Source: Haloarchaeobius salinus
GTDB lineage: Archaea; Halobacteriota; Halobacteria; Halobacteriales; Natrialbaceae
Reading direction: 5' to 3'
DNA length: 64,000 nucleotides
NCBI RefSeq assembly: GCF_024464185.1
Contig: NZ_JANHAU010000001.1
Span: 310,001 to 374,000 of the forward strand
Positions 1 through 64,000 of the stretch are shown one piece after another (the stretch's first letter is position 1; the number at the start of each line of letters is the position of its first letter). Under the pieces are notes generated by a model. That model saw nothing but the letters and a program-made list of their open reading frames with translations. It ran no database searches and had not been told where the DNA came from. Both the position numbers and the translations under genes were made by a program.

Positions 1-2
1 CC

Positions 3-287
3 TCGCCGATCTCCGACACCACGGTGCTGTCCTCGACGTTCACCGGCGCGGACCTCGTCGACCACGTCCGCACGCAGTTCTACTACGCGGCCACCGTCGT
101 CCTCGTCGTCGCCGTCCTGATGCTGGTGTGGGGCTACACCCGGATCACGCCGTTCGTCCTGCTCCCCATCGGCATCCTCGCGCTCGTCGGCCTCGTCTAC
201 GGGCTCTCCGAACTCGACGCCGGCCGCCGGGGCATCGACCCCAAATCCGCCGGCCGGCCGTCGCGCGCCCCGGCCGACGACGACTGA
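3..287 (+). CDS. NhaC-type Na+/H+ antiporter, C-terminal end (partial)
   Basis: Only the C-terminal 94 residues are inside the window; the reading frame is open to the left edge. It begins with SPISDTTVLSSTFTGAD followed by DHVRTQ, the highly conserved late segment of NhaC-family sodium/proton antiporters. Two transmembrane helices follow and then a charged, proline-rich tail ending in DDD. The family exchanges cytoplasmic Na+ for external H+ in the membrane, which suits a salt-loving cell. An internal GTG at 24 would be a false start because the conserved motif begins before it. Confidence 0.85.
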   Translation, partial: SPISDTTVLSSTFTGADLVDHVRTQFYYAATVVLVVAVLMLVWGYTRITPFVLLPIGILALVGLVYGLSELDAGRRGIDPKSAGRPSRAPADDD

Positions 288-456
288 GGCCGACCGGGCG
301 ACCGCCCCGCCGTCCCGCGTCCCGCGCCGATACGAGGTGTCTTTTCGGATTCGAGCGTGGTCTCGGGATCCCTTTTTGCCGTGCCCACCGTCCCGTCCGC
401 CGTACGATGACGCGAGATCGCGACGACCGACGGCATCGACGACGGACGGCTCTCGC

Positions 457-971
457 ATGACCGAGCTCACGACGGACGGGTTCCCACCCTCCGCGGAGCT
501 GGCCGACGTCCTCGAACGTCCGCCGGTCCGGGCAGAGATGGTGTTGCTTCCCGTCGGCCCAACCGACGAGCATCGCGTCGAGGCGCTCGCAGCCACGGCA
601 GCCGAGGCCGCTGGGATGCTGCAGACGACGTGCGCGTCCTGCACGTGTTCACGCAGGCGCGCCTCGAACGGGTCCGCGACGAGTTGGCGGGCGACGCCGA
701 CACGGCGCTCTCGCCCGACGAGGCGGCGACGCACGTCGAACCGGTTCGAGCGGTCGCGAGCGAACTCTGCACCCCGCTCCGGCAGTGCGGGACGACGATG
801 GACGTCACGGGGTGCGTCGGCGAGGACGTGAGCCGGGAGTTCGGCGCGAAGCCCGTCTTCGTCGGCGGTCGCCGGCGGAGCCCGGTCGGGAAGGGCAGGA
901 AAGGCAGCACCGCACAGCGTGTGCTGCTCGACGCACCCTGTCCGGTGACGTTCGTCCGGGACCCGGCGTAG
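457..971 (+). pseudogene. Universal stress protein (UspA family), frameshifted
   Basis: An ATG at 457 opens a frame with RAEMVLLPVGPTDEH and AAEAAG, the first strand and helix of a UspA fold. The frame is then lost near 615-630 and continues in another frame as DDVRVLHVF and on to GSTAQRVLLDAPCPVTFVR, the typical UspA C-terminus. The segment before FVGGRRRSPVGK is also about ten residues shorter than usual and lacks a normal G-2X-G-9X-G(S/T) spacing. Two separate lesions point to a decaying gene rather than a single sequencing error. It would have been a small cytoplasmic ATP-binding stress protein. Confidence 0.7.
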
Positions 972-1055
972 CTCGTCGGCTGCCGACCAGTTCCGGTCCG
1001 GGGCGCACCCTGATGTCCCCGCGTGGCGTACCACCGACGACCGACTCCACCTCCC

Positions 1056-1472
1056 ATGCACGTCCCCATCTTCGGCACCACCATCGAGATCGACGAGAGC
1101 CACATCGCCGAACCGCCCGCGGTCGTTCGCGAGCAGGTCCGCGAGTACGCACGGGGCGAGCGCGAGACGTTCGACCTGACGGTCACCACACCCGAGGGCC
1201 TGACCGGCGACGTGATGGCCGCCATGGCAGACATCCCCTACGGCGAGACACGCACGTACGGGGAGCTCGCGGCCGACCTCGACACCGCTCCCGTCGCCGT
1301 CGGCCAGGCGTGCGGGCGGAACCCCGTCCCGGTACTCGTCCCCTGCCACCGCGTCGTCGGCAGCGACGGCGGGCTTAGGGGCTACTCCGGCGGCGACGGC
1401 GTCGCCACCAAGCGGCGGCTCCTCGAGTTCGAGCAGGGGACGACGCAGACGCGGCTCTCGGGGGAGTCGTAG
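1056..1472 (+). CDS. ogt: Methylated-DNA--protein-cysteine methyltransferase
   Basis: A 138-residue protein of the O6-alkylguanine-DNA alkyltransferase family, which removes alkyl groups from guanine O6 by suicidal transfer to a cysteine. The active-site motif PCHRV is present with Cys97, and the preceding IPYGETRTYGELA and following GGLRGYSGG are the conserved helix-turn-helix and binding segments. The ATG at 1056 is chosen over an earlier in-frame start at 1023 because it begins the conserved fold. It lacks the large N-terminal Ada domain. It stands alone between the broken usp gene and the arsenic operon. Confidence 0.93.
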   Translation: MHVPIFGTTIEIDESHIAEPPAVVREQVREYARGERETFDLTVTTPEGLTGDVMAAMADIPYGETRTYGELAADLDTAPVAVGQACGRNPVPVLVPCHRVVGSDGGLRGYSGGDGVATKRRLLEFEQGTTQTRLSGES

Positions 1473-1568
1473 GCACGCTCCGGGACGTCTCCACCCGTTC
1501 GACGCCCGATTCTCCGCCGTAGAACGCTCTCCGGTCCGTTCCGTAGCGACCAGCACGCGACCCCAACC

Positions 1569-1604
1569 ATTATATTAGTAGACTCTAATATTAGCATGTG
1601 CTAA
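1569..1604 (+). promoter_or_regulatory. arsR promoter with two palindromic operator sites
   Basis: A TATA-like stretch (TTATATTA, about 1569-1576) lies 30-35 bp before the arsR start. It overlaps an imperfect palindrome TTAG...CTAA (1575-1588) and is followed by TTAGCATGTGCTAA (1591-1604), a 6-bp inverted repeat ending one base before the ATG. Sites on and just after the TATA box would let ArsR block transcription until arsenite binds; this autoregulation is inferred from the family. The lack of leader suggests a leaderless mRNA. Confidence 0.65.
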
Positions 1605-1605
1605 A

Positions 1606-1986
1606 ATGAGTGAACGGTCGACCACCACCCCACCGACGGACGCACAGACCGAGCAGGGGACCGGCTGCTGTTCGGGGGCCCACTCGCACTCCCTGCCGGA
1701 ATCGGCGGTCGCCACCGACGTCGAGCTCCTCGCGACGCTCGGGAACGACACCCGCTACGAGGCGCTCCGGGTCATCGCCGAGGCAGACGACGACGTCTGC
1801 GTCTGCGAGATCGAGCCCGCACTCGGCGTGAGCCAGGGCGCGGTCAGCCAGGCGCTCTCCCGGCTGTTCAGCGCCGGCCTCGTCGAGCGACGGAAGGAGG
1901 GTCGCTGGCGGTACTACTCGCCGACGCCCCGGGCGGAACGACTGCTCGCCGCACTCGACGAGACGAGAGGCGACGACCGTGACTGA
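1606..1986 (+). CDS. arsR: ArsR-family arsenic-responsive repressor
   Basis: A 126-residue winged-helix regulator. The metalloid-sensing motif DVCVCEIEPALG (Cys65, Cys67) sits at the start of the DNA-recognition region, as in classical ArsR, followed by SQGAVSQALSRL (recognition helix) and a wing GLVERRKEGRWRYY. An N-terminal CCSGAHSH segment adds two cysteines that could serve as extra ligands. It heads an operon with arsM and arsN2, and palindromes overlap its own promoter, so it is expected to repress the operon until As(III) or Sb(III) binds. Its stop overlaps the arsM start. Confidence 0.93.
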   Translation: MSERSTTTPPTDAQTEQGTGCCSGAHSHSLPESAVATDVELLATLGNDTRYEALRVIAEADDDVCVCEIEPALGVSQGAVSQALSRLFSAGLVERRKEGRWRYYSPTPRAERLLAALDETRGDDRD

Positions 1987-2827
1987 CAGACAGTCCACCA
2001 CCGACACGGCTGCCGGCCTCGACGCGGCGACCCAGCGGGCCGCCGTACGTGAACGCTACGGACGCATCGCCGAGGAGTCCGGCTCGTGTTGCGACGACAG
2101 CGCCTCCTGCTGCGCCGAGACGGCTGACGGCGACGGCCGGAACGAGGTTTCGAAGCAGCACGGCTACTCGGCCGCCGACCTCGCCGCCGTCGACGGCGAC
2201 GCGAACCTGAACCTCGGCTGTGGCAACCCGACCGCCATCGCCAGCCTCGACGCGGGCGACACCGTCCTCGACCTCGGCTCCGGCGGCGGCTTCGACTGCT
2301 TCCTGGCCGCCCGCGAGGTCGGCCCCGACGGCCACGTCGTCGGCGTCGACATGACGCCCGAGATGGTCGAGACGGCCCGCGACAACGTCGCGGCGAACGA
2401 CACCACGAACGTCGAGTTCCGCCTCGGCGAGATCGAACACCTCCCGGTCGCCGACGCGTCCGTCGACGTCGTCATCTCGAACTGCGTCGTCAACCTCTCG
2501 CCCGACAAGCCGCAGGTCCTCCGTGAGGCCTACCGCGTCCTCCGCCCCGGCGGTCGCGTCGCCATCTCCGACGTCGTCCTGACCGCCGACCTCCCGGGCG
2601 ACCTGCGGGTCGACCCGGAATCGGTCGCGGGCTGTGTCGGCGGCGCGGCGTCGATCCCCGAACTCGAGTCGATGCTGACCGAGGCCGGCTTCGTCGACGT
2701 CGCCATCGAGCCGAAGGACGACAGCGACGAGTTCATCCGCGAGTGGGACGACGCGCTCGACCTGAGCGAGTACATCGTCGCCGCGGCCATCGAGGCCGAG
2801 CGGCCGGACCCGGAGGTGTCCTCGTAG
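1979..2827 (+). CDS. arsM: Arsenite S-adenosylmethionine methyltransferase
   Basis: A 282-residue class I SAM methyltransferase that converts As(III) to methylated arsenicals. The SAM motif is VLDLGSGGGFDCFLA, then VGVDMTPEMV. The cysteines known to bind arsenite in ArsM are matched by C169 (ISNCVVNLSP) and C219 (ESVAGCVGGA), and the N-terminus carries two CC pairs (37-38, 44-45). The start is a GTG overlapping the arsR stop by eight bases, showing tight translational coupling. Length and motifs agree well with prokaryotic ArsM. Confidence 0.95.
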   Translation: MTDRQSTTDTAAGLDAATQRAAVRERYGRIAEESGSCCDDSASCCAETADGDGRNEVSKQHGYSAADLAAVDGDANLNLGCGNPTAIASLDAGDTVLDLGSGGGFDCFLAAREVGPDGHVVGVDMTPEMVETARDNVAANDTTNVEFRLGEIEHLPVADASVDVVISNCVVNLSPDKPQVLREAYRVLRPGGRVAISDVVLTADLPGDLRVDPESVAGCVGGAASIPELESMLTEAGFVDVAIEPKDDSDEFIREWDDALDLSEYIVAAAIEAERPDPEVSS

Positions 2828-2910
2828 CACGTGGCCGCCGCCCGCCCCCAGCGACGCAGGCGGAACGACAGTCCCGGCTTCCAGCCACCCTCGCCCACGA
2901 ACCCATCCCG

Positions 2911-3204
2911 ATGTCACGACCACCATTCGACCCCCGACTCCGCCAGTTCGCCGACCAGCCCACGTGGCGACGCATCGCCGCGAGCTACCTGCTGCTCGCC
3001 GCGATACCGTTCGCGCTGTGGGCCGTGAGCAACCCGCTCGTGGCCACGACGGCGCTCGTCGGCGTCGCCACACTCGTCACCGGCGGCCGGCACGCGTACC
3101 GATTCGCACGGTGCCTCCGGCACTGCAAGCGCATCACGGTCGACCTGTTCGGTAGCGCCCAGGTCACCGTCACCCGCCCCTCCGCGGATGACGTCTGCTG
3201 TTGA
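2911..3204 (+). CDS. Small membrane protein of the arsenic operon
   Basis: A 97-residue protein, start ATG at 2911, with two predicted transmembrane helices (YLLLAAIPFALWAVS and ALVGVATLVTGG). The tail contains CLRHCKRITVDLF and ends in DDVCC, so four cysteines lie on one side of the membrane. No named family was recognised. It lies between arsM and arsN2 in the same direction with short gaps, so a role in arsenic handling is inferred; the cysteine pairs could bind metalloid, but this is a guess. Confidence 0.7.
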   Translation: MSRPPFDPRLRQFADQPTWRRIAASYLLLAAIPFALWAVSNPLVATTALVGVATLVTGGRHAYRFARCLRHCKRITVDLFGSAQVTVTRPSADDVCC

Positions 3205-3217
3205 GCACCGCGACGCC

Positions 3218-3697
3218 ATGACCGACATCACCCTGCGGCGAGCGGACGAGTCCGACTACGGCCGCATCGAGTCCCTGCTGGCGGCGAACGACCTCCCACA
3301 CCAGGACGTGCGGGACGGCGTGGGCGAGTTCTTCATCGCCGAGACGGACGACGAGTGTGTCGGTATCGGGGGCCTCGAGACCGACGGCTCGGACGGCCTG
3401 CTCCGCTCGCTCGTCGTCGCCGAACAGTCCCGGGGAGAGGGCTACGGCACGGCGCTCTGTGACGCCCTCGAGACGTCCGCCCGGGAGAACGGCGTCGAGA
3501 CCCTGTACCTGCTGACGACGACCGCCGCGCCGTTCTTCCGCCGGCGTGGGTACGAACGCGTCGAGCGCGAGAACGTCCCGGACCGGGTTCGGGACACGAC
3601 CGAGTTCGCCGACCTCTGTCCGGCGTCGGCGACCTGTATGAGGAAGGGACTCGCCGAAGTGAGCGAGGAGGAGGCCGAACGAGCAGCGGACCGGTGA
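3218..3697 (+). CDS. arsN2: Arsenic-resistance GNAT N-acetyltransferase ArsN2
   Basis: A 159-residue GNAT protein. It begins ITLRRADESDYGRIESLL, has the acetyl-CoA loop EQSRGEGYGTALC, and ends with YLLTTTAAPFFRRRGYERV and EFADLCPASATCM, a signature of the ArsN2 group found in arsenic gene clusters. The related ArsN1 acetylates an organoarsenical; the exact ArsN2 substrate is less clear. An earlier in-frame ATG at 3188 overlaps the upstream gene; 3218 is preferred because it begins the fold. Position as last gene of the operon supports the assignment. Confidence 0.85.
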   Translation: MTDITLRRADESDYGRIESLLAANDLPHQDVRDGVGEFFIAETDDECVGIGGLETDGSDGLLRSLVVAEQSRGEGYGTALCDALETSARENGVETLYLLTTTAAPFFRRRGYERVERENVPDRVRDTTEFADLCPASATCMRKGLAEVSEEEAERAADR

Positions 3698-3853
3698 ACC
3701 AGCCGGCTCGGTGCATCGTACCGTTCCGACGCGAGATGTGGACAGATACTCTTCCGGCGTTCACGTCGGTTTTCAGTCCTCTCGTGGCTGTCCCATACAA
3801 GTCAGCTAGCGGATAATGTTATGTGGTAGCAGTGGACAATACTCGGCAGCGAT

Positions 3854-4179
3854 ATGAGCGACGGTGAGCCCGCAGTGACCACGGGGGAACCGAACGGGGG
3901 GACGACACCTCCACGGAGGCCGGTCAGCAGCGCCTGCGACGGCGGACGTTGCTCCGGCTGGGGGCAGTTTCGGGTGCGATGACCGGACTGGCCGGCTGTC
4001 TGGGGGGCGACGAGGACACGGACGCGGTCTCGGACGCGCCGGCGACGGACGGGCAACCGACGGCGACGGCGACGGCGACCGCCACGTCCATCTCCACTGC
4101 GCGCACCCCGGACTGTGACTCCGGCGAGTCACTGAGTCAGTCGGACATCAACGGCGGTGTGACGGAACCCGTCGCCTGA
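3854..4179 (+). pseudogene. Twin-arginine lipoprotein, frameshifted at a G-run and truncated
   Basis: The ATG at 3854 gives MSDGEPAVTTGEPNG, then the frame must shift at a run of six G (3896-3901) to read DDTSTEAGQQ followed by a clear TAT signal, RLRRRTLLRLGAVSG, and lipobox LAGCLGG. One additional G would join the two parts. After the signal there is only a short threonine-rich linker with ATATATAT and about 25 more residues, so the mature protein is missing. It is either a relic, a phase-variable signal region or an assembly error; the short mature part favours a relic. Confidence 0.55.
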
Positions 4180-4767
4180 CCGCCTCGTCGACGTCCCGCA
4201 CGGGCACGCCTGATGCGGCTCACTCGAGTATCCGAGTACCCTCTCGAGCGTACCCGTACTGGACAGGTGCCACCACGCTCCCGCCGACAGCGAGCAGTTC
4301 AGGCTGGCCGGGGGGTAGCGCCCCGTCGTGAATCCGGCTTCGAGACGGAAAGCGACCTGCCCGAGCGGGAATCTCTGAACAGCGACGAGGAACGCATCGG
4401 TCAGTCGGCGTCCGTCCCCGCGGCACCTGCTCGGTCGGGGCTGTCCTGCGGGAGCACGTTCAACGTATCGACGATGGTGTTCGCGGCGACGAGCCCGACG
4501 AGCTGGACGACGTCGGCGTCGTCTCTCCCCGCCCGGGAGACAATCTACAGAGGAAACAAGGCGAGTGCCTCGGGGCTTGACCCCCGGGGTGGTTCACCGT
4601 GTGACCCTTCGCGACCCCGCCACCTTGCTCAAGGATCTTTGAGTTGCCGAACCGACAAAATGTAATATTAACGACAAACTATTTCAGCGAGGTTGCCCCA
4701 GGTCCGGGCATGGGAACCGTCGACGAACGACCCCCACATTCGGAGCCGGAGAGTGGGGCTGCATAGG
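4180..4767. other. Gene-poor stretch with coding relics and a promoter-like end
   Basis: No intact gene is seen. On the minus strand, about 4220-4333 reads as GALPPGQPELLAVGGSVVAP in one frame, loosely like the late part of a methyltransferase, but it is short and uncertain. A second relic is listed separately. Near 4655-4680 the sequence turns AT-rich (TGTAATATTAACG), a plausible promoter for the protease gene that follows. The mixture of coding-like pieces suggests decayed genes. Confidence 0.4.
4401..4544 (-). pseudogene. C-terminal relic, possibly carboxymuconolactone decarboxylase/AhpD-like
   Basis: On the minus strand 47 codons are open between two stops and read DDADVVQLVGLVAANTIVDT, then LNVLPQDSPD, and an acidic tail. 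The helical pattern with repeated VxLVxLVAAxT resembles the C-terminal helix of AhpD/CMD-type peroxidase-like proteins, which often end with such a helix and a charged tail. The upstream part, with its catalytic cysteines, is absent. The similarity is judged by eye and is weak. Confidence 0.3.
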
Positions 4768-5673
4768 ATGCCTGGGCCGACGCAACACACCGGTCTCAGG
4801 TCGTGGATCGAGCGGCATCAGCTGGCGGTGTTCATCGGCTTCGCGTACGCGTTCACGTGGGTGATCCAGGGCGTGGTCGCGTACCAGGGGCTGGAAGCCT
4901 CGTGGACACAGTCGATCCTCATCGGCTTCGGCGGGTTCGGCCCACCCGTCGGCGCGGCAGTCGTCATCTGGGCGAGCGGTGGGAGCCTCCGGAAGTGGGT
5001 CTCCCAGATGTTCAAGTGGCGGATCGGGGCGAGATGGTGGCTTCTCGCGTTCGGGCTCCCCTTCGTCGTCCTCGCACTGGGGAGCGGCCTGTTCGTCCTC
5101 CTGGGCGGCCCGGTCGATCTCAGCTCCGTCGAGTCCCCGCTGATCTACCTGTTCGTGTTGGCCTGGGGGACCGTCTGGGGCGGCGGCCAGGAGGACCTCG
5201 GCTGGCGAGGCTTCATGCTCCCGGTGCTGCAGGAGAAGTACAGTGCGCTCGTCTCCAGCCTCCTCGTCGGGGTCACGTGGGCGGGCTGGCATCTGCCGCT
5301 GTTCCTGAATGCGACGACCACACACGGGGGATGGCCCCTCTCACAGCAACTGCTGTGGCTCGTGTCGATCCTCGCCGGGTCCGTCCTCTGGACGTGGATG
5401 TACAACAGTACGGGCGGGAGCGTGCTGGCGGTCGCGGTGTTCCACGCGGGCATCAACGGGATGGGGCTGTACCACCCTGCTGATACGGAAGCGATGGCAC
5501 CGGACGGCGTGCCGGACCAGGCGCTGAATCTCCTGGCGGAGGCCACGGGTGCAGTCCCGATGGTCGCGATCGCCCTGCTGCTGGTCGCCGTGTACGGGGC
5601 CGACCGTCTCTCCGACCGGGCGGTCCCCGGCCGTGAGGCCGCCGGACTCGAGCCAGGCGAGCGAGGACTGTGA
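4768..5673 (+). CDS. CPBP family intramembrane metalloprotease
   Basis: A 301-residue protein with about eight hydrophobic helices and the three motifs of the CPBP (Abi/Rce1-like) family: QEDLGWRGFMLP (usually EExxWRG), TWAGWHLPLF with the metal-binding histidine, and FHAGINGMG. Members cleave substrates within the membrane; in bacteria some act in bacteriocin self-protection, while archaeal substrates are unknown. The first motif has ED instead of EE, which still offers two acids. The start at 4768 is chosen because upstream in-frame codons are basic and not membrane-like. Confidence 0.88.
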   Translation: MPGPTQHTGLRSWIERHQLAVFIGFAYAFTWVIQGVVAYQGLEASWTQSILIGFGGFGPPVGAAVVIWASGGSLRKWVSQMFKWRIGARWWLLAFGLPFVVLALGSGLFVLLGGPVDLSSVESPLIYLFVLAWGTVWGGGQEDLGWRGFMLPVLQEKYSALVSSLLVGVTWAGWHLPLFLNATTTHGGWPLSQQLLWLVSILAGSVLWTWMYNSTGGSVLAVAVFHAGINGMGLYHPADTEAMAPDGVPDQALNLLAEATGAVPMVAIALLLVAVYGADRLSDRAVPGREAAGLEPGERGL

Positions 5674-5746
5674 GCCGCTCGTGGCTCCCGGGTCGTGCTC
5701 TCGCGTTATTTTTGCGGTCCTCCAGGAGGGAACAGCTTCAGCAGCG

Positions 5747-5850
5747 ATGCGACTGGCCACGTCTCTCCGTGACCGCAGCTGGCCGACCGTCTTCGGCTAG
5801 CTGCCGATCGTCGCCCTGATGCTGCCGCCACCACCCCTCGTCGGCAGTCG
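5747..5850 (+). other. Possible membrane-protein relic with an internal stop
   Basis: An ATG at 5747 gives MRLATSLRDRSWPTVFG, a TAG (5798-5800), and then in the same frame LPIVALMLPPPPLVG, which looks like the start of a hydrophobic helix. Removing the stop would give a typical N-terminus of a small membrane protein, but nothing continues downstream. It is a possible decayed gene start. Confidence 0.25.
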
Positions 5851-5921
5851 TGAGCCGACGACTCGTCGGAAACGGTGGTGAGTGACCCGGTCCGTCGAGA
5901 CGCTCCATCGAGAACCGATGC

Positions 5922-6929
5922 TCAGAGCACCGAGTGGTACGCGTCCAGGATTCCCTCGCGCATCCGTTCGAGCGAGAACTCGTCGGCGTAGGCGCGCCCG
6001 TCGGATCGCTCGCCGCGGCGAAGCACCGCCGTCAGCGCCTCGGCAAGACCGGCATCCGTGTCGGCGACGAACGAGTTCGAGACCGGCCCGAGGCGGTCCG
6101 CAACGTCCCCGACGTCCGTGGAGACGACCGGCACGTTACACGCCATCGCCTCCTTCACCGAGTTCGGCGACCCCTCGCGTTTCGACGTGAGGACGAGCGC
6201 GTCGGCAGCGTTGTAGTAGAACGGCATCCGGTCGTGATCGACGTCGGTGACCGTCCGCAGGCTCACTGCCTCTCCGAGGCGTTCCTCGACGGCCTCGACG
6301 ACGCGAGCAGCCCGCGGGTAGTCCTTCACGGCCCGCTGTTCGGAGTACGGAAAGAGGGCCTGATGGCCGTCGGTCGGCCAGCCGACCGCCTCGCGTGCTC
6401 GCCGCCGTTCGAGCGGGCGGAACCGATCGGTGTCCACGCCGTGTGGCAGGACGCGGGAGTCACAGTCGAGGTCGGCGGCCATCCCGTCGGACATGACGAT
6501 GACCTCGTCGGCTCGCCGCGCGAAGAGCCTCGTGATCCGCCCGTACGGCCCCATCATGTCGGTCCCCCACAGCGAAACCACGACCGGGAGGTTGGGCTGT
6601 GCGAGGGCCGCAGGAGCCGTCATCCCGCTGTTCGCATGGACGAGGTCGTACTCGTCGAAGGAGCGTCGGACCGTTCGCGGGACGTATCGAAGGTACTCGA
6701 ACACCGACCGCTGACTGTCCGGGCCGGGGTGGGCCGACACCGGCAGGGTCGTCTCCGCGATCCCGGTTTCGGAAAGCGTCCGTCTCTGTTGTTGGAAGAA
6801 CGCCTCGTCTTCGGTCGTCACGAGGTTCAGTACGCGCAGTCCCTCACCTCGTCCCCGACCGCCAGACCGGTTGTCTGGCGACTCCTGCACCTGAGAGTGG
6901 TGGTCGATCCGATTCTGTCCGGTAGCCAT
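5922..6929 (-). CDS. Glycosyltransferase family 4 (GT-B fold)
   Basis: A 335-residue retaining glycosyltransferase. The N-terminal half has the GT4 acceptor fold (LRVLNLVTTEDEAFF, DLVHANSG, PVVVSLWGTD). The C-terminal half has the nucleotide-sugar site with the EX7E motif in KREGSPNSVKEAMA, then NVPVVSTDVGD. It likely transfers a sugar in the cytoplasm to a lipid-linked or surface glycan; the sugar is unknown. The ATG at 6929 leaves an N-terminal tail of about 30 residues before the fold. It is alone here and faces away from the nuclease cluster. Confidence 0.88.
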   Translation of the reverse strand: MATGQNRIDHHSQVQESPDNRSGGRGRGEGLRVLNLVTTEDEAFFQQQRRTLSETGIAETTLPVSAHPGPDSQRSVFEYLRYVPRTVRRSFDEYDLVHANSGMTAPAALAQPNLPVVVSLWGTDMMGPYGRITRLFARRADEVIVMSDGMAADLDCDSRVLPHGVDTDRFRPLERRRAREAVGWPTDGHQALFPYSEQRAVKDYPRAARVVEAVEERLGEAVSLRTVTDVDHDRMPFYYNAADALVLTSKREGSPNSVKEAMACNVPVVSTDVGDVADRLGPVSNSFVADTDAGLAEALTAVLRRGERSDGRAYADEFSLERMREGILDAYHSVL

Positions 6930-7349
6930 GCGGGGGTACGGTAACTCCCGGGTGAATCACCCATTGTTACCACGTCTTTACCCATCGATAACCGGTCGAT
7001 AGAGACTTGCTACGGTGATGGGGCCCGTTCGGGTCTGCCCCCCGAGTGGCGCGTCGACCACCGCCGTGCGCGGACGATTCGGAACCGGGACGGGGAACCG
7101 TCGGTGTGCCCGAGGGTGCTCTCGATGCCAGGGTCTCTCAGGAAGCACGACGAGGCTATGGCGTGGGTGTAACGACGGCGCCCCATTCCAGGACCCCAAT
7201 TGCTCGATACCGGCTCGAGCGCGCGACTCGAACTCGCGCCCCAGGTCGATCCACCACTGTTCGAGGCTGGAGCGTTCCTCCGATGGTCTGACGACGTCCC
7301 CCCCCATGCCGGGCAGAAGGATCATACGACACCCGCGTGACCACCCCGT
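6930..7349. other. Intergenic region, no confident gene
   Basis: Both strands stay open over much of this 420-bp stretch, but codon use is poor and no conserved motif is seen. A minus-strand segment around 7210-7330 reads like a weakly protein-like stretch (SSLEQWWIDLGREFESRA) without start context. It includes the promoter regions of the divergent glycosyltransferase and HNH genes; GTTACCACGTCTTTACC near 6964-6980 is AT-richer than its surroundings. Confidence 0.4.
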
Positions 7350-8339
7350 ATGCAGGGAGCACGCCTCCGCAGCATCGTCCCCATGTTCGGCGGGGCGACC
7401 CGGTACGTCGAGACGCTCGACGCCATCCTGGCGTTCGTCGACGCCCATAACCCGTCGACCGACGAGCTCGTCGGCTGGCACCGCGGCCAGTTCGCGAACG
7501 TGTCGAGCGCCGACTCCATCATGCGCCGTGTCCGGTACCTCCGGAAGGTCGGCTTCCTCGCCGAGACGGACGACGGCTGGACCCTCGGGCCGAACGGTGA
7601 GCAGTACACCGACGGCCACGACACGGCGACGCTGCTTCGCATCATGTGCGACCGCAACGTCGGCCTCCGCAGCCTGCTCTACGCCCTCGCCGTCGGCCCA
7701 ATGACCGTCGAAGAAATCGGTAGCCAGCAGCTCGACACCCACCCCGAACTCGGCTGGGACCCCGAGGAGACGGACATGCCGAAACAGCGCGCGAACTGGC
7801 TCCGCAGCATGGGTTTGGTGGAGAAACGTGGCGACGAGTACGCCCTGACCGACGAGGGACGCGCGTTCGTCGAGGGTGCCGTCGAAGACTGGGCAGGCAG
7901 CGACTGGGCGGTCGAGGGTGAAGCGAGTGATTCGATGACCGCTGGAACGTACGAGACCACCGTCCAGGCCCGGTCGGTCGACCCCGAGTTCCGCGCGACC
8001 GCGCTGTCCCGGTACGAACGGACGTGTCCCGTCTCCGGTGTGGACCACGCCCAACTACTCGACGTGGCGCACGTGCTCCCCTGGAGTGACTACCCCGAGC
8101 ACCGGGCGGACCCCTCGAACGTCCTCGTCCTCGACAAGACCCACCACGCCGCCTTCGACCGGAACCTGTTCACGCTCGACGAGGAGCTCCGACTCGTCGT
8201 CCAGCCTGACTTCGAGACCGGCAGTGAGGTGCTGGAGCGGACGATCCTGAATCGAGACGGGGAGCGCGTCGAGGTACCCGACGGTGCCGTGGATTCGGCG
8301 TATCTGCGGGCGCACAACGACGAACTGGCATGGGTGTGA
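7350..8339 (+). CDS. HNH endonuclease with N-terminal winged-helix region
   Basis: A 329-residue protein. Residues 15-180 look like two winged-helix units (RRVRYLRKVGFLAET and RANWLRSMGLVEKRGDEY, each followed by a beta wing), suggesting DNA binding. Residues 205-329 form an HNH_2-type nuclease: RYERTCPVSGVD, then LLDVAHVLPW (His241), SNVLVLDKTHHAAFD (Asn257, His265-266). The C-terminal domain is clearly related to that of the next gene. Likely a restriction or defence nuclease; substrate unknown. It starts the nuclease block. Confidence 0.85.
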   Translation: MQGARLRSIVPMFGGATRYVETLDAILAFVDAHNPSTDELVGWHRGQFANVSSADSIMRRVRYLRKVGFLAETDDGWTLGPNGEQYTDGHDTATLLRIMCDRNVGLRSLLYALAVGPMTVEEIGSQQLDTHPELGWDPEETDMPKQRANWLRSMGLVEKRGDEYALTDEGRAFVEGAVEDWAGSDWAVEGEASDSMTAGTYETTVQARSVDPEFRATALSRYERTCPVSGVDHAQLLDVAHVLPWSDYPEHRADPSNVLVLDKTHHAAFDRNLFTLDEELRLVVQPDFETGSEVLERTILNRDGERVEVPDGAVDSAYLRAHNDELAWV

Positions 8340-8466
8340 CCGAGGCCGAAGCTCCAGATCGTCACGGCAGGGCTCTTTTTGAACTGCTCGCTCGGTCTAG
8401 GGAGCACGTTCAGTGCCCCTCCGAGCGCCCGAACGTATTTATTGGCTGATAGAATACTGTGCCACC

Positions 8467-9510
8467 ATGAACCACGCGTTCCGGGTCGGACAACAATACC
8501 GCGACACCGGGAGTTTCCGAAACTCGGACGACCAGTTCCTCCGGTGGATTCGTGGCCCGCTCGACACTGGTATCAAGAACACCGGTGGAATTCGCGACCT
8601 CAGTGCAGACCGATCTGCTGTGCCTGCCGCGCTCGTGCTCGTCTCGAACGACAGCGGCATCTCTCAGCACGACGACCCGTGGGAGGACACGCTCGCCGTC
8701 AACGCGGGGTACATCAGCTACTGGGGCGACGCGAAAGCCGACAACCCGTACGACGAATCCCCGAAGAACCGGAAGATTAAGACCGCGTTCGAACGGGCCG
8801 CGGCTGGTCGCCGCGAGGAGGTCCCACCAGTCCTCGTGTTTCGCAAACCGAAATCCGGAGTCGTCGAGTTCTGCGGCCTCTGCGTCCCGGACCACTTCGA
8901 GGTTCGGTCCTATCCGGATGCGTCCGAGACGCAGATTCCGAACTATCTCTTCCACTTCTCGATCCTCAACACGCAGTCCATCCCGGTGCCGTGGCTCCAT
9001 GATCGTGCCCGAATGAACGACAACGAGCGCGCACCGGACGTGTGGAACCGTTGGGTCGAAACGGGAGATATCGCCCAGTGGCCGACCGGCGAGACGCTCG
9101 ACCAGAGCGGCCGAATCCGTCGCTACGAGACCGCAGAAACTGTCGTCAGCGACGCCTTCAGAACGGACACATTCGACCGCTACGACCACGCCTGTACGAT
9201 GACCGGCATTCGAGAGGACGACCTGCTGGACCTCGCCCACATTCTTCCGCGAAGTCAACATCCCGAACTCGCCGAGCACCCGGAGAACGTCCTCGTGCTG
9301 AACTCCCTCCACCACCGCGCGTTCGATGCCGCCCTGTTCACCATCGACAGCGACTACCGCATCCGGACAGGCCCCTCGTTCGACCCGGCGCACCCCTTCC
9401 TCCGCGAAACGATTCTCGACCGTGACGGTGAACAGCTCTCGTTCCCGCCAGACACACAGGTACGACCAGCGTTTCTCGAAGAACTCAACACTGGCCTCTC
9501 CTGGCTGTAG
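8467..9510 (+). CDS. Probable modification-dependent restriction enzyme (SRA-like + HNH)
   Basis: A 347-residue protein. Residues 1-190 contain ALVLVSNDSGISQHDD, YISYWGDAKADNPYD, PPVLVFRKPKSGVVEFCGL and PNYLFHFSILN, a pattern resembling the SRA-like recognition domain of AspBHI-type enzymes that read modified cytosine. Residues 230-347 are an HNH_2 nuclease (YDHACTMTG, LLDLAHILPRS with His258, NVLVLNSLHHRAFD). Together this is the layout of a type IV enzyme cutting modified DNA. The ATG at 8467 follows an AT-rich stretch (TATTTATTGGC, about 8435-8445). The SRA-like call rests on pattern reading. Confidence 0.75.
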   Translation: MNHAFRVGQQYRDTGSFRNSDDQFLRWIRGPLDTGIKNTGGIRDLSADRSAVPAALVLVSNDSGISQHDDPWEDTLAVNAGYISYWGDAKADNPYDESPKNRKIKTAFERAAAGRREEVPPVLVFRKPKSGVVEFCGLCVPDHFEVRSYPDASETQIPNYLFHFSILNTQSIPVPWLHDRARMNDNERAPDVWNRWVETGDIAQWPTGETLDQSGRIRRYETAETVVSDAFRTDTFDRYDHACTMTGIREDDLLDLAHILPRSQHPELAEHPENVLVLNSLHHRAFDAALFTIDSDYRIRTGPSFDPAHPFLRETILDRDGEQLSFPPDTQVRPAFLEELNTGLSWL

Positions 9511-9718
9511 TCTGGTGTCGCGTTCGATCGATGGTCACTCCGTGCTCCGCTCGCCACGACTGGTGTCAGTGCAGCCGCTGCATCATGTCTGGGTGTAATC
9601 GTAACAGGTTATGGAGTATATGTGTCAAAACCCCTCCCTCCAAGCGGGAATTGACAGAATCTGATACAAACTCTGGAAAATACCAAAACAACGGCTAAGG
9701 GCTTGAAACGGTTGGAAG

Positions 9719-9791
9719 TAGTCCCACCAGGATTCGAACCTGGGTCTCGGCCCCCAGAAGGCAGAAGGATTGGCCACTACCCCATGGGACT
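9719..9791 (-). tRNA. tRNA-Gln (CUG anticodon)
   Basis: On the minus strand AGTCCCA...TGGGACT forms a perfect 7-bp acceptor stem with discriminator A at 9719. The T arm is CCAGG TTCGAAT CCTGG, the D arm starts TGGGGTAGTGG, and the anticodon loop is TTCTGGG, giving CUG. CCA is not encoded and there is no intron. One pair of the anticodon stem (28-42) is a T-C mismatch, which is odd for a core tRNA and may mark an extra or decaying copy. Upstream (9842-9859) lies an AT-rich palindrome in promoter position. Confidence 0.88.
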
Positions 9792-9902
9792 GACATGTTC
9801 CCCGTCCGTCGCTTCGGTCGGGAATACACTACTACGTAGCGCACTCGAATATTTGAGTGTTGCGAAAGTGCGTGCCCGCGTGAGTGGGTGACGTAGGCGG
9901 GG

Positions 9903-10493
9903 TTAGTCGTCGGCGGTTGCGTCGTATCCCTCGGGTACAGCCTCCAGCGGGTCGACGAAGTGCTCTTTGCGGTGGCAGTTGGCACAGAGGACGTCGCATT
10001 TCGCAATCTCTGCTTGGAGTTCGTCCATGCCGTAGCCGTTGGTCACCATCTGGCTGACGTTCATCTCTTTGTCGACGCCGTCGCGGTGATGATAGTCCAG
10101 ACAGGCGGTCTCGGTCTCACCACACCGACGACACCCGGCATCGGCTTTGAGTTCGTTGACCCAGCTTCGGAGCCGGGCTCTCCGGGTGAGCGTCCGGTTG
10201 CGGTTGTGGACGGAGTTGCGGTAGTGCCAGCGTTGGTCGACCGACAGTGACGCCCAGGCGTCGTCGACGTCGGCAGGTAGATCATCCGGCTTGGGTCCGA
10301 CACGAGTTCCCGAAGAGGGGTTGGTTTCGAGTCCTGCGGCTTCTTTGGCGTCGTTCCACCCGCCCATGGTGCGGATGATGGTCGCGGAGGCGGGTCGGAG
10401 GCCGAGATCTTCGTAGGCGGCTTTGGTCGGGGATTCATCGAGGCGTTGCGCAGCCGTTTGGAGGGCTTCGATGCATGCTGATTCGGTCGTCAT
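9903..10493 (-). CDS. HNH endonuclease with HNH-associated repeat (copy 1)
   Basis: A 196-residue protein. Residues 1-50 carry a helical repeat common next to homing-type HNH enzymes (SPTKAAYEDLGLRPASATII and RTMGGWNDAKEAAGL). The C-terminal half has a zinc-bound HNH core: CRRCGE, CLDYHHRDGVDKEMN, and CDVLCANCHRKEH. A basic linker (RNRTLTRRARLRSW) separates them. It is a close relative of the gene at 11901-12455, and both point the same way around a third nuclease. Likely a selfish or defence endonuclease. The ATG at 10493 gives the best match to the sister copy. Confidence 0.87.
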   Translation of the reverse strand: MTTESACIEALQTAAQRLDESPTKAAYEDLGLRPASATIIRTMGGWNDAKEAAGLETNPSSGTRVGPKPDDLPADVDDAWASLSVDQRWHYRNSVHNRNRTLTRRARLRSWVNELKADAGCRRCGETETACLDYHHRDGVDKEMNVSQMVTNGYGMDELQAEIAKCDVLCANCHRKEHFVDPLEAVPEGYDATADD

Positions 10494-10714
10494 CACCCGT
10501 TCGTGACCGGACAAACTGGCTGGCGTATGTCTGTGTAAAGCCGCTGTCCGCTGTCTCTAACGGGACACATACACACTTCGCCCGACCGCACCGGAGCGTG
10601 ACTGGACGCTCGTCGAACTGGAGTTCACACAGATCACGTATCGACAGGAGACCGTAATATCGTGCACCTTGCAGTGCCGAAGCGTCCTAAAGAACCCGCG
10701 TTATGTGCCGACTC
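10494..10714. other. Intergenic region between nuclease genes
   Basis: About 220 bp with no open frame of good codon use. It holds the promoter of the copy-1 HNH gene and the 3' end of the PD-(D/E)XK gene. Nothing else was recognised. Confidence 0.4.
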
Positions 10715-11749
10715 TCAGTACTGATGTTCGAACTCGAGCGCCGAGGAGGCGAAGGAGTACACGCTGACACCGTTCTCGTCACAGAACGAGGAGAGCTCGT
10801 TCGGTTGGTGGTAGAAGTCGGCGTCGACCACGTCTTCGAGCTGATGGTGGAACGCGACGCTGATGTCCTGTTTGTTGTCTTCGTTCGTTTCGACGACGAC
10901 CGCCAGGTCGGGGTCGTCGTAATCCGGTTTGATGACGTAATCGCCGGGAGTGAACGGTTGTTCGGCGTGTTCGAGGTTCGTGTGCTTGTAGGTGTAGAGC
11001 CTGATGTTCTGGTCGTCGCAGTAGGAGGCGAGTTTCGCAGGTGGGATCGTCCGCCAGTCACCGGGGCCGTCGTCGAGCATCTCGGGGAATGCAACGTTGA
11101 CGGCTTCGCCGTCCATCGTCTGTCCGAACGCGGTCGTGTTCTTCTCCGGGGGGAGGACTTCGACGACGACCGCGACGGATGCGTCGTCGTCGCCGGCTTT
11201 GGTGACTCTGTCGCCGGGCGAGAACGGGTTCTCTGGCTTCTGGTTCAGGTGGGCGGTGTTCGGCCCGAGATCGTGCAGCTCGTTCATGGGTCTCGCGGAG
11301 AGGTGTGCGAGCTTCTCGGGCTCCTCGCCTGAGTATTCGTCTTGGGTCGCGACCTTCGATTTCAGGGTCTCGGTTCGCTCCCACCCGAGGAGGATGAGCC
11401 CGTCCTCGTTGTCTCGGTGCCAGACCATGACGACGATGTCGTCGTCCGGGTCGTTCTCGAGCATGTTCGCCGGTCGGAACGCGGAGACGTCCCGCGAGGT
11501 CTTCACGTCGATCTCGTAGCCGAACACCTCGAAGTCGTAGCCCGAGAAGCTCTCGGGGTTGCAGCGACGGAGGGCTTCCTCGTTCTTCCACTCCCACATC
11601 TCGACCGGGAGGTACTCGCGGCAGAACTGCTCGAACGCCAGCTCTCCGAGGTTGCCGATGCGCTTGACGTCGACGTCCTCAGAACCCTGGATGACCGCCT
11701 GGTGGTGTGCGCGCTCCCGGTCTATCTGATCCGATGTGTAGAGATACAC
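10715..11749 (-). CDS. Predicted PD-(D/E)XK nuclease with two C-terminal repeats
   Basis: A 344-residue protein from a GTG at 11749; a TATA box (GATATATC, 11774-11781) sits about 29 bp before it, fitting leaderless expression, though the frame is open to 11836. Residues 30-85 show a PD-(D/E)XK core: NLGELAFEQF (Glu36), SGYDFEV (Asp72), YEIDVKTSR (Asp81, Lys83). The C-terminus has two related ~80-residue units, each starting F(S/T)PGDxVxK and ending in a cysteine-containing helix (SYCDDQNIRLYTY and SFCDENGVSVYSF). No named family was recognised. It lies between two sister HNH genes, which suggests a defence or selfish role. Confidence 0.72.
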   Translation of the reverse strand: MYLYTSDQIDRERAHHQAVIQGSEDVDVKRIGNLGELAFEQFCREYLPVEMWEWKNEEALRRCNPESFSGYDFEVFGYEIDVKTSRDVSAFRPANMLENDPDDDIVVMVWHRDNEDGLILLGWERTETLKSKVATQDEYSGEEPEKLAHLSARPMNELHDLGPNTAHLNQKPENPFSPGDRVTKAGDDDASVAVVVEVLPPEKNTTAFGQTMDGEAVNVAFPEMLDDGPGDWRTIPPAKLASYCDDQNIRLYTYKHTNLEHAEQPFTPGDYVIKPDYDDPDLAVVVETNEDNKQDISVAFHHQLEDVVDADFYHQPNELSSFCDENGVSVYSFASSALEFEHQY

Positions 11750-11900
11750 AGCATGTGTTCCGGCGAAGGGTGGTGATATATCTCTACTGCTGCCATATTC
11801 ATGGCTACTGTCGTTTGGTGAGCTTCGATACACCACTATTCGGCCGCCTCATCGGTTAATGACGGATGAACTAATATGGACGTCCGAACTGGAAGCGGCG

Positions 11901-12455
11901 CTAGGGCTCCACGTAGTGCTCTTTGCGATGGCAGTTGGCACAGAGCACTTCACACCGTTCGATCTCCTCCAGAATTGACTCTCGACTGTAGCCGTACACG
12001 ACCATCTTCGCGATGCCCATCTCTTTCTCGCCGGTGTGGTGGAAGTCGAGGCAGGCCGGGTCGCCTTCGCCACAGCGTAGACACGCACACTCCGTTTGCT
12101 TGTACTCGTGGAGCCAGGACCGCAGTTCTGCGCGGCGTCTGTCTTTCTTCTCGATCTCCTGCTGGCGGTTCTTGTGGTACCATCGCTGGTAGCCCGACAG
12201 CTCCTCCCACGTCACGTCCTCGGGGAGTTCGACGTCGTCTGGTTTGGGTGCGACGTCGGTGCCGCCGAACTGTCCCGGGTAGTACGTCTCCAGCCCGGCC
12301 GCCTCTTTCGCGTCGTTCCACCCGCCCATCGTGCGAATGATGGTGGCCGAGGCGGGACGCAGGCCGAGTTCCTCGTACGCCGCTTTGGTCGGAGATTCAC
12401 CAAGCTCGACAGCAGCGTCACGCAGTGCGTCGATGCACTCTTTTTCGGTCGTCAT
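11901..12455 (-). CDS. HNH endonuclease with HNH-associated repeat (copy 2)
   Basis: A 184-residue sister of the gene at 9903-10493. The N-terminal repeat is nearly identical (SPTKAAYEELGLRPASATII, RTMGGWNDAKEAAGLE), the middle is more divergent, and the C-terminus has the same zinc-bound HNH core (CLRCGEGDPACLDFHH, CEVLCANCHRKEHYVEP). The high identity over the N-terminal repeat against a diverged middle implies duplication with separate specificity. Acts on DNA in the cytoplasm; target unknown. Confidence 0.87.
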   Translation of the reverse strand: MTTEKECIDALRDAAVELGESPTKAAYEELGLRPASATIIRTMGGWNDAKEAAGLETYYPGQFGGTDVAPKPDDVELPEDVTWEELSGYQRWYHKNRQQEIEKKDRRRAELRSWLHEYKQTECACLRCGEGDPACLDFHHTGEKEMGIAKMVVYGYSRESILEEIERCEVLCANCHRKEHYVEP

Positions 12456-12622
12456 CAGTCGGTCGTGCAGACGAATAAACGGGCTGCTGGTGCGCTCGGG
12501 AATCGAGCGGGCAGGACGTGTGTGATGCGACCGTACTAGAACTATTGAGATCCTCTCAGACCGAGACGCTCACCGCTGAAACGACGGTTCGGTGTAGATG
12601 CGTATCGGTCATAGAGGGCTCA

Positions 12623-13426
12623 TCAGAGAAACGCGTTGCCGCGCTCGTAGAACAGGCGTCGCTCCTCTGGGCCCGGAAGCCCGTGGTAGTCTGCCGGGGT
12701 CGTCTCGTTGAGCCGCTCGGCTGGCAATTCTGGATAGGCGGCAAGCAACTCGACAACGAGCGAGGCGCCCACCTTGGCGAGTTTGCGGTATACCGTATCG
12801 ACGGTGTCGGCGTTGTCGAGGGGGAACGCCCGTTGGGCGAGAATCGGGCCTGCGTCGAAGCGCTCGGTCATCCGATGTGCTGTGACACCCGTTCGGTCGT
12901 CGCCGTAGAACAGCGGCCAGAAGGCGGTCGCCCGGCCGCGGTACTTCGGCAGTAGTGACCCGTGAAGGTTCACCGCGTCGTTGGCGCTCTCCAGGACCGG
13001 CCCGGGAAGTCGCTGGCCCGCCACGATCGAGAGCAGAAGGTCCGGTGCGAGGTCTTCCATACGCTCGACGAACGTCGGGTCACTCACGTCGGGGATGCGC
13101 TCGACGGGGACGCCATGGGCTCTCGCGACCGCCGGAACCGAGTGATACCGGCCGGTGACGCGCCGGGCGACCTGCCCGGGCAACGCGTCAAGCCCTCGAC
13201 TCCGTCCGTAGCGGAGCGCCATCCGGATACCCGCGCGGGCACCGTACATGCCTGCCTGCGAGCGTAGTTGCTCAGCCGGGGGTGCGTCGAAGGGGACGAT
13301 GAACACCTGGTTGATAGTGTCTGCGTGACCCTCGAAGATCGGCTGGAGGTATCGGGGGAGATAGAGCGGTTCCGCACTCGTACACAGGACGACGCGCACA
13401 ACCGAGGGGGAGAACCTGAGGCGCAT
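12623..13426 (-). CDS. Formyltransferase (methionyl-tRNA/sugar formyltransferase fold)
   Basis: A 267-residue enzyme of the N10-formyltetrahydrofolate transferase fold. The catalytic Asn-His-Asp set is seen in VNLHGSLLPKYRGRATA and FDAGPILAQ, with the SLLP signature. It is shorter than methionyl-tRNA formyltransferase and archaea do not formylate initiator tRNA, so a sugar-nucleotide or small-molecule substrate is more likely; glycan modification would fit the glycosyltransferase nearby. The ATG at 13426 lies five bases from the target duplication of the mobile element, so its original upstream region has been displaced. Confidence 0.82.
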   Translation of the reverse strand: MRLRFSPSVVRVVLCTSAEPLYLPRYLQPIFEGHADTINQVFIVPFDAPPAEQLRSQAGMYGARAGIRMALRYGRSRGLDALPGQVARRVTGRYHSVPAVARAHGVPVERIPDVSDPTFVERMEDLAPDLLLSIVAGQRLPGPVLESANDAVNLHGSLLPKYRGRATAFWPLFYGDDRTGVTAHRMTERFDAGPILAQRAFPLDNADTVDTVYRKLAKVGASLVVELLAAYPELPAERLNETTPADYHGLPGPEERRLFYERGNAFL

Positions 13427-13430
13427 ATAT

Positions 13431-13438
13431 CTTCTGCC
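13431..13438. repeat. Target-site duplication, left copy
   Basis: CTTCTGCC directly before the left inverted end of the mobile element. The same eight bases follow the right end at 14493-14500. Confidence 0.85.
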
Positions 13439-14492
13439 GGCTCTGTTGAAATCCTCAGACCTTGATAGGAATGTCGTGCTGAATACAGGGAGCATAGTCA
13501 GCACGCACCCCGAGTGATCGGAGAACAGGAGTGATAGCTCAGTGCAGACTATCTACCGAGCAAGTGCCTTGGACTTCTCTGGCGGTCAATTGGGGGGAAA
13601 GGACTACGCAATACAGGGGATGACTGTGGTATCGTCGTGTCACTCCTTGCTGTGTTCCTCTGACCAGTAATATATCAGGGGTGTTCCCACGATTGTCGGC
13701 CATAACCACGCCAGAATACCCAACACGGGAGTGAGATTGACTGCGGACACAGCACTGATCGTCGCAATAAACGCAGCAATCATCCGTTGAAGATGACTAA
13801 CTAGCCACTCACCGGACGTCTCTCCCTTGAAGGCTCGAATATCAATCGTTCCGAATGTTACTCCAATTCCGCCGAAGACGAGCATCACGAGCCCGAATGA
13901 GTTACCGGTGACGACCCAAACAATCCCCCAGACTCCCAATCCGAGACACGCCAAAACCACGCTCCCGGTTGCGATCCAATCCAGACGCTGAGGGGTGGCA
14001 GCCGGTCGCTTCCGGGAAAGCACGCGATATCCGGAGAACGCAAGATACCCACTGAAGACGGCGACCAACGTGAGAATGATCCGAAATGAGGTCGGATTGA
14101 GAGCGAGGAGCACGAACACCGTCCCAACGACGACGCCCATTGAGACGAGGAAGAGTTTGCCAGCTTGTCGGTGTCGGTGTCCACCTTTCTTCGTCACGAG
14201 CGCACCTGTCCCGGCGAGCACGGCCACCATGCCTGCAGCGATATGCACCCACAGTGACCACGCCTCGATGGTTGGCATATCCCCTCTTGATATGTAGCCA
14301 TAATAAACATTCCCTGTTCTCGGAAGGTCTTACGTTCCAACTCTCAATTTCCCCGTGCAAAATTCGCACTCCTACGGAACAGGAGTTCCAGCTCGTCGTC
14401 TATGAATAGAACCTGTTCATAGTACTGAAGGCAGCCTCTGTATTCAGCACGGCCTCAGCAAACTATCCGCGACTGGGGAATTCAACAGAGCC
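13439..14492. mobile_element. 1,054-bp transposase-less element with inverted ends (IS6-like)
   Basis: The left end (13439-13488) and right end (14438-14492, reverse complement) both begin GGCTCTGTTGAA and share an inner block GTGCTGAATACAG, with more scattered identity between. The element is flanked by an 8-bp direct repeat, CTTCTGCC. The end sequence and 8-bp duplication agree with the IS6 family. Inside there is no transposase; the only gene is a membrane protein (13640-14278). It is thus a complete non-autonomous element with a passenger gene, inserted between the formyltransferase and the divergent gene at 14544. Confidence 0.85.
13640..14278 (-). CDS. DUF2306-like multi-helix membrane protein, passenger of the element
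   Basis: A 212-residue protein with about seven hydrophobic helices. It begins SLWVHIAAGMVAVLAGTGAL followed by TKKGGHRHRQAGKLF, with histidines placed as in DUF2306/cytochrome b561-like proteins, and later contains FGTIDIRAFKGE and LQRMIAAFIATISAV. Function is unknown; a heme or ion-binding membrane role is possible. It lies wholly between the inverted ends of the mobile element, so it moves with it. Codon use is less GC-biased than in the core genes. Confidence 0.8.
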   Translation of the reverse strand: MPTIEAWSLWVHIAAGMVAVLAGTGALVTKKGGHRHRQAGKLFLVSMGVVVGTVFVLLALNPTSFRIILTLVAVFSGYLAFSGYRVLSRKRPAATPQRLDWIATGSVVLACLGLGVWGIVWVVTGNSFGLVMLVFGGIGVTFGTIDIRAFKGETSGEWLVSHLQRMIAAFIATISAVSAVNLTPVLGILAWLWPTIVGTPLIYYWSEEHSKE

Positions 14493-14500
14493 CTTCTGCC
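14493..14500. repeat. Target-site duplication, right copy
   Basis: CTTCTGCC directly after the right inverted end; identical to 13431-13438. Confidence 0.85.
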
Positions 14501-14543
14501 CGGTCGACACAAAGCCTATTCCATCCTCTGTTGATGCGCAACC

Positions 14544-15149
14544 ATGTCCCCACCCTCCAAGGGCAACGCCCTCCGCGCGGTGTTCGGAGACGTCTGTCGG
14601 GCTACCGGTGTCCTCCTCGCCGGTGGCCTCGCCATCGCTGTGCTATCGCTATGGCACCGGGCCATCTCGTCGATCCAGGCAGCTAGACAGAGACCCGGAG
14701 TTGAAGAGCACGACAACCCCACACTCGTCGAGTACGAATTGGACTGGTACCGATACATCAAGGCCTTCGACGCCCACCATGGCCCCGGCGGGGGACCCGA
14801 TCGAGCTATCGCTTCAGGGGCGTTCGTCCGCGGGCTACGCGTGTGGCTGGAAACGCGTTGTCTCCGGGGCTACACGCTCGAAAACGAGGTGTACGTGTGC
14901 CCGGGGGCGCCGCGGGTGCTGCGCGTCCACCAGGCAGGTCACGCGCCCGCGTTCGGGAAGGAGTGTGAGACGCTGGTCCAGCCACGCCGCGAGAACGGCG
15001 GTCTCGACGACGAACCGCTCTCCACTCTCGACGTGATGCTTCCAGGCGACTTCCCACACACATTGCTCCGTCTGCGCGACTCACGCGGACTCACGGACCG
15101 ATACGAGACGTGGCTACGAGACGGCAAGATCGGGCGAGTTCGAGCCTGA
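14544..15149 (+). CDS. Hypothetical protein with N-terminal membrane anchor
   Basis: A 201-residue protein. Residues 15-40 form one hydrophobic helix (ATGVLLAGGLAIAVLSLW). The rest is soluble and mixed, with YELDWYRYIKAFDAHHG and GYTLENEVYVCPGAPRVLRV. No family was recognised. It was probably divergent from the formyltransferase before the mobile element inserted between them. Confidence 0.6.
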   Translation: MSPPSKGNALRAVFGDVCRATGVLLAGGLAIAVLSLWHRAISSIQAARQRPGVEEHDNPTLVEYELDWYRYIKAFDAHHGPGGGPDRAIASGAFVRGLRVWLETRCLRGYTLENEVYVCPGAPRVLRVHQAGHAPAFGKECETLVQPRRENGGLDDEPLSTLDVMLPGDFPHTLLRLRDSRGLTDRYETWLRDGKIGRVRA

Positions 15150-15212
15150 GGGCAATTGCGGTCGTCACCTCTCTACCGAACTGGCTCTCGAAATTTTGCG
15201 CGGCGATTCTGA

Positions 15213-15572
15213 TTAGCTGGAGCGCGGACTAATCGGAGAAGTGGGTTCGTCTTTCTGCCCGCCGACTACAATGAGCAGAACCGCGATACCAACGATGAAG
15301 TACACTACTAAATCGTTCTGAATGCCCTGTTGAGTGATGGTCTGGATACCAAATACAGTAGCCATCACTCCGAATCCAGTAGCTGTCCAGCGAGCCTTGT
15401 ATGCAAGTCCGACAACGGTTCCCCACGTAAGGAACGTCGTCGTAGTCGCGCCAACGACTGTTGAACCCGGGACACCAGCTACCGCTGACGGGGAGAAGAT
15501 TTGAAGAATAGCAAGAACCCCGATAGCAGGGAACCCGACGGCAGCGAGTGGACGATACAGCGCAGATGTCAT
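15213..15572 (-). CDS. Hypothetical membrane protein, four helices
   Basis: A 119-residue protein from ATG 15572 with about four transmembrane helices (AAVGFPAIGVLAILQIF, TTTFLTWGTVVGLAY, ATGFGVMATVFGIQTI, YFIVGIAVLLIVVGG) and a short charged tail. No family was recognised. Part of a run of orphan membrane genes in the lower-GC island. Confidence 0.65.
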   Translation of the reverse strand: MTSALYRPLAAVGFPAIGVLAILQIFSPSAVAGVPGSTVVGATTTTFLTWGTVVGLAYKARWTATGFGVMATVFGIQTITQQGIQNDLVVYFIVGIAVLLIVVGGQKDEPTSPISPRSS

Positions 15573-15651
15573 TAACGAATCATTGAACTCCACCCGATGT
15601 TAAGATTGTGTGGCGGTGACTCCATTGTTGAAATCACGCTCAATGAGTCGT

Positions 15652-15981
15652 CTATGCCGAACGGTTCGGGTAGTCTCGTTCCGGAGTGGTGAAGAAAGCG
15701 ACAGCTAGGACCACGACAACGGAGAGGATGTATATCCAGAGCACGGCCTGCCAGAAGCCCAGTAGGAGCAACCCACCTGCCCCGACACTTGCGAGGCGCC
15801 CTCGCTGGTAGATCACTCCGCCTGCGCCCGTCACAGCCAGCCCACCGAGAACCGCGAACAGCGCCGCCCGCGTCCACGTATATCCCGGCTGAACCAGATA
15901 ATAGCCCAATACGACGAGGAACGCGACGACAACCACGGCAGTCAGTCCCTGCACGAGAGAACGTCGCGTGGCGGTCATCAT
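15652..15981 (-). CDS. Hypothetical membrane protein
   Basis: A 109-residue protein with four predicted helices (TAVVVVAFLVVLGYYLV, AALFAVLGGLAVTGAGG, VGAGGLLLLGFWQAVL, YILSVVVVLAVAFFT) and tail PERDYPNRSA. Two adjacent ATG codons start it. Function unknown; same orientation as its neighbour at 15213-15572. Confidence 0.65.
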   Translation of the reverse strand: MMTATRRSLVQGLTAVVVVAFLVVLGYYLVQPGYTWTRAALFAVLGGLAVTGAGGVIYQRGRLASVGAGGLLLLGFWQAVLWIYILSVVVVLAVAFFTTPERDYPNRSA

Positions 15982-16113
15982 ACCAGAGATACGATGTCTC
16001 GTTCAGTAGGTGTTTCCCCTGTACTCACCGAGCTACCAACCACGACGAAGCGGGTCCTCACCAGCTAATACGGAGTGAAGAGCCCCTCAGAAAGTATGTG
16101 GAAAGACAAGCAG

Positions 16114-16530
16114 CTACTGGGCGATTCTGTCTCGAAGCCAGTACTCGCCACCTGCGAGGAGGGCGTACGCAGCGAGGTAGAACGGTGCGAAGAAGAACAC
16201 GAAGTTGAACGCGGGTGAATCACCGGTCCCGCTCCCGAATGGCGGGAATGCGACGAGAACGTGCCAGAACACCAGAATGCACCCAAACAGCGAGATCGGT
16301 CCACGGAGGCCGTATCGTGCCCAGAGCAGGACGGGGACGCCAATAGTTCCGAGCGCTAGCAGCGAGTACCATCCTACGACCTCCCAAAGTGGGCCGTGAA
16401 TAGAAATTGAGGTAGACGAGTGAGCGCTGTAGCCGAGTATAACTCCAGTGTAGACGAGGCTGGCTCCGACACTGATGAGGAATCCGTCGGCCCTCTTTCT
16501 AGGGGACAGGGACCACCGCTGGCGGGTCAG
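16114..16530 (-). CDS. Hypothetical membrane protein without a standard start
   Basis: About 138 residues with four helices (LISVGASLVYTGVILGY, WYSLLALGTIGVPVLLW, LFGCILVFWHVLVAF, FFFAPFYLAAYALLAGG). The frame contains no methionine or GTG in the plausible start region; the first usable codon is a CTG at 16530, beside a TATATA stretch (about 16532-16537). The upstream sequence leads into a dispersed repeat. The gene may use a rare start or have lost its N-terminus. Confidence 0.5.
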   Translation of the reverse strand: MTRQRWSLSPRKRADGFLISVGASLVYTGVILGYSAHSSTSISIHGPLWEVVGWYSLLALGTIGVPVLLWARYGLRGPISLFGCILVFWHVLVAFPPFGSGTGDSPAFNFVFFFAPFYLAAYALLAGGEYWLRDRIAQ

Positions 16531-16658
16531 TATATATGAATCAACATTGGTAGATCTGATAAATTTACTCCTCGAGGTGTCGGTTGCTGGCCTGCACGCG
16601 TGTCCATCAGCGGGTGTTTGTACTCCGCTTGAATCTCCAGAATCGGTTTTAGTCGCGT

Positions 16659-16863
16659 GGTTTCGGTGGTTCAGACAGTCCTGTTCTATTCCATCTCGAC
16701 CCGATTTCGACGACGACGAAACACGCCGGAGAGTCGGTATTCGCCACGAATACAGATACCACCCCCGACGACCACCCGCTGTGCGGGCTGCCACACCGCG
16801 TTGAATTCATACTCGGCCCGACCACCTCTCACTGATCGAGACATACCGAGAGACGCGCTCGAG
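16659..16863. repeat. Dispersed ~205-bp repeat, copy 1
   Basis: This segment is related to 19683-19889 in the same orientation. Both start GGTTTCGGTGGT then CAGACAGTCC, share a 5-bp hairpin CCCGC TGT GCGGG (16775-16787 here), and end CTCACTG, TCGA and GACGCGCTCGA-like blocks. The middle is diverged. No gene is convincing in it. It may be a relic of an IS-linked sequence, since copy 2 abuts a TnpB 3' end. Confidence 0.65.
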
Positions 16864-17375
16864 GAACCTCTACCGATACAGGATCGGGGAGAGCATCCGG
16901 TAGTCGCTGTACGTGGCCCGGGTGGACACCGATTAGGACTGGTTTCGGGGGGAGTCGGCCATGCAGAGCGACACACCAGATCGACTCGACTCGGACCGCC
17001 CGAATTCGCGCACTTCGACGCTGAAAAGTCTCGAACGCTATCTCCGCCCTTCGATGGCGTACAATCCGATTATGGATCCACTGCCCGCGGCCGAACCCAG
17101 TACCAGCCCCGCTGGACGTCGGGGTCTCGACCAGTCCGCGCGAGTATTGGCCGGGTTTCGTGATGGATCTGCAACTGGGTTTCCACACTCGGTGAGACCC
17201 AATCTGACCGTACGAGCGCGCTCCTCGACATCGCTAGCGCGCGCTGTGCCGTTTCACTGGGAGTGGTGATCTACTTGGATTTCTTCGAGGGTGTCGAGTC
17301 CATGTGATTCCGAGTGCCGGTGGCACCGGGAACGTGGTTGAACGCTTATCACTGCGGGGCGTGTTGTCTCGGTAG
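16864..17375. other. Intergenic region with no recognised gene
   Basis: About 510 bp. Short open frames on both strands have poor codon use and no conserved motifs. The end (around 17340-17360, TTGAACGCTTATCACTG) is AT-richer and is the likely promoter of the next gene. Confidence 0.4.
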
Positions 17376-17768
17376 ATGTCGGTGATTCCAACGGAGTGGG
17401 GTGAGCCGGATTCTCGGCTAGGCCTCTACTACGAACTCCTCTGGATAGGGCTGGCGGTTGTCGTATTCGGCGCGCTCGCGTACTGGGAGCCGTTCTCGAT
17501 CACCGTCTCGATCACGCCACAACGACTTGCCGGCGCGACAATCCTCGGTGTGGTCCTCGGCATTGCTGTTACGTACGGCACGTTCGTGAGTGACCGGTTC
17601 CAAGGACTCTGGGCAGATTTCCGCATCCGGTTCGCCGGCCTCTTCGTACTCATCATGGGCGTCCAACTCGGACTTGCTGTCGCGCCCACGTGGACGGTGC
17701 TCACGATGCTAGCGACATTTCTCACACTCGTTCCACTTCGCATCGCCATCTACCTTCGGACACGGTAA
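17376..17768 (+). CDS. Hypothetical membrane protein, four helices
   Basis: A 130-residue protein. Four helices are visible (LLWIGLAVVVFGALAYW, GATILGVVLGIAVTYG, AGLFVLIMGVQLGLAV, LTMLATFLTLVPLRIAIY). No family was recognised. The ATG at 17376 follows a short AT-richer stretch. An isolated gene in the island. Confidence 0.65.
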   Translation: MSVIPTEWGEPDSRLGLYYELLWIGLAVVVFGALAYWEPFSITVSITPQRLAGATILGVVLGIAVTYGTFVSDRFQGLWADFRIRFAGLFVLIMGVQLGLAVAPTWTVLTMLATFLTLVPLRIAIYLRTR

Positions 17769-17910
17769 GTACTACAGCACACCGACCGCTGCTCGTACTA
17801 TCGACTATCGATACTGTTGATATAGCCCGAGGAATCGAAGACGCGTATCTCGACCGAGACTAGATTCGGAGCAGAATCCTCTGATCGGTCAGTACGAGAC
17901 TCGGAATGGG

Positions 17911-18414
17911 TCACTCCTGGGTAAAGGAACACCTTCTGACGTACCCGTCGTTGTCACAGGCTTCTCGAAGCAAGATGGAAAGGCGCTTCCCGTCGAGGAA
18001 ACCCGAGGTGGCATTGTAGTTTTCGTATTCGGCGTCCGCAACCACGCACTTAGCTCCTCTTTCTGCCGCGAACGCACCGACTGATTCCTCGATCTCTTCC
18101 TCTCCGTCCCTACGGACACGAACAGAGTAATCACCGGCAGTTTCCCCCCACGTGCACTCAGCGACGGCACCATTCAATGCCACGCCGGGGTCAAAGTATT
18201 CTGCTGCATCGACTTCGTGCGATGATTCGTGAACGACTTTTCCATCTCTCTCAACAATAAGCGTGAAGGTATGGCCGGATTCTGGATCGGCATTGTGGAC
18301 GCCGAACCAGCCGAGCTGGACCATCTGGCGGTTGGAACCGCGTATCGATGCGAGACAACCCGCGCTACCTACGGTCACTCCAACAGCGGCCGAGAGGAGG
18401 GCACGACGGCGCAT
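17911..18414 (-). CDS. Twin-arginine exported lipoprotein, unknown function
   Basis: A 167-residue protein from ATG 18414 (MRRRALLSAAVGVTVG, lipobox SAGCLAS), so it is sent out by the Tat route and lipid-anchored. The mature part has a beta-rich pattern with LGWFGVHNADPESGHTFTLI and VERDGKVVHESSHEV, plausibly an Ig-like fold seen in many haloarchaeal surface lipoproteins, and ends with two cysteines (REACDNDGYVRRC). Function unknown. Confidence 0.72.
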   Translation of the reverse strand: MRRRALLSAAVGVTVGSAGCLASIRGSNRQMVQLGWFGVHNADPESGHTFTLIVERDGKVVHESSHEVDAAEYFDPGVALNGAVAECTWGETAGDYSVRVRRDGEEEIEESVGAFAAERGAKCVVADAEYENYNATSGFLDGKRLSILLREACDNDGYVRRCSFTQE

Positions 18415-18653
18415 GACGACCACTGTTCATCGAGCGACCAAAGTCATTTTGTTCAAGTACCGTCTCTGAACGGCTCGTTCTGCGGCTAAGCAACCCGTCC
18501 GGCGCAGTTGGGCATACCGGTCGGCGAATACTCCTTCTGGATCGGGAACACTGTTTGTGTGACCGTTGCCAGTAATACCGAGTATCATTGTGCTGACTAC
18601 ACGGCCTACATCTCTCGTCGCAGTTTCCAGGTTCGGTACCCTGATCTGCAAGC

Positions 18654-19094
18654 TCAACAGGGGGCTATCTCGTCCCCGGAGAGACGTGTGGTCCCGTTCT
18701 CGGTCACTCGGTAGCGAGCTGTCGAGGACGAGTCCGCCTCTGAGGTATCCGTGGAGTACGAATACGGGTGCTGGACGGTCACGATGATCCGCTCGGCGCT
18801 TCGGTTCACCACGGTCGCGACTGTTGATGACGTGGTCGGATAGGTCCCCCAGGTTTCGAGGCAACTCGCGTTCCGGAGGTGCATGGAGAGGTAGGTCTCC
18901 TCGGCCTGAAGCGCGATTTCTCCGGCTTCGCTCTCGGATAGCTCCGACAGATCGGACACCGGTTGCGGTGTGGGCGGGAGTGGAGCTGTTGTCGTTGGTT
19001 CGGCAGTCGTCGCCTGTCCAGGGAGGTTCAGACACCCTGTGAGGAGCAGGGCACTCACCACGACCGCGAGGACCGGGGGCGTTCCAGGGCGCAT
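18654..19094 (-). CDS. Exported lipoprotein, unknown function
   Basis: A 146-residue protein with a Sec-type lipoprotein signal: MRPGTPPVLAVVVSALLLTG followed by the lipobox cysteine (LTGC). There is a threonine/proline-rich linker (TTAEPTTTAPLPPTPQP), then a small domain with two cysteines (ASCLETWG and DEIAPC at the end) that could form a disulfide. Lacks the twin arginine. Function unknown. Confidence 0.68.
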   Translation of the reverse strand: MRPGTPPVLAVVVSALLLTGCLNLPGQATTAEPTTTAPLPPTPQPVSDLSELSESEAGEIALQAEETYLSMHLRNASCLETWGTYPTTSSTVATVVNRSAERIIVTVQHPYSYSTDTSEADSSSTARYRVTENGTTRLSGDEIAPC

Positions 19095-19387
19095 GGTAAT
19101 ATGTCTCTGACAGGTGAAGAAGTGCTTTTCTTCGTTTCAGGGTGCTCGTCGACGCAGGCTCGTAGCGAACTCGTCGAGGAAGTCTGAAGGGGGTGGAACG
19201 GTGGCTACGTGGCATGGTGGATCGGCACCCTTCTCGTTGGTGCCCATCTCGGTAGGCGAGCCGGGTCGGATAGCAGCGGGTGAAGGCACCCACTTTTCGA
19301 CGCTGCCGGCGGGAAGGAATCGTCGAAGCCGTTCACTCTATGACGCGGAACCAGAATCTACACGGCGCTCTCGCTCCACGCGTCGGT

Positions 19388-19666
19388 ATGGCAAAGACCG
19401 TCGACGACCTCAGGAACGAGATCAGGGTATCCACGGGGCGATTCGAGCGGGAGCTCTCGGCGACGTTCACGAAAGAGGACCTCGCCGCCATCTGTGAAGC
19501 CGTCGACTACGAGATCGATACCGGTTCGCTGCCCCCGAAACACCAGATGCGAGCCGGCATCCTCGAGGTGATCGGTGACGGTGGCAACGATGAGACGGAC
19601 GGCATCGACCGACCGTTCCGGAAGGGCGAACTCGAAGCAATCTCCACCGCCCTCGAGTTTTCATAA
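19388..19666 (+). CDS. Conserved small acidic protein, unknown function
   Basis: A 92-residue soluble protein from ATG 19388. Largely helical: KTVDDLRNEIRVSTGRFERE, FTKEDLAAICEAVDYEIDTG, KHQMRAGILEVIGD, FRKGELEAISTALEF. The two KEDL/KGEL-AI repeats suggest a small duplicated helical hairpin. No function can be assigned. It lies just before repeat copy 2. Confidence 0.65.
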   Translation: MAKTVDDLRNEIRVSTGRFERELSATFTKEDLAAICEAVDYEIDTGSLPPKHQMRAGILEVIGDGGNDETDGIDRPFRKGELEAISTALEFS

Positions 19667-19682
19667 TCGGGTTCAGTCGGGG

Positions 19683-19889
19683 GGTTTCGGTGGTCCAGAC
19701 AGTCCCACTCCGGCTCACCACAGAACCGCCTCGAACACGTGAGAAACACACCGAAGGGCACGCCGCCGCCACGAAGACGGACACCACCCCCTGGTGAACA
19801 CCCGCTGTGCGGGCTGTCACGCCCCGTCGAGTTCATGACCGTCACGGCCGCCACTCACTGGTCGAAGCACGTCGAGAGGCGCGCTCGAT
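19683..19889. repeat. Dispersed ~205-bp repeat, copy 2
   Basis: Direct-orientation relative of 16659-16863, with the same hairpin CCCGC TGT GCGGG at 19801-19813. It ends about 40 bp from the right end of the TnpB-type element, so the two may once have belonged together. Confidence 0.65.
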
Positions 19890-19928
19890 GGATCTCCTCC
19901 GGTTCAGAACCGGGCAAACCGTCCGGTG

Positions 19929-19986
19929 TTGACATCCTCCCTGCCCTGAAGTCGAGGACCCCCGACCGCCGTTGGGATATCGTGGT
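19929..19986 (-). ncRNA. 3' end of an IS200/IS605-type element (omega-RNA-like)
   Basis: Downstream of the tnpB stop, the minus strand reads CCTCGACTTCAGGGCAGGGA then GGATGTCAA. This block is the characteristic haloarchaeal right end of IS1341/IS605-type elements. In active elements this region is the 3' scaffold of the guide RNA bound by TnpB, with the guide just beyond. Here the protein gene is broken, so the RNA is probably a relic. Confidence 0.6.
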
Positions 19987-20470
19987 TTACGACGTGGCCT
20001 GTTCTCGAGGTGCGAATGCACCGGTTTCCTTCTCAAACAAGAACGTCGATGGCTGTGCCAACCAGCCGTTCTCCTGTCTCCCCATCAGAGGCGAGACTCG
20101 GAGGTACTCCCTGTCGGATATTCTCAGCACCGTTCACGTCTGCAGTCGCTACCCTCCCGCAGTCATCGCAGACGTACAGTCCACGTTCGACACGGTTCGA
20201 GTCGCGCTCTCTTCCACAACACGAACACGACTTCGACGTATCCCGTTCGGACACCTGCGCGACCGTGATACCGTCCATTTCGGCCGTGTCGGTGAGCAGG
20301 TCGGTGAAGCGGTCGAACACCCACGAGGCAGATCACGGTTCCCGTGCGTTCCCCGGTTCTTCGACTCGCCGTTCTCCTCGCCCTCGCGGATACCGGAGAG
20401 GTCGCCCACCACAATCGTTCCAGCTCCCTCTTCTACACACCGCTGAACCCGCTCGTCAGCTCGAAGCGCT
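19987..20470 (-). pseudogene. tnpB: TnpB (IS605 OrfB) C-terminal third, twice frameshifted
   Basis: The minus strand encodes pieces of the TnpB C-terminal region: CVEEGAGTIVVGDLSGIRE, then in another frame FDRFTDLL and VSERDTSKSCSCCGRERDSN with GLYVCDDCGRVATADVNGAEN (zinc ribbon and final acidic residue), then in a third frame NGWLAQPSTFLFEKETG and a stop at 19987. Shifts lie near 20322 and 20075. The N-terminal two-thirds is missing. TnpB is an RNA-guided nuclease of IS200/IS605 elements; this copy is dead. Confidence 0.85.
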
Positions 20471-21982
20471 GAAGTCATGGACCAACCGTTCGCCGGTGGC
20501 CGCGGTGAGGGTCCGGGCCTCGACGAAGATCGACCCGAGGATGCCCGTGAACCGGTCGTCGTCCGGGTCGCGCAGCCTGTCCATCGCGTCCGCCGAGGCG
20601 ACCGGCCAGCGGTGGGTGCCGGCGGCGACGACCACGTCGGTCCCGTCGTCGTGCTCGCGCTCGACGCGGGCCACGTGGACGCCCACGCCCCACGGGCCGT
20701 CCTCGCCGCTGACCACCCCCAGGAAACTCCTCAGGTCGGCCTCCCGGTCGAGGACGGTCGTGCCGTCGGGCGAGTCTGCGTCGAACGCTGTCCCGTCCGG
20801 GACGTCCGAGACCGGGATCGGGCCAGCGAGCCACTCGATCTCCGAAGCGGTGGGTGCGTCGGACCACATGGTGGGTGCGTCGGACCACATCACGCTCCCG
20901 TGTTCGCCGGTGAGCAGTTCCGCGACGCCCATGGTGGCCACCGGGTTGGCGGACTGGCCCCCCACCTCGGCCACCGGCGTCGACAACACCCCGACCCCGT
21001 ACGTCGCACCGTTCGAGGGAGCCGGATTGCTCACCTCGAGGAGCTCCTCTGGAGTGAACGGGTTGTTCCCGGTCGCCCTGAACACGCTACCGGGGCCCGC
21101 CACCAGGAATGGGTTGTTGCCCGTGAACGAGTCCCCCTCCTCGATCCGCTCCCCCGGCAGCTCCTCGGCGGGGATGCCGAAGACCTCCTCCGGCGTGTTG
21201 TCGCCCAGCGCGAGCACCACCGGGCTGTCCGGGGAGAGTTCCTCCGCGATACGGTCCTCGGTGGGGGGAAGCCACCGCCCCGCGTTCCCGGTAGCCCAGT
21301 CACCGTCCATGCTCCACGTGCCCCCCGGGAAGAAGTCACCTGCGTCGACGACGAACCCGCTGGGAAGGACCATCTCCTGCGTCAACTCCGGAGCGGATTC
21401 GGGAGGATACATCAGGAGCAGGATATCGTCGAACGGTGTCGCCAGTTCGCCCTCGTCGTCCCCGCGCACCCCTGCTGGGACGACCATGCTGACCCCGTCG
21501 CTGCTGACCGTCGGCTCGCCCTCGACGAACGTGAGCGTCAGCTCGTCGATACCGAGGCGACTGGCGGTGGTGACGCCGGCGCTGTCGCTGATTCGACCGC
21601 CGTTCACGTGCTCGATGAACCGACCTAGCGGTGTCCCCAGCGGACCGGTCCCGTCGAGAACCCCGTCCTCCCAGGCGGCGGCCCGACCGTACGCCGCCGT
21701 GTGGCTGGTGATGGTGGCTTCGACCGTATCAGCGGTCCCCTCGATATCGACCTCCTCGAGTTCGCGGGTCGTGGTCTCGGAGTCGCGGGCAGTCTCCGCC
21801 AGCACCAACTCCTCGCGGGCCTCCTCCGTCAGCCCGACTGTCCCGGCCTCGAACTCGCGGGACACCACCTCCGTGCAGCCGGCTGCGGCGCCGGCGGTCA
21901 CCCCGGCCAGCGCCGCGAGCAGCTGCCGTCTGTTGATCGTTCCCCAGTGACCTTCCGAAGGGCGTCCTCTGTCGTACGACAT
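20456..21982 (-). CDS. Twin-arginine lipoprotein (DUF6517-like), C-terminus altered
   Basis: A 508-residue secreted lipoprotein: TAT signal INRRQLLAALAGVTAGAAAG and lipobox AGCTEV. The N-terminal mature part (SREFEAGTVGLTEEARE ... EATITSHTAAYGR) resembles the haloarchaeal DUF6517 group. The middle has asparagine/proline-rich stretches with two copies of TGNNPF. A 21-bp tandem duplication makes WSDAPTMWSDAPT. The last codons overlap the TnpB relic, so the natural end was probably replaced when the element arrived or decayed. Start at ATG 21982. Confidence 0.7.
   Translation of the reverse strand: MSYDRGRPSEGHWGTINRRQLLAALAGVTAGAAAGCTEVVSREFEAGTVGLTEEAREELVLAETARDSETTTRELEEVDIEGTADTVEATITSHTAAYGRAAAWEDGVLDGTGPLGTPLGRFIEHVNGGRISDSAGVTTASRLGIDELTLTFVEGEPTVSSDGVSMVVPAGVRGDDEGELATPFDDILLLMYPPESAPELTQEMVLPSGFVVDAGDFFPGGTWSMDGDWATGNAGRWLPPTEDRIAEELSPDSPVVLALGDNTPEEVFGIPAEELPGERIEEGDSFTGNNPFLVAGPGSVFRATGNNPFTPEELLEVSNPAPSNGATYGVGVLSTPVAEVGGQSANPVATMGVAELLTGEHGSVMWSDAPTMWSDAPTASEIEWLAGPIPVSDVPDGTAFDADSPDGTTVLDREADLRSFLGVVSGEDGPWGVGVHVARVEREHDDGTDVVVAAGTHRWPVASADAMDRLRDPDDDRFTGILGSIFVEARTLTAATGERLVHDFSASS
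20849..20890. repeat. 21-bp tandem duplication inside the lipoprotein gene
   Basis: GGTGGGTGCGTCGGACCACAT is repeated exactly (20849-20869 and 20870-20890). It keeps the frame and adds seven residues (MWSDAPT). The exact identity indicates a recent slip. Confidence 0.85.
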
Positions 21983-22196
21983 GACCTCTTGGAGGGATGT
22001 TCCCCGTAAAAACCGGAGCGCTAGATACTGAGCGTCGACCCGCCGGCGGTCCGTTCGGGATCGGGGGACCGTCGTGGGGACCATCGACTCCCCTGACGGC
22101 CCATCGAGGCAGCGAGGTCGATGCCTCCCCCTGGTGGCCACCCTTCCGGTCCACTCCTGGTCGAAGAGCCGGTTCGACGAACGGACCTCCCTCCAT

Positions 22197-22376
22197 GTTG
22201 CTGATTCCTTCGCCGACGACGAACTGCCGGCTGCGGATGTCTACGTCCTCGTCCACATCCTCAACGATCGGGGACTCGACGACAAGCGGGCGGTTCTCGC
22301 GAAGGTGTCGGAGGCCGTCGATCCCGGCTGAGCCGTCGTCGTCTTCGGGACCATGATCGACGAGGACCGACGGTAT
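22197..22376 (+). pseudogene. O-methyltransferase fragment with a stop codon
   Basis: The plus strand reads DDELPAADVYVLVHILNDRG, LDDKRAVLAKVSEAVDPG, a stop, then AVVVFGTMIDEDRR. This matches the part of family-2 O-methyltransferases after motif II (PxADVYxLxHILHDW ... PGGAVVV). The SAM motif and the rest are absent. A short relic between the lipoprotein and the kinase. Confidence 0.55.
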
Positions 22377-22388
22377 CGCCGACAGGGG

Positions 22389-25300
22389 CTACTCGTCGGT
22401 GACGTCTCGCATGGCCCCGACCAGTTTCTCGACGGTCCCATCGTCGACGACGGGAGTGAGCTTCGTCTCCCACTGTCTGGACTCGCCATCGACGGGGATG
22501 TCTTCGAGGTACTGGATCGTCTCCCGGCGCCGGACGCACTCACGGTACCGTTCCTCGATGGCCGCGCCGGTCTCGTCGCCGACGATCTCTCTGGGACGTT
22601 TACCGACGATCTCCTCGTTCGAGAGGCCGGTCACCGTCTCGTAGACCTGGTTGACGCGCTCGACGACGAAGTCATCGCCAGCGCGTACGTCGATGAGGAA
22701 CAGCGCGTCCTGGGTGTTCTCGAAGACGGTCTCGGCGAGTTCCAGCCGTTGCGCACGGTCGGAGAGGACTTTGGCGACGGCCATCACGCCGGTGACCGTG
22801 CCGTCGGCGTCCAGCAGCGGGGCCGTCGAGAGCCGGAGGCGAACCCGGTCGCCGTCGCTGGTCGTCCGTTCGACGTCGAACGCGTCGAGTTGCTCGCCCG
22901 CCAGCACCCGCTGGAGCCGAGCGACGACCTCAGATTGTCGGGAGCCGCGGTGGAGTCCGACCTCCACGAGTGACTCGCCGACCACGTCCTCGGCGGGGTA
23001 GCCGAACACCGCCTCCGCCGCCTCGTTCCACAACTGGACGACCCCCGCTGCATCCACGGTGAGGATCGGCTCGGGGGAGGCCTCGACGACTGCCTCCAGA
23101 CGGCTGGTCGTCTCCTGTAGCTCCCGTTCACGCTCGATGCGGTCGGTGACGTCCTGCTGGAAGCCGACCCAGTTGACGATCTCGCCGTGCTCGTCCTCGA
23201 CGGGGGCGACCGTCACCTGGTTCCAGAACATCGTGCCGTCGGCCCGGTAGTTCCGCAGCACCTCCGAGACCGGCTCGCCACCGTCGATCGCCGACCGTAT
23301 CCGCTCGACCGCGTCGGGGTTGGTCTCCTCGCCCTGCATGAACCGGCAGTTCCGGCCCAGGATCGCCGACTCGTCGTAGCCGGTGAGCTCACAGAACTGC
23401 TCGTTGACGTACACCATCGGGTTGTCCTCCTGTCCCGGGTCCGAGATGGCGACCCCGATCGGGGCGTCGTCGATCGCCCGCGTTCGAGTCCGGAGGGAAC
23501 GCTCGCGCTCCTTGCGCTCGGTGATGTCGGTGACGATGCCGAGGAACCGCCGGTGGCCGGCGTCGTCGCCCTCGAACAGTTCGCCGCGGGCGTCCACCCA
23601 GAGCTGCTCGCCGTCGTCGCGCAGGACCCGGTACTCCGTCTGGAACTGCTCGCCGGTCTCGATCGCCCGTTCGATGGCCGCCTCCACCGCCGGGAGGTCC
23701 TCGGGGTGGACCCGGTCGGCGAACGCCTCGAACGTCCCCTCGAACGTGCCGGGGGTGACCCCGAACAGGCGCTCCATCGATTCGGTCCAGGTCACCTCGT
23801 CGGTCTCCAGGTCCCACTCCCAGATGCCCGTGTCAGTCCCTTCGAGCGCGAGGGTGAGTCGCTGGTTCATCCGTTCACGCTCGCGTTCGCGCTCGATGCG
23901 GTCGGTGACGTCCCGGCCGACGATCAGATGCTGGCCGGGCAGGACGTCCGCCGTCGCGGAGTACTCGGCGACGAGTTCGGGCCCGTCCGGGCGGTGGACC
24001 GGGAGCCGACCTTCCTGCTGACCCTCGGCCTGCAGGGCCGTCCAGAGGGCGTCGACGTCGGATGTCTGGGCCACGAACTCGTCGATGGACCGACCGAGGA
24101 GCGCCGATTTCGAGAGGTCGAGCAGGTCGGCGGCGTGGTCGTTGGCGTCGATCACCCGGCGGTCGTCGTCGAGGATGAGCATCGCGTCGAACGACTCCTC
24201 GAAGACGGCCTCGAAGCGGTCGAGGCCCCGCTGGAGGGCGGCGACCTCGCCGGTGGCCCGGCTCGTCTCGCTCGTGACGCGGGGGACCGAGATGGTGACG
24301 GTGGTACCCTCGTCGGTGACGGTGGCGCTGATGGTGCCGTCGTGGGTGGTGACGACCCAGTACGCCATCCACAGGCCCAGACCGCTGCCGTGGACAAGCG
24401 GCGTCTCGACGCCCTCCGAGAGGACGGCCTGCTCCTGTTCGGGGAGGCCGGGGCCGTCGTCGCTCACCTGCAGGGTCACGCCGCCGTCGGTTGCCTCGGC
24501 GTGGATGGCGACGCGGGCGTCGGGACCGCTGTGGTCGGCGGCGTTCTCGACGAGTTCGGTGACGGCGAGTTCGAAACTCGGTTTCAGGTCCGCCGAGAGC
24601 CCCTCGGGGACGTCCGTGGTGATGGTGGCGTCGGGGTAATCGAGGCCGACCGCGGTCCGGATGCGGTCGAGGATCGGTTCGAGGGCGACGAGTTCGCGGT
24701 CGTAGTCGGTGAAGACGACGGTCTCGAGCTTGCGGGCCTTGTCGCTGAGGTCGATGATGCGGTCGATGCTGTCGAACAGGTCGGTCGAGGGGTAGCTATC
24801 GTCGTCGAGCTGGTCGGCGAGCTCGCCGATGCGGCCACGGACGACGGTCATCTCGTTGCGGAGGTTGTGTCGCAGCACCCGGCTGAGGATGGTGATGGAG
24901 TTCGAGCGCCGGGTGGTCTCGACCTCGTGGCGCTGGCGTTGGAGCTCGTGTTCCAGCAGCCGGGCGACCAGCTCGGCGAACAGGGTCTCCTCGTCGGTGA
25001 AGGGAGCGTCGCGCGGTGACTCGGAGACGAAACAGACCGTACCGTACGGCTCGCCATCGACCTGGATGGGGGTGCCGTGATAGCAGTGCAGACCGTGCTC
25101 CTCGAAAGCGGGGCCGGCGGTCCACCCCTGGGAGGGCACGTCGTGCAGGGCGACGGAGTCCCCACCGTCGAGGACGTGCCGGCAGTAGGTGGTGTTGTAG
25201 TCCAGCACCAGCCCGGTCGGGAACTCGCCGTCGGACGGGTCGGTGCTGGCGATGGCCTCCCAGTACTCCGCCTCGGGATGGATGCGCGTGAGGTGGGCGT

Positions 25301-25430
25301 TGTCCACCCGGAGATAGCGCTTCCCGAGGTCGAGTGCCCCCCGAGCTTTGGCTTCGAAGTCGGCCTCGGTCTGCATGATCTCGTAGAGGTCCCGGCGGGC
25401 CTGGTCGGCCGTGAGCCCCGGTCCAGTCAT
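22389..25430 (-). CDS. Multi-PAS histidine kinase with a LOV-like domain after the kinase core
   Basis: A 1,013-residue protein without membrane segments. Order: GAF-like domain (about 20-165); histidine-kinase core with RVLRHNLRNEM (His188), ELVENAADHSG (N box), VSDDGPGLP and GSGLGLWMAYW (ATP-binding glycine boxes); then about five PAS domains (415-1013). One PAS has GRNCRFMQGEETN and a following NYRADGTMFWNQ, the flavin-binding LOV signature with the photoactive cysteine. Sensors usually precede the kinase, so this order is unusual. Likely cytoplasmic sensing of light or redox. ATG 25430 chosen as it starts the GAF region. Confidence 0.85.
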   Translation of the reverse strand: MTGPGLTADQARRDLYEIMQTEADFEAKARGALDLGKRYLRVDNAHLTRIHPEAEYWEAIASTDPSDGEFPTGLVLDYNTTYCRHVLDGGDSVALHDVPSQGWTAGPAFEEHGLHCYHGTPIQVDGEPYGTVCFVSESPRDAPFTDEETLFAELVARLLEHELQRQRHEVETTRRSNSITILSRVLRHNLRNEMTVVRGRIGELADQLDDDSYPSTDLFDSIDRIIDLSDKARKLETVVFTDYDRELVALEPILDRIRTAVGLDYPDATITTDVPEGLSADLKPSFELAVTELVENAADHSGPDARVAIHAEATDGGVTLQVSDDGPGLPEQEQAVLSEGVETPLVHGSGLGLWMAYWVVTTHDGTISATVTDEGTTVTISVPRVTSETSRATGEVAALQRGLDRFEAVFEESFDAMLILDDDRRVIDANDHAADLLDLSKSALLGRSIDEFVAQTSDVDALWTALQAEGQQEGRLPVHRPDGPELVAEYSATADVLPGQHLIVGRDVTDRIERERERERMNQRLTLALEGTDTGIWEWDLETDEVTWTESMERLFGVTPGTFEGTFEAFADRVHPEDLPAVEAAIERAIETGEQFQTEYRVLRDDGEQLWVDARGELFEGDDAGHRRFLGIVTDITERKERERSLRTRTRAIDDAPIGVAISDPGQEDNPMVYVNEQFCELTGYDESAILGRNCRFMQGEETNPDAVERIRSAIDGGEPVSEVLRNYRADGTMFWNQVTVAPVEDEHGEIVNWVGFQQDVTDRIERERELQETTSRLEAVVEASPEPILTVDAAGVVQLWNEAAEAVFGYPAEDVVGESLVEVGLHRGSRQSEVVARLQRVLAGEQLDAFDVERTTSDGDRVRLRLSTAPLLDADGTVTGVMAVAKVLSDRAQRLELAETVFENTQDALFLIDVRAGDDFVVERVNQVYETVTGLSNEEIVGKRPREIVGDETGAAIEERYRECVRRRETIQYLEDIPVDGESRQWETKLTPVVDDGTVEKLVGAMRDVTDE

Positions 25431-25768
25431 CGAACGATTCCCCCCACGAGCAAGAGACATGTGAGTCCCAACCACATGGTTACCAGTTGAGACACTGGCC
25501 AATTATCCGTTGTGGCTACCGCAATCGAATCGCCGTTCCGATGGTGGTTCGACGGGCTTCTCTCGGGAGGATTCGGGCGGGGCATTCGCCGAGTCCGAGG
25601 CTGAGAAAGCTCGTCCACGGGGCTCTCTCGGGCAGTTCGCCGGGAGGACGGGGCGATTGTAGTCCCCACGATCCCGACGCTCGGGAACCCCGTCCCTCGA
25701 GGGGTGGAGGATGGCAACGAGAACGCGGCGGCAGAAGCGGGCCGTACCGGACTCGGATAGCGACGCCC

Positions 25769-26002
25769 CTACGTCTGTTCTTCGGGCCGTGCGAAGCCCA
25801 TACCGCCGGCGATGATGGCAGTCCCAGCGAGTATCGTCGCTCCGAGGACGACGAAGCCGTCGGCTGGGTCCAACCTGGCGATCGACGCGGCGATGTCCAC
25901 GACGAACACCGTGACGAACAGACTCAGGATAGCGAACGCGAGCATGACGATCCCGGCGAGTAGCGCACTGGCCAGGGAGCCGAACGCATCGAGGATTCTC
26001 AT
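25769..26002 (-). CDS. Small membrane protein, two helices
   Basis: A 77-residue protein (ATG 26002) with two strong helices (ALLAGIVMLAFAILSLFVTV and VVLGATILAGTAIIAGGMGF) and a short acidic tail. No family was recognised. It lies between the kinase and the DUF1059 gene. Confidence 0.6.
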   Translation of the reverse strand: MRILDAFGSLASALLAGIVMLAFAILSLFVTVFVVDIAASIARLDPADGFVVLGATILAGTAIIAGGMGFARPEEQT

Positions 26003-26202
26003 ACGAACCGAACTGGTTTGCTGGTCATGAGTATGTGGCCATCGCGTGCTAGCTGTGGGGTGGTCGTGCAGTCCCAGCGCGCGGGTCAGTCGCTGGCGCG
26101 TCGTCACGACCTGGGCACCCTGTCACCGACCGCCGGTGTGTCACCAGTTAGCTACCTACCGTTCGAACTCGTATCGACCGGACTGGAGGTACCCGAACCA
26201 CC

Positions 26203-26379
26203 ATGACACAAGCACACAGGCTGGACTGTGAGGCGGCGGCGGCCGACTGCCGGTTCATCGTCCAGTCGGAGGACGAATCCGAGGCGGTCGAACTGGCGAA
26301 GAACCACATGCACGACGTCCACGGGAAGGACTACACGGAGGACGAACTCCGGAGCGAGCACCTGCAGACCGTCTCGTGA
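26203..26379 (+). CDS. DUF1059 family small protein
   Basis: A 58-residue protein: LDCEAAAADCRFIVQSEDES, then AVELAKNHMHDVHGKDYT and LRSEHLQTV. This is the full DUF1059 domain, with its two conserved cysteines and the HxxxVHG motif. Function of the family is unknown. It overlaps no gene but ends six bases before the ATG of the methyltransferase, so the two are probably co-transcribed. Confidence 0.85.
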   Translation: MTQAHRLDCEAAAADCRFIVQSEDESEAVELAKNHMHDVHGKDYTEDELRSEHLQTVS

Positions 26380-26384
26380 CAGCC

Positions 26385-27467
26385 ATGGCAACAGAGCCCC
26401 AGGCGGAGGCGGACTCGATCGACGAACGGAAACTGAACGAACTCGTGGAGACGTCGCTCATCGACCTCGGTGCGACGGTCCACGCCGCCCTGGCCATCAT
26501 CGGCGACGAGCTCGGGCTCTACGCGGCGATGGACGAGGCCGGGCCACTCACCGCCGCCGAGTTGGCCGCGGAGACGGACACCGCGGAACGCTACGTCCTC
26601 GAGTGGCTCCGCGCGCAGGCCGCCGGCGGGTACGTGACCTACGACCCCGGGACGGAGCGCTACGGGCTCTCGCCCGAGCAGGCGTACGTCCTGGCCGACG
26701 AGGAGAGCCCGGTGTTCATGCCGGGCGCGTTCCAGCTGGTCGCGTCGGTGGCGAAGATCGAGCCCGACCTCCGCGAGGCGTTCCGCACGGGGGAGGGCAT
26801 CGGCTGGCACGAGCACGACGAGGACGTGTTCCACGGCACCGAGCGCTTCTTCGGCCCGTCCTACGGGGCGAACCTGCTCGACTGGATCGAGGCGCTCGAC
26901 GGGGTGGACGAGGCGCTGACTGCGGGCGGACGCATCGTCGACGTGGGATGTGGCCACGGCGCACCGACGATCCGCATGGCCGAGGCGTACCCCGACTCGA
27001 CGGTCGTCGGCATCGACTACCACGCATCGTCAGTCGCCGTGGCCCGCGAACGGGCGGAGACTGCGGGCGTCGCCGACCGGGTCGACTTCGAGGTCGCGAC
27101 GGCCAGGGAGTACGGCGGCACCGACTACGACCTCGTGACGATGTTCAACTGCTTCCACGACATGGGCGACCCCGTCGGTGTGGCGGCGCACGTCCGGGAG
27201 ACCCTCGCCGACGACGGCTCGTGGATGATCGTCGAACCCTACGCGGAGGACCGCGTCGCGGACAACCTCACTCCGTTCGGCCGCCTCGCGTACTCGATCT
27301 CGACGGTGGCCTGCACGCCGAACTCGCTCAGCCAGGAGGTCGGCTACGGGCTCGGTGCCCAGGCGGGCGAGGAACGGACCCGCGAGGTCGTCACCGAGGG
27401 CGGGTTCGACGAGTTCCGGCGGGTGGCCGAGACCCCGACGACGCTGGTCTTCGAGGCGACGCCCTGA
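26385..27467 (+). CDS. SAM-dependent methyltransferase with N-terminal winged helix
   Basis: A 360-residue protein. The N-terminal 110 residues form a winged-helix dimerisation domain (GLYAAMDEAGPLTAAELA, RYVLEWLRAQAAGGYV). Then come the SAM motifs IVDVGCGHGAPTIRMAE, STVVGIDYHASSV and DLVTMFNCFHDMGDP. This is the layout of O-methyltransferase-like/Rv2258c-like enzymes; the substrate is unknown. A GTG at 26376 also fits, overlapping the DUF1059 stop, but ATG 26385 is more usual. Confidence 0.85.
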   Translation: MATEPQAEADSIDERKLNELVETSLIDLGATVHAALAIIGDELGLYAAMDEAGPLTAAELAAETDTAERYVLEWLRAQAAGGYVTYDPGTERYGLSPEQAYVLADEESPVFMPGAFQLVASVAKIEPDLREAFRTGEGIGWHEHDEDVFHGTERFFGPSYGANLLDWIEALDGVDEALTAGGRIVDVGCGHGAPTIRMAEAYPDSTVVGIDYHASSVAVARERAETAGVADRVDFEVATAREYGGTDYDLVTMFNCFHDMGDPVGVAAHVRETLADDGSWMIVEPYAEDRVADNLTPFGRLAYSISTVACTPNSLSQEVGYGLGAQAGEERTREVVTEGGFDEFRRVAETPTTLVFEATP

Positions 27468-27525
27468 GAAGCGTCCGGCGGAGAACAGTGCTGTTCGCGG
27501 GGGTCGAGAACCGGCCGGTGACGGT

Positions 27526-28884
27526 CTAGTCCGTCGTCCCGTCCGCGTCCTCGTCCTGCTCGCGCTCGCCTTCCGCGTCCACGCTTCGGATCCGGACCGT
27601 CGAGATGCGTGCGCCGTCGACACCGGTCACCTCGAGGACGTACTCGCCGGCGTCGACGGTGTCGCCGACCTCGGGGATGCGGTCGAGGCGCTCCAGCACG
27701 AAGCCACCGAGCGTCTCGAACCCGTCGCTCTCGAACTCGGTGCCGAGTTCCTCGTTGACGTCGGAGAGGGAGACCGAGCCGTCGGCGTCGTAGGTGCCGT
27801 CGTCGTGCGGGCGGACGGAGTGCTCGCGGATCTCGGCGTCGAACTCGTCGCGCAGGTCGCCGACGATGGCCTCGACGACGTCCTCGACGGTCGCGATGCC
27901 CTCGAGGACGCCCCACTCGTCGATGACGGCGGCCATCTGGCGGTGCTCCTCGCGGAACTGCAGGAGGAGGTCGCTGACGGACGTCGTCTCGGGGACGACG
28001 ACGACGTCGCGGGCGAGGTCGCCGGCCGTCGCCGACGCGAGGTCGGACTCGGTGGCGCGGAGGAGGTCCTTCACGTCGACGTAGCCGACCACCTGGTCCG
28101 GGTCGTCCGCGTCGACGACGGGGTAGCGTGTGTGCTCGGCGTCGAGGACGGTCGCGCGGAGGTCGGACAACGACATGTCGGCCGGGATGCTCACCACGTC
28201 GGGTCGTGGCACCATCACCTCGCGAACTGTGGTGTCGTCGAGGTCGAAGACGCGCTCGATCATGTCGACCTCGGCCGTCTCGACGTGGCCCGCCTCCCGC
28301 GAGCGCATCAGCACGCGACGGATCTCGCGCTCCTCGAGCGTCTCGTCGGTCTCCGAGGCCGGCGGCACCCCGAGGAGGCTCGTGAAGTAGTTGGCGGCAC
28401 CGTTGAACACGACGATGCCGGGCTTGAACAGGTAGTACGAGAACTTCATCGGCGGCGCGAGCAGCAGGGAGACGCGCTCGGCGTCGGCGATGGCGATGGT
28501 CTTCGGGGCGAGCTCGCCGAAGACGACGTGGAGGAACGTGATGATGCTGAACCCGATCGCGAACGCCACCAGGTGGATGATTCCCGAGGGGAGCACCGGT
28601 GCCAGCACCGGTTCGATGAGCGCGGCGACGGCGGGCTCGCCGATCCAGCCGAGGCCGAGCGAGGCGAGCGTGATACCGAGTTGCGTCGCGGCGAGGTAGT
28701 CGTCGAGGTTCGCCATCACGTCCTGGAGAGCCGCGGAGCCGGCCAGGCCCTCCTCGGCGAGCTGCTCGACCGAGGTGGAGCGGACCCTGACGAAGGCGAA
28801 CTCCGAGGCGACGTAGAACCCGTTCAGGACGACGAGGAACAGTGCGGCGAGGACACGCGCCGTGGAGAAGATGGGGTCTACCAT
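27526..28884 (-). CDS. CNNM/CorC-type transporter (hemolysin C family)
   Basis: A 452-residue membrane protein. Residues 5-190 form a CNNM (DUF21) domain with LFLVVLNGFYVASEFAFVRV and LHVVFGELAPKTIA. Then come two CBS domains (VMVPRPDVVSIPADMSLSDL to VVGYVDVKDLL; LQFREEHRQMAAVIDEWG to EGIATVEDVVEAIVGD) and a C-terminal CorC_HlyC domain (FETLGGFVLERLDRIPEVGD). Family members export or regulate Mg2+ or Co2+. The start at 28884 removes a non-conserved N-terminal extension. Confidence 0.93.
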   Translation of the reverse strand: MVDPIFSTARVLAALFLVVLNGFYVASEFAFVRVRSTSVEQLAEEGLAGSAALQDVMANLDDYLAATQLGITLASLGLGWIGEPAVAALIEPVLAPVLPSGIIHLVAFAIGFSIITFLHVVFGELAPKTIAIADAERVSLLLAPPMKFSYYLFKPGIVVFNGAANYFTSLLGVPPASETDETLEEREIRRVLMRSREAGHVETAEVDMIERVFDLDDTTVREVMVPRPDVVSIPADMSLSDLRATVLDAEHTRYPVVDADDPDQVVGYVDVKDLLRATESDLASATAGDLARDVVVVPETTSVSDLLLQFREEHRQMAAVIDEWGVLEGIATVEDVVEAIVGDLRDEFDAEIREHSVRPHDDGTYDADGSVSLSDVNEELGTEFESDGFETLGGFVLERLDRIPEVGDTVDAGEYVLEVTGVDGARISTVRIRSVDAEGEREQDEDADGTTD

Positions 28885-29013
28885 CGCTCCCCTCGGCTGC
28901 GGTGTCCGTTCGAGTGTCGTGTGTCCATGGATGGAACTCGAGGGTGGCGCTATTAAAACGGGGGCACTGACGGCCACGCCGCGGCCACCGCTCGACGGGC
29001 GGGGCGTCCCCGG

Positions 29014-30030
29014 TCAGCGCCCCCCGGCGAACGCGACCGACGCCGCGACCGGGTCGAGCTCGACGTGCCCGCCGATGGGGACCGGGAGCTGGGGGTCGGT
29101 GTGGCCGAAGTCGAGGTCGAACAGGATGGGCACGTCGGGCTGGTACGTCCGGCAGGTCTCCGTGATGGCCGCGCGCTGTGTCTCGCGGTACTCCCGCCGC
29201 GCCGCGTCGCTCCGGGCCTCCCGGTGTCTGGTCTTCGGGCGGCCGACCACCACCCCGGCGGCCCGCTCCAGGAACCCACGTTCGCCGAGACAGCGCAGCA
29301 CGGACTGCACGGTGTAGGGGTCGGGCAGGAGCTCGGAGGTCTCCAGCGCGAGGACGAACCCCTCGGTGGGCTCGGGGACGAACCGGTCGACGGCCAGGAA
29401 GTGCTCCAGCACGACCACGCAGCCACCCCAGAGCGGACCCGAGACCGGCTCGTCGGACGGGAACGCCCACGTCCAGCCGGGGTTCGGCTCCCACTCCCGG
29501 GGCGCGTCGGTGTCGAAGTCGAAGTAGTCGTCCGTCCACTCGTCGGCTGGTTCGACCGCGCCGAGCGTCTCGTCGAACAGCGCGCGACGGAGGTACCGGT
29601 CGGTGTATCCGGGAAGTTCCGTATCCAGCGCGAGGCCGGGGACGAACTGGCAGCCGTAGTACGAGACGACGCCGGCGGCCGAGAGCGCGAGGTGGAGGAT
29701 GGTGTTGTCGCTGATGCCGAAGAACCGGGTCGGGTTCGCCCGCAGGCGGTCGGGGTCGAGGTGGCGGAGCAGCCGCAGCTGGTCCTCGCCGCCGGTCACC
29801 GCGAAGCCGGCACTCGCGTCGGACTCGAACGCCTCGTGGACCTCGGCGGCGCGCTCCGCGGGCGACAGCTGCGCGTCGGCGAGGACGCTCGGGTACAGGC
29901 GCGGCGACATGTCGAACGTGCGGAGGCGCTCGACGCCACGGTCGACGACCGAGGCGGGCAGTCGTCGCGACGGGGCCAGCACCGCGACCTCGTCGCCGGG
30001 CTCGACGGCGGGTGGGACGATACCGTGCAT
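29014..30030 (-). CDS. S66-family peptidase (LD-carboxypeptidase/MccF-like)
   Basis: A 338-residue protein. The fold begins VEPGDEVAVLAPSRRLP, the catalytic serine is in FFGISDNTILHLAL, and the Glu and His of the triad are expected in the C-terminal domain (FVLALETSELLPDP and FDLDFGHTDPQLPVP). MccF members cleave microcin-type nucleotide-peptide antibiotics; since archaea lack murein, a detoxifying or peptide-recycling role is more likely than cell-wall turnover. It stands alone. Confidence 0.88.
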   Translation of the reverse strand: MHGIVPPAVEPGDEVAVLAPSRRLPASVVDRGVERLRTFDMSPRLYPSVLADAQLSPAERAAEVHEAFESDASAGFAVTGGEDQLRLLRHLDPDRLRANPTRFFGISDNTILHLALSAAGVVSYYGCQFVPGLALDTELPGYTDRYLRRALFDETLGAVEPADEWTDDYFDFDTDAPREWEPNPGWTWAFPSDEPVSGPLWGGCVVVLEHFLAVDRFVPEPTEGFVLALETSELLPDPYTVQSVLRCLGERGFLERAAGVVVGRPKTRHREARSDAARREYRETQRAAITETCRTYQPDVPILFDLDFGHTDPQLPVPIGGHVELDPVAASVAFAGGR

Positions 30031-30162
30031 TCGGGTCGTGAGAGACGCCGGGGTCGTATCAAACTAACTCGGGCTCGACACGGCGTGACAGCGGTGCGGG
30101 GATCGGATGCCGTGACGGTGCAGAGGCTGCAGAACTGCAGCGGTGCCGATGGCCGTGTCGAC

Positions 30163-30459
30163 TCAGGCGGTCAGCTCGACGTCGTCCTCGAGCTCGATCT
30201 CGTGCTCCTCGTCGACGTCCTCTCGGCCGCGGCCACGGACGCGCCGGGCGACCGCGCCGACGGCGACGACGGCACCGACGACCGCACCGAGGACGGCCAC
30301 GCGGCGGACGCGGCCGGCGATGGTGCGTCGGGCGCTCTCGTCGGACTCCATCGTCATCGAGCCGTGGTCCATCTCGTCGTCGCCATCGGCGGGGGTTTCG
30401 CCGCCGATGTGGGCGTCTTCGACACGCAGCTCTACGAGGGTGATTTTTTCGAATACCAT
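30163..30459 (-). CDS. Small acidic membrane protein, unknown function
   Basis: A 98-residue protein (ATG 30459). It begins MVFEKITLVELRVEDAHIG, has an acidic low-complexity part, one or two weak helices (VAVLGAVVGAVVAVGAV) and an acid-rich tail (EDVDEEHEIELEDDVEL). The opening FEKITLVEL pattern recurs in haloarchaeal small proteins. No function known. A T-rich stretch (TGATTTTTTCG) lies over its first codons on the plus strand. Confidence 0.65.
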   Translation of the reverse strand: MVFEKITLVELRVEDAHIGGETPADGDDEMDHGSMTMESDESARRTIAGRVRRVAVLGAVVGAVVAVGAVARRVRGRGREDVDEEHEIELEDDVELTA

Positions 30460-30531
30460 ACCTATACGGACGCTGATATCCGTCTTAACCGTTGTGTGAG
30501 CCGTGCTACGCCGGGTGTCCACTCGCGAAAA

Positions 30532-30963
30532 TCACAGCTCACTCGGCTGTAGTCGCTCGACGAGACCGTCGAAATCGTCGTCGAACGAGAGGACGTGGTC
30601 GATATTACGACGCTCCACTACCGCAACCGTGTTGGCGTCCGTGAAACTCAGCGACTGGTCTTCGTACCGGTCGAACAGTTCGACCGTGGCCTCGAACTCA
30701 GCTTCGGTGACGTGGAGTAGCTCGACCAGTTTCGGGAACTCACCGGTGCCACGGATACGCTCGCCCAGCGTCCGCGCTGCGCTGTGGTTTCCGGACCGTT
30801 GTCTCGTTAGCGTAACCGACTCGTCGTAGACGTAGTCGCTGGTGAAGATGCGACCGAACTCGCCGGACGCGAGCCGCCGCATTGCGTCGACAGCGGGTTC
30901 GTGGCGGTTCGCGTCGCTGTCGTGCTGGGCGTAAAAGACGCCCGTGTCGACGAAGACGCTCAT
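30532..30963 (-). CDS. vapC: PIN-domain ribonuclease toxin (VapC-like)
   Basis: A 143-residue PIN protein. The acidic metal-binding residues are seen in SVFVDTGVFYAQHD, YVYDESVTL and SFTDANTVAVVERR with the late FDDDFDG. VapC toxins cut tRNA or rRNA at single sites until neutralised by their partner. Its start overlaps the stop of the upstream antitoxin by four bases (ATGA type), a hallmark of such pairs. Confidence 0.88.
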   Translation of the reverse strand: MSVFVDTGVFYAQHDSDANRHEPAVDAMRRLASGEFGRIFTSDYVYDESVTLTRQRSGNHSAARTLGERIRGTGEFPKLVELLHVTEAEFEATVELFDRYEDQSLSFTDANTVAVVERRNIDHVLSFDDDFDGLVERLQPSEL

Positions 30964-31235
30964 CCGTACAGGATTTCGTCGATATCGTTCTCGTCTGTCT
31001 CCTTCCCCGAGGATATCGTTCCCGAGAGCCACCGTTCGGTTTCAGCTTCCGAGAGTCCGTCCCAATCGTCCCGGAAGGAGTCGACGAGTTCGTCGCGGGA
31101 CTCGAATCCGTGCTCGGTGATGCGGCGCAACAGTTCCTGCTGTGTCACCCGTTCGCCAGTCTCCAGTCGGATCTCCGCCTGGAGACGTTCCAGCAGGTCT
31201 TTCGTCCGGTCATCGACCTTGACGGATGTCGCCAT
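30960..31235 (-). CDS. vapB: Antitoxin of the VapBC-like pair
   Basis: A 91-residue protein. The N-terminal part (ATSVKVDDRTKDLLERLQAE) is a ribbon-helix-helix DNA-binding motif that would repress the operon, followed by ERVTQQELLRRITEHG. The acidic C-terminal tail (GKETDENDIDEILYG) is the part expected to embrace the PIN toxin. Four-base overlap with the toxin gene ensures coupled translation. Confidence 0.85.
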   Translation of the reverse strand: MATSVKVDDRTKDLLERLQAEIRLETGERVTQQELLRRITEHGFESRDELVDSFRDDWDGLSEAETERWLSGTISSGKETDENDIDEILYG

Positions 31236-31270
31236 ACTACGGAGTAGCGACCGCTAACTGATACCGTTTT

Positions 31271-31813
31271 CTACTGTCTCCACTCGTCCTCCAGCAGCCC
31301 GTAGTACCGGGTGCCGACGTACTCGCCGTCGTAATACTGGTTCTCGCGGAGGGTGCCCTCGAGGGTGAACCCGAGCTTCTCCCAGATGCCCGCGGAGGCG
31401 TCGTTGGGCTCGATGACGCGGGCCTGGAGCCGGTGGAGGTTGCGCTCGGAGAACGCGTAGTCGACGAGGAGTTCGCTCGCCTCGGTGGCGTAGCCGTTGC
31501 CCCAGTGCTCGGGCGCGATGCTGATGGCGATCTCGCCCCAGCGGGTGCGCTGCTGGATCTTGAACAGTGCGATGTCACCGACGGGTTCGGGGCCGTCGTC
31601 GCCCTCGACGCAGATGAGCAGGTTCACGCCGTCGTCGTCGGAGACGACGTTCTCGAAGAACTGGCGGGTCTGCTCGCTGTTGGAGGGGTCGGCGCTGGTG
31701 AGCGGCCGTCGGACGCGGGGGTCGTTGATGTTCCGGTTGAGCAGGTCGAGGTCCTCCTCCTCGATGGTCCGGAGGGTGACGCGCTCGCCGGAGAGGAAGG
31801 CGGCTCCTGGCAT
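31271..31813 (-). CDS. GNAT N-acetyltransferase (RimJ/RimL type), tandem copy 1
   Basis: A 180-residue acetyltransferase with the RimJ/RimL pattern: GERVTLRTIEEEDLDLL, EHWGNGYATEASELLVDYAF (acetyl-CoA loop), LHRLQARVIEPNDASAGIWE, KLGFTLEGTLREN and the end GTRYYGLLEDEWRQ. Likely acetylates protein N-termini or amines. First of three related genes in a row, each starting MPG. Confidence 0.9.
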   Translation of the reverse strand: MPGAAFLSGERVTLRTIEEEDLDLLNRNINDPRVRRPLTSADPSNSEQTRQFFENVVSDDDGVNLLICVEGDDGPEPVGDIALFKIQQRTRWGEIAISIAPEHWGNGYATEASELLVDYAFSERNLHRLQARVIEPNDASAGIWEKLGFTLEGTLRENQYYDGEYVGTRYYGLLEDEWRQ

Positions 31814-31868
31814 GGCCGAACGTCGTGTGCCCCACGGAAAAGCCGTTTCGACGGTGTGTGGGTGGGTC

Positions 31869-32408
31869 TCAGCCGTCGCCGTCGAGCCACTCGTCTTCGA
31901 GCAGGCCGTAGTAGTGCATGTCGACGTACTCGCCGCCGTCGAACTCCTGCTCGCGGAGGGTGCCCTCGTGGGTGAACCCGAGCTTCTCCCAGACCCGGGC
32001 GGAGGACTCGTTCGTCGCCAGCGGGCGGGCCAGGAGGCGGTGAAGGTTGCGCTCCGTGAACGAGTAGTCGATGACGAGCTCGGCCGCGGCCGTCGCGTAG
32101 CCTTCGCCCCACTGCTCCGGGACGACCCAGACGCCGAGGTCGCCCCAGCGCGTGCGTTCGTCCTCGACCGAGACGGAGACGAAGCCGACGGGCTCGTCGT
32201 CGTCGCAGATCAGCAGGTGGACCGAGTCGTCGTCGCAGATGACGTTCTCGAAGTACTCGGTCATCTCCGCCTCGTTGGCGGGGTAGGGCCAGGCGAACGG
32301 GCGGCGGACCCGCTCGCGGTTCCGGTGCTCGGTGATGAACGCGCAGTCGTCGCGCTCGACGGTCCGGAGGGTGACGCGGTCGTCGGCGAGGAAGGCGGCT
32401 CCTGGCAT
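31869..32408 (-). CDS. GNAT N-acetyltransferase (RimJ/RimL type), tandem copy 2
   Basis: A 179-residue sister of the neighbour. Same start (MPGAAFLADDRVTLRTVERD), acetyl-CoA loop PEQWGEGYATAAAELV, KLGFTHEGTLREQ and end MHYYGLLEDEWLDGDG. The first ~45 residues differ most, which may set substrate choice. The ATG at 32408 matches the start of the other copies. Confidence 0.9.
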   Translation of the reverse strand: MPGAAFLADDRVTLRTVERDDCAFITEHRNRERVRRPFAWPYPANEAEMTEYFENVICDDDSVHLLICDDDEPVGFVSVSVEDERTRWGDLGVWVVPEQWGEGYATAAAELVIDYSFTERNLHRLLARPLATNESSARVWEKLGFTHEGTLREQEFDGGEYVDMHYYGLLEDEWLDGDG

Positions 32409-32488
32409 GGGGTGACGTGCTGCCGGCTGTGAAAAAGTGGTTGCGGGGGTGTGAGGCGGTGTGACGGGGACGGGCTGCTGGAACGGGC

Positions 32489-33061
32489 TCAGTCGTCGCC
32501 GTCGAACCACTCGTCGGCGAGGAGTCCGTAGTCGTGGACGTCGACGTACTCGCCGCGGACGAACTTCGCGTCGCGGGAGACGCCCTCCTCGCGGAAGCCG
32601 AGCGACTCGAGCAGGCCACGCGAGGCCTCGTTCGTCGACAGTGCGCGGGCCTCCATCCGGTGGAGGCGGCGGCTGCCGAACGCGTAGTCGAGCACGAGCG
32701 AGACGGCCTCCGTCGAGTAGCCCTCGCCGTGGGCCGCCGGGGAGAGCCAGTACGCGACCTCGCCGTTGCCGGCGCGCTCGTTCACGTGGAAGAACATCAC
32801 GAAGCCGATGGGCTCGACGCCGTCCTCGACGAATCGCTCGTCGTAGCCGGTGTCGTCGCCCTCGACGCAGACGAGGAACTGCGCGCCGTCGCCGTCACTG
32901 CCGATGTGCTCGCGCTGCTCGTCGAGGTTCGTCGGACCGACGAGCGTCATCGGGTTGCGGATGCGCGGGTCGTTCGAGTGTGTGGCGAGGAACTCCGCAT
33001 CCTCGTCCTCGGTGGTTCGGAGGGTGACGCGTTCGCCAGTCTCGAAGATGGGACCGGGCAT
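32489..33061 (-). CDS. GNAT N-acetyltransferase (RimJ/RimL type), tandem copy 3
   Basis: A 190-residue sister, more diverged: MPGPIFETGERVTLRTTEDE, SPAAHGEGYSTEAVSLVLDY, SLGFREEGVSRDAKF and VHDYGLLADEWFDGDD. It carries an insertion of about ten residues (DDTGYDERFVEDG) before the central strands. Probably the founder or oldest copy of the tandem array. Confidence 0.9.
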   Translation of the reverse strand: MPGPIFETGERVTLRTTEDEDAEFLATHSNDPRIRNPMTLVGPTNLDEQREHIGSDGDGAQFLVCVEGDDTGYDERFVEDGVEPIGFVMFFHVNERAGNGEVAYWLSPAAHGEGYSTEAVSLVLDYAFGSRRLHRMEARALSTNEASRGLLESLGFREEGVSRDAKFVRGEYVDVHDYGLLADEWFDGDD

Positions 33062-33122
33062 GCGTGGTGGCTCTCGTGGCCGTCACTAAGCCGTTCCGGG
33101 AGGCTGTGTCCCTATCGCACGC

Positions 33123-33800
33123 TCAGAACAGGCCGAACAGGTTCAGCTCGACAGCCAGTATCGCCGCGGCCGCGAGCCACGACTCGAACACCAGCGTGCC
33201 CAGCGCGGACAGCGCCGCGAACTCGCGGACGTCCATCTCCGAGACCCCGGCGGGTACCGTCAGCATCCCCCGCGTGAACAGCAACGCGTTGCTCACCGGG
33301 ACCGCCGGCCGGCCGTAGCGGTGGAACCAGCCGTCGAACCGGTCGAGGCGGTCCTCGCTCACGCGGAACCACGGCTTCTCGAGCAGCCACTCCCGGCCGC
33401 CGCGCTGGGCGAGCAGGAAGAGGAGGGTCTGTCCGACGGTCGCCCCCGCGACCGCGATGGCGAGGACGAGTACGACCATCCCCAGGTCCGCGCCGCCGCT
33501 CGCGAGCACGCCGATGCTCACCGGCACCAGCGCCTCGCTCGGCGCGAAGTAGAGCAGCATCGCCCCCTCCAGCACGAAGATGGCGAAGAGCGCGGCCAGC
33601 CCGTAGCGGTCGATGAGCGACCGGGCCAGCGCCTCGTCGCCCCAGACGAACAGCGCGATGCCCGCGATTCCGGCCAGGAAGAACGTGCCCGCGACGACCA
33701 GCAGGCCGTAGTCCTCCGCGAAGGTGCGGAGCCTGCTTCTCTCGTCCGCGTCGGTGGTGTTCTCCGACTCGTAGCCACCGTCCGCGCGCTCGTCTCCCAT
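33123..33800 (-). CDS. DedA/VTT-domain membrane protein
   Basis: A 225-residue membrane protein. The VTT core is visible: YFAPSEALVPVSIGVLASGG (the F/Y-x-P-x-E entry), AGATVGQTLLFLLAQRGGRE, RYGRPAVPVSNALLFTRGM and FESWLAAAAILAVEL. Family members act in phospholipid scrambling or proton-coupled transport. The C-terminus ends NLFGLF. ATG 33800 is preceded by a short gap to the divergent small gene. Confidence 0.88.
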   Translation of the reverse strand: MGDERADGGYESENTTDADERSRLRTFAEDYGLLVVAGTFFLAGIAGIALFVWGDEALARSLIDRYGLAALFAIFVLEGAMLLYFAPSEALVPVSIGVLASGGADLGMVVLVLAIAVAGATVGQTLLFLLAQRGGREWLLEKPWFRVSEDRLDRFDGWFHRYGRPAVPVSNALLFTRGMLTVPAGVSEMDVREFAALSALGTLVFESWLAAAAILAVELNLFGLF

Positions 33801-33931
33801 TGCTTCTCGTGTGGTCGGCGGGCGGGTAAATCGTTTCCGCACCGGCACGGCGACGGGTGGACCGGTCGACGAGGTGACCAGCGCTACGGACGGTGGATTC
33901 ATGCCGCCGGTGGCGGTACTGTCGGGGGACG

Positions 33932-34219
33932 ATGGAACCGAGACGGTGCTACGTAGTCGGCCTCGGACTGTGTCTGGTCGGCGGGCTCGCGACCGTCGCG
34001 AGTCTCGTGCTCGCCGGGGCGTTCGGGGTCGGCGTCCTCGCGTTCGCGGCGACGGGCACCTTCGTCCTCGCGCTCTCGAACGTCCCCGACCGGGAGCCGT
34101 TCGACATCGAGCCGACGCTGGCCCACCGCGTCGCGACCTGGGGTGGGGCCGTCTTCGCGCTCGCGCTCGGGGTCCTCATGCTCGGTGTCGGGGTCGTCTC
34201 GCTCGTCACGTTCGGGTGA
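33932..34219 (+). CDS. Small membrane protein upstream of hemB
   Basis: A 95-residue protein with three helices (VVGLGLCLVGGLATVASLVL, FGVGVLAFAATGTFVLAL, VFALALGVLMLGVGVVSLV) and a loop VPDREPFDIEPTLAHR. Function unknown. It lies 90 bp before hemB and may share its transcript. Confidence 0.68.
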   Translation: MEPRRCYVVGLGLCLVGGLATVASLVLAGAFGVGVLAFAATGTFVLALSNVPDREPFDIEPTLAHRVATWGGAVFALALGVLMLGVGVVSLVTFG

Positions 34220-34309
34220 CCGCCGGCCCCCACGGCGGTGTGGCTCAGGCTCCGGGGCCGACGGCTGGCGGACGGTGCGGTTTTTACGCTCGCCGACAGA
34301 GGCCCGGGT

Positions 34310-35293
34310 ATGGACCTCACGAACCGACCGCGGCGGCTGCGCGGCGACGGCGTGCGCGGGCTGGTCAGCGAGACGAGCATCGCCCCGGCGGACCTCCTCG
34401 CGCCGGTGTTCGTCGACGCGACGACCGACGAGCGGGTACCCATCGGGTCGATGCCGGGCCACGAGCGCGTGCCGGTCGACGAGGCGGTCGCCCGCGTCGA
34501 GGAGGTACTGGAGACGGGCGTGGAGGCGGTGATGCTGTTCGGCATCCCGACCGAGAAGGACGCCGATGGGTCGCGCGCCTGGGCGGACGACGGCGTCGTC
34601 CAGGAGGCGACCCGGCGCATCAAATCGGAGACGGACGCCTACGTCGTCACGGACGTCTGCATGTGCGAGTACACCGCGCACGGCCACTGTGGGCTGCTCG
34701 CGGAGGACGCACGCGAGGGCGACGGCCTGACCGTGGACAACGACGCGACGCTGCCCGCACTGGAGCGCATCGCCGTCTCGCACGCCCGCGCGGGAGCGGA
34801 CATGGTCGCGCCCTCGGGTATGATGGACGGGATGGTCGGGGCCATCCGCGAGTCGCTGGACGAGGACGGCCACAGCGAGGTGCCCATCATGAGCTACGCG
34901 GCGAAGTACGAGTCGGCGTTCTACGGCCCGTTTCGCGATGCTGCGGACGGGGCACCGTCGTTCGGCGACCGCAGACACTACCAGATGGACCCCGCGAACC
35001 GTCGCGAGGCGGTGCGCGAGGTCCAGCTGGACGTCGAGCAGGGCGCGGACGTGCTGATGGTCAAGCCCGCGCTGCCGTACCTCGATATCGTCGCGGACGT
35101 GCGTCGTGAGTTCGACCACCCGGTCGCCGCCTACAACGTCTCCGGCGAGTACGCGATGTTGCACGCGGCCGCGGAGAAGGGCTGGCTCGACCTCGAGGCG
35201 GTCGCCCACGAGTCGCTGCTCTCGATCAAGCGCGCCGGTGCGGACCTGATCCTCACCTACTTCGCGGAGGACGTGGCGCGCTCGCTCCCGTAG
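34310..35293 (+). CDS. hemB: Porphobilinogen synthase
   Basis: A 327-residue enzyme that joins two 5-aminolevulinates to porphobilinogen. The two active-site lysines are Lys199 (SYAAKYESAFYGPFRDA) and Lys252 (MVKPALPYLDI). The zinc site is intact: Cys117, Cys119 and Cys127 in VCMCEYTAHGHCG, so this is a Zn-type enzyme. A short AT-rich stretch (GGTTTTTACGC, 34280-34290) sits about 25 bp before the ATG, consistent with leaderless expression. Works with hemL, hemC, cobA and hemD further along. Confidence 0.96.
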   Translation: MDLTNRPRRLRGDGVRGLVSETSIAPADLLAPVFVDATTDERVPIGSMPGHERVPVDEAVARVEEVLETGVEAVMLFGIPTEKDADGSRAWADDGVVQEATRRIKSETDAYVVTDVCMCEYTAHGHCGLLAEDAREGDGLTVDNDATLPALERIAVSHARAGADMVAPSGMMDGMVGAIRESLDEDGHSEVPIMSYAAKYESAFYGPFRDAADGAPSFGDRRHYQMDPANRREAVREVQLDVEQGADVLMVKPALPYLDIVADVRREFDHPVAAYNVSGEYAMLHAAAEKGWLDLEAVAHESLLSIKRAGADLILTYFAEDVARSLP

Positions 35294-35616
35294 GCGCGGC
35301 GTCCGTCCTGACCGTCGGAAATCCGTCAGCGGTCGCTCCAGTGATAGTTCGTGCCGTCCACGACTGTCCGGTTCTGGCCCACGAACGCCCACGGAACCGC
35401 GCGATAAACAACCTTGTATGGATTATATTTGCTATTAAGATGGACGAACGCACATTAGGGCGAGATATTATGGACGGACGTCAACGCTAACCATTATATT
35501 GTTCTCTCTCATGAGCTGTGACCGTACTACATGAGCACGAGTATGGCAGTATTGGTGGAAAACGTGGACGAACGTGCAGAAAGTGGCAACATTTGCGCGA
35601 GTTCGGTGGTGGGAGG
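35294..35616 (+). promoter_or_regulatory. Upstream region of amtB-glnK with TGGACGAACG repeats
   Basis: A 320-bp gap. It turns AT-rich from about 35405 (ATGGATTATATTTGCTATTAA, a likely TATA region) and again at 35490-35510 (CCATTATATTGTTC). The decamer TGGACGAACG occurs at 35441-35450 and 35565-35574, with a one-base variant TGGACGGACG at 35471-35480; the first two are exactly 30 bp apart. They could be binding sites for a nitrogen regulator. A 16-codon frame starts at 35440 but is probably not a gene. Confidence 0.5.
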
Positions 35617-37083
35617 ATGCTAGAGTTCTTCCCCCTGCAGTCGGAGGCACAGGCCATCGCGGACAGCATCAACTACGTGTGGGTGCTGGTCGTCTGCTTC
35701 CTCATCTTCTTCATGCAGCCCGGGTTCGCGCTGCTGGAGGCCGGGCAGGTCCGGGCGAAGAACGTCGGCAACGTGCTGACGAAGAACATGACCGACTGGG
35801 CGCTCGGCGTCCTGACGTACTTCGTCGTCGGGGCCGGCCTGGCGAGCATCGTCGGGATGCTCACGTCGGGGTCGGCCTTCGACCTGATGGCCGCGTTCTC
35901 CTACATCGGCGCACCCGGCGCGACCGGCTGGATCAACTGGGTGTTCGGGGCCGTCTTCGCGATGACGGCGGCGACCATCGTCTCCGGCGCGGTCGCCGAG
36001 CGTATGAACTTCGGGGCGTACGTCGGCTTCGTGGTCGTGCTGACGGCGCTCATCTACCCCACCGTCCAGGGGCTCACCTGGGCCGGCGGCCTGCTCTCGG
36101 GCCCGACGCCCGGGGGAACCGGCGGCTTCATCGGTGAGGCCCTCGGCGTCGGCTACCTCGACTTCGCGGGCGCGACCGTCGTCCACATGGTCGGCGGCCT
36201 CGCCGGCCTCGTGGCGGCCAAGATGGTCGGCCCGCGCACGGGCCGCTTCGACGAGAACGGCGACAGCCAGCCCATCCCGGGGCACTCGATGCTGCTGGCG
36301 GTCCTGGGGACGCTCATCCTGGCGTTCGGCTGGTACGGCTTCAACGTCGGCACGCAGGCGACCGTCCTCGCCGTGGCCGAGGACGGCTCGCTGACGTTCA
36401 TGGGCGCGGTGCTCGGTCGCGTCGTCCTCGTGACGACGCTCGGCATGGGTGCCGGCGCGGTCGCCGCGATGGCCGTCTCGACGTACTGGCAGGGCAAGCC
36501 CGACCCGCTCTGGATGGCGAACGGTCTGCTGGCCGGTCTCGTGGCGGTCACGGGCGCGGTCCCGCACGTCACCTGGTGGGGCGGCCTCCTCATCGGTGCC
36601 ATCGGCGGCGCGCTGGTGCTGCCCGCCTACCGCTTTACCGTCGACACGCTGCAGATCGACGACGTCTGTGGCGTCTTCGCGGTCCACGGTGCGGCCGGCG
36701 CGGTCGGCACCATCCTCATCCCGGTGTTCGCCGCGTCCGAGGGTGGCACCGCAATCCTGGGCGACAGCTGGGCGTTCCTCGGCGTCGACCAGCTCGCCAT
36801 GCAGGTGGTCGGTGTCCTCGTCATCGGCACCTGGACGGTGCTCGCGACCGGGGCGACCGGCAAGCTGCTCGACGCGACGGTCGGCCTCCGCGTCTCCGAG
36901 GCGGAGGAGGAGGCCGGCCTCGACGCGGGCGAGCACGGCATCTCGACGTACCCCGAGTTCGTCGGCGACAGCAGCCCCGAGGCGTCCCGTCGCACGATGA
37001 GCGCGGACGGCGGCAGCGTCCAGACCGACGGCGGCGTCGACGATGCGACCGCCCCGGCCGACGGGGGTGAGAGCGATGACTGA
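35617..37083 (+). CDS. amtB: Ammonium transporter
   Basis: A 488-residue Amt protein with eleven or so membrane helices. The pore histidines lie in [13 protein letters not shown] and [15 protein letters not shown], and the entrance motif [19 protein letters not shown] is typical. A long C-terminal extension ([20 protein letters not shown] and on) contains the region that contacts the PII protein and a disordered acidic tail. The gene overlaps glnK by eight bases. Start ATG 35617 is preferred over an earlier in-frame start at 35518, which would add a non-membrane N-terminus. Confidence 0.96.
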
Positions 37084-37429
37084 CAGCGACATCGAGATGG
37101 TCGTGGCCATCATCCGGCCCGACCGTCTCACCGACGTGAAGCGCGCGCTGGCGACGGTCGGCGCACCCTCGCTGACCGTGACCGACGTGTCGGGACGCGG
37201 CTCACAGCCCGCGAAGAAGAGCCAGTGGCGCGGCGAGGAGTACGTCGTCGACCTCCACCAGAAGGTGAAGGTGGAGTGCGTCGTCGCCGACATCCCCGCC
37301 GAGGACGTCGTCGAGGCCATCGCGGACGCCGCCCACACCGGCGAGAAGGGCGACGGCAAGATCTTCGTCCTGCCGGTGTCCGAGGCGTACCAGGTCCGCA
37401 CCGGCAAGACCGGCGTCGACGCCGTCTGA
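37076..37429 (+). CDS. glnK: PII nitrogen regulator
   Basis: A 117-residue PII protein: [20 protein letters not shown], the T-loop [20 protein letters not shown] (with the conserved tyrosine in RGEEYVVD), [19 protein letters not shown], and [14 protein letters not shown]. It senses ATP/ADP and 2-oxoglutarate and plugs AmtB when nitrogen is plentiful. Start ATG 37076 overlaps the amtB stop, the standard arrangement of the pair. Confidence 0.96.
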
Positions 37430-37435
37430 ACTCGG

Positions 37436-37446
37436 TTCGATTTTTT
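37436..37446 (+). terminator. T-run after glnK
   Basis: TTCGATTTTTT follows the glnK stop by seven bases and is followed by TTTCTTTC. Pyrimidine-rich runs of T on the coding strand are the usual archaeal terminator. Confidence 0.6.
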
Positions 37447-37561
37447 GCGTTTCTTTCGGCAGGGAACAGGTGTTGAGGCTCTGCCTCGTATGTCAATGAG
37501 GCAGGGTCAAACCTCTCGAAAGCCCCCCGTCGTCTCGGCTCCCGGGACCACAACTGCGTCC

Positions 37562-37731
37562 CCGGAAATCTCCGATTTCCGGTGGGCTCACGAAACGCAC
37601 GCGTTTCGTGACCGATGCTCGCTGGCGCTGTCGCCCGAAAATCGGAGATCTTCGGGATGTGGCCAGAAATCGCAGATTTCTGGCTGCCTGCCGGACCTAG
37701 TCCGGCACTGACGAGAGAGCTTGCTCTCTCG
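37562..37731. repeat. Array of six close-set hairpins
   Basis: Six interrupted palindromes follow each other: 37562-37582 (stem CCGGAAATC, loop TCC), 37588-37611 (TCACGAAACGC, loop AC), 37634-37656 (CCCGAAAATC, loop GGA, one mismatch), 37662-37684 (GCCAGAAATC, loop GCA), 37689-37707 (TGCCGGAC, loop CTA), 37712-37731 (CGAGAGAGC, loop TT). Three share the core AAATC-N3-GAT. No gene is seen in this region (37447-37888). Simple terminators or a CRISPR array do not explain it. Confidence 0.85.
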
Positions 37732-37888
37732 AACCACGCTTCTCGTCCCTCGCACGAGCGCGGCGAGCGACCTCGCTTCGCTCGGCACGCTCGCCAGCCG
37801 CGTGCCACCTGATTAGTTCGATAGAACCACCGCTAGGGTTTACATTATTTGTAAACTTCAGAACCAGGCCAGCCGTTCCACGAATCCA

Positions 37889-38782
37889 CTAACTCGCAAC
37901 GGCCGCCCGCAGCGCCTCCCGCTTCACGAGCACGAAGCCGACGCAGATGACGAGGAAGCCGGCGACGGTGTTGGTGGAGACGACCTCGCCGAGCCAGTAC
38001 CAGCCGACGAGCGTCGCGAACACGGGGGCGACGTAGCTGACGAGGTTGATCTCGACGGGGCCGAGCCGGTCGAGCAGCCCGAAGTACAGGAGGTAGCCGA
38101 CGGCACCGGCGGCGAGGACGAGGTAGCCGAAGGCGAGGGCGACGCGTGGCGAGAGGGCGACCGTCTGTGGCTCCCCGGCGACGAGACTCCCGAGGTGGAG
38201 TAGCGGTCCCCCGACGAGCATCATCCAGCCCTGCCGGGCGGCGACGCCGAGGGCGGGCGTCTCCCGGCGGAGACCGACGGCGGCGAGCGCGAACGCCGCC
38301 GCGCTCGCGAAGAGGAGGGCGATGCCGAGCGGGTCGGGTGCGTCGACCGCCATCGGGCCGGGGACGGCGAGGATGGCGGTGCCGACGAGACCGAGACAGA
38401 CGCCGGCGACACGGGACGGCGTGGGGCGGGCGCTGTCGAGGAACGCGGCGGCGAAGCCGACGCTCCAGATGGGTACCGTCGCGAGCACGACCGACCCGAT
38501 GGCACCCGTGACCCGCGCCTGCCCGACGAAGAGCAGGCCGTTGTGGACGGCGACGATGCCGACGCCGCCGACGAGCACGGCCCGGAGGTCGGCCCGCTCC
38601 GGGACGATGGGCTGTCCACGGACGAGCGCGTACACCAGCACGACGACGCCGATGGCGTCGAACCGGAGCGCGGCCATGAGCAGCGGATCGACGCCGGCCT
38701 TCGCGGCGCGGATCGCCGGGTACGACGCACCCCAGAGGGCGGCGAGTGCGACGAACCCGACCAGGTTCTCGTGACGTCTCAC
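37889..38782 (-). CDS. EamA/DMT-family transporter
   Basis: A 297-residue protein with ten helices arranged as two EamA repeats. The first begins [19 protein letters not shown]; the second ends [20 protein letters not shown] and [13 protein letters not shown]. Family members export metabolites or amino acids. The GTG at 38782 is chosen because the residues after it (RRHENLVGF) lead directly into helix 1; a longer start is possible. Divergent to hemL. Confidence 0.9.
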
Positions 38783-38920
38783 AGTTCGGCCGAGGAGAGG
38801 CCCGACAATAGCACTTGTGTGGTGGCAACGCTCAACACGATCCACCGACTCCGTCCCCGAACACCCGACTCGAGGCGGCAGTCAGACAATCCTTTTACGC
38901 CCCCCTCCGAACGCCCGGAT

Positions 38921-40261
38921 ATGAACGAGGAGAACTCGCGGAACCTGTACGACCGGGCGCTCTCCGTCATGCCCGGTGGGGTGAACTCGTCGGTGCGGGC
39001 GGCCATCGAGCCGTACCCCTTCTTCGTCGAGCGCGGCGACGGCGGCCACGTCATCGACGCCGACGGCAACCGGTACATCGACTGGGTGATGGGGCTCGGC
39101 CCGCTCCTGCTCGGGCACGACCTCCCCCAGCCCGTCGAGTCGGCGGTCCAGAAGCACGCGAGCAACGGGCCGATGTTCGGCGCGCCGACGCCCATCGAGG
39201 TCGAACACGCCGAGTTCGTCACCCGGCACGTCCCGAGCGTGGAGATGATACGGTTCGTGAACTCCGGCACGGAGGCGACCGTCTCGGCGGTCCGGCTCGC
39301 CCGCGCCTACACCGGCCGCGACACGGTCGTCGTCATGCAGGGCAGCTATCACGGCGCGAACGACTCCACGCTCGTCGAGGGCGAGGGCGAACACGTCAGC
39401 CCGTCCAGTCCGGGCATCCCGGACGACTTCGCCGAGCACACGGTCGCGGTGCCGTTCAACGACCACGAGGCCGCGGCGAACGTCTTCGAGGAGCACGGCG
39501 ACGACATCGCCTGCGTCCTCGTCGAACCGGTGCTCGCCAACTACGGCATCGTCACGCCGGCCGACGAGTACCACGAGACGCTCGCCGACCTCTGTGAGGA
39601 CCACGGCTCGCTGCTGGTGTTCGACGAGGTCATCACCGGCTTCCGCGTGGGCGGTCTCCAGTGCGCCCAGGGGAAGTTCGACATCGACCCCGACCTCACC
39701 ACCTTCGGGAAGATCATCGGCGGTGGCTTCCCCGTCGGTGCCATCGGCGGCAAGGCGAAGATCATGCGGAACTTCACGCCCTCGGGCGACGTGTTCCAGG
39801 CCGGCACGTTCTCCGGCCACCCCGTCACGATGGCCGCCGGGCTGGAGACCCTCACGTTCGCCGCCGAGAACGACGTGTACGACCACGTGAACTCCCTCGG
39901 CGAGAAACTCCGGCGCGGCCTCACCGATATCTGCGCCGACCAGGCCCCCGAGTACACCGTCGCCGGCCTCGACTCCATGTTCAAGGTCCTCTTCACCCGC
40001 GAGGGCCCGGACGACCTCGACGGCCAGTGCGAGGCCGGCTGTCGCCAGCGACCGTCCTGCCCGCGCTACGACTACTGCCCGAAGAACGGCGGCGACGTCG
40101 CGTCGGGCGAGACCGACCGCTGGCGGCGCGTCTTCTGGCCGCAGATGAAAGAGCAGGGTATCTTCCTCAGCCAGAACCAGTTCGAGTCCCAGTTCGTCTC
40201 CTACGGCCACACCGAGGAGGACGTCGAGGAGACGCTGGAAGCGTACAAACACGCACTCTAG
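38921..40261 (+). CDS. hemL: Glutamate-1-semialdehyde 2,1-aminomutase
   Basis: A 446-residue PLP enzyme that makes 5-aminolevulinate. The PLP lysine is Lys264 ([16 protein letters not shown]), with Asp235 in [22 protein letters not shown] at the N-terminus is diagnostic. A cysteine-rich insertion (Cys370, 374, 380, 386 in [19 protein letters not shown]) is absent from bacterial enzymes and might bind metal. A short T-rich promoter (CCTTTTACGCC) precedes the ATG by about 25 bp. Confidence 0.96.
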
Positions 40262-40327
40262 GCGGTTCGCTCCCACTCCTCTGCGCTCGGCGCGGCCTCT
40301 TTCTCGCTCCGGCACCAACCACCGACG

Positions 40328-40966
40328 ATGCCCGACGACCCGGTCCTCTCCGACGCGGACCGCAGCAAGCTCGACACCGGCCCCGACGACGACTTCTACG
40401 ACCAGCCGCGGTTCGTCCAGCACGTCGACGAAGGGTTTCGCGACCGGCTCACCGACCTCTACCGCGAACACCTCGCCGACGGCGACCGCGTGCTCGACGC
40501 GATGTCGAGCTGGGTGTCGCATCTCCCCGACGACCGTGAGTTCGCCCGCGTCATCGGCCACGGGCTGAACGCGGCCGAACTCGGCGATAACCCACGGCTC
40601 GACGAGTACGTCGTCCAGAACCTCAACGAAGATCAGCAGCTCCCGTTCGACGATGCGAGCTTCGACGCGGTGCTGTGTGCCGTCTCGGTGCAGTACCTCC
40701 AGTATCCGACCGCGGTCTTCCGCGAGTTCCACCGCGTCCTCGCTCTGGATGGCGTCCTGGTCGTCTCCTTCTCGAACCGGACGTTCCACACGAAGGCCGT
40801 TCGTGCGTGGCGCGAGCGGTCGATGGACGAGCGCGCTGCCCTCGTGCGAAAATACTGCGAGGTTGCCGGCTTCGGCAGGGTCGAGACGGTTCGGGAACCC
40901 CGACGCTCCGTCCTGCCCGGCCTCGGCGGCGACCCGTTCTACGCGGTCGTGGCCCACCGGACATAA
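40328..40966 (+). CDS. Class I SAM-dependent methyltransferase-like protein
   Basis: A 212-residue protein: DFYDQPRFVQHVDEGFRDRL, then ADGDRVLDAMSSWVSHLP in place of a normal glycine-rich SAM loop, and QQLPFDDASFDAVLCAVSVQ, EFHRVLALDGVLVVSFSNR. The late Rossmann strands are clear, but the first motif (LDAMSSWVSHL) lacks the usual GxGxG, so SAM binding could be altered. Such proteins are found near hemL in related genomes by my recollection; function unknown. Confidence 0.75.
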   Translation: MPDDPVLSDADRSKLDTGPDDDFYDQPRFVQHVDEGFRDRLTDLYREHLADGDRVLDAMSSWVSHLPDDREFARVIGHGLNAAELGDNPRLDEYVVQNLNEDQQLPFDDASFDAVLCAVSVQYLQYPTAVFREFHRVLALDGVLVVSFSNRTFHTKAVRAWRERSMDERAALVRKYCEVAGFGRVETVREPRRSVLPGLGGDPFYAVVAHRT

Positions 40967-41055
40967 TTCTATATCGCAGTATAGGATTTATAGCCGTTCT
41001 GCCCCGCGCCTGCCTCGATGGCACCAAGAAAGCCGACATCGTTCGAAAACAGTAG
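40966..41055 (+). repeat. Dispersed element left of hemC (inverted partner at 43736)
   Basis: Begins with the imperfect palindrome CTATATCGCAGTATAGG and ends GAAAGCCGACATCGTTCGAA then AACAGTAG. The reverse complement of 43736-43835 carries GAAAGCCGACACCGTCCGAA with AACAACAG, and a related TAT/TTTAT block. The pair brackets the hemC-cobA-hemD operon. A third partial copy of the first block lies at 47507-47550. Confidence 0.6.
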
Positions 41056-41145
41056 ATTCGACGGTCGAATCGGCCGTTCCCACCGCGACGCACTCGCCGA
41101 CTGCAAACTGGTGGGCTTTTCACCGTCGGTCACCGACTCCCTCGC

Positions 41146-42234
41146 ATGAGAACACGTGGGACCATCCGGCTGGCGACGCGAGGCTCCGACCTCGCCATCC
41201 GGCAGGCGACGACGGTACGCGACGCGCTGGCGGAGCGGCGATACGAGGTGGAGCTCGTGGAGGTCGAGACCGAGGGCGACAAGGTGCGCGACGAGCTGAT
41301 CGCGGACCTCGGCAAGACCGGCGCTTTCGTGCGATCACTCGACGAGAAAGTGCTCGACGGCGACGTCGACGCCGCCGTCCACTCGATGAAGGACATGCCG
41401 ACGGAGATGCCCGACGACCTCGTCGTCGCGGGCATCCCCGAGCGCGCCCCGGCCGGCGACGTGCTCGTGACGCCCGACGGCAGCACGCTCGATGAGCTCG
41501 AATCGGGTGCCGTCGTCGGGACCGCCTCGATGCGTCGGCAGGCACAGCTCCGGAACGAGCGCGACGACCTGACCGTCGAGCCCATCCGCGGGAACGTCGA
41601 CACGCGGGTCGAGAAGGTGCTCGCGCCATCGCTCCAGGCCGAACACGAGCGCCGGACGGAGGCCGAGAAGGAGAGGAAGGGCAACGTCGGCGACGACGAC
41701 TTCGAACCCGAGTTCGACCGGACCGTCGAGGAGTGGTTCGACGACAGAAGCGAGATCGAACGCCGCGCGCTCGGCCGCGAGGTCGAGACGGCCTACGACG
41801 CCATCGTCCTCGCCGAGGCCGGGCTCCAGCGCTCCGGGCTGGCCCACCACGTCGAGTACCAGCGGCTCTCGAACGAGACGTTCGTCCCGGCCGCCGGCCA
41901 GGGTGCACTCGCCGTCACGGCACGCGACGACGAGACCGCCGAGGAGCTCCACGAGGTGCTCGACTTCCCGCGAACGCGCGTCGAGACCACCGTCGAGCGG
42001 ACCGTCCTCGCCGGGCTGAACGGCGGCTGCATCGCGCCCATCGGCGTCCACGCCGTCCTCCAGGGCGAGTACGTCCACACGAGCGCGCAGGTGCTCCACC
42101 CCGACGGCGACGACGTCGTCCAGCAGCGCCGGGACATCCCCGTCGAGACGCACGTCGCGGCGGCGAAGGAGTTCGCCCAGAACCTGCAGGATGCCGGCGC
42201 GGACGAACACGTCGCGGCCGCTCGCGAGCGATGA
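41146..42234 (+). CDS. hemC: Hydroxymethylbilane synthase (porphobilinogen deaminase)
   Basis: A 362-residue enzyme that links four porphobilinogens. RLATRGSDLAIRQA, AVHSMKDMPTEMP, GTASMRRQAQL and the cofactor cysteine Cys295 (NGGCIAPIGVHA) are all present. It is about 50 residues longer than bacterial HemC because of a charged insertion (about residues 165-212, with RRTEAEKERKGN and EEWFDDRSEIERR). First gene of a three-gene operon with ATGA overlaps. Confidence 0.95.
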   Translation: MRTRGTIRLATRGSDLAIRQATTVRDALAERRYEVELVEVETEGDKVRDELIADLGKTGAFVRSLDEKVLDGDVDAAVHSMKDMPTEMPDDLVVAGIPERAPAGDVLVTPDGSTLDELESGAVVGTASMRRQAQLRNERDDLTVEPIRGNVDTRVEKVLAPSLQAEHERRTEAEKERKGNVGDDDFEPEFDRTVEEWFDDRSEIERRALGREVETAYDAIVLAEAGLQRSGLAHHVEYQRLSNETFVPAAGQGALAVTARDDETAEELHEVLDFPRTRVETTVERTVLAGLNGGCIAPIGVHAVLQGEYVHTSAQVLHPDGDDVVQQRRDIPVETHVAAAKEFAQNLQDAGADEHVAAARER

Positions 42235-42983
42235 CCGGCTTCGTCTACCTCGTCGGGAGCGGCCCCGGCGACCCCGACCTCATGACGGTGAAGGCCCGCC
42301 GACTGCTCGATGAGGCCGACGTGGTGCTCCACGACAAGCTCCCCGGCCCCGAGATCCTCGGCACCATCGACGAGGAGCGCCGCGAGGACGTCGGCAAGCG
42401 AGCGGGCGGCGAGTGGACCCCACAGGAGTACACCAACAGACGGTTGGTCGAACTCGCCGAGGCTGGCAAGACCGTCGTCCGGCTCAAGGGGGGCGACCCG
42501 TTCGTCTTCGGTCGCGGCGGCGAGGAGGCCGAACACCTCGCCGCACACGGCATCCCGTTCGAGTACGTCCCCGGCGTCACCTCCGCCATCGCCGGGCCGG
42601 GCGTCGCCGGCATCCCCGTCACGCACCGCGACCACGCCTCCTCCGTCTCCTTCGTCACGGGTCACGAGGACCCCACGAAGGCGGAGTCGGCGGTCGACTG
42701 GGACGCGCTCGCGGCCACGGACGGCACGCTCGTCGTCCTGATGGGCGTCGGGAAGCTCCCCGACTACACCGCTGCGCTCCGGGAGGCGGGCATGGACCCG
42801 GAGACGCCCGTCGCACTGGTCGAGCGCGCCACCTGGCCCGACATGCAGGTCGCGACGGGGACGCTCGACAGCATCGTCGACGTGCGCGACGAGGCGGGAA
42901 TCGAACCGCCCGCGATCACCGTCGTCGGCGACGTCGCCGGGACGAGAGACCGCGTCGTCGAGTTCCTCAGGACCCGAACATGA
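42231..42983 (+). CDS. cobA: Uroporphyrinogen-III C-methyltransferase
   Basis: A 250-residue SUMT that makes precorrin-2 for siroheme, cobalamin and the archaeal heme route. VYLVGSGPGDPDLMTVKARR, KTVVRLKGGDPFVFGRGGEE and PGVTSAIAGPGVAGIPVTHR are signature blocks. ATG overlaps the hemC stop (ATGA), and its own stop overlaps the hemD start, showing one translational unit. Confidence 0.96.
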   Translation: MTGFVYLVGSGPGDPDLMTVKARRLLDEADVVLHDKLPGPEILGTIDEERREDVGKRAGGEWTPQEYTNRRLVELAEAGKTVVRLKGGDPFVFGRGGEEAEHLAAHGIPFEYVPGVTSAIAGPGVAGIPVTHRDHASSVSFVTGHEDPTKAESAVDWDALAATDGTLVVLMGVGKLPDYTAALREAGMDPETPVALVERATWPDMQVATGTLDSIVDVRDEAGIEPPAITVVGDVAGTRDRVVEFLRTRT

Positions 42984-43729
42984 CCACGAGAGACACCACC
43001 GTTGCCGTGTTCCGTCCGGACGATGAGCGGCTGCGCGACGCCGTCGAACTGATCGAGTCCCTCGGCGCGACGCCGGTTCCGGACCCGATGCTCGAAGTGC
43101 GGGAGACGGGCGCGTCGCCCCGAACCGACGCCGACTACACCATCCTGACGAGCAAGACCGGGGCCGAACTCGCCCGCGAGACCGGCTGGGAGCCCGGTAC
43201 GACGACGGTCTGTGCCATCGGTTCGGCGACGGCCGACGCGCTGCGCGGCGAGGGCTACGAGGTCGACGTGGTCCCCGAGGAGTTCACCTCGTCCGGACTG
43301 GTCGAGACGCTCGCCGACCGCGTCGACGGTGCGCGCGTCGAGGTCGCCCGGAGCGACCACGGCAGCGAGGTGCTGCTGGACGGACTGGAGGCGGCCGGCG
43401 CGTACGTCCACGAGACGGTGCTGTACCAGCTCGTCCGTCCCGAGGGCGCGGGCGAGTCGGCCGAACTGGCGGCCGCGGGCGAGCTCGACGCCGCGTGTTT
43501 CACCTCGTCGCTGACCGTCGAGAACTTCCTCGCGGCCGCCGAGGCCCGTGGCGTCCGCGCCGAGGCTGTCGACGGTCTGGCCGACGCGGTCGTCGGCGTC
43601 ATCGGCGAGCCGACCCGCGAGACAGCCGAGGACGAGGGTGTCGCGGTCGACGTGGTTCCCGAAAACGCGGAGTTCGACGAGCTTGCCTGTGGGGTCGTCG
43701 AGCGGGCCGCGCCGACGTACCACGACTGA
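42980..43729 (+). CDS. hemD: Uroporphyrinogen-III synthase
   Basis: A 249-residue protein, low in sequence conservation as usual for HemD. It shows the two-lobed pattern: AVFRPDDERLRDAVELIESL, YTILTSKTGAELARE, AIGSATADALRGEGYEVDVV, then ACFTSSLTVENFLAAAE and VVGVIGEPTRETAEDEGVAV. It closes and flips the ring of hydroxymethylbilane. The position after hemC and cobA, with an ATGA overlap, supports the call. Confidence 0.92.
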   Translation: MTTRDTTVAVFRPDDERLRDAVELIESLGATPVPDPMLEVRETGASPRTDADYTILTSKTGAELARETGWEPGTTTVCAIGSATADALRGEGYEVDVVPEEFTSSGLVETLADRVDGARVEVARSDHGSEVLLDGLEAAGAYVHETVLYQLVRPEGAGESAELAAAGELDAACFTSSLTVENFLAAAEARGVRAEAVDGLADAVVGVIGEPTRETAEDEGVAVDVVPENAEFDELACGVVERAAPTYHD

Positions 43730-43735
43730 TCGGAA

Positions 43736-43835
43736 CTGTTGTTTTCGGACGGTGTCGGCTTTCTCCGAGCCGTTGGCTCGTCGTGGGTGGCGAGCGAGGC
43801 GACCCATAAATAAACCTCATTCTACGATACGAAAT
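43736..43835 (-). repeat. Dispersed element right of hemD (inverted partner of 40966)
   Basis: On the minus strand this reads GTATCGTAGAATGAGGTTTA, then GAAAGCCGACACCGTCCGAA and AACAACAG, aligning with 40966-41055. About 20 bases at the inner block differ at two positions only. Lies directly after the hemD stop. Confidence 0.6.
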
Positions 43836-43946
43836 GCGGGCCGGGACGTAAACGGTGGGCGTCGCCGGGGCCGTCGGTTCGGCGTGCGCGGTCGTCCCGC
43901 GGCCGACCCGACGGTTTAAACCGGACGACGACCCATCCTCCGACGA

Positions 43947-45362
43947 ATGTCCCCCAGCGCTCCCGTCCCGGAACTCGCCGACCGCGCCGCCGCGTGCGCC
44001 GAGCGCCTGCGCTCGGCCGAGGCGGTGCTGCTCGCCTCGCACATCGACGCCGACGGGCTCACCAGCGCGGGCGTCGCCTCGACCGCGCTCGAACGCGCCG
44101 ACATCCCCCACGAGGTCGTCTTCGAGAAGCAGCTCGACGCCGAGCGCATCGCGGCCATCGCCGAGACCGACTACGACACCGTGCTGTTCACCGACTTCGG
44201 CAGCGGCCAGATCGACGATATCGTCCCCCACGAGGAGCGCGGGGCGTTCACGCCGGTCATCGCGGACCACCACCAGCCCGGCGACGCCGACACCGAGTTC
44301 CACCTGAACCCCCTGCTGGAGGGCATCGACGGTGGCTCAGAGCTCTCCGGCGCGGGCGCGGCGTACGTGCTGGCGCGGGCGCTCGAGGGTGACGGCGACA
44401 ACCGCGACCTCGCACGGCTGGCCATCGTCGGCGCGGTCGGCGACATGCAGGACAAGGACGGCGAGCTCCACGGCGCGAACGCGGCCATCGTCGACGACGG
44501 CGTCGCGGCAGGCGTCGTCGAGCACGGCACCGACCTCGCGGTGTACGGCAAGCAGACGCGGCCGCTCCCGAAGCTGCTGGAGTACGCGAGCGACGTGCGG
44601 ATCCCGGGCGTGACCAACGACCACAACGGTGCGGTCGCGTTCCTCGACGAGCTCGACGTCGACTGCCGGGCCGACGGCGAGTGGCGGCGCTGGGTCGACC
44701 TCACCGCCGACGAGCGCCAGACCGTCGCGAGCGCGCTGGTGAAACGTGCGGTGTCCTCCGGCGTACCGGCCGACCGGATCGACGACCTCGTCGGGACGAC
44801 GTACACGTTGACGGCCGAGCCCGAGGGAACCGAGCTCCGGGACGCCAGCGAGTTCTCCACGCTGCTGAACGCCACCGCGCGGTACGAGCGCGCCGACGTC
44901 GGGCTGGCGGTCTGTCTCGGTGACCGTGAGGAGGCGCTGACGGCGGCCCGGACGCTCCTGCGCAACCACCGGCGGAACCTCTCGGAGGGACTGGAGTTCG
45001 TGAAGAACGAGGGCACGACGACCGAGGAGCACGTCCAGTGGTTCCACGCCGACGACCGCATCCGCGAGACCATCGTCGGCATCGTCGCCGGGATGGCCCT
45101 CGGCGCGGGCGGCATCGACCGCCGCAAGCCCATCCTCGCGTTCGCGAACGAGAGCGACACCGAGGTCAAGGTCTCCGCACGGGGCAGCGGCGCGCTCGTG
45201 CGCAAGGGTCTGGACCTCTCGGTCGTGATGCGAGAGGCATCGCAGGCGGTCGGTGGCGACGGCGGTGGCCACGTCGTCGCGGCGGGCGCGACGATTCCCC
45301 GTGGCGAGGTCGAGGCGTTCGTCGCGGAGGCGGACCGACTCGTGGGAGAACAGCTCGCCTGA
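43947..45362 (+). CDS. DHH-family single-strand exonuclease (RecJ-like)
   Basis: A 471-residue DHH phosphoesterase. Motif I is LLASHIDADGLTSAG, motif II VLFTDFGSGQ, motif III VIADHHQPGD, and a later DHHA1 domain ends VGGDGGGHVVAAGATIP. It matches archaeal RecJ/GAN proteins that act with the replication fork or in repair, degrading single-stranded DNA or RNA. ATG 43947 follows an AT-rich GGTTTAAACCGG (43912-43923), which is a palindrome and likely promoter. Confidence 0.92.
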   Translation: MSPSAPVPELADRAAACAERLRSAEAVLLASHIDADGLTSAGVASTALERADIPHEVVFEKQLDAERIAAIAETDYDTVLFTDFGSGQIDDIVPHEERGAFTPVIADHHQPGDADTEFHLNPLLEGIDGGSELSGAGAAYVLARALEGDGDNRDLARLAIVGAVGDMQDKDGELHGANAAIVDDGVAAGVVEHGTDLAVYGKQTRPLPKLLEYASDVRIPGVTNDHNGAVAFLDELDVDCRADGEWRRWVDLTADERQTVASALVKRAVSSGVPADRIDDLVGTTYTLTAEPEGTELRDASEFSTLLNATARYERADVGLAVCLGDREEALTAARTLLRNHRRNLSEGLEFVKNEGTTTEEHVQWFHADDRIRETIVGIVAGMALGAGGIDRRKPILAFANESDTEVKVSARGSGALVRKGLDLSVVMREASQAVGGDGGGHVVAAGATIPRGEVEAFVAEADRLVGEQLA

Positions 45363-45386
45363 ACCGCGAGGCGACGACGCGCCGCG

Positions 45387-45983
45387 TCACTCGAAGAAGC
45401 GCGCCGGCACGTGCTGTGCGACCGGCTCGGGTAGTGCCCGGGCGAGTGTGCTCCACACCACCGCGAGCCGCTTCCGGAGCGCGACGTACACCGCGCCGAC
45501 CGTCAGCAGCGCGAGTGCGAACGCGGGGACAGGTTCGGGGAGCGTCATCGTCGGGACCGCCAGCACGACGGCCGTCCCGAGGTCGCGGGGCGAACCGTCG
45601 TAGGGAACGAGGCGCTTCGGGGCGAGCCAGCGGCCGTGGTAGTGGCTGTAGACGGCGCGCTCGGACCGCCCCTCCCACGGACGGAGCTCGAGGCCGCCGC
45701 CGTAGATGTCCATTACCGGATGCAGCGCCACGGCGACGAGGAACGTCGCAAGCGCGACGGTCGTGCTCGACGGTACCGCGGCGGCGAGCGCGACGGCGAG
45801 CCCTGCCGGGACCCAGCCGTACACCGGGTAGTGCAGGCTCTTCCGGTGGCCGGCGTAGATGTCGAGGTCGGGGAACAGGCTCCCGGCGAGTCCGGCGGCT
45901 GCGACTGTCACCGGATCCCCACCGACTCCGACCGCGAGCGCGGCGAGGACGAGCCCCGCCAGCGCGTGGGTCATGGCCATCAT
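45387..45983 (-). CDS. YdjM/DUF457-type membrane metal-dependent hydrolase
   Basis: A 199-residue membrane protein. MTHALAGLVLAALAVG, GSLFPDLDIYAGHRKSLHYP and VALHPVMDIYGGGLELRP contain the conserved H, D, D and HRxxxHS-like groups of the YdjM/DUF457 family, a membrane-embedded hydrolase group. Substrate unknown. Several ATG codons cluster at the start; 45983 is one of them. Confidence 0.85.
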   Translation of the reverse strand: MMAMTHALAGLVLAALAVGVGGDPVTVAAAGLAGSLFPDLDIYAGHRKSLHYPVYGWVPAGLAVALAAAVPSSTTVALATFLVAVALHPVMDIYGGGLELRPWEGRSERAVYSHYHGRWLAPKRLVPYDGSPRDLGTAVVLAVPTMTLPEPVPAFALALLTVGAVYVALRKRLAVVWSTLARALPEPVAQHVPARFFE

Positions 45984-46074
45984 CACGCCCCCGTACGAGA
46001 TGGGGCCTTACTAATCTGTCCCCTGTGCGAGGTCAGTGGGTGGGTTTTTCACGCTGCCACGGTTACCGACCGGT

Positions 46075-46689
46075 ATGGACCGCCTTCGGCTGCTGAATCG
46101 TGCCCTCCAGGTCGGTCTCCTCGGTATCTTCGCCTTCGGCGTTCTCGCGCGCAACGTCAGCGTCGTGGTGAACGCGCTGGCCGGCTTCGGCGTGACGCTG
46201 GTCCCCGCGATGCTCGCGCGCGACCGGGACCTCCTGCTCGACCCGCGGTTCACGCTCGTCGTCAGTGTCGCTGTCTTCCTGCACTCAATCGGGATGGTCG
46301 GGCTGTACGACCGCATCTGGTGGTGGGACCACCTGACCCACACGTTCTCCGCGACCATCGTCGCGGTCGTCGCCTACACCGTCGTCTGGGCCGTCGACGT
46401 CCACCGCGATGACATCCACCTCCCGCCACCGTTCACCGGCCTGTTCGTCCTCACCTTCGTACTCGCGATGGGTGTGCTCTGGGAGGTCGCGGAGTTCCTC
46501 GCGCGCGAGGCCGCCATCCTGCTCGGCCAGGAGCCGGTCCTCGTCCTCTACGGTCTCGGCGACACCATGTTCGACCTGCTGTTCAACCTCCTCGGCGCAG
46601 TGACGGTGACGGTGTTCGCGACGACCCGGTTGCGTCGCTGGGGCGAACAGCTCGCCGGCTGGCTCGACCGCCGGCTGGAGGCAAGCTAG
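46075..46689 (+). CDS. DUF2238-like (YjdF) membrane protein
   Basis: A 204-residue protein with about six helices. YDRIWWWDHLTHTFSATIVA and WEVAEFLAREAAI with GLGDTMFDLLFNLLGAV are the conserved blocks of the DUF2238/YjdF family, with aspartate, histidine and glutamate placed in helices. Function unknown. The ATG at 46075 starts the protein before helix 1. Confidence 0.82.
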   Translation: MDRLRLLNRALQVGLLGIFAFGVLARNVSVVVNALAGFGVTLVPAMLARDRDLLLDPRFTLVVSVAVFLHSIGMVGLYDRIWWWDHLTHTFSATIVAVVAYTVVWAVDVHRDDIHLPPPFTGLFVLTFVLAMGVLWEVAEFLAREAAILLGQEPVLVLYGLGDTMFDLLFNLLGAVTVTVFATTRLRRWGEQLAGWLDRRLEAS

Positions 46690-46716
46690 AAACCCCTCGG
46701 GTGCGACACACCGACC

Positions 46717-47445
46717 GTGACACACACGCGCTTCCTCGCCGAGGACACCGACCCCCGGCAGGTCGCTGTCGGCCTGGCCATCCTCGTGCTCTTGCTCGTC
46801 GTCGGTGGACTGCTCACGAGCCAGCTCCTCTGGCTGTTCGAGGAGCCCGCCGCCCTCCGCGAGGCCGTCACCGCCTTCGGGCCGTTCGCGCCGCTGGCGT
46901 TCGTCCTCATGCAGGCGGCGCAGGTCGTCGTCGCACCCATCCCGAGCCACGTGCTCTCGTTCGCCGCCGGCTACCTGTTCGGCCCGTTCTGGGGGTTGGT
47001 CTACAGCATGACCGGCGCAGTCGCCGGCACGTTCGTCGCGCTCGTCCTCGCACGGCGGTACGGGCGGCCCGTCGTCGAGCGGTTCGTCGCACCCGAGGCA
47101 CTCGACCGGTTCGACGTCTACCTCGGCGAGTACGGGTTGGCGGGCGTGTTCGTGGTGTTCCTGTTACCCGGCTTCCCAGACGACGTGGTCTGTCTCGTCG
47201 CCGGTGTCTCCGACCTCGACATCAGGAAGGTACTGATCGTGGCCACGGTCGGCCGGCTTCCGGGCTACCTCGTGCTCGTGCTCTCCGGTGCAGGGGTCGC
47301 CGAGGGACAGCTCTACGAGTCGGTGTCGCTACTGCTCGCGGCCGCAGCCATCGGCGGGCTCCTGTTCTGGCGGCGGGCACGACTGCTGGCGTGGCTCCGG
47401 CGGCAGCCGTCCGGCGACAACGGTCGCCATCAGCCCGGTTCCTGA
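46717..47445 (+). CDS. TVP38/TMEM64 (VTT-domain) membrane protein
   Basis: A 242-residue membrane protein. The VTT core is FVLMQAAQVVVAPIPSHVLS, FAAGYLFGPFWGLVYSMTG and VFLLPGFPDDVVCLVAGVSD. A GTG at 46717 starts it, 27 bp after the previous gene, so the two are probably in one operon. Related in fold to the DedA protein at 33123. A role in lipid transport or membrane stability is inferred from the family. Confidence 0.88.
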   Translation: MTHTRFLAEDTDPRQVAVGLAILVLLLVVGGLLTSQLLWLFEEPAALREAVTAFGPFAPLAFVLMQAAQVVVAPIPSHVLSFAAGYLFGPFWGLVYSMTGAVAGTFVALVLARRYGRPVVERFVAPEALDRFDVYLGEYGLAGVFVVFLLPGFPDDVVCLVAGVSDLDIRKVLIVATVGRLPGYLVLVLSGAGVAEGQLYESVSLLLAAAAIGGLLFWRRARLLAWLRRQPSGDNGRHQPGS

Positions 47446-47646
47446 GCCCGGTTCGGCCGCATTCGGTCGGCCTTCCGCACGAACGGCCCCGTTCTCGCAG
47501 TCGGTGGGTCGCCGACCACGGACAGTTCTATATCGCTGTATGCGATTTATGATGCGTGGTGCTGCGGGCGTTCTCGCCACTGGAAGAACGCCTGAAGCGA
47601 CCGAAAATAGCTGGTACAGTGCCCAAATTCGATGTACGCCGGTGTA
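47446..47646. other. Intergenic region with a third copy of the dispersed element
   Basis: About 47507-47550 reads CCACGGACAGTTCTATATCG then CTGTATGCGATTTAT, which aligns with the first block of the element at 40955-40991. The second block (GAAAGCCGACA) is not seen. The TATAT suggests promoter activity may be part of the element. Confidence 0.5.
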
Positions 47647-49425
47647 TCACACCCGACCCGGCCGGTCGAGTCGGCGCGTCGTCACCGACGCGTCGGCCAG
47701 CCGTTCGAGCACCGAGAGCTCCCGTGAGAGGCCCTCGTCGCCGATCTCGGCCATCTCGTCCTCGAAGTACTCGGCGAACGACGCGAAGCGGTCGGCGTAC
47801 TCGGGCGAGACGGTCAGCTCGGTCGACTGGCGCTCCCAGCGACCGAGGTCGTCGTAGTCGACGGGGTCGATACCGTCCCCGGGTGGTTCGCCGTCGTCCT
47901 CGCGCATGGCGACCGCCCAGTTCCGACAGAGGTCGGCGTAGCGGGTCAGCAGGACGGCCTTGCGGACGCCCGTGTTCGCGAACTGCTCCGGGCCGCCGTC
48001 GGGGAAGTCGACGGCCGCGGTCGTCTCGCTCGTCTCGCCCGACCGGTTCTCCCAGCTCGCACGGAGCTGGAACGAGCCGTCATCGCCCGTTTTGCGGAGC
48101 TTCGCAAGTACGACGCCGCCCTTGGTCTCCCCGCCCTCGCGGTCCGAGGCGAACAGCGTGTTGACGTGCATGACCTCGCCGGTGGCCTCATCGGCCGCGG
48201 AGGAGCCGTACACCGTCTCTATCTCGTATCCCTCGGCGTCGAGTTCCAGCGAGAGGTCGAAGACGAGCGGGGTGACCATGTACTGGAACCCGTCGGTGAG
48301 ACGCTCCTCGAACTCGCTCGCCGAGTGGACCGAGTAGTGGTTCGCGCCGCGGACGCTCGTGATGGCGTCGATTATCTCGGTGTTGAAGTCGACGCCGACG
48401 CCGACGAACGTCGCGTGGACGTCGCGCTCGGCCTCGTCGGCGAGTCGGCCGCGGAGACCGCCCTCGCTGGTGTCGCCGAGGTTCGGCATCGCATCCGTGA
48501 GCACGACCATGCGGTTCTCGTAGACGGCCGGGTCGGCGTCCGCGACCGCGTCGAACTGGCTGCTCGCCTCGTCCAGCCCGGCCGAGAGGTCCGTGCCCCC
48601 GCCGGCCTCGATGTCCGCCTCGATGTGGCCGCGGATCGCCTCCATATCGGTCGTCTCGACGGGGTTCAGCGGTTTCGCCACCGTCGCCTGGTCGTTGTAG
48701 AGGACGACCCCGAAGCGGTCGCCGGGGCGGAGCTGCTCGGTCAGCGAGGCGAGTGCGTCCCGTGCGACCTCGATCTTCGGGCGTGCGTCGTCAGTCTCCG
48801 CGCGGTCGTCCTGGTCGTAGTGGTACTCGTCGAACGGCGAACCCATCGAGCCGGAGACGTCGAGGACGACGACGAAGTTGAGCCGTTTCCGCTCGAAGTC
48901 GTCGGCGTCGAGCCCGGAGTTCAGGCCGACGGAGAGGTACCGTTCCGTCTCGCCCGACAGCGGGTCGGCCGAGACGGCGGGCGCGTAGCGGGGACAGAAC
49001 AGCGAGTCGCACTCTCCCGCGCTTCCCGTGTCGAAGTAGTAGTCGTAGAACAGCCCCTCGTAGGGCATGTCGCTCGGCAACGGGAGGAAGCCCTCCTCGA
49101 CGTTCTGCCGGAAGTTGTTGACGTCCTTCGCGCCGCCAGCGGCGAGGCCGATGGAGCCGGCGTTGGCCGAGTCGGCCTGTACGGTGTAGCTGACGTTCGT
49201 GCTTCCGCCGGAACCGCCCGAGCTGCTACCACTGTCGCCCTGGCCGATGTCGGCCGGGTCGAACTGCCAGTCGTCGACGAGGCCACCCGGCGGGGCCGTC
49301 GTCGGTAGGTTGGTCGGCGGTTCGGTCTCCGGGTTGCCCGGGTTCGAGCCGGTGCTACAGCCGGCCAGCGAGGCGGCCGTCGCCGTCGCCAGCGCGAGGA
49401 ACGAGCGTCTACGTCGCGGGGACAT
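47647..49425 (-). CDS. Twin-arginine lipoprotein with von Willebrand factor A domain
   Basis: A 592-residue lipoprotein: TAT signal SPRRRRSFLALATATAASLA with lipobox LAGCST, a serine/glycine linker, then a vWA domain (about 180-380) with a complete MIDAS start DVSGSMGSPFDEY and later TDLSAGLDEASS and VVLTDAMPNLGDTSEG. The C-terminal part resembles the YfbK-type tail (SASEFEERLTDGFQYMVTPL). Probably a surface adhesion or metal-dependent binding protein. Two cysteine pairs are expected in the exported part. Confidence 0.88.
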   Translation of the reverse strand: MSPRRRRSFLALATATAASLAGCSTGSNPGNPETEPPTNLPTTAPPGGLVDDWQFDPADIGQGDSGSSSGGSGGSTNVSYTVQADSANAGSIGLAAGGAKDVNNFRQNVEEGFLPLPSDMPYEGLFYDYYFDTGSAGECDSLFCPRYAPAVSADPLSGETERYLSVGLNSGLDADDFERKRLNFVVVLDVSGSMGSPFDEYHYDQDDRAETDDARPKIEVARDALASLTEQLRPGDRFGVVLYNDQATVAKPLNPVETTDMEAIRGHIEADIEAGGGTDLSAGLDEASSQFDAVADADPAVYENRMVVLTDAMPNLGDTSEGGLRGRLADEAERDVHATFVGVGVDFNTEIIDAITSVRGANHYSVHSASEFEERLTDGFQYMVTPLVFDLSLELDAEGYEIETVYGSSAADEATGEVMHVNTLFASDREGGETKGGVVLAKLRKTGDDGSFQLRASWENRSGETSETTAAVDFPDGGPEQFANTGVRKAVLLTRYADLCRNWAVAMREDDGEPPGDGIDPVDYDDLGRWERQSTELTVSPEYADRFASFAEYFEDEMAEIGDEGLSRELSVLERLADASVTTRRLDRPGRV

Positions 49426-49738
49426 GGTCGTCCCTTTCTTCGCGACACCTATAACGTGAGTCCAAGCTGAAACCTCGATTTCAGCCAGCTCGCTGCCTGA
49501 GGCGGGGTCTCTGTATCCGTCGGCTGCTCACCGGCCCACGGGCAGTGAATCGAATACCACTATACAAAATCGCGTCGGGCGTCTCAGGTGCCGCCGGCCG
49601 CGAGCGACGACGTGTTCGGTGGCCCCGGGTGGCGAATCGGGAACCGCCACGGCTGTGGGTATGATTTTTGTCGCTCCGGCAGGACAGTCGTCGCACGTAC
49701 GAAGGCTCCCGGGTGAGAGGGACGCCTCGTCCAGACCC
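49426..49738. promoter_or_regulatory. Divergent promoter region
   Basis: A 310-bp gap between the vWA lipoprotein and the regulator. An AT-rich block (GAATACCACTATACAAAATC, 49552-49571) is loosely related to the dispersed element near hemC. A second one, GTATGATTTTTGTCGC (49659-49674), lies about 70 bp before the regulator start. No gene was recognised. Confidence 0.4.
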
Positions 49739-50626
49739 ATGGAAGACGAGAGGCGAACGTCGGGTGAGATAGACCCGTTCGAGCTGCTCGGGAACGAACA
49801 GCGCGCCGCGATCGTCGAGACGCTCGGTGACGCCCGCGTCGAGGCAGGGGTCCGACCGACGGTTTCGTTCTCGGAGCTGCGCGCGCGGACCGACCTCGAC
49901 ATCCCGAGTAGCCAGTTCAACTATCATCTGCAGCGCCTGCTCGGGACGTTCGTCGAGAAGACCCCGGACGGCTACCGGATGCGCGTGGAGGGCCGTCTCG
50001 TCTATCAGGCGCTCCGGGCCGGCACGTTCGACAGGGCCGGGCCGACGTCGACCCACGACCTCCACGTCGACTGCTACTACTGTGATGGGACGCTCAAGGC
50101 GACGTTCGAGGACGCGGTCGCCACGGTCGCGTGCGGGGACTGCGAGCACCTGTACGAGATACTGGGAGTGCCGCCAGCGGTGTTGGCCGCCGACACTGAC
50201 GACGCAGTCGAGCGGTTCGTCGGCCACTGCCTGCAGAAACGATTCGCGTTCGCGAACGGCGACTGCCCGACCTGCAGTGCAGCGGTCGGGACCGAGCTCC
50301 ACCGGGCACCCGGGCTGCCGTTCGACGACGACGAGACGGCGGTCGTGAGGATCTACCGCCTCTGCGAGAACTGTGGCGACCAGTTCTACCTCTCGCTCGG
50401 GGAGGCGCTGCTCTACGACCCGGCGGTCGTCTCGTTCTGTCTCGAGCGAGGACTCGACGTCGTCACGGCCCCGTCGTGGGAGATACCCTTCGCCGCGACC
50501 GACCGCTCGGTCGCACTGCCGTCCGAGGAGCCCCTCCGCCTCTCGCTGACGGTCGAGCTGGCCGGCGACGAACTCGAGCTGGTCGTCGACGAGTCGCTCT
50601 CGGTCGTCGAGCGGAACCGGCGCTGA
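49739..50626 (+). CDS. ArsR-like winged-helix protein with zinc-ribbon domain
   Basis: A 295-residue regulator. Residues 10-90 form a winged helix (DPFELLGNEQRAAIVETLGD, SSQFNYHLQRLLGTFVEKT). Then two zinc-ribbon-like CxxC pairs follow: HVDCYYCDGTLKA with VACGDCEHLY, and NGDCPTCSAA with RLCENCGDQFY. The C-terminus is beta-rich. This layout is common for haloarchaeal transcription regulators with unknown ligands. ATG 49739 chosen because upstream residues are non-conserved. Confidence 0.82.
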   Translation: MEDERRTSGEIDPFELLGNEQRAAIVETLGDARVEAGVRPTVSFSELRARTDLDIPSSQFNYHLQRLLGTFVEKTPDGYRMRVEGRLVYQALRAGTFDRAGPTSTHDLHVDCYYCDGTLKATFEDAVATVACGDCEHLYEILGVPPAVLAADTDDAVERFVGHCLQKRFAFANGDCPTCSAAVGTELHRAPGLPFDDDETAVVRIYRLCENCGDQFYLSLGEALLYDPAVVSFCLERGLDVVTAPSWEIPFAATDRSVALPSEEPLRLSLTVELAGDELELVVDESLSVVERNRR

Positions 50627-50704
50627 CGGTGGCGTCCCGGGCACGGCCGACAACCGGACCTCGGAAACGCCTCACTTTTGACCGCCCTGTCCCTTCGTCC
50701 ACAC

Positions 50705-51022
50705 ATGACCGAGTTCGACCCCGAGCGCTTCGAGGACGAGAAGTACGTCGACTACTTCCCGCAGCTCCAGCGAGCCTACAAGAACGCGTTCGAGACGATG
50801 AACGAGGAGTTCGACTCGACGCTCGTCCACGGCATCGACCAGCAGGTGCTCAACGAGTCCGAGCCGTTCTACGACGAGGACGACGGGTTCACGGTCGAGC
50901 TGCCCGACGACCCCCACGACCGGCTCACCGGGGTCGTCGTCGACGAGGAGAAGTTCGACGCGGTGATGGGCCGCTACCGAGCGGAGATCCGGAGCGAGCT
51001 CCGGCGCGTCTTCGGACTGTAG
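50705..51022 (+). CDS. Conserved haloarchaeal protein (DUF5783-like)
   Basis: A 105-residue acidic soluble protein: FDPERFEDEKYVDYFPQLQR, AYKNAFETMNEEFDSTLVHG, IDQQVLNESEPFYDED. This pattern is typical of a haloarchaeal family I recall as DUF5783; the name is less sure than the conservation. Function unknown. Confidence 0.75.
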   Translation: MTEFDPERFEDEKYVDYFPQLQRAYKNAFETMNEEFDSTLVHGIDQQVLNESEPFYDEDDGFTVELPDDPHDRLTGVVVDEEKFDAVMGRYRAEIRSELRRVFGL

Positions 51023-51026
51023 TCGG

Positions 51027-51653
51027 TCAGGGCTCGTCGAGGTACGTCATCGCCTCCTCGTCGGAGACCTGCGCGAACGACTCGTAGAACTGGCCGACGG
51101 CGTGGAACTGCGGCGGCGTCAGCAGGCAGACCACCTCGTCGGCCTCCGCCCGGAGCCGTTCGACGGTGTCCGGTGGGCCGACCGGCACGGCGAGGACCAC
51201 GCGCTCGGCTCCGGCCTCGCGAGCGCCGCGGATGCAGGCGATGGTCGTCGCTCCGGTCGCGACGCCGTCGTCGACGACGATGGCCGTCAACCCGTCGAGG
51301 TCGAGCGGAGGTCGCCCCTCGCGGTACGTCTCGGCCTTCTCCGCGGCGACGGCGTGCTGGCGGCCGGTCTCCTCGTCGAGGTACTCCTCACTGACACCGA
51401 GGTCGTCGACGAGGTCCTCGTTCACCCACACCGCACCGTCGCTCGCGACCGCGCCGACCGCGAGCTCCGGGTTCCAGGGCGCGCCGAGCTTCTTCGCGGC
51501 GACGACGTCGAGCGGGACGTCGAGCCTGTCGGCGACCGCCCGCCCGACGGGCAGGCCGCCGCGCGGGACGGCGAGGACGATGTCGCCCGAGACGTGCTGT
51601 TCGACGAGCAGCTCCCCGAGCCGCCGACCGGCCTCCGTTCGGTCCGCGAACAT
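51027..51653 (-). CDS. Phosphoribosyltransferase family protein
   Basis: A 208-residue protein. Start FADRTEAGRRLGELLVEQ, then VLAVPRGGLPVGRAVADRL and the PRPP-binding loop AIVVDDGVATGATTIACIRG. This is the layout of a stand-alone type I PRTase-like protein similar to the ComF/erythromycin-esterase-linked group; substrate unknown. It converges on the preceding gene with four bases between stops. Confidence 0.88.
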   Translation of the reverse strand: MFADRTEAGRRLGELLVEQHVSGDIVLAVPRGGLPVGRAVADRLDVPLDVVAAKKLGAPWNPELAVGAVASDGAVWVNEDLVDDLGVSEEYLDEETGRQHAVAAEKAETYREGRPPLDLDGLTAIVVDDGVATGATTIACIRGAREAGAERVVLAVPVGPPDTVERLRAEADEVVCLLTPPQFHAVGQFYESFAQVSDEEAMTYLDEP

Positions 51654-51686
51654 GCCACACACTACGGGGTGCTGTCCCTTCCGTAT

Positions 51687-51821
51687 TTATCGACCTGTCA
51701 GCGGACTATCCGGGAGTCGGAGCTCGCGCCCGGTCTCCTGTTCGGCGACCTCCTCGACGCCCTCCGAGATGGCCTCCGTCGCACCGTCGTCTCGGACCCA
51801 CTCTCTCGTATCCAGAATCAC
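51687..51821 (-). CDS. Possible 44-residue protein
   Basis: From a GTG at 51821 the minus strand reads ILDTREWVRDDGATEAISEG, VEEVAEQETGRELRLPDS and PLTGR. Codon use and acidity look haloarchaeal and the helix pattern is sensible, but there is no family match and no clear promoter. It could be a true small protein or a gene relic. Confidence 0.3.
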   Translation of the reverse strand: MILDTREWVRDDGATEAISEGVEEVAEQETGRELRLPDSPLTGR

Positions 51822-51924
51822 TTGCCCGGGGCGTGGCGGTGCGGGGGACCGGTCGAAACACCGGGCACGCCGTACGAACGCGTGGTGCGCAAGGTTTAGG
51901 GACACTCGTCCCGAACCTCGGCAC

Positions 51925-52287
51925 ATGAGCACCGAGACACAGGGCGGCGACGACCTGGAGGAGCGCGTCACGAACTTCCTCCGTCGCAACTTCCCGCAGA
52001 TCCAGATGCACGGCGGCAGCGCGGCCATCCAGGACCTCGACCGGGAGACCGGCGAGGTCACCATCCTGCTCGGCGGTGCCTGCTCCGGCTGCGGTATCTC
52101 CCCGATGACCATCCAGGCCATCAAGAGCCGCATGGTCAAGGAGATCCCCGAGATCGAGCAGGTCCACGCCGACACCGGTATGGACGGCGGCGGCCACGGC
52201 GGCGGTGGCGACATGTCCCCCTCGTTCCCCGGCGAGACCGTCGACGACGACGGCGAGGAGGACGAGGGTCCGCAGGCCCCGTTCTGA
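51925..52287 (+). CDS. NifU C-terminal-domain iron-sulfur carrier
   Basis: A 120-residue protein with a NifU/Nfu domain: VTNFLRRNFPQIQMHGGSAA and GEVTILLGGACSGCGISPMT, where the CSGC pair carries a transient iron-sulfur cluster. A glycine/histidine-rich linker (GGGHGGGGD) and an acidic tail follow, likely a haloadaptation. It would deliver clusters to proteins such as the XPD-type helicase. ATG 51925 sits 25 bp after CAAGGTTTAGG. Confidence 0.9.
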   Translation: MSTETQGGDDLEERVTNFLRRNFPQIQMHGGSAAIQDLDRETGEVTILLGGACSGCGISPMTIQAIKSRMVKEIPEIEQVHADTGMDGGGHGGGGDMSPSFPGETVDDDGEEDEGPQAPF

Positions 52288-52368
52288 GCCCGTCGAACCA
52301 GCGCCTCGGTCGGATATCTCGTGACGGAAAACAACAGTTCTTAATCCTTCGTCCCCTGCGAGCCGAGT

Positions 52369-53871
52369 ATGGACCTCACAGACGGGCGGAACGTCCTCTT
52401 CGTCGTGATGGACACGGTCCGGAAGGACCACCTGTCCGTCTACGGGTACGACCGCCCGACGACGCCCGGGCTGGAGGCGTTCGCGTCGGAGGCGGCCGTC
52501 TACGAGGGAGCCGTCGCCCAGGCACCGTGGACGTTGCCGGTCCACGCATCGCTGTTCACGGGGCTGTACCCCAGCCAGCACGGGGCCAGCCAGGAGAACC
52601 CGTATCTGGAGCGGGCGACGACGCTCGCGGAGACGCTCTCCGACACCCACCGTACGGCGTGTTACTCCTCGAACGCGTGGATAACGCCGTACACCCACCT
52701 CACGGACGGCTTCGACGACCAGGACAACTTCTTCGAGGTGATGCCCGGCGAGTTCCTCTCCGGGCCCATCGCCCGTGCGTGGAAGGCGATGAACGACAGC
52801 CCGACGCTCCGTCGGGTCGCCGACTGGATGGTCTCGGTCGGCAACAGGATCCACGAGTACACCGCCTCGGGCGAGGGTGCGGACTCGAAGACGCCGCAGG
52901 TCGTCGACCGGAGCCAGGAGTTCATCGCCGACGCCGAAGCCGACGGCGAGAACTGGTTCCAGTTCGTCAACCTGATGGACGCCCACCTGCCGTACCACCC
53001 GCCCGACGAGTACCGCGACGAGTTCGCCCCCGGCGTCGACTCGACGGCCGTGTGCCAGAACTCGAAGGAGTACAACTCCGGCGCACGCGACATCGACGAC
53101 GACGAGTGGGACGACATCCGGGGCCTGTACGACGCGGAGATCCGCCACATCGACAGCGAGCTCACCCGGCTGTTCGACTGGCTGAAGGCCGAGGGCCACT
53201 GGGAGGACACGCTCGTCGTCGTCTGTGCGGACCACGGCGAGCTGTTCGGCGAGCACGGCCTCTACGGCCACGAGTTCTGCATCTACGACCCGCTCGTGAA
53301 CGTCCCCTGCATGGTCAAACACCCCGACCTCGAGCCGGGTCGGTACGGCGAGCAGTTCGAGCTGCTCGACCTCTACCACACCGTGCTCGACCACGCGGGC
53401 GTCGACCCCAGCGACGGGGACGGCGTCGGCCTCGACCCCACCCGGTCCCTCCTCGATGAGTCCCACGGCGACCGCGAGCAGGGCGAGTACGCCTTCGTCG
53501 AGTACTCCCGCCCCGTCGTCGAGCTGAAACAGCTGGAGGGGAAGGCCGCCGACGCCGGCATCACGCTCGAGGCGGACTCGCGGTTCTACTCCCGGATGCG
53601 TGCCGCCCGTCGCGAGGACGGGAAGTACATCCGCAACGAGCGCATCCCCGACGAGTTCTACCGGGTCGACGAGGACCCCGACGAGACCGACGACCGCCGC
53701 GGCGAGGGCGACCCCGTCGAGGACGAGGTCGAGGCCGCCCTGGCCGACTTCGAGGACCGCGTCGCCGCCGACTGGGACGGCGACTGGTCGACCGACGGGG
53801 ACGACGGCGAACTCGACGAGATGAGCGACACCGCGAAGGAACGACTGCAGGACCTCGGGTACATGGAGTAG
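52369..53871 (+). CDS. Sulfatase/alkaline-phosphatase superfamily enzyme
   Basis: A 500-residue enzyme with the sulfatase fold: NVLFVVMDTVRKDHLSVYGY (metal ligands), VVVCADHGELFGEHGLYGHE, and WTLPVHASLFTGLYPSQHG at the nucleophile. That position is TLPVH, not the C/S-x-P-x-R needed for formylglycine, so it is probably a phosphate- or phosphoethanolamine-type transferase rather than a true sulfatase. No signal peptide is seen, so it acts inside or at the inner face. One base separates it from the next gene, so the two form an operon. Confidence 0.88.
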   Translation: MDLTDGRNVLFVVMDTVRKDHLSVYGYDRPTTPGLEAFASEAAVYEGAVAQAPWTLPVHASLFTGLYPSQHGASQENPYLERATTLAETLSDTHRTACYSSNAWITPYTHLTDGFDDQDNFFEVMPGEFLSGPIARAWKAMNDSPTLRRVADWMVSVGNRIHEYTASGEGADSKTPQVVDRSQEFIADAEADGENWFQFVNLMDAHLPYHPPDEYRDEFAPGVDSTAVCQNSKEYNSGARDIDDDEWDDIRGLYDAEIRHIDSELTRLFDWLKAEGHWEDTLVVVCADHGELFGEHGLYGHEFCIYDPLVNVPCMVKHPDLEPGRYGEQFELLDLYHTVLDHAGVDPSDGDGVGLDPTRSLLDESHGDREQGEYAFVEYSRPVVELKQLEGKAADAGITLEADSRFYSRMRAARREDGKYIRNERIPDEFYRVDEDPDETDDRRGEGDPVEDEVEAALADFEDRVAADWDGDWSTDGDDGELDEMSDTAKERLQDLGYME

Positions 53872-53872
53872 C

Positions 53873-54910
53873 GTGAGTGGAGCATCCGGCGGGGCGTTCG
53901 GCGGCCTGTTCGACAGCCGGACGCTCGCGAAGATGGGCGTTGGTTTCGCCATCTCGCTGCTGCTCGTCTACCTCCTCGGTACCGCGGTCGGCTGGGAGCG
54001 CACGCTCGACCAGCTCGCAGCGGCCGACCCACTGTGGATTGCAGCCGGCTGTCTGTCGACGTTCCTGTGTCTGGCGTCGTGGGGCCGCGCGTGGCAGATC
54101 GTCCTCGCCGTCGGCGGCGTCGAGGTGCCGTATCGAAAGCTCGTCGTCACCTACTTCGCCGCGACGTTCGCGAACTACGTCACCCCGTTCGGGCAGGCCG
54201 GTGGCGAGCCGTTCATCGCCTACGTGCTCGCCCGCGACACCGAGGCCGACTACGAGCAGAGCCTCGCGAGCGTCGTCACCGCGGACCTGCTCAACCTGCT
54301 CCCGTTCTTCAACTTCGCCGCGGTCGGCACTGCTTACCTCGTCGTCCAGACCTCGCTCGGCGACACGGAGACCGTCGGCAACCTCGTGCTCGTGCTGGGA
54401 CTGCTCGCGGTGAGTATCCCCCTCCTCGTCTGGTTCGGCTGGCGGCACCGCTGGGCGGTCGAAGAGGTCGTGGTCTGGCTCGTCCGTCCCGTCGCCCGCT
54501 TCACCGGCCGGGTGAGTGTCGACGGCACCAGAGGGCGCATCGAGCGGTTCTACGCCTCCCTCGAGGACATCGCGAGCGAGCCCCGGGAACTCGCCCGGGC
54601 GCTCGGGTACTCCTACGTCGGCTGGCTGTTCTTCACGTTGCCGCTGGTCGCCGCGCTCCGGGCGGTCGACGCGACGATGCGGACGCTGCTCGTCTTCTTC
54701 ATCGTCCCCGCGAGCACCATCGCCGGGCTGGTGCCGACGCCGGGCGGGCTGGGTGCCGTGGAGGGCGCGCTCACCGGCCTGCTCGTCGAGATCGGGGAAC
54801 TCCCAGCCGATACGGCCTTCGCGGTGACGACGCTCTACCGCGTCGAGAGCTTCGTGTTCGCGCTGGTGGTGGGCGGGATCGCGGCGCTGTGGGTGACGGC
54901 GCGGGTGTGA
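53873..54910 (+). CDS. Flippase-like membrane protein (LPG synthase TM family, AglD/AglR type)
   Basis: A 345-residue protein from GTG 53873 with eight or so helices. YFAATFANYVTPFGQAGGEP is the key family motif, and VPTPGGLGAVEGALTGLLVE the second. Members flip or transfer lipid-linked sugars and lysyl-phosphatidylglycerol; in haloarchaea several lie in glycosylation clusters. The coupling with the sulfatase-fold enzyme suggests that both modify or move a lipid-linked glycan head group. Confidence 0.9.
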   Translation: MSGASGGAFGGLFDSRTLAKMGVGFAISLLLVYLLGTAVGWERTLDQLAAADPLWIAAGCLSTFLCLASWGRAWQIVLAVGGVEVPYRKLVVTYFAATFANYVTPFGQAGGEPFIAYVLARDTEADYEQSLASVVTADLLNLLPFFNFAAVGTAYLVVQTSLGDTETVGNLVLVLGLLAVSIPLLVWFGWRHRWAVEEVVVWLVRPVARFTGRVSVDGTRGRIERFYASLEDIASEPRELARALGYSYVGWLFFTLPLVAALRAVDATMRTLLVFFIVPASTIAGLVPTPGGLGAVEGALTGLLVEIGELPADTAFAVTTLYRVESFVFALVVGGIAALWVTARV

Positions 54911-54976
54911 TCGCTGTCGGTGCCGTCGAACCGGGCACCGCTGCCGACTGCGCGGCGTCGAAGCCGGTCCGTCGGT

Positions 54977-55405
54977 TCAGTTCCCTCGTTTCCGTCGAAT
55001 CGATTCCCCGATACAGGCGACCCCGGCCAACGCACTCGCTATCGCCCCGACCCCGAACGGCGACTTCGGCTCGACGTGCGTCCGTCGCTCGAACCCGTGC
55101 CACTCGTTCTGATATCTGATCGCGATGTCTCCTCGTCCGGGACCGGGCAGTGCGCCCTCTTCCTCGAAGACGAACCGTTCGCCCTCCATCGCTCGCTGCA
55201 CGACCCGTTTGTCCTCGGCCGTGAGGTCCTCGTAGTCGAACCGCCAGCGCACCTCCTCGGCTCCGTCGACCGTCCCGGTGTAGCTGAACTCGTACCGTAC
55301 CGCACCGATGCCGAGCGCGGTCGTGACGACCAGGAGTAGCACCACCCCCACGAAGAAGAGCACGAAGACGGGTGAGGGGACCAGTCCAGAGTCGCGCAGC
55401 TCCAT
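54977..55405 (-). CDS. Membrane-anchored hypothetical protein
   Basis: A 142-residue protein with an N-terminal helix (VFVLFFVGVVLLLVVTTALG), a soluble beta-rich part with RYEFSYTGTVDGAEEVRW and YEDLTAEDKRVVQRAMEGER, and a second helix near the end (FGVGAIASALAGVACIG). The DLTAEDKRVVQRA helix recurs in haloarchaeal small membrane proteins. Function unknown. Confidence 0.7.
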   Translation of the reverse strand: MELRDSGLVPSPVFVLFFVGVVLLLVVTTALGIGAVRYEFSYTGTVDGAEEVRWRFDYEDLTAEDKRVVQRAMEGERFVFEEEGALPGPGRGDIAIRYQNEWHGFERRTHVEPKSPFGVGAIASALAGVACIGESIRRKRGN

Positions 55406-55452
55406 ACCCCCTGATTAACAGTTTCGTTAGATAATATCTTCGACAACCCGGT

Positions 55453-56367
55453 TCACCGCAGCCCCCGCGCCGCCTCCCACGCCCTGAGCAGCCGCGTCGC
55501 CGTCTCGCACACGGGCACGTCGACGTCGGCGTCCCGGATCTCCCCGGCACGGTCGACGACGTGGCCGGTGATGGCGTCGACCTCGGTGCGCCGGCCGGCC
55601 TCGATATCCTGCAGCATCGAGGAGGTGTTCGCGGCGGTGGCCTCGGCAACCTCCTCGACCGCGGCGACGGCCTCACGGTTCGACAGGCGCACGTCGTGGC
55701 CGCGGGCGACGCGGGCGGTCTCGCGGGCGGCATCGCGGGCGAGCCCGTTGGCGGTGCCGTCGAGCAGCACGCCGTTCTCGCTCCGGGTGAGCGCGGTGAC
55801 GGTGTTGATTCCGGCGTTGACTGCGAGCTTCTCCCAGAGGCGGCGTGGCATGTCTTCGGCGACCTCGGCGACGAGCCCGCCGCCGACGAGCGCGCGTTCG
55901 AGCAGGTTGTCCGCGGGACCGCCCCCGCCCTCGTGGAAGCCGACGACGACCCCGCCGACGCCGGTGCACTCGACGCGGCCGGGCTCGTGGAGGATGGCCC
56001 CGTAGGTGACCGTGCCGGCGTACACCGGGCAGTCGACGTGTCCGGCGAGGATGGCCTCGTTGCCCATCCCGTTCTGGAGCGAGCAGACCGCGTCGAAGCT
56101 CCCGGTGGCGAGGTCGCGGGCGGCGGTCTCGGTGTCGAACGCCTTCACCGTCACGAGCGCCAGGTCGGCGTCGAGGCCGGTCCCGTCGGTCGTCGCCTCC
56201 GGGTGTACCAGCTCGTCCCCGTCGGGTGTCTCGACGCGAAGGCCGTCGGCCCGGACGGTGGCGACGTGGGGGTCTCGGCCCACGAGGGTCACGTCGTGGC
56301 CGTCGACCTGGAGGAGCCCGCCGAGGAGGCTGCCGAGGCTGCCCGCGCCGTAGACGACGATTCGCAT
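55453..56367 (-). CDS. panE: 2-dehydropantoate 2-reductase
   Basis: A 304-residue NADPH-dependent enzyme that makes pantoate for coenzyme A. RIVVYGAGSLGSLLGGLLQV is the dinucleotide loop, then SLQNGMGNEAILAGH and the catalytic lysine in RLWEKLAVNAGINTVTALT, followed by EVDAITGHVVDRAGE. Length and motifs fit PanE/ApbA; archaeal versions are known. Confidence 0.93.
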   Translation of the reverse strand: MRIVVYGAGSLGSLLGGLLQVDGHDVTLVGRDPHVATVRADGLRVETPDGDELVHPEATTDGTGLDADLALVTVKAFDTETAARDLATGSFDAVCSLQNGMGNEAILAGHVDCPVYAGTVTYGAILHEPGRVECTGVGGVVVGFHEGGGGPADNLLERALVGGGLVAEVAEDMPRRLWEKLAVNAGINTVTALTRSENGVLLDGTANGLARDAARETARVARGHDVRLSNREAVAAVEEVAEATAANTSSMLQDIEAGRRTEVDAITGHVVDRAGEIRDADVDVPVCETATRLLRAWEAARGLR

Positions 56368-56406
56368 GGCTCACCGTGCGTGGCCAGCGGGGAAAAAGCG
56401 TGCCGG

Positions 56407-56706
56407 TCAGTCCTCGGTCCAGTAGTAGATGTCCTCCTTCTCTGTGCCACAGCTCGGGCACTCGTCGGGGATGTCGGCGTCGAGCTTGCCCATCTCGCCG
56501 CACCCCCAGCAACGCCACATCAGCTCGCCCTCGCCGAACTCGTGGCCGGCGCGGTGGTGCTCGATGCTCAGTCCCTCGATGCCCTCCTCCGCGGTCACGT
56601 GGAAGCCGTGCTCGTCGAAGCCGCGGACGTGTCCGACCTTCGTGCCGTCCTCCGTGAAGATGCCCGTGCCGAAGCTGATGCGTGGCTTCTCGTCTTGCTG
56701 GCTCAT
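56407..56706 (-). CDS. Small rubredoxin-like zinc-ribbon protein
   Basis: A 99-residue protein with an N-terminal beta part (GIFTEDGTKVGHVRGFDEHG) and a C-terminal rubredoxin-like knuckle pair: RCWGCGEMGKLDADIPDECP with SCGTEKED, four cysteines for zinc or iron. A conserved haloarchaeal family (I believe a DUF7130-type domain). Function unknown; possible metal or redox switch. Confidence 0.75.
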   Translation of the reverse strand: MSQQDEKPRISFGTGIFTEDGTKVGHVRGFDEHGFHVTAEEGIEGLSIEHHRAGHEFGEGELMWRCWGCGEMGKLDADIPDECPSCGTEKEDIYYWTED

Positions 56707-56834
56707 GTACGAAGAGACGACGCCCAGAATCTTAAGTTGTATGTCAACACTTCACATGGTCGGGTGGGCGGACCCGGACCGCTCGCACGTCGGGACCGCG
56801 AGCTATTTCCACCCGTCCACACAACCCAAACACG

Positions 56835-57851
56835 ATGATCGACCTACGCAGCGACACGGTCACGAAGCCGGACGAGGCGATGCGGGAGGCGGCCGCCACG
56901 GCACCGGTCGGCGACGACGTGTACGAGGAGGACCCGACGGTGAACGAACTGGAGGCCGAAGCGGCGGACCTCGTGGGCATGGCGGACGCGCTGTTCGTGC
57001 CGACGGGGACGATGGGCAACCAGGTGGCGGTGCGGACGCACACCGAGCGCGGCCAGGAGGTGCTGTCCGAGCGCGAGAGCCACGTCGTGAAGTGGGAGCT
57101 CGGCGGGATGGCACAGCTCGCCTCGCTGCAGGTGCGGACGTTCGACGGGGGCGAGCGCGGGGTTCCCACACCCGAGCAGGTGCGCGAGGGCTACGTCGCG
57201 GAGGACCTGCACCGGCCCGGAACGGGGCTGCTGACGCTGGAGAACTCGCACAACTCGAAGGGCGGGGTGGCCATCACGCCCGAGGAGATCGCGGCGGCCG
57301 CGGCGGCGGCGCACGACCTCGACGTGCCGGTGCACCTGGACGGCGCGCGGCTGTTCAACGCGGCGGTGTCGCTGGACGTGCCGGCGACCGACATCACCGA
57401 GCACGTGGACTCGGTGATGTTCTGTCTCTCGAAGGGGCTGGGCGCGCCGGTCGGCTCCATCCTCGCGGGTTCGGCGGAGTTCATCGAGCGTGCGCGCCGC
57501 AACCGGAAGCTGTTCGGCGGCGGGATGCGCCAGGCGGGCGTCATCGCGGGGCCGGGGCTGCAGGCGCTCGGGAACGTCGAGCGGCTGGCCGAGGACCACG
57601 CGAACGCACGGGCGCTCGCGGTGGGGTTGGACGCGGTCGAGGGCCTGTCGGCGGCCGAGCCGGACACGAACATCGTGCTCGTGGACACGTCGGCGTCGGG
57701 GCTGACCGCGGACGAGTTCCTCGACCGGTGTGCGGCCGAGGACGTGCTGGGTTCGGCGTTCGGCGAGTACGTCGTCCGGTTCTGTACGCACTGGGACGTC
57801 GACGAAACCGACATCGAGACGGCCGTGGAGCGGATCGAGGGCGTGCTCTAG
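56835..57851 (+). CDS. ltaE: Low-specificity L-threonine aldolase
   Basis: A 338-residue PLP enzyme cleaving threonine to glycine and acetaldehyde. IDLRSDTVTKPDEAMREA, GDDVYEEDPTVNELEAEAA and VPTGTMGNQVAV are family signatures; the PLP lysine is in MFCLSKGLGAPVGSILAG. Start ATG 56835. The stop shares the palindrome CTAG with the stop of the gene on the other strand. Confidence 0.94.
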   Translation: MIDLRSDTVTKPDEAMREAAATAPVGDDVYEEDPTVNELEAEAADLVGMADALFVPTGTMGNQVAVRTHTERGQEVLSERESHVVKWELGGMAQLASLQVRTFDGGERGVPTPEQVREGYVAEDLHRPGTGLLTLENSHNSKGGVAITPEEIAAAAAAAHDLDVPVHLDGARLFNAAVSLDVPATDITEHVDSVMFCLSKGLGAPVGSILAGSAEFIERARRNRKLFGGGMRQAGVIAGPGLQALGNVERLAEDHANARALAVGLDAVEGLSAAEPDTNIVLVDTSASGLTADEFLDRCAAEDVLGSAFGEYVVRFCTHWDVDETDIETAVERIEGVL

Positions 57852-58012
57852 TTCTTCCCGGAGCCCTTCTCCATGCCCTCCCTGAAGCCAAGCATGGTGC
57901 GTCGGAGCAGCAGGTAGAAGAAGAAGATGAGCGCGAGCAGCACGACGACGACGAACAGCGTGAACGGGTCGTCGAAGAAGCCGTCGACCTGTGCCGGGAC
58001 GGGTGTCTGCAT
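57848..58012 (-). CDS. Small single-pass membrane protein
   Basis: A 54-residue protein (ATG 58012): QTPVPAQVDGFFDDPFTLFV, a long helix VVVVLLALIFFFYLLLRRTM, and a basic tail FREGMEKGSGKN. Looks like a real small membrane protein of haloarchaea; function unknown. Its TAG stop overlaps the ltaE stop by sharing CTAG (57848-57851). Confidence 0.7.
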   Translation of the reverse strand: MQTPVPAQVDGFFDDPFTLFVVVVLLALIFFFYLLLRRTMLGFREGMEKGSGKN

Positions 58013-58236
58013 GGTTTGCCGTTTCGCGGCTCGAGACAAATGCGTTTCGACGTTTGGGACGCTCGCTGACGGGGGTCGCGACGGGCTAGCGTGACGTTAC
58101 CATTATCACCGGAAATCACTGGTAGAACTGGTACGTTACCTACTGTCAATGGCGGCGCTCTCTTGCGGTTCTGGAAACACAAAGAGTTGTCGAAGATATA
58201 CAAACGTTCATGTTTGGCGATGCCCATCCCTACGGT

Positions 58237-58926
58237 ATGGCGGACCTGTTGCCCTCCTCTCCGGATACGTCGGCCGCCGACGACGCGGAGCCCCGCGTCA
58301 TCGGCCTCGACAGCGACGACGCCGACGACCTCATCGGGGCACTCTCCTCGTCGACGGCGCGTGAGGTGCTGACCGCACTCCACGACGAACCGGCGACACC
58401 CTCTCAGCTCGCCGACGCCGTCGACACCTCCCTCCAGAACACGCAGTACCACCTGGAGAAGCTCGAGGACGCGGAGATCATCGAGGTGGTGGATACGGCG
58501 TACTCCGCGAAGGGCCGGGAGATGAAGGTGTACGCGCCGGCCGACCAGCCGCTCGTCGTCTTCGCCGGCGGCTCGGAGCAGTCGACGGGGCTGAAGGCGG
58601 CCATCTCCCGACTGCTCGGTGCGTTCGGCCTGCTCGGGGCGGGGTCGTTGCTCGTCCAGCAGACGTTCGGTGGCGGACTCGGCTCGTTCTTCGACTTCGG
58701 CGCGAGCCCCCCCAGTGGGGAGCCGCTCCCCCCGCCGGCGACCGAGACGGTCGCGAGCAACCCGAACGACACGGCGACGACCACGGCCGTCGAGACGACG
58801 ACGGAGGCCACACGCGTCGCCGCAGACACGGCGGGTGCGTCGGTCTCGCCCGGGCTGGCGTTCCTGCTCGGCGGGACGGTCATCCTCGCCGCCGGCTTCG
58901 CCTACTGGTACACGGCGAACCGGTAG
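58237..58926 (+). CDS. ArsR-type regulator with C-terminal membrane helices
   Basis: A 229-residue protein. Residues 15-110 form a winged helix (DADDLIGALSSSTAREVLTA, SLQNTQYHLEKLEDAEIIEV). Two hydrophobic segments follow (LLGAFGLLGAGSLLVQQTF and LAFLLGGTVILAAGFAYW), separated by a threonine-rich external loop (NDTATTTAVETTTEATR). A membrane-bound regulator that could sense the envelope. A TATA box (GATATAC, about 58195) lies 40 bp upstream. Confidence 0.8.
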   Translation: MADLLPSSPDTSAADDAEPRVIGLDSDDADDLIGALSSSTAREVLTALHDEPATPSQLADAVDTSLQNTQYHLEKLEDAEIIEVVDTAYSAKGREMKVYAPADQPLVVFAGGSEQSTGLKAAISRLLGAFGLLGAGSLLVQQTFGGGLGSFFDFGASPPSGEPLPPPATETVASNPNDTATTTAVETTTEATRVAADTAGASVSPGLAFLLGGTVILAAGFAYWYTANR

Positions 58927-59099
58927 GTGAAACGTCGGTTTGAGCTACCAGTAGTCCTTTTGATACGTAGTCCGTCGGTAGATGTGGACCCCGGGGCTTC
59001 GGCCCTCCAACTGTCATGACACACGGCCCTGGGGCACGTCGGCCCACGACCGACGCAGCGGCACCCGTCCCCGCTTCTACCTGCATCCCCCGGACCGCC

Positions 59100-59630
59100 T
59101 CAGTCCTGACCGTCGCGACCGCCCGCGGACACCGAGAACCCCGCGACGAGCGTGCCGTCGGGCTGGACGATGCGCCCCGAGAGCCCGTCGTCGGTCGGTT
59201 CGAGCTCGGCGTGGCCTGGGCGGTTCCCGCGTGGCTGGGCGTGACTGCCGGGGTTCAGCAGGGTCACGTCGCCGGTCTCGACGACGGTCGGGCGGTGCGT
59301 GTGCCCGGAGACGACCAGGTCCGCGCCCTTCCCGCGACCGAACATCCGCAGGCCGGTCGCGCCGCCGTCGCGTCGGTGTGTCACCGCGATGCGGACGCCC
59401 TCGTAGTCGACGACGCGCGCCGTGGGGAGCCGTTCGGTGACCGCGGGCGTGTCGGCGTTGCCGTGGACGGCCCGGAGCTCCGGGGCGACCTCGTAGAACG
59501 CGTCGAGCGCGTCGGGGGAGACGAAGTCGCCCGCGTGGACCACGAGGTCGGCGGTCGCGACGGCCTCGCGGGTCCGGCCGGTCAGGGCGTGCCCGGTGTG
59601 GGAGTGTGTGTCGGAGCAGACGACGAGCAT
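59100..59630 (-). CDS. YfcE/MJ0936-type metallophosphodiesterase
   Basis: A 176-residue calcineurin-like phosphoesterase: MLVVCSDTHSH (metal D-x-H), ADLVVHAGDFVSPDALDAF (GD), ELRAVHGNADTPAV (GN-D), and VVSGHTHRPTV (GHTH) followed by LLNPGSHAQPRG. All metal ligands are present. Acts in the cytoplasm on phosphodiesters; natural substrate unknown. Confidence 0.92.
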   Translation of the reverse strand: MLVVCSDTHSHTGHALTGRTREAVATADLVVHAGDFVSPDALDAFYEVAPELRAVHGNADTPAVTERLPTARVVDYEGVRIAVTHRRDGGATGLRMFGRGKGADLVVSGHTHRPTVVETGDVTLLNPGSHAQPRGNRPGHAELEPTDDGLSGRIVQPDGTLVAGFSVSAGGRDGQD

Positions 59631-59710
59631 GGCGACCCGTAGGCACGCGGGGGTGACGTGCGTTTCGCTCGACAGAAACCACTTTGGTGCCGCCGATGCA
59701 ACGGTGACGC

Positions 59711-60277
59711 ATGCCACAGGAGCCCGAGCGTCACGGGGACGAGGAGACGCCCGGTGAGGCCCCGCCCCGCGCGGTCGTCCTCGCGACGTTCGACTCGCTC
59801 GCCCCGCGGACGGCCGAGGACATCGCCGGGGAGCTGGACGTGGCCCGGGACCACGCGGCCGCCACGCTGTCCGAACTCGTCGACGCTGGCGAGCTCGAAG
59901 CGGCCGAACTGGCCGACGGCGACGACGAGCTCACGGCGTACTACCTCTCCCCGGACGTGCATCCGGGCGGCGGCATCGACCCCGAGACGGCCCGCCGCGC
60001 GGCCGTCCAGCGCACCATCGCCGAGCTCGACGTGCCGGGCGTGAGCGAGATGATGCAGGACTGGCGACGCGACGCGCTCGAGCGCGCCTGGGAGTTCCTC
60101 GCCGAGGCGGGAACGGTCAGCGACCGGGATTTCAAACGGGAGGTGTACCCCGGACACAAGGCCGGCTACGACACGGCCGAGGCGTGGTGGGCGTTCCTCC
60201 GCCCGCGACTCGCCCGCCTGCCCGGCGTCGAGGGGCCCTCCGACGACGGCTCCACCTGGACGTACGACGGTCCGTGA
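59711..60277 (+). CDS. Conserved protein with winged-helix start
   Basis: A 188-residue protein. Residues 20-75 form a winged helix (VVLATFDSLAPRTAEDIAGE, ARDHAAATLSELVDAGELEA). The rest is helical with conserved aromatics (VPGVSEMMQDWRRDALERAW, VYPGHKAGYDTAEAWWAFLR, PRLARLPGV). No family name was recognised. Divergent from the phosphodiesterase. Confidence 0.7.
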   Translation: MPQEPERHGDEETPGEAPPRAVVLATFDSLAPRTAEDIAGELDVARDHAAATLSELVDAGELEAAELADGDDELTAYYLSPDVHPGGGIDPETARRAAVQRTIAELDVPGVSEMMQDWRRDALERAWEFLAEAGTVSDRDFKREVYPGHKAGYDTAEAWWAFLRPRLARLPGVEGPSDDGSTWTYDGP

Positions 60278-60352
60278 GTCGTCCGGACACCGGGTGCTGT
60301 GTGCGAAACGGCTCCGGAACGGTTTTTTCCCTCCATGTCAGTCGAGTAGTCA

Positions 60353-61318
60353 ATGGCCTCGAGCAAGTCGGTCGTCATCGCCGCACTCATCGCCAACGGG
60401 GCGATCGCGATCATGAAGTTCGTCGGGTACCTCCTGACCGGGAGCCCGGCGATGCTCTCCGAGACGTACCACTCCATCTCCGACACGGGCAACCAGGTGT
60501 TCCTGCTGGTCGGCATCCGCTACTCCGGCAAGGAGGCGAGCCGCAGCCACCCGTTCGGCTACGGGAAGGCGCAGTTCTTCTACTCCTTCCTCGTCAGCGT
60601 GCTGCTCTTTGCCATCGCGGGCTGGGAGTCCGCGAAGCACGGCTACAACGCCATCGTGCACCCACACGAGCCGACGGTGAGGGACCCGACGGTCTTCGGG
60701 GTCACGTTCCCCGCCGAGTGGGTCAACTACAGCGTCCTCATGGGAGCCATCGTCTTCGAGGCCTGGGCGCTCTGGAAGGCGAACAAGGCGCTGAAGCTGC
60801 AGATGGAGAAGCACGGCTGGTCGACCTACCGCGAGGCCTTCCGGAAGACCAGCGACGTGACCACCCTCACCGCGTTCACCGAGGACACCATCGCGATGGC
60901 CGGCGCGGGTATCGCGCTGTTCGGGGTCTACCTCACGAACGTGACGGGGAACCAGCTCTACGACGCCGTCTCCGCGCTCATCATCGGGCTGTTGCTCATG
61001 TTCTTCGCGGTCGCACTCGCCTGGGAGAACAAGCGCCTGCTGCTCGGCGAGTCGCTCGCGAAGGACGAGGAGTCGGAGCTCCGGAAGGCCGTCCGCGCGG
61101 GCGAGGGCGTCGTCTCCGTCAACGACTTCCGGACGGTGTACTTCGGCCCCGGTCGCCTCATCGTCACCGCGGACGTCTCGTTCGAGGACGAACTCGACAC
61201 CGCCGAGATCGACGCCACGATCAGCGCCATCGAGGCGGAGCTCAAGGAACTCGACGACTCGGTGAAGACGGTGTACATCGAGCCCGAGACCAGGAACGGC
61301 GACGCCTCGGCGGCCTGA
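60353..61318 (+). CDS. Cation diffusion facilitator (CDF) metal transporter
   Basis: A 321-residue protein with six helices and a C-terminal cytoplasmic domain. TM2 carries LSETYHSISDTGNQVFLLVG, with the H and D used for metal binding, and TM5 FTEDTIAMAGAGIALFGV. The cytoplasmic end (RLIVTADVSFEDELDTAEID) is the ferredoxin-like dimer domain. Exports Zn2+, Mn2+, Co2+ or Fe2+; metal not clear. A T-rich block (GGTTTTTTCCC) precedes ATG 60353 by about 25 bp. Confidence 0.93.
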   Translation: MASSKSVVIAALIANGAIAIMKFVGYLLTGSPAMLSETYHSISDTGNQVFLLVGIRYSGKEASRSHPFGYGKAQFFYSFLVSVLLFAIAGWESAKHGYNAIVHPHEPTVRDPTVFGVTFPAEWVNYSVLMGAIVFEAWALWKANKALKLQMEKHGWSTYREAFRKTSDVTTLTAFTEDTIAMAGAGIALFGVYLTNVTGNQLYDAVSALIIGLLLMFFAVALAWENKRLLLGESLAKDEESELRKAVRAGEGVVSVNDFRTVYFGPGRLIVTADVSFEDELDTAEIDATISAIEAELKELDDSVKTVYIEPETRNGDASAA

Positions 61319-61319
61319 C

Positions 61320-61502
61320 TCAGCTCGCTTCCATCTCGAGCAGCTGGCTGATCTCCTCCGGTTCGAGCACGTCCGTGAGCCCCTCCCCGTCCTCCAGGCG
61401 GGCCAGTTCCTCGTCGTCCAGCATGTCGTGCAGCGCCTTCTGTGCGAGCCGTTCACGGAGCGATTCGTCCAGGTCGTCGAGGTCGTAGCCTGGGACTGGC
61501 AT
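61320..61502 (-). CDS. Small acidic helical protein
   Basis: A 60-residue protein (ATG 61502): PVPGYDLDDLDESLRERLAQ, KALHDMLDDEELARLEDGEG, LTDVLEPEEISQLLEMEAS. Strongly acidic and helical, conserved in style with haloarchaeal small proteins. It converges with the CDF gene, one base apart. Function unknown. Confidence 0.65.
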   Translation of the reverse strand: MPVPGYDLDDLDESLRERLAQKALHDMLDDEELARLEDGEGLTDVLEPEEISQLLEMEAS

Positions 61503-61774
61503 ATGGTACCGTATGTCTTGGCCGGGCTTAGGCTTGTGGGAACCGGTGTCAAGCGTGTTCGGCTGTCGGAGCCGGCCGTGACTCCACCGTGAGTCTCCGG
61601 CGGTCCTGTCGAGACCGTTTCGAGAGAGCCCACGAACAGCCAGCGAGCCCGGGACCCTCGACGACCCCGGCCCGAAGCTCGCACTGCCTGTCACCTTCCA
61701 CGGGATGCCCGAACGGGGCCGGTGCCGGACCTGCAGGCACGAACCATTTTATCCGAAGCCGGCCAAGGGCGGGT

Positions 61775-63958
61775 GTGGCCGACACCGACGCGTACATGCG
61801 GTTCTTCCCGTACGACTCGCCCTACGACAACCAGGGCGACGCGATGCAGCGCATCCACACGTCGCTCGGACGCGGGCAGGACGTGCTGTTCGAGGGTGCC
61901 TGCGGGACGGGAAAGACGCTCTCGGCGCTGGTTCCGGCGCTTCAGTACGCACGCGACGCGGACAAGACGGTCGTCATCACGACCGACGTCCATCAGCAGA
62001 TGCGCCAGTTCGTCGAGGAGGCCCGGGCCATCACCCGGAAGGAGCCGATCCGCGCGGTCGTCTTCCGCGGGAAGGCCTCGATGTGCCACATCGACGTGGG
62101 CTACGAGGAGTGCCAGGTGCTGCGGGACAACACCCGGGAGCTCGTCGACGCACGACGCGAGGCCGCGGAACTGCGCGAACGCGAGCGCGAACTGCTCGCA
62201 CAGGCCCAGACGGGCGAGGAAGCCGCGATGGAGGCGCGGCAGGCGGTCGTCGACGAACTTGAGGGCGTGGAGGAGCGCGCGACCGCCATCTCCGACGAGA
62301 AGAACGTCTGCGACAACTACCGGAACAACCTCACCGGCGACGTGGAGGGCTTCCGTTCGTGGCTGTTCGACGACGTGCGAACGCCGGACGACGTCTACGA
62401 CTACGCGGGCGAGCGGACGATGTGCGGCTACGAGCTGCTGAAGGAGTCGATGGACGGCGTCGACCTCGTCGTCTGCAACTACCACCACCTGCTCGACCCG
62501 AACATCCGCGAGCAGTTCTTCCGCTGGCTCGGGCGGGAGCCGGCGGACGTCATCACCGTCTTCGACGAGGCGCACAACGTCGAGGGCGCGGCCCGGGACC
62601 ACGCGACGCGCACGCTGACCGAGCAGACGCTCGACGCCGCGCTCGACGAACTCGAGGAGAGCGACGACGCCCGCGCCGAGCGTGCCGAGAACGTCCTCCG
62701 GGCGTTCCGCAACGCGCTCGTCGAGACGTACGAGGACTCCTTCGGTTTCGGCGAGCGCGAGCGCGTCGGCGACGACTGGGTGGACGTGGCCGTCGCCAAC
62801 GAGGACAAACGGGACGACCTCACGCTCCGGTTCCTCCAGCTCTACAGCGGCCCGGGCTACAAGACGGACCTCGAGGCCGCGGTCACGCTCGGCTCGGACC
62901 TCGACGACGCCTACGAGGAGGCGTACAAGAACGGCGAGGCGACGACCAGACAGGAGTGCCAGACCCTGCAGGCCGCGGGCTTCGTCGGCGCGTGGATGCG
63001 GGAGGGCACCGACGAGGGGCTGTACCCGGTCGCCTCGGTCAGGCGGGACGGGGGCACCGACGAGGTGTACGGGCGAGCGGAGCTGTACACCTGCATCCCG
63101 CAGGACGTGACCCGCGAGCTGTTCGAGGAGGTCCACGCCACGGTGCTGATGAGCGCGACCCTGCGACCCTTCAACGTCACCGCCGACGTGCTCGGGCTCA
63201 CGGAGCCGGTGACGATGGCGTACGGGCTCCAGTTCCCACCGGAGCACCGGCGCACCTACGCCGTCTCCACCCCTGCGCTGTTCGCCAGCGCCCGGAACGA
63301 CGCGGAGGTGCAGGAGACCGTCGGCTCGACGCTCGCCGACGCCGTCAAATTCACCCCCGGGAACACGCTCGTGTTCACGCCGAACTACGCCGAGGCAGAA
63401 CGGTACGCGAGCCGCCTGCGCGGCGAGACCGATGCCACGGTGTACCTCGACGAGCCCGGGGTCCGCGCGGAGGACCTCCGCCAGCGGTTCACCGACGACG
63501 ACGACGGCGTCCTCCTCACCTCGCTCTGGGGAACCCTCGCGGAGGGTGTCAGCTTCGACGGCGACGACGCCCGGAGCGTCGTCGTGCTCGGCGTCCCCTA
63601 CCCCCACCTCGACGACCGCGCCGAGGCGGTGCAGGAGGCCTACGGCGAGGCGTTCGGCCGGAAAGGCGAGACGGATGCCGGCTGGCGCTACGCCGTCGAG
63701 ATCCCGACCGTCCGGAAGACCAGACAGGCCATCGGCCGGGTCATCCGGTCGCCCGAGGACTTCGGCGTCCGTATCCTCCTCGACGAGCGCTACACCGCGA
63801 AGAGCAAGGGCGAGATGGGCAAGTACAGCGTCCGCGACACGTTCCCGGTGGAGGAGCGCGACGAGATGCTGGACCTCAGTCCGGAGAAGCTGAAGTTCGC
63901 GATGCTGAACTTCTACCAGGACATGGACGGGTACGACGGGGAGCCGCCGCGACCGTGA
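61775..63958 (+). CDS. XPD/DinG-type iron-sulfur DNA helicase
   Basis: A 727-residue superfamily 2 helicase. Walker A is EGACGTGKTLSAL, DEAH box VFDEAHNVEGAA, motif III VLMSATLRPFN, motif VI QAIGRVIRSPEDFG. Cysteines 104, 113, 179 and 217 lie between motifs Ia and II, as required for the 4Fe-4S domain of XPD/FancJ helicases. A coiled region (about 118-170, EAAELRERERELLAQAQ) is inserted among them. GTG 61775 is chosen because TTTTATCC lies 25 bp before it; an ATG at 61796 also fits. Confidence 0.92.
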   Translation: MADTDAYMRFFPYDSPYDNQGDAMQRIHTSLGRGQDVLFEGACGTGKTLSALVPALQYARDADKTVVITTDVHQQMRQFVEEARAITRKEPIRAVVFRGKASMCHIDVGYEECQVLRDNTRELVDARREAAELRERERELLAQAQTGEEAAMEARQAVVDELEGVEERATAISDEKNVCDNYRNNLTGDVEGFRSWLFDDVRTPDDVYDYAGERTMCGYELLKESMDGVDLVVCNYHHLLDPNIREQFFRWLGREPADVITVFDEAHNVEGAARDHATRTLTEQTLDAALDELEESDDARAERAENVLRAFRNALVETYEDSFGFGERERVGDDWVDVAVANEDKRDDLTLRFLQLYSGPGYKTDLEAAVTLGSDLDDAYEEAYKNGEATTRQECQTLQAAGFVGAWMREGTDEGLYPVASVRRDGGTDEVYGRAELYTCIPQDVTRELFEEVHATVLMSATLRPFNVTADVLGLTEPVTMAYGLQFPPEHRRTYAVSTPALFASARNDAEVQETVGSTLADAVKFTPGNTLVFTPNYAEAERYASRLRGETDATVYLDEPGVRAEDLRQRFTDDDDGVLLTSLWGTLAEGVSFDGDDARSVVVLGVPYPHLDDRAEAVQEAYGEAFGRKGETDAGWRYAVEIPTVRKTRQAIGRVIRSPEDFGVRILLDERYTAKSKGEMGKYSVRDTFPVEERDEMLDLSPEKLKFAMLNFYQDMDGYDGEPPRP

Positions 63959-63972
63959 TAAAATCGGTCACC

Positions 63973-63991
63973 TGACAAAGATGATTTGTCA
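63973..63991. repeat. Inverted repeat at the right edge
   Basis: TGACAAA GATGA TTTGTCA is a perfect 7-bp stem with a 5-base loop, 15 bp after the helicase stop. It has no T-run behind it inside the window, so it is as likely an operator for the next gene as a terminator. Confidence 0.5.
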
Positions 63992-64000
63992 TCACCGGAA

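Follow-up and report, generated by a model that had tools for sequence, protein, structure and literature searches.

The window, by which we mean the whole 64,000-nucleotide stretch of the Haloarchaeobius salinus genome analysed here, contains a complete insertion of 1,054 bp (13439-14492) flanked on both sides by an exact 8-bp duplication, CTTCTGCC. Judged from the sequences of its ends and of related elements, it is very probably a non-autonomous cassette that is moved in trans by an IS5-family transposase of the ISHla2/ISHxa2 type. It is one member of a widespread class of haloarchaeal cassettes that apparently depend on such an IS5-type transposase, a variant of the mobile insertion cassette that has apparently not been described before.

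The features of the insertion and its surroundings are listed in Table 1. Its tips, GGCTCTGTTGAA at 13439-13450 (plus strand) and 14481-14492 (minus strand), are the only matches to this sequence in the 64 kb with at most one mismatch; 0.12 matches are expected by chance, and none of 100 shuffled sequences reached two. The inverted repeat of the element is 30 bp long with 80% complementarity. Further inwards, both ends hold the subterminal motif CGTGCTGAATACAG (13475-13488, plus strand; 14438-14451, minus strand) with 100% complementarity, and the inverted ends with shared inner sequence described in the original prediction are thereby upheld. In the left end, the terminal repeat GGCTCTGTTGAAATCCTCAG and TTGATAG precede the subterminal motif, which has an imperfect palindrome to TCAGCACG. 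In the right end, the terminal repeat is followed by GGATAG and then by GAGGCCGTGCTGAATACAGAG, which includes the motif at 14438-14451. The interior holds a single intact open reading frame of 212 aa and no transposase (tblastn, both transposase types), as had been predicted. The label DUF2306-like stands less firmly: the Pfam match of the window protein is weak (21.3 bits against a cut-off of 31.6), and it is a homologue in a related cassette that passes (35.8 bits). The element is present in a single copy in its own genome and lies just upstream of the start of the formyltransferase-domain gene, the start codon of which is uncertain (ATG at 13426 or GTG at 13399). Two mutually related minus-strand ORFs near the element (9903-10514 and 11901-12455) look like paralogous HNH genes; the second matches Pfam HNH_repeat, which is associated with homing endonucleases.

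Table 1. Coordinates of the inserted element, its parts and the adjacent genes in the window.
Feature	Position	Strand	Remark
Formyltransferase-domain gene	12623..13426	-	Pfam PF00551, E 8e-23
Target duplication, left copy CTTCTGCC	13431..13438		1 copy in G353 empty site
Left end, type beta	13439..13505	+	typed against 28 beta ends
Passenger, 212-aa multi-pass membrane protein, DUF2306-like	13640..14278	-	
Right end, type alpha	14426..14492	-	typed against 33 alpha ends
Target duplication, right copy CTTCTGCC	14493..14500		
Divergent neighbour gene, 201 aa	14544..15149	+	no Pfam match

An empty site is found in a congener (G353). Its contig C3 aligns to 11000-13438 and to 14493-15213 of the window with an overlap of 8 bp, which is one copy of CTTCTGCC; the left 2.4 kb (91% identical) and the right 0.7 kb (96%) are joined at this copy. 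The rejoined site lies between the divergent formyltransferase-domain and 201-aa genes and is uninterrupted in the congener, as was foreseen when the flanks were rejoined on paper together with an empty site holding a single CTTCTGCC. Paired ends, duplication and precise empty site together bear out the earlier view of a complete transposable unit. The window element is a true insertion made after the lineages of the host and G353 split; the alternative, a precise loss from G353, is less likely.

The passenger gene occurs elsewhere. In a member of another family (G070), the DUF2306 core (13539-14382) recurs with 95% identity; the site there is unrelated, the ends are decayed, the duplication is 7/8, and the two end types lie on the opposite sides relative to the gene. 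Copies without recognisable ends are present in G107 (93%) and Halobellus rufus (89%). Against the copies in these three genomes, the dN/dS of the passenger is 0.18-0.20; it is therefore maintained as a protein, under purifying selection. Around more distant DUF2306 homologues no convincing pair of ends is found apart from two loci: Halosegnis rubeus has a truncated copy with a single end (L003), and Halobaculum litoreum has a complete alpha/beta cassette (L084).

The window element is one of many. In total, 34 transposase-free elements of 125 bp to 6.6 kb are recovered with ends matched in inverted pairs and with unrelated passengers, in line with the earlier expectation that the same ends would enclose other genes. 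The first elements were paired by their ends alone, the duplication not being used, and they mostly turn out to have 7/8 or 8/8 duplications. A census was then made from 40 seed ends, for each of which a mate with a matching duplication was sought within 10 kb; it yields 14 elements (included in the 34) verified by target duplication, all 14 without a transposase. No trace of the IS5-type transposase is detected by tblastn in the 34 end-paired elements, and in the same search every element of a comparison set chosen for its transposase gives a match. Among the genes carried are those for MMPL transporters, an FAD oxidoreductase, BrkB-family membrane proteins, a ParE-like toxin, LtrA, regulators of the FilR1 and HTH_10 types, the DUF2306-like protein of the window, and a histidine kinase together with a metallo-beta-lactamase-fold protein. 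Sensor kinases and small membrane proteins also figure among the cargo. PADLOC assigns none of the passengers tested to a defence system and gives weak matches only. The alpha end matches 102 of 72,556 plasmid records, all genera among the matches listed being haloarchaeal, and a scan of phage records finds no alpha end. One cassette (L081 4366-5135, G379) carries a ribbon-helix-helix-like and ParE-like pair, a candidate toxin-antitoxin cargo. A 125-bp unit of Natrialba magadii (L175, G071) with GGCTCTGTTGAAACCCT ends, the duplication AATTCAAC and other inner sequence is a true MITE; a similar 125-bp unit lies inside locus L179 (G027).

The host genome itself contains a second transposase-free element at C2:5286-5871 (L023; 586 bp, 8/8 duplication AGTTGACC), the joined flanks of which are contiguous in two congeners (G279 and G261). 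It carries an Amphi-Trp gene (Pfam E 1e-35), and neither end can be assigned clearly to alpha or beta. Two single perfect ends are also present. One (C2:1011259, L024 3260 onward) stands by ABC-2-type transporter genes with no mate in the stretch read, and it possibly belongs to a larger or truncated cassette. The other (C8:21626, L025 3127-3138) stands beside an ORF of about 200 aa with hydrophobic segments, its mate being missing or decayed. These single ends suggest older copies.

The ends of the non-autonomous elements fall into two types of about 65 bp, with the consensus sequences GGCTCTGTTGAAATCCTCAGTCGCTGATAGTTTGTTGAGGCCGTGCTGAATACAGAGCGCG (alpha) and GGCTCTGTTGAAATCCTCAGAACTTGACAGAAATCGCGTGCTGAATACAGAGGGTGTATTCAGCAC (beta). 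One alpha and one beta end are present in 26 of 27 confidently typed elements; the census elements alone, none of which contributed to the reference ends, give 11 of 12. No rule is found for the orientation of the passenger relative to alpha or beta.

It is the elements with matching ends that do encode a transposase which point to the driver. The exact 13-bp end is present in all 12 genomes searched (reversed control, 0). A transposase of the IS5 family (NCBIfam NF033579, E 4e-66), which also matches DDE_Tnp_1, is encoded by intact elements that have GGCTCTGTTGAAATCCTYAG ends and 8-bp duplications, and NCBI names the plasmid transposases that are 84-86% identical to the query as ISHla2 and ISHxa2 family. 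These autonomous relatives span 1,266-2,490 bp, encode a transposase of 273 or 285 aa and have 8-bp duplications. Ten of them (L189, L191, L195, L196, L271, L273, L274, L278, L282 and L283) combine 8/8 duplications, the same terminal 20 bp and an IS5-family transposase, and a copy annotated as ISHxa2 (L290) has the duplication CACCGTCT. On the transposase side they have a third type of end, T (GGCTCTGTTGAAATCCTTAG, with a further 32 bp to the transposase start codon, which lies 52 bp from the end of the element). Nearly every one has a different passenger beside the transposase, such as DUF4870, a polyketide-cyclase-like protein, a methyltransferase, an archaeal pilin, a redoxin, DUF7344, or lipoprotein-like and small membrane proteins, although some of the small ORFs may not be genes. 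Natrialba magadii has two 1,471-bp units between such ends, each encoding a 273-aa IS5-family transposase. ISH6, considered for its length of about 1,450 bp and its 8-bp duplication, is rejected, since these units encode the IS5-family transposase instead. In the same genome (G071), two inverted IS copies (L169 and L170; C1:805523-806993 and 1209444-1210914) have 8-bp flanks swapped as reverse complements (TATCGAAT/GGTTATAA against ATTCGATA/TTATAACC), which is the signature of an inversion of about 400 kb by recombination between the two copies.

Positions 1-20 and 25-30 are conserved across T, alpha and beta ends, and it is by this shared outer sequence that the cassettes are tied to the IS5-type transposase. 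Alpha-type ends close the autonomous elements L083/L259 and L189 on the passenger side. The end pairs found in autonomous elements are T with P or T with alpha; among those found, none has a beta end or the combination of alpha and beta. The cognate transposase is therefore identified only through the outer 30 bp or so. No intact close relative of the transposase is found in the host genome, in which the best match is 41% identical and has a stop; an intact copy, 84% identical to the query, is present in a congener (G270). The driver copy may be absent from the 17-contig assembly, or it may have been lost from the host.

Based on these comparisons, mobilisation of the window element would proceed as follows. 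The left (beta) and right (alpha) ends would carry the recognition sequence of the IS5-type transposase, namely GGCTCTGTTGAAATCCTYAG, four variable bases and TKAYAG. A transposase supplied by an autonomous element elsewhere would bind both ends, move the whole 1,054-bp unit with the DUF2306-like gene, and duplicate 8 bp of the target. Recombination at CGTGCTGAATACAG, which is present in both ends, probably allows passengers to be inverted or exchanged; this is the least certain step. We infer both that the transposase acts in trans and that one end of each type is required.

An alternative is that a complete passenger-carrying IS5-type transposon, a tIS, was inserted and that an internal deletion then removed its transposase at the site. 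Autonomous relatives carry passengers beside the transposase, so such a deletion could leave a passenger-only element. The Amphi-Trp passenger of C2:5286-5871 is in fact 91.6% identical in amino acids to that of the transposase-bearing L185 (G322), the transposase of which is itself truncated. However, the left end of the window element is of type beta, whereas it is a T end that lies in front of the transposase in the autonomous elements, and no remnant of a transposase can be detected. Alpha/beta ends with 8-bp duplications enclose dozens of unrelated passengers across many genera, and these therefore moved as transposase-free units. Loss in place is accordingly judged improbable for the window element.

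Still less probable, and already largely refuted, is mobilisation by an IS6-family transposase, the assignment made in the original prediction. The 8-bp duplication and GG-CTGTT tips are common to IS6 elements (PMC7986276), and IS6 transposases are common in haloarchaea; the duplication of the window element agrees with that family, yet it is not specific to IS6. Against this reading, the haloarchaeal IS6 loci with readable ends have GGCACTGTCTAGTT- or GGYRGTGTTCAGATAAG-like termini, so the full IS6 element with matching ends that was anticipated does not appear among them. The host genome has no match to the IS6 transposase (PF13610), and the elements that do have matching ends carry the IS5-family transposase. 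At L133, a GGCTCTGTT end is interrupted exactly within its sequence by an IS6 element that has GGCACTGTC ends and the duplication AACAGAGC; the cassette ends are therefore themselves targets. A transposase of the IS1595 type, a group that makes 8-bp duplications and is known for passengers, was also considered as the driver; the 30 loci inspected have no matching paired ends. That two unrelated old IS ends flank the gene by chance, for which nothing speaks except that IS remnants are generally abundant in haloarchaea, is refuted by the precise empty site in G353 and is opposed by the exact duplication and by the related copy with this passenger that stands at a different locus in another family (L065 of G070).

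Some passengers occur in different arrangements relative to the ends. Besides the DUF2306 gene (window against G070), there are two further cases. L071 and L227 share a BrkB-type passenger with 95% identity over 1.4 kb, and their shared end region is identical inwards of a CGTGC motif and different outwards; because the end of L227 is weakly typed, the alignment is the main evidence here. In L023 and L185, the Amphi-Trp passenger has opposite orientations relative to the end type that the two elements share. The crossover appears to lie at the subterminal CGTGCTGAATACAG motif common to both ends. The three cases fit either recombination at this motif or repeated capture. They are cited for a more tentative proposal, which we regard as possible and rather doubtful, that the cassettes are two-layered, the outer 35 bp or so serving IS5-type transposition and the inner inverted CGTGCTGAATACAG serving as a border for inversion or swapping of passengers. 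If true, it would mean that haloarchaea have an integron-like gene-shuffling system built on transposon ends.

In bacteria, passenger-bearing and transposase-free elements are named tIS and MIC, respectively. Like MICs, which have inverted ends, a target duplication, passenger gene(s), no transposase and a presumed mobilisation in trans, the window element combines paired ends and duplication with a passenger and lacks a transposase. The MICs in the literature found are bacterial, whereas the cassettes described here are haloarchaeal, have an IS5-family transposase as their apparent driver, and possess two different conserved end types of about 65 bp with a shared subterminal motif. The tIS, with a transposase and a variable passenger, describes the autonomous relatives such as L189 and L191 but not the window element. 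With ISHla2/ISHxa2-type IS5 elements it shares the outer 30 bp or so of the terminal repeat and the 8-bp duplication, as a non-autonomous relative should; it is not a full member, having no transposase and a beta end that differs from the transposase-side end. Duplications of 8 bp are also made by ISH1 and ISH6 of Halobacterium (PMC10264941). Haloarchaeal MITEs such as ISH2, a 520-531-bp MITE with a short ORF that is moved by the ISH8 transposase (PMC3119063, PMC10264941), lack a transposase and are mobilised in trans, as proposed for the cassettes. However, MITEs are short, mostly non-coding and of one sequence per family, whereas the cassettes hold many unrelated full-length genes in up to 6.6 kb, and the window element has 1,054 bp and a 212-codon gene under purifying selection. 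Single cases of passengers are on record: a review of IS6 mentions one passenger-bearing member (PMC7986276), and one transposon passenger gene is noted in Halorubrum lacusprofundi (PMC10544981). A description of the alpha/beta class is not found in the open literature searched (subscription papers and ISfinder lie outside this scope). The earlier remark that such elements are rarely described is thus right for the literature searched, but the elements themselves are common.

Haloarchaea are known for heavy gene exchange, and the vehicles that carry single genes are poorly known. The cassettes are a concrete and countable vehicle for such single-gene exchange. With their ends, genes that have moved recently can be located directly, and it can be tested how cargo is spread by a transposase that has no resident copies. 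The asymmetry of alpha and beta, together with passenger inversion, leads to testable questions on how the ends are recognised and how passengers are exchanged.
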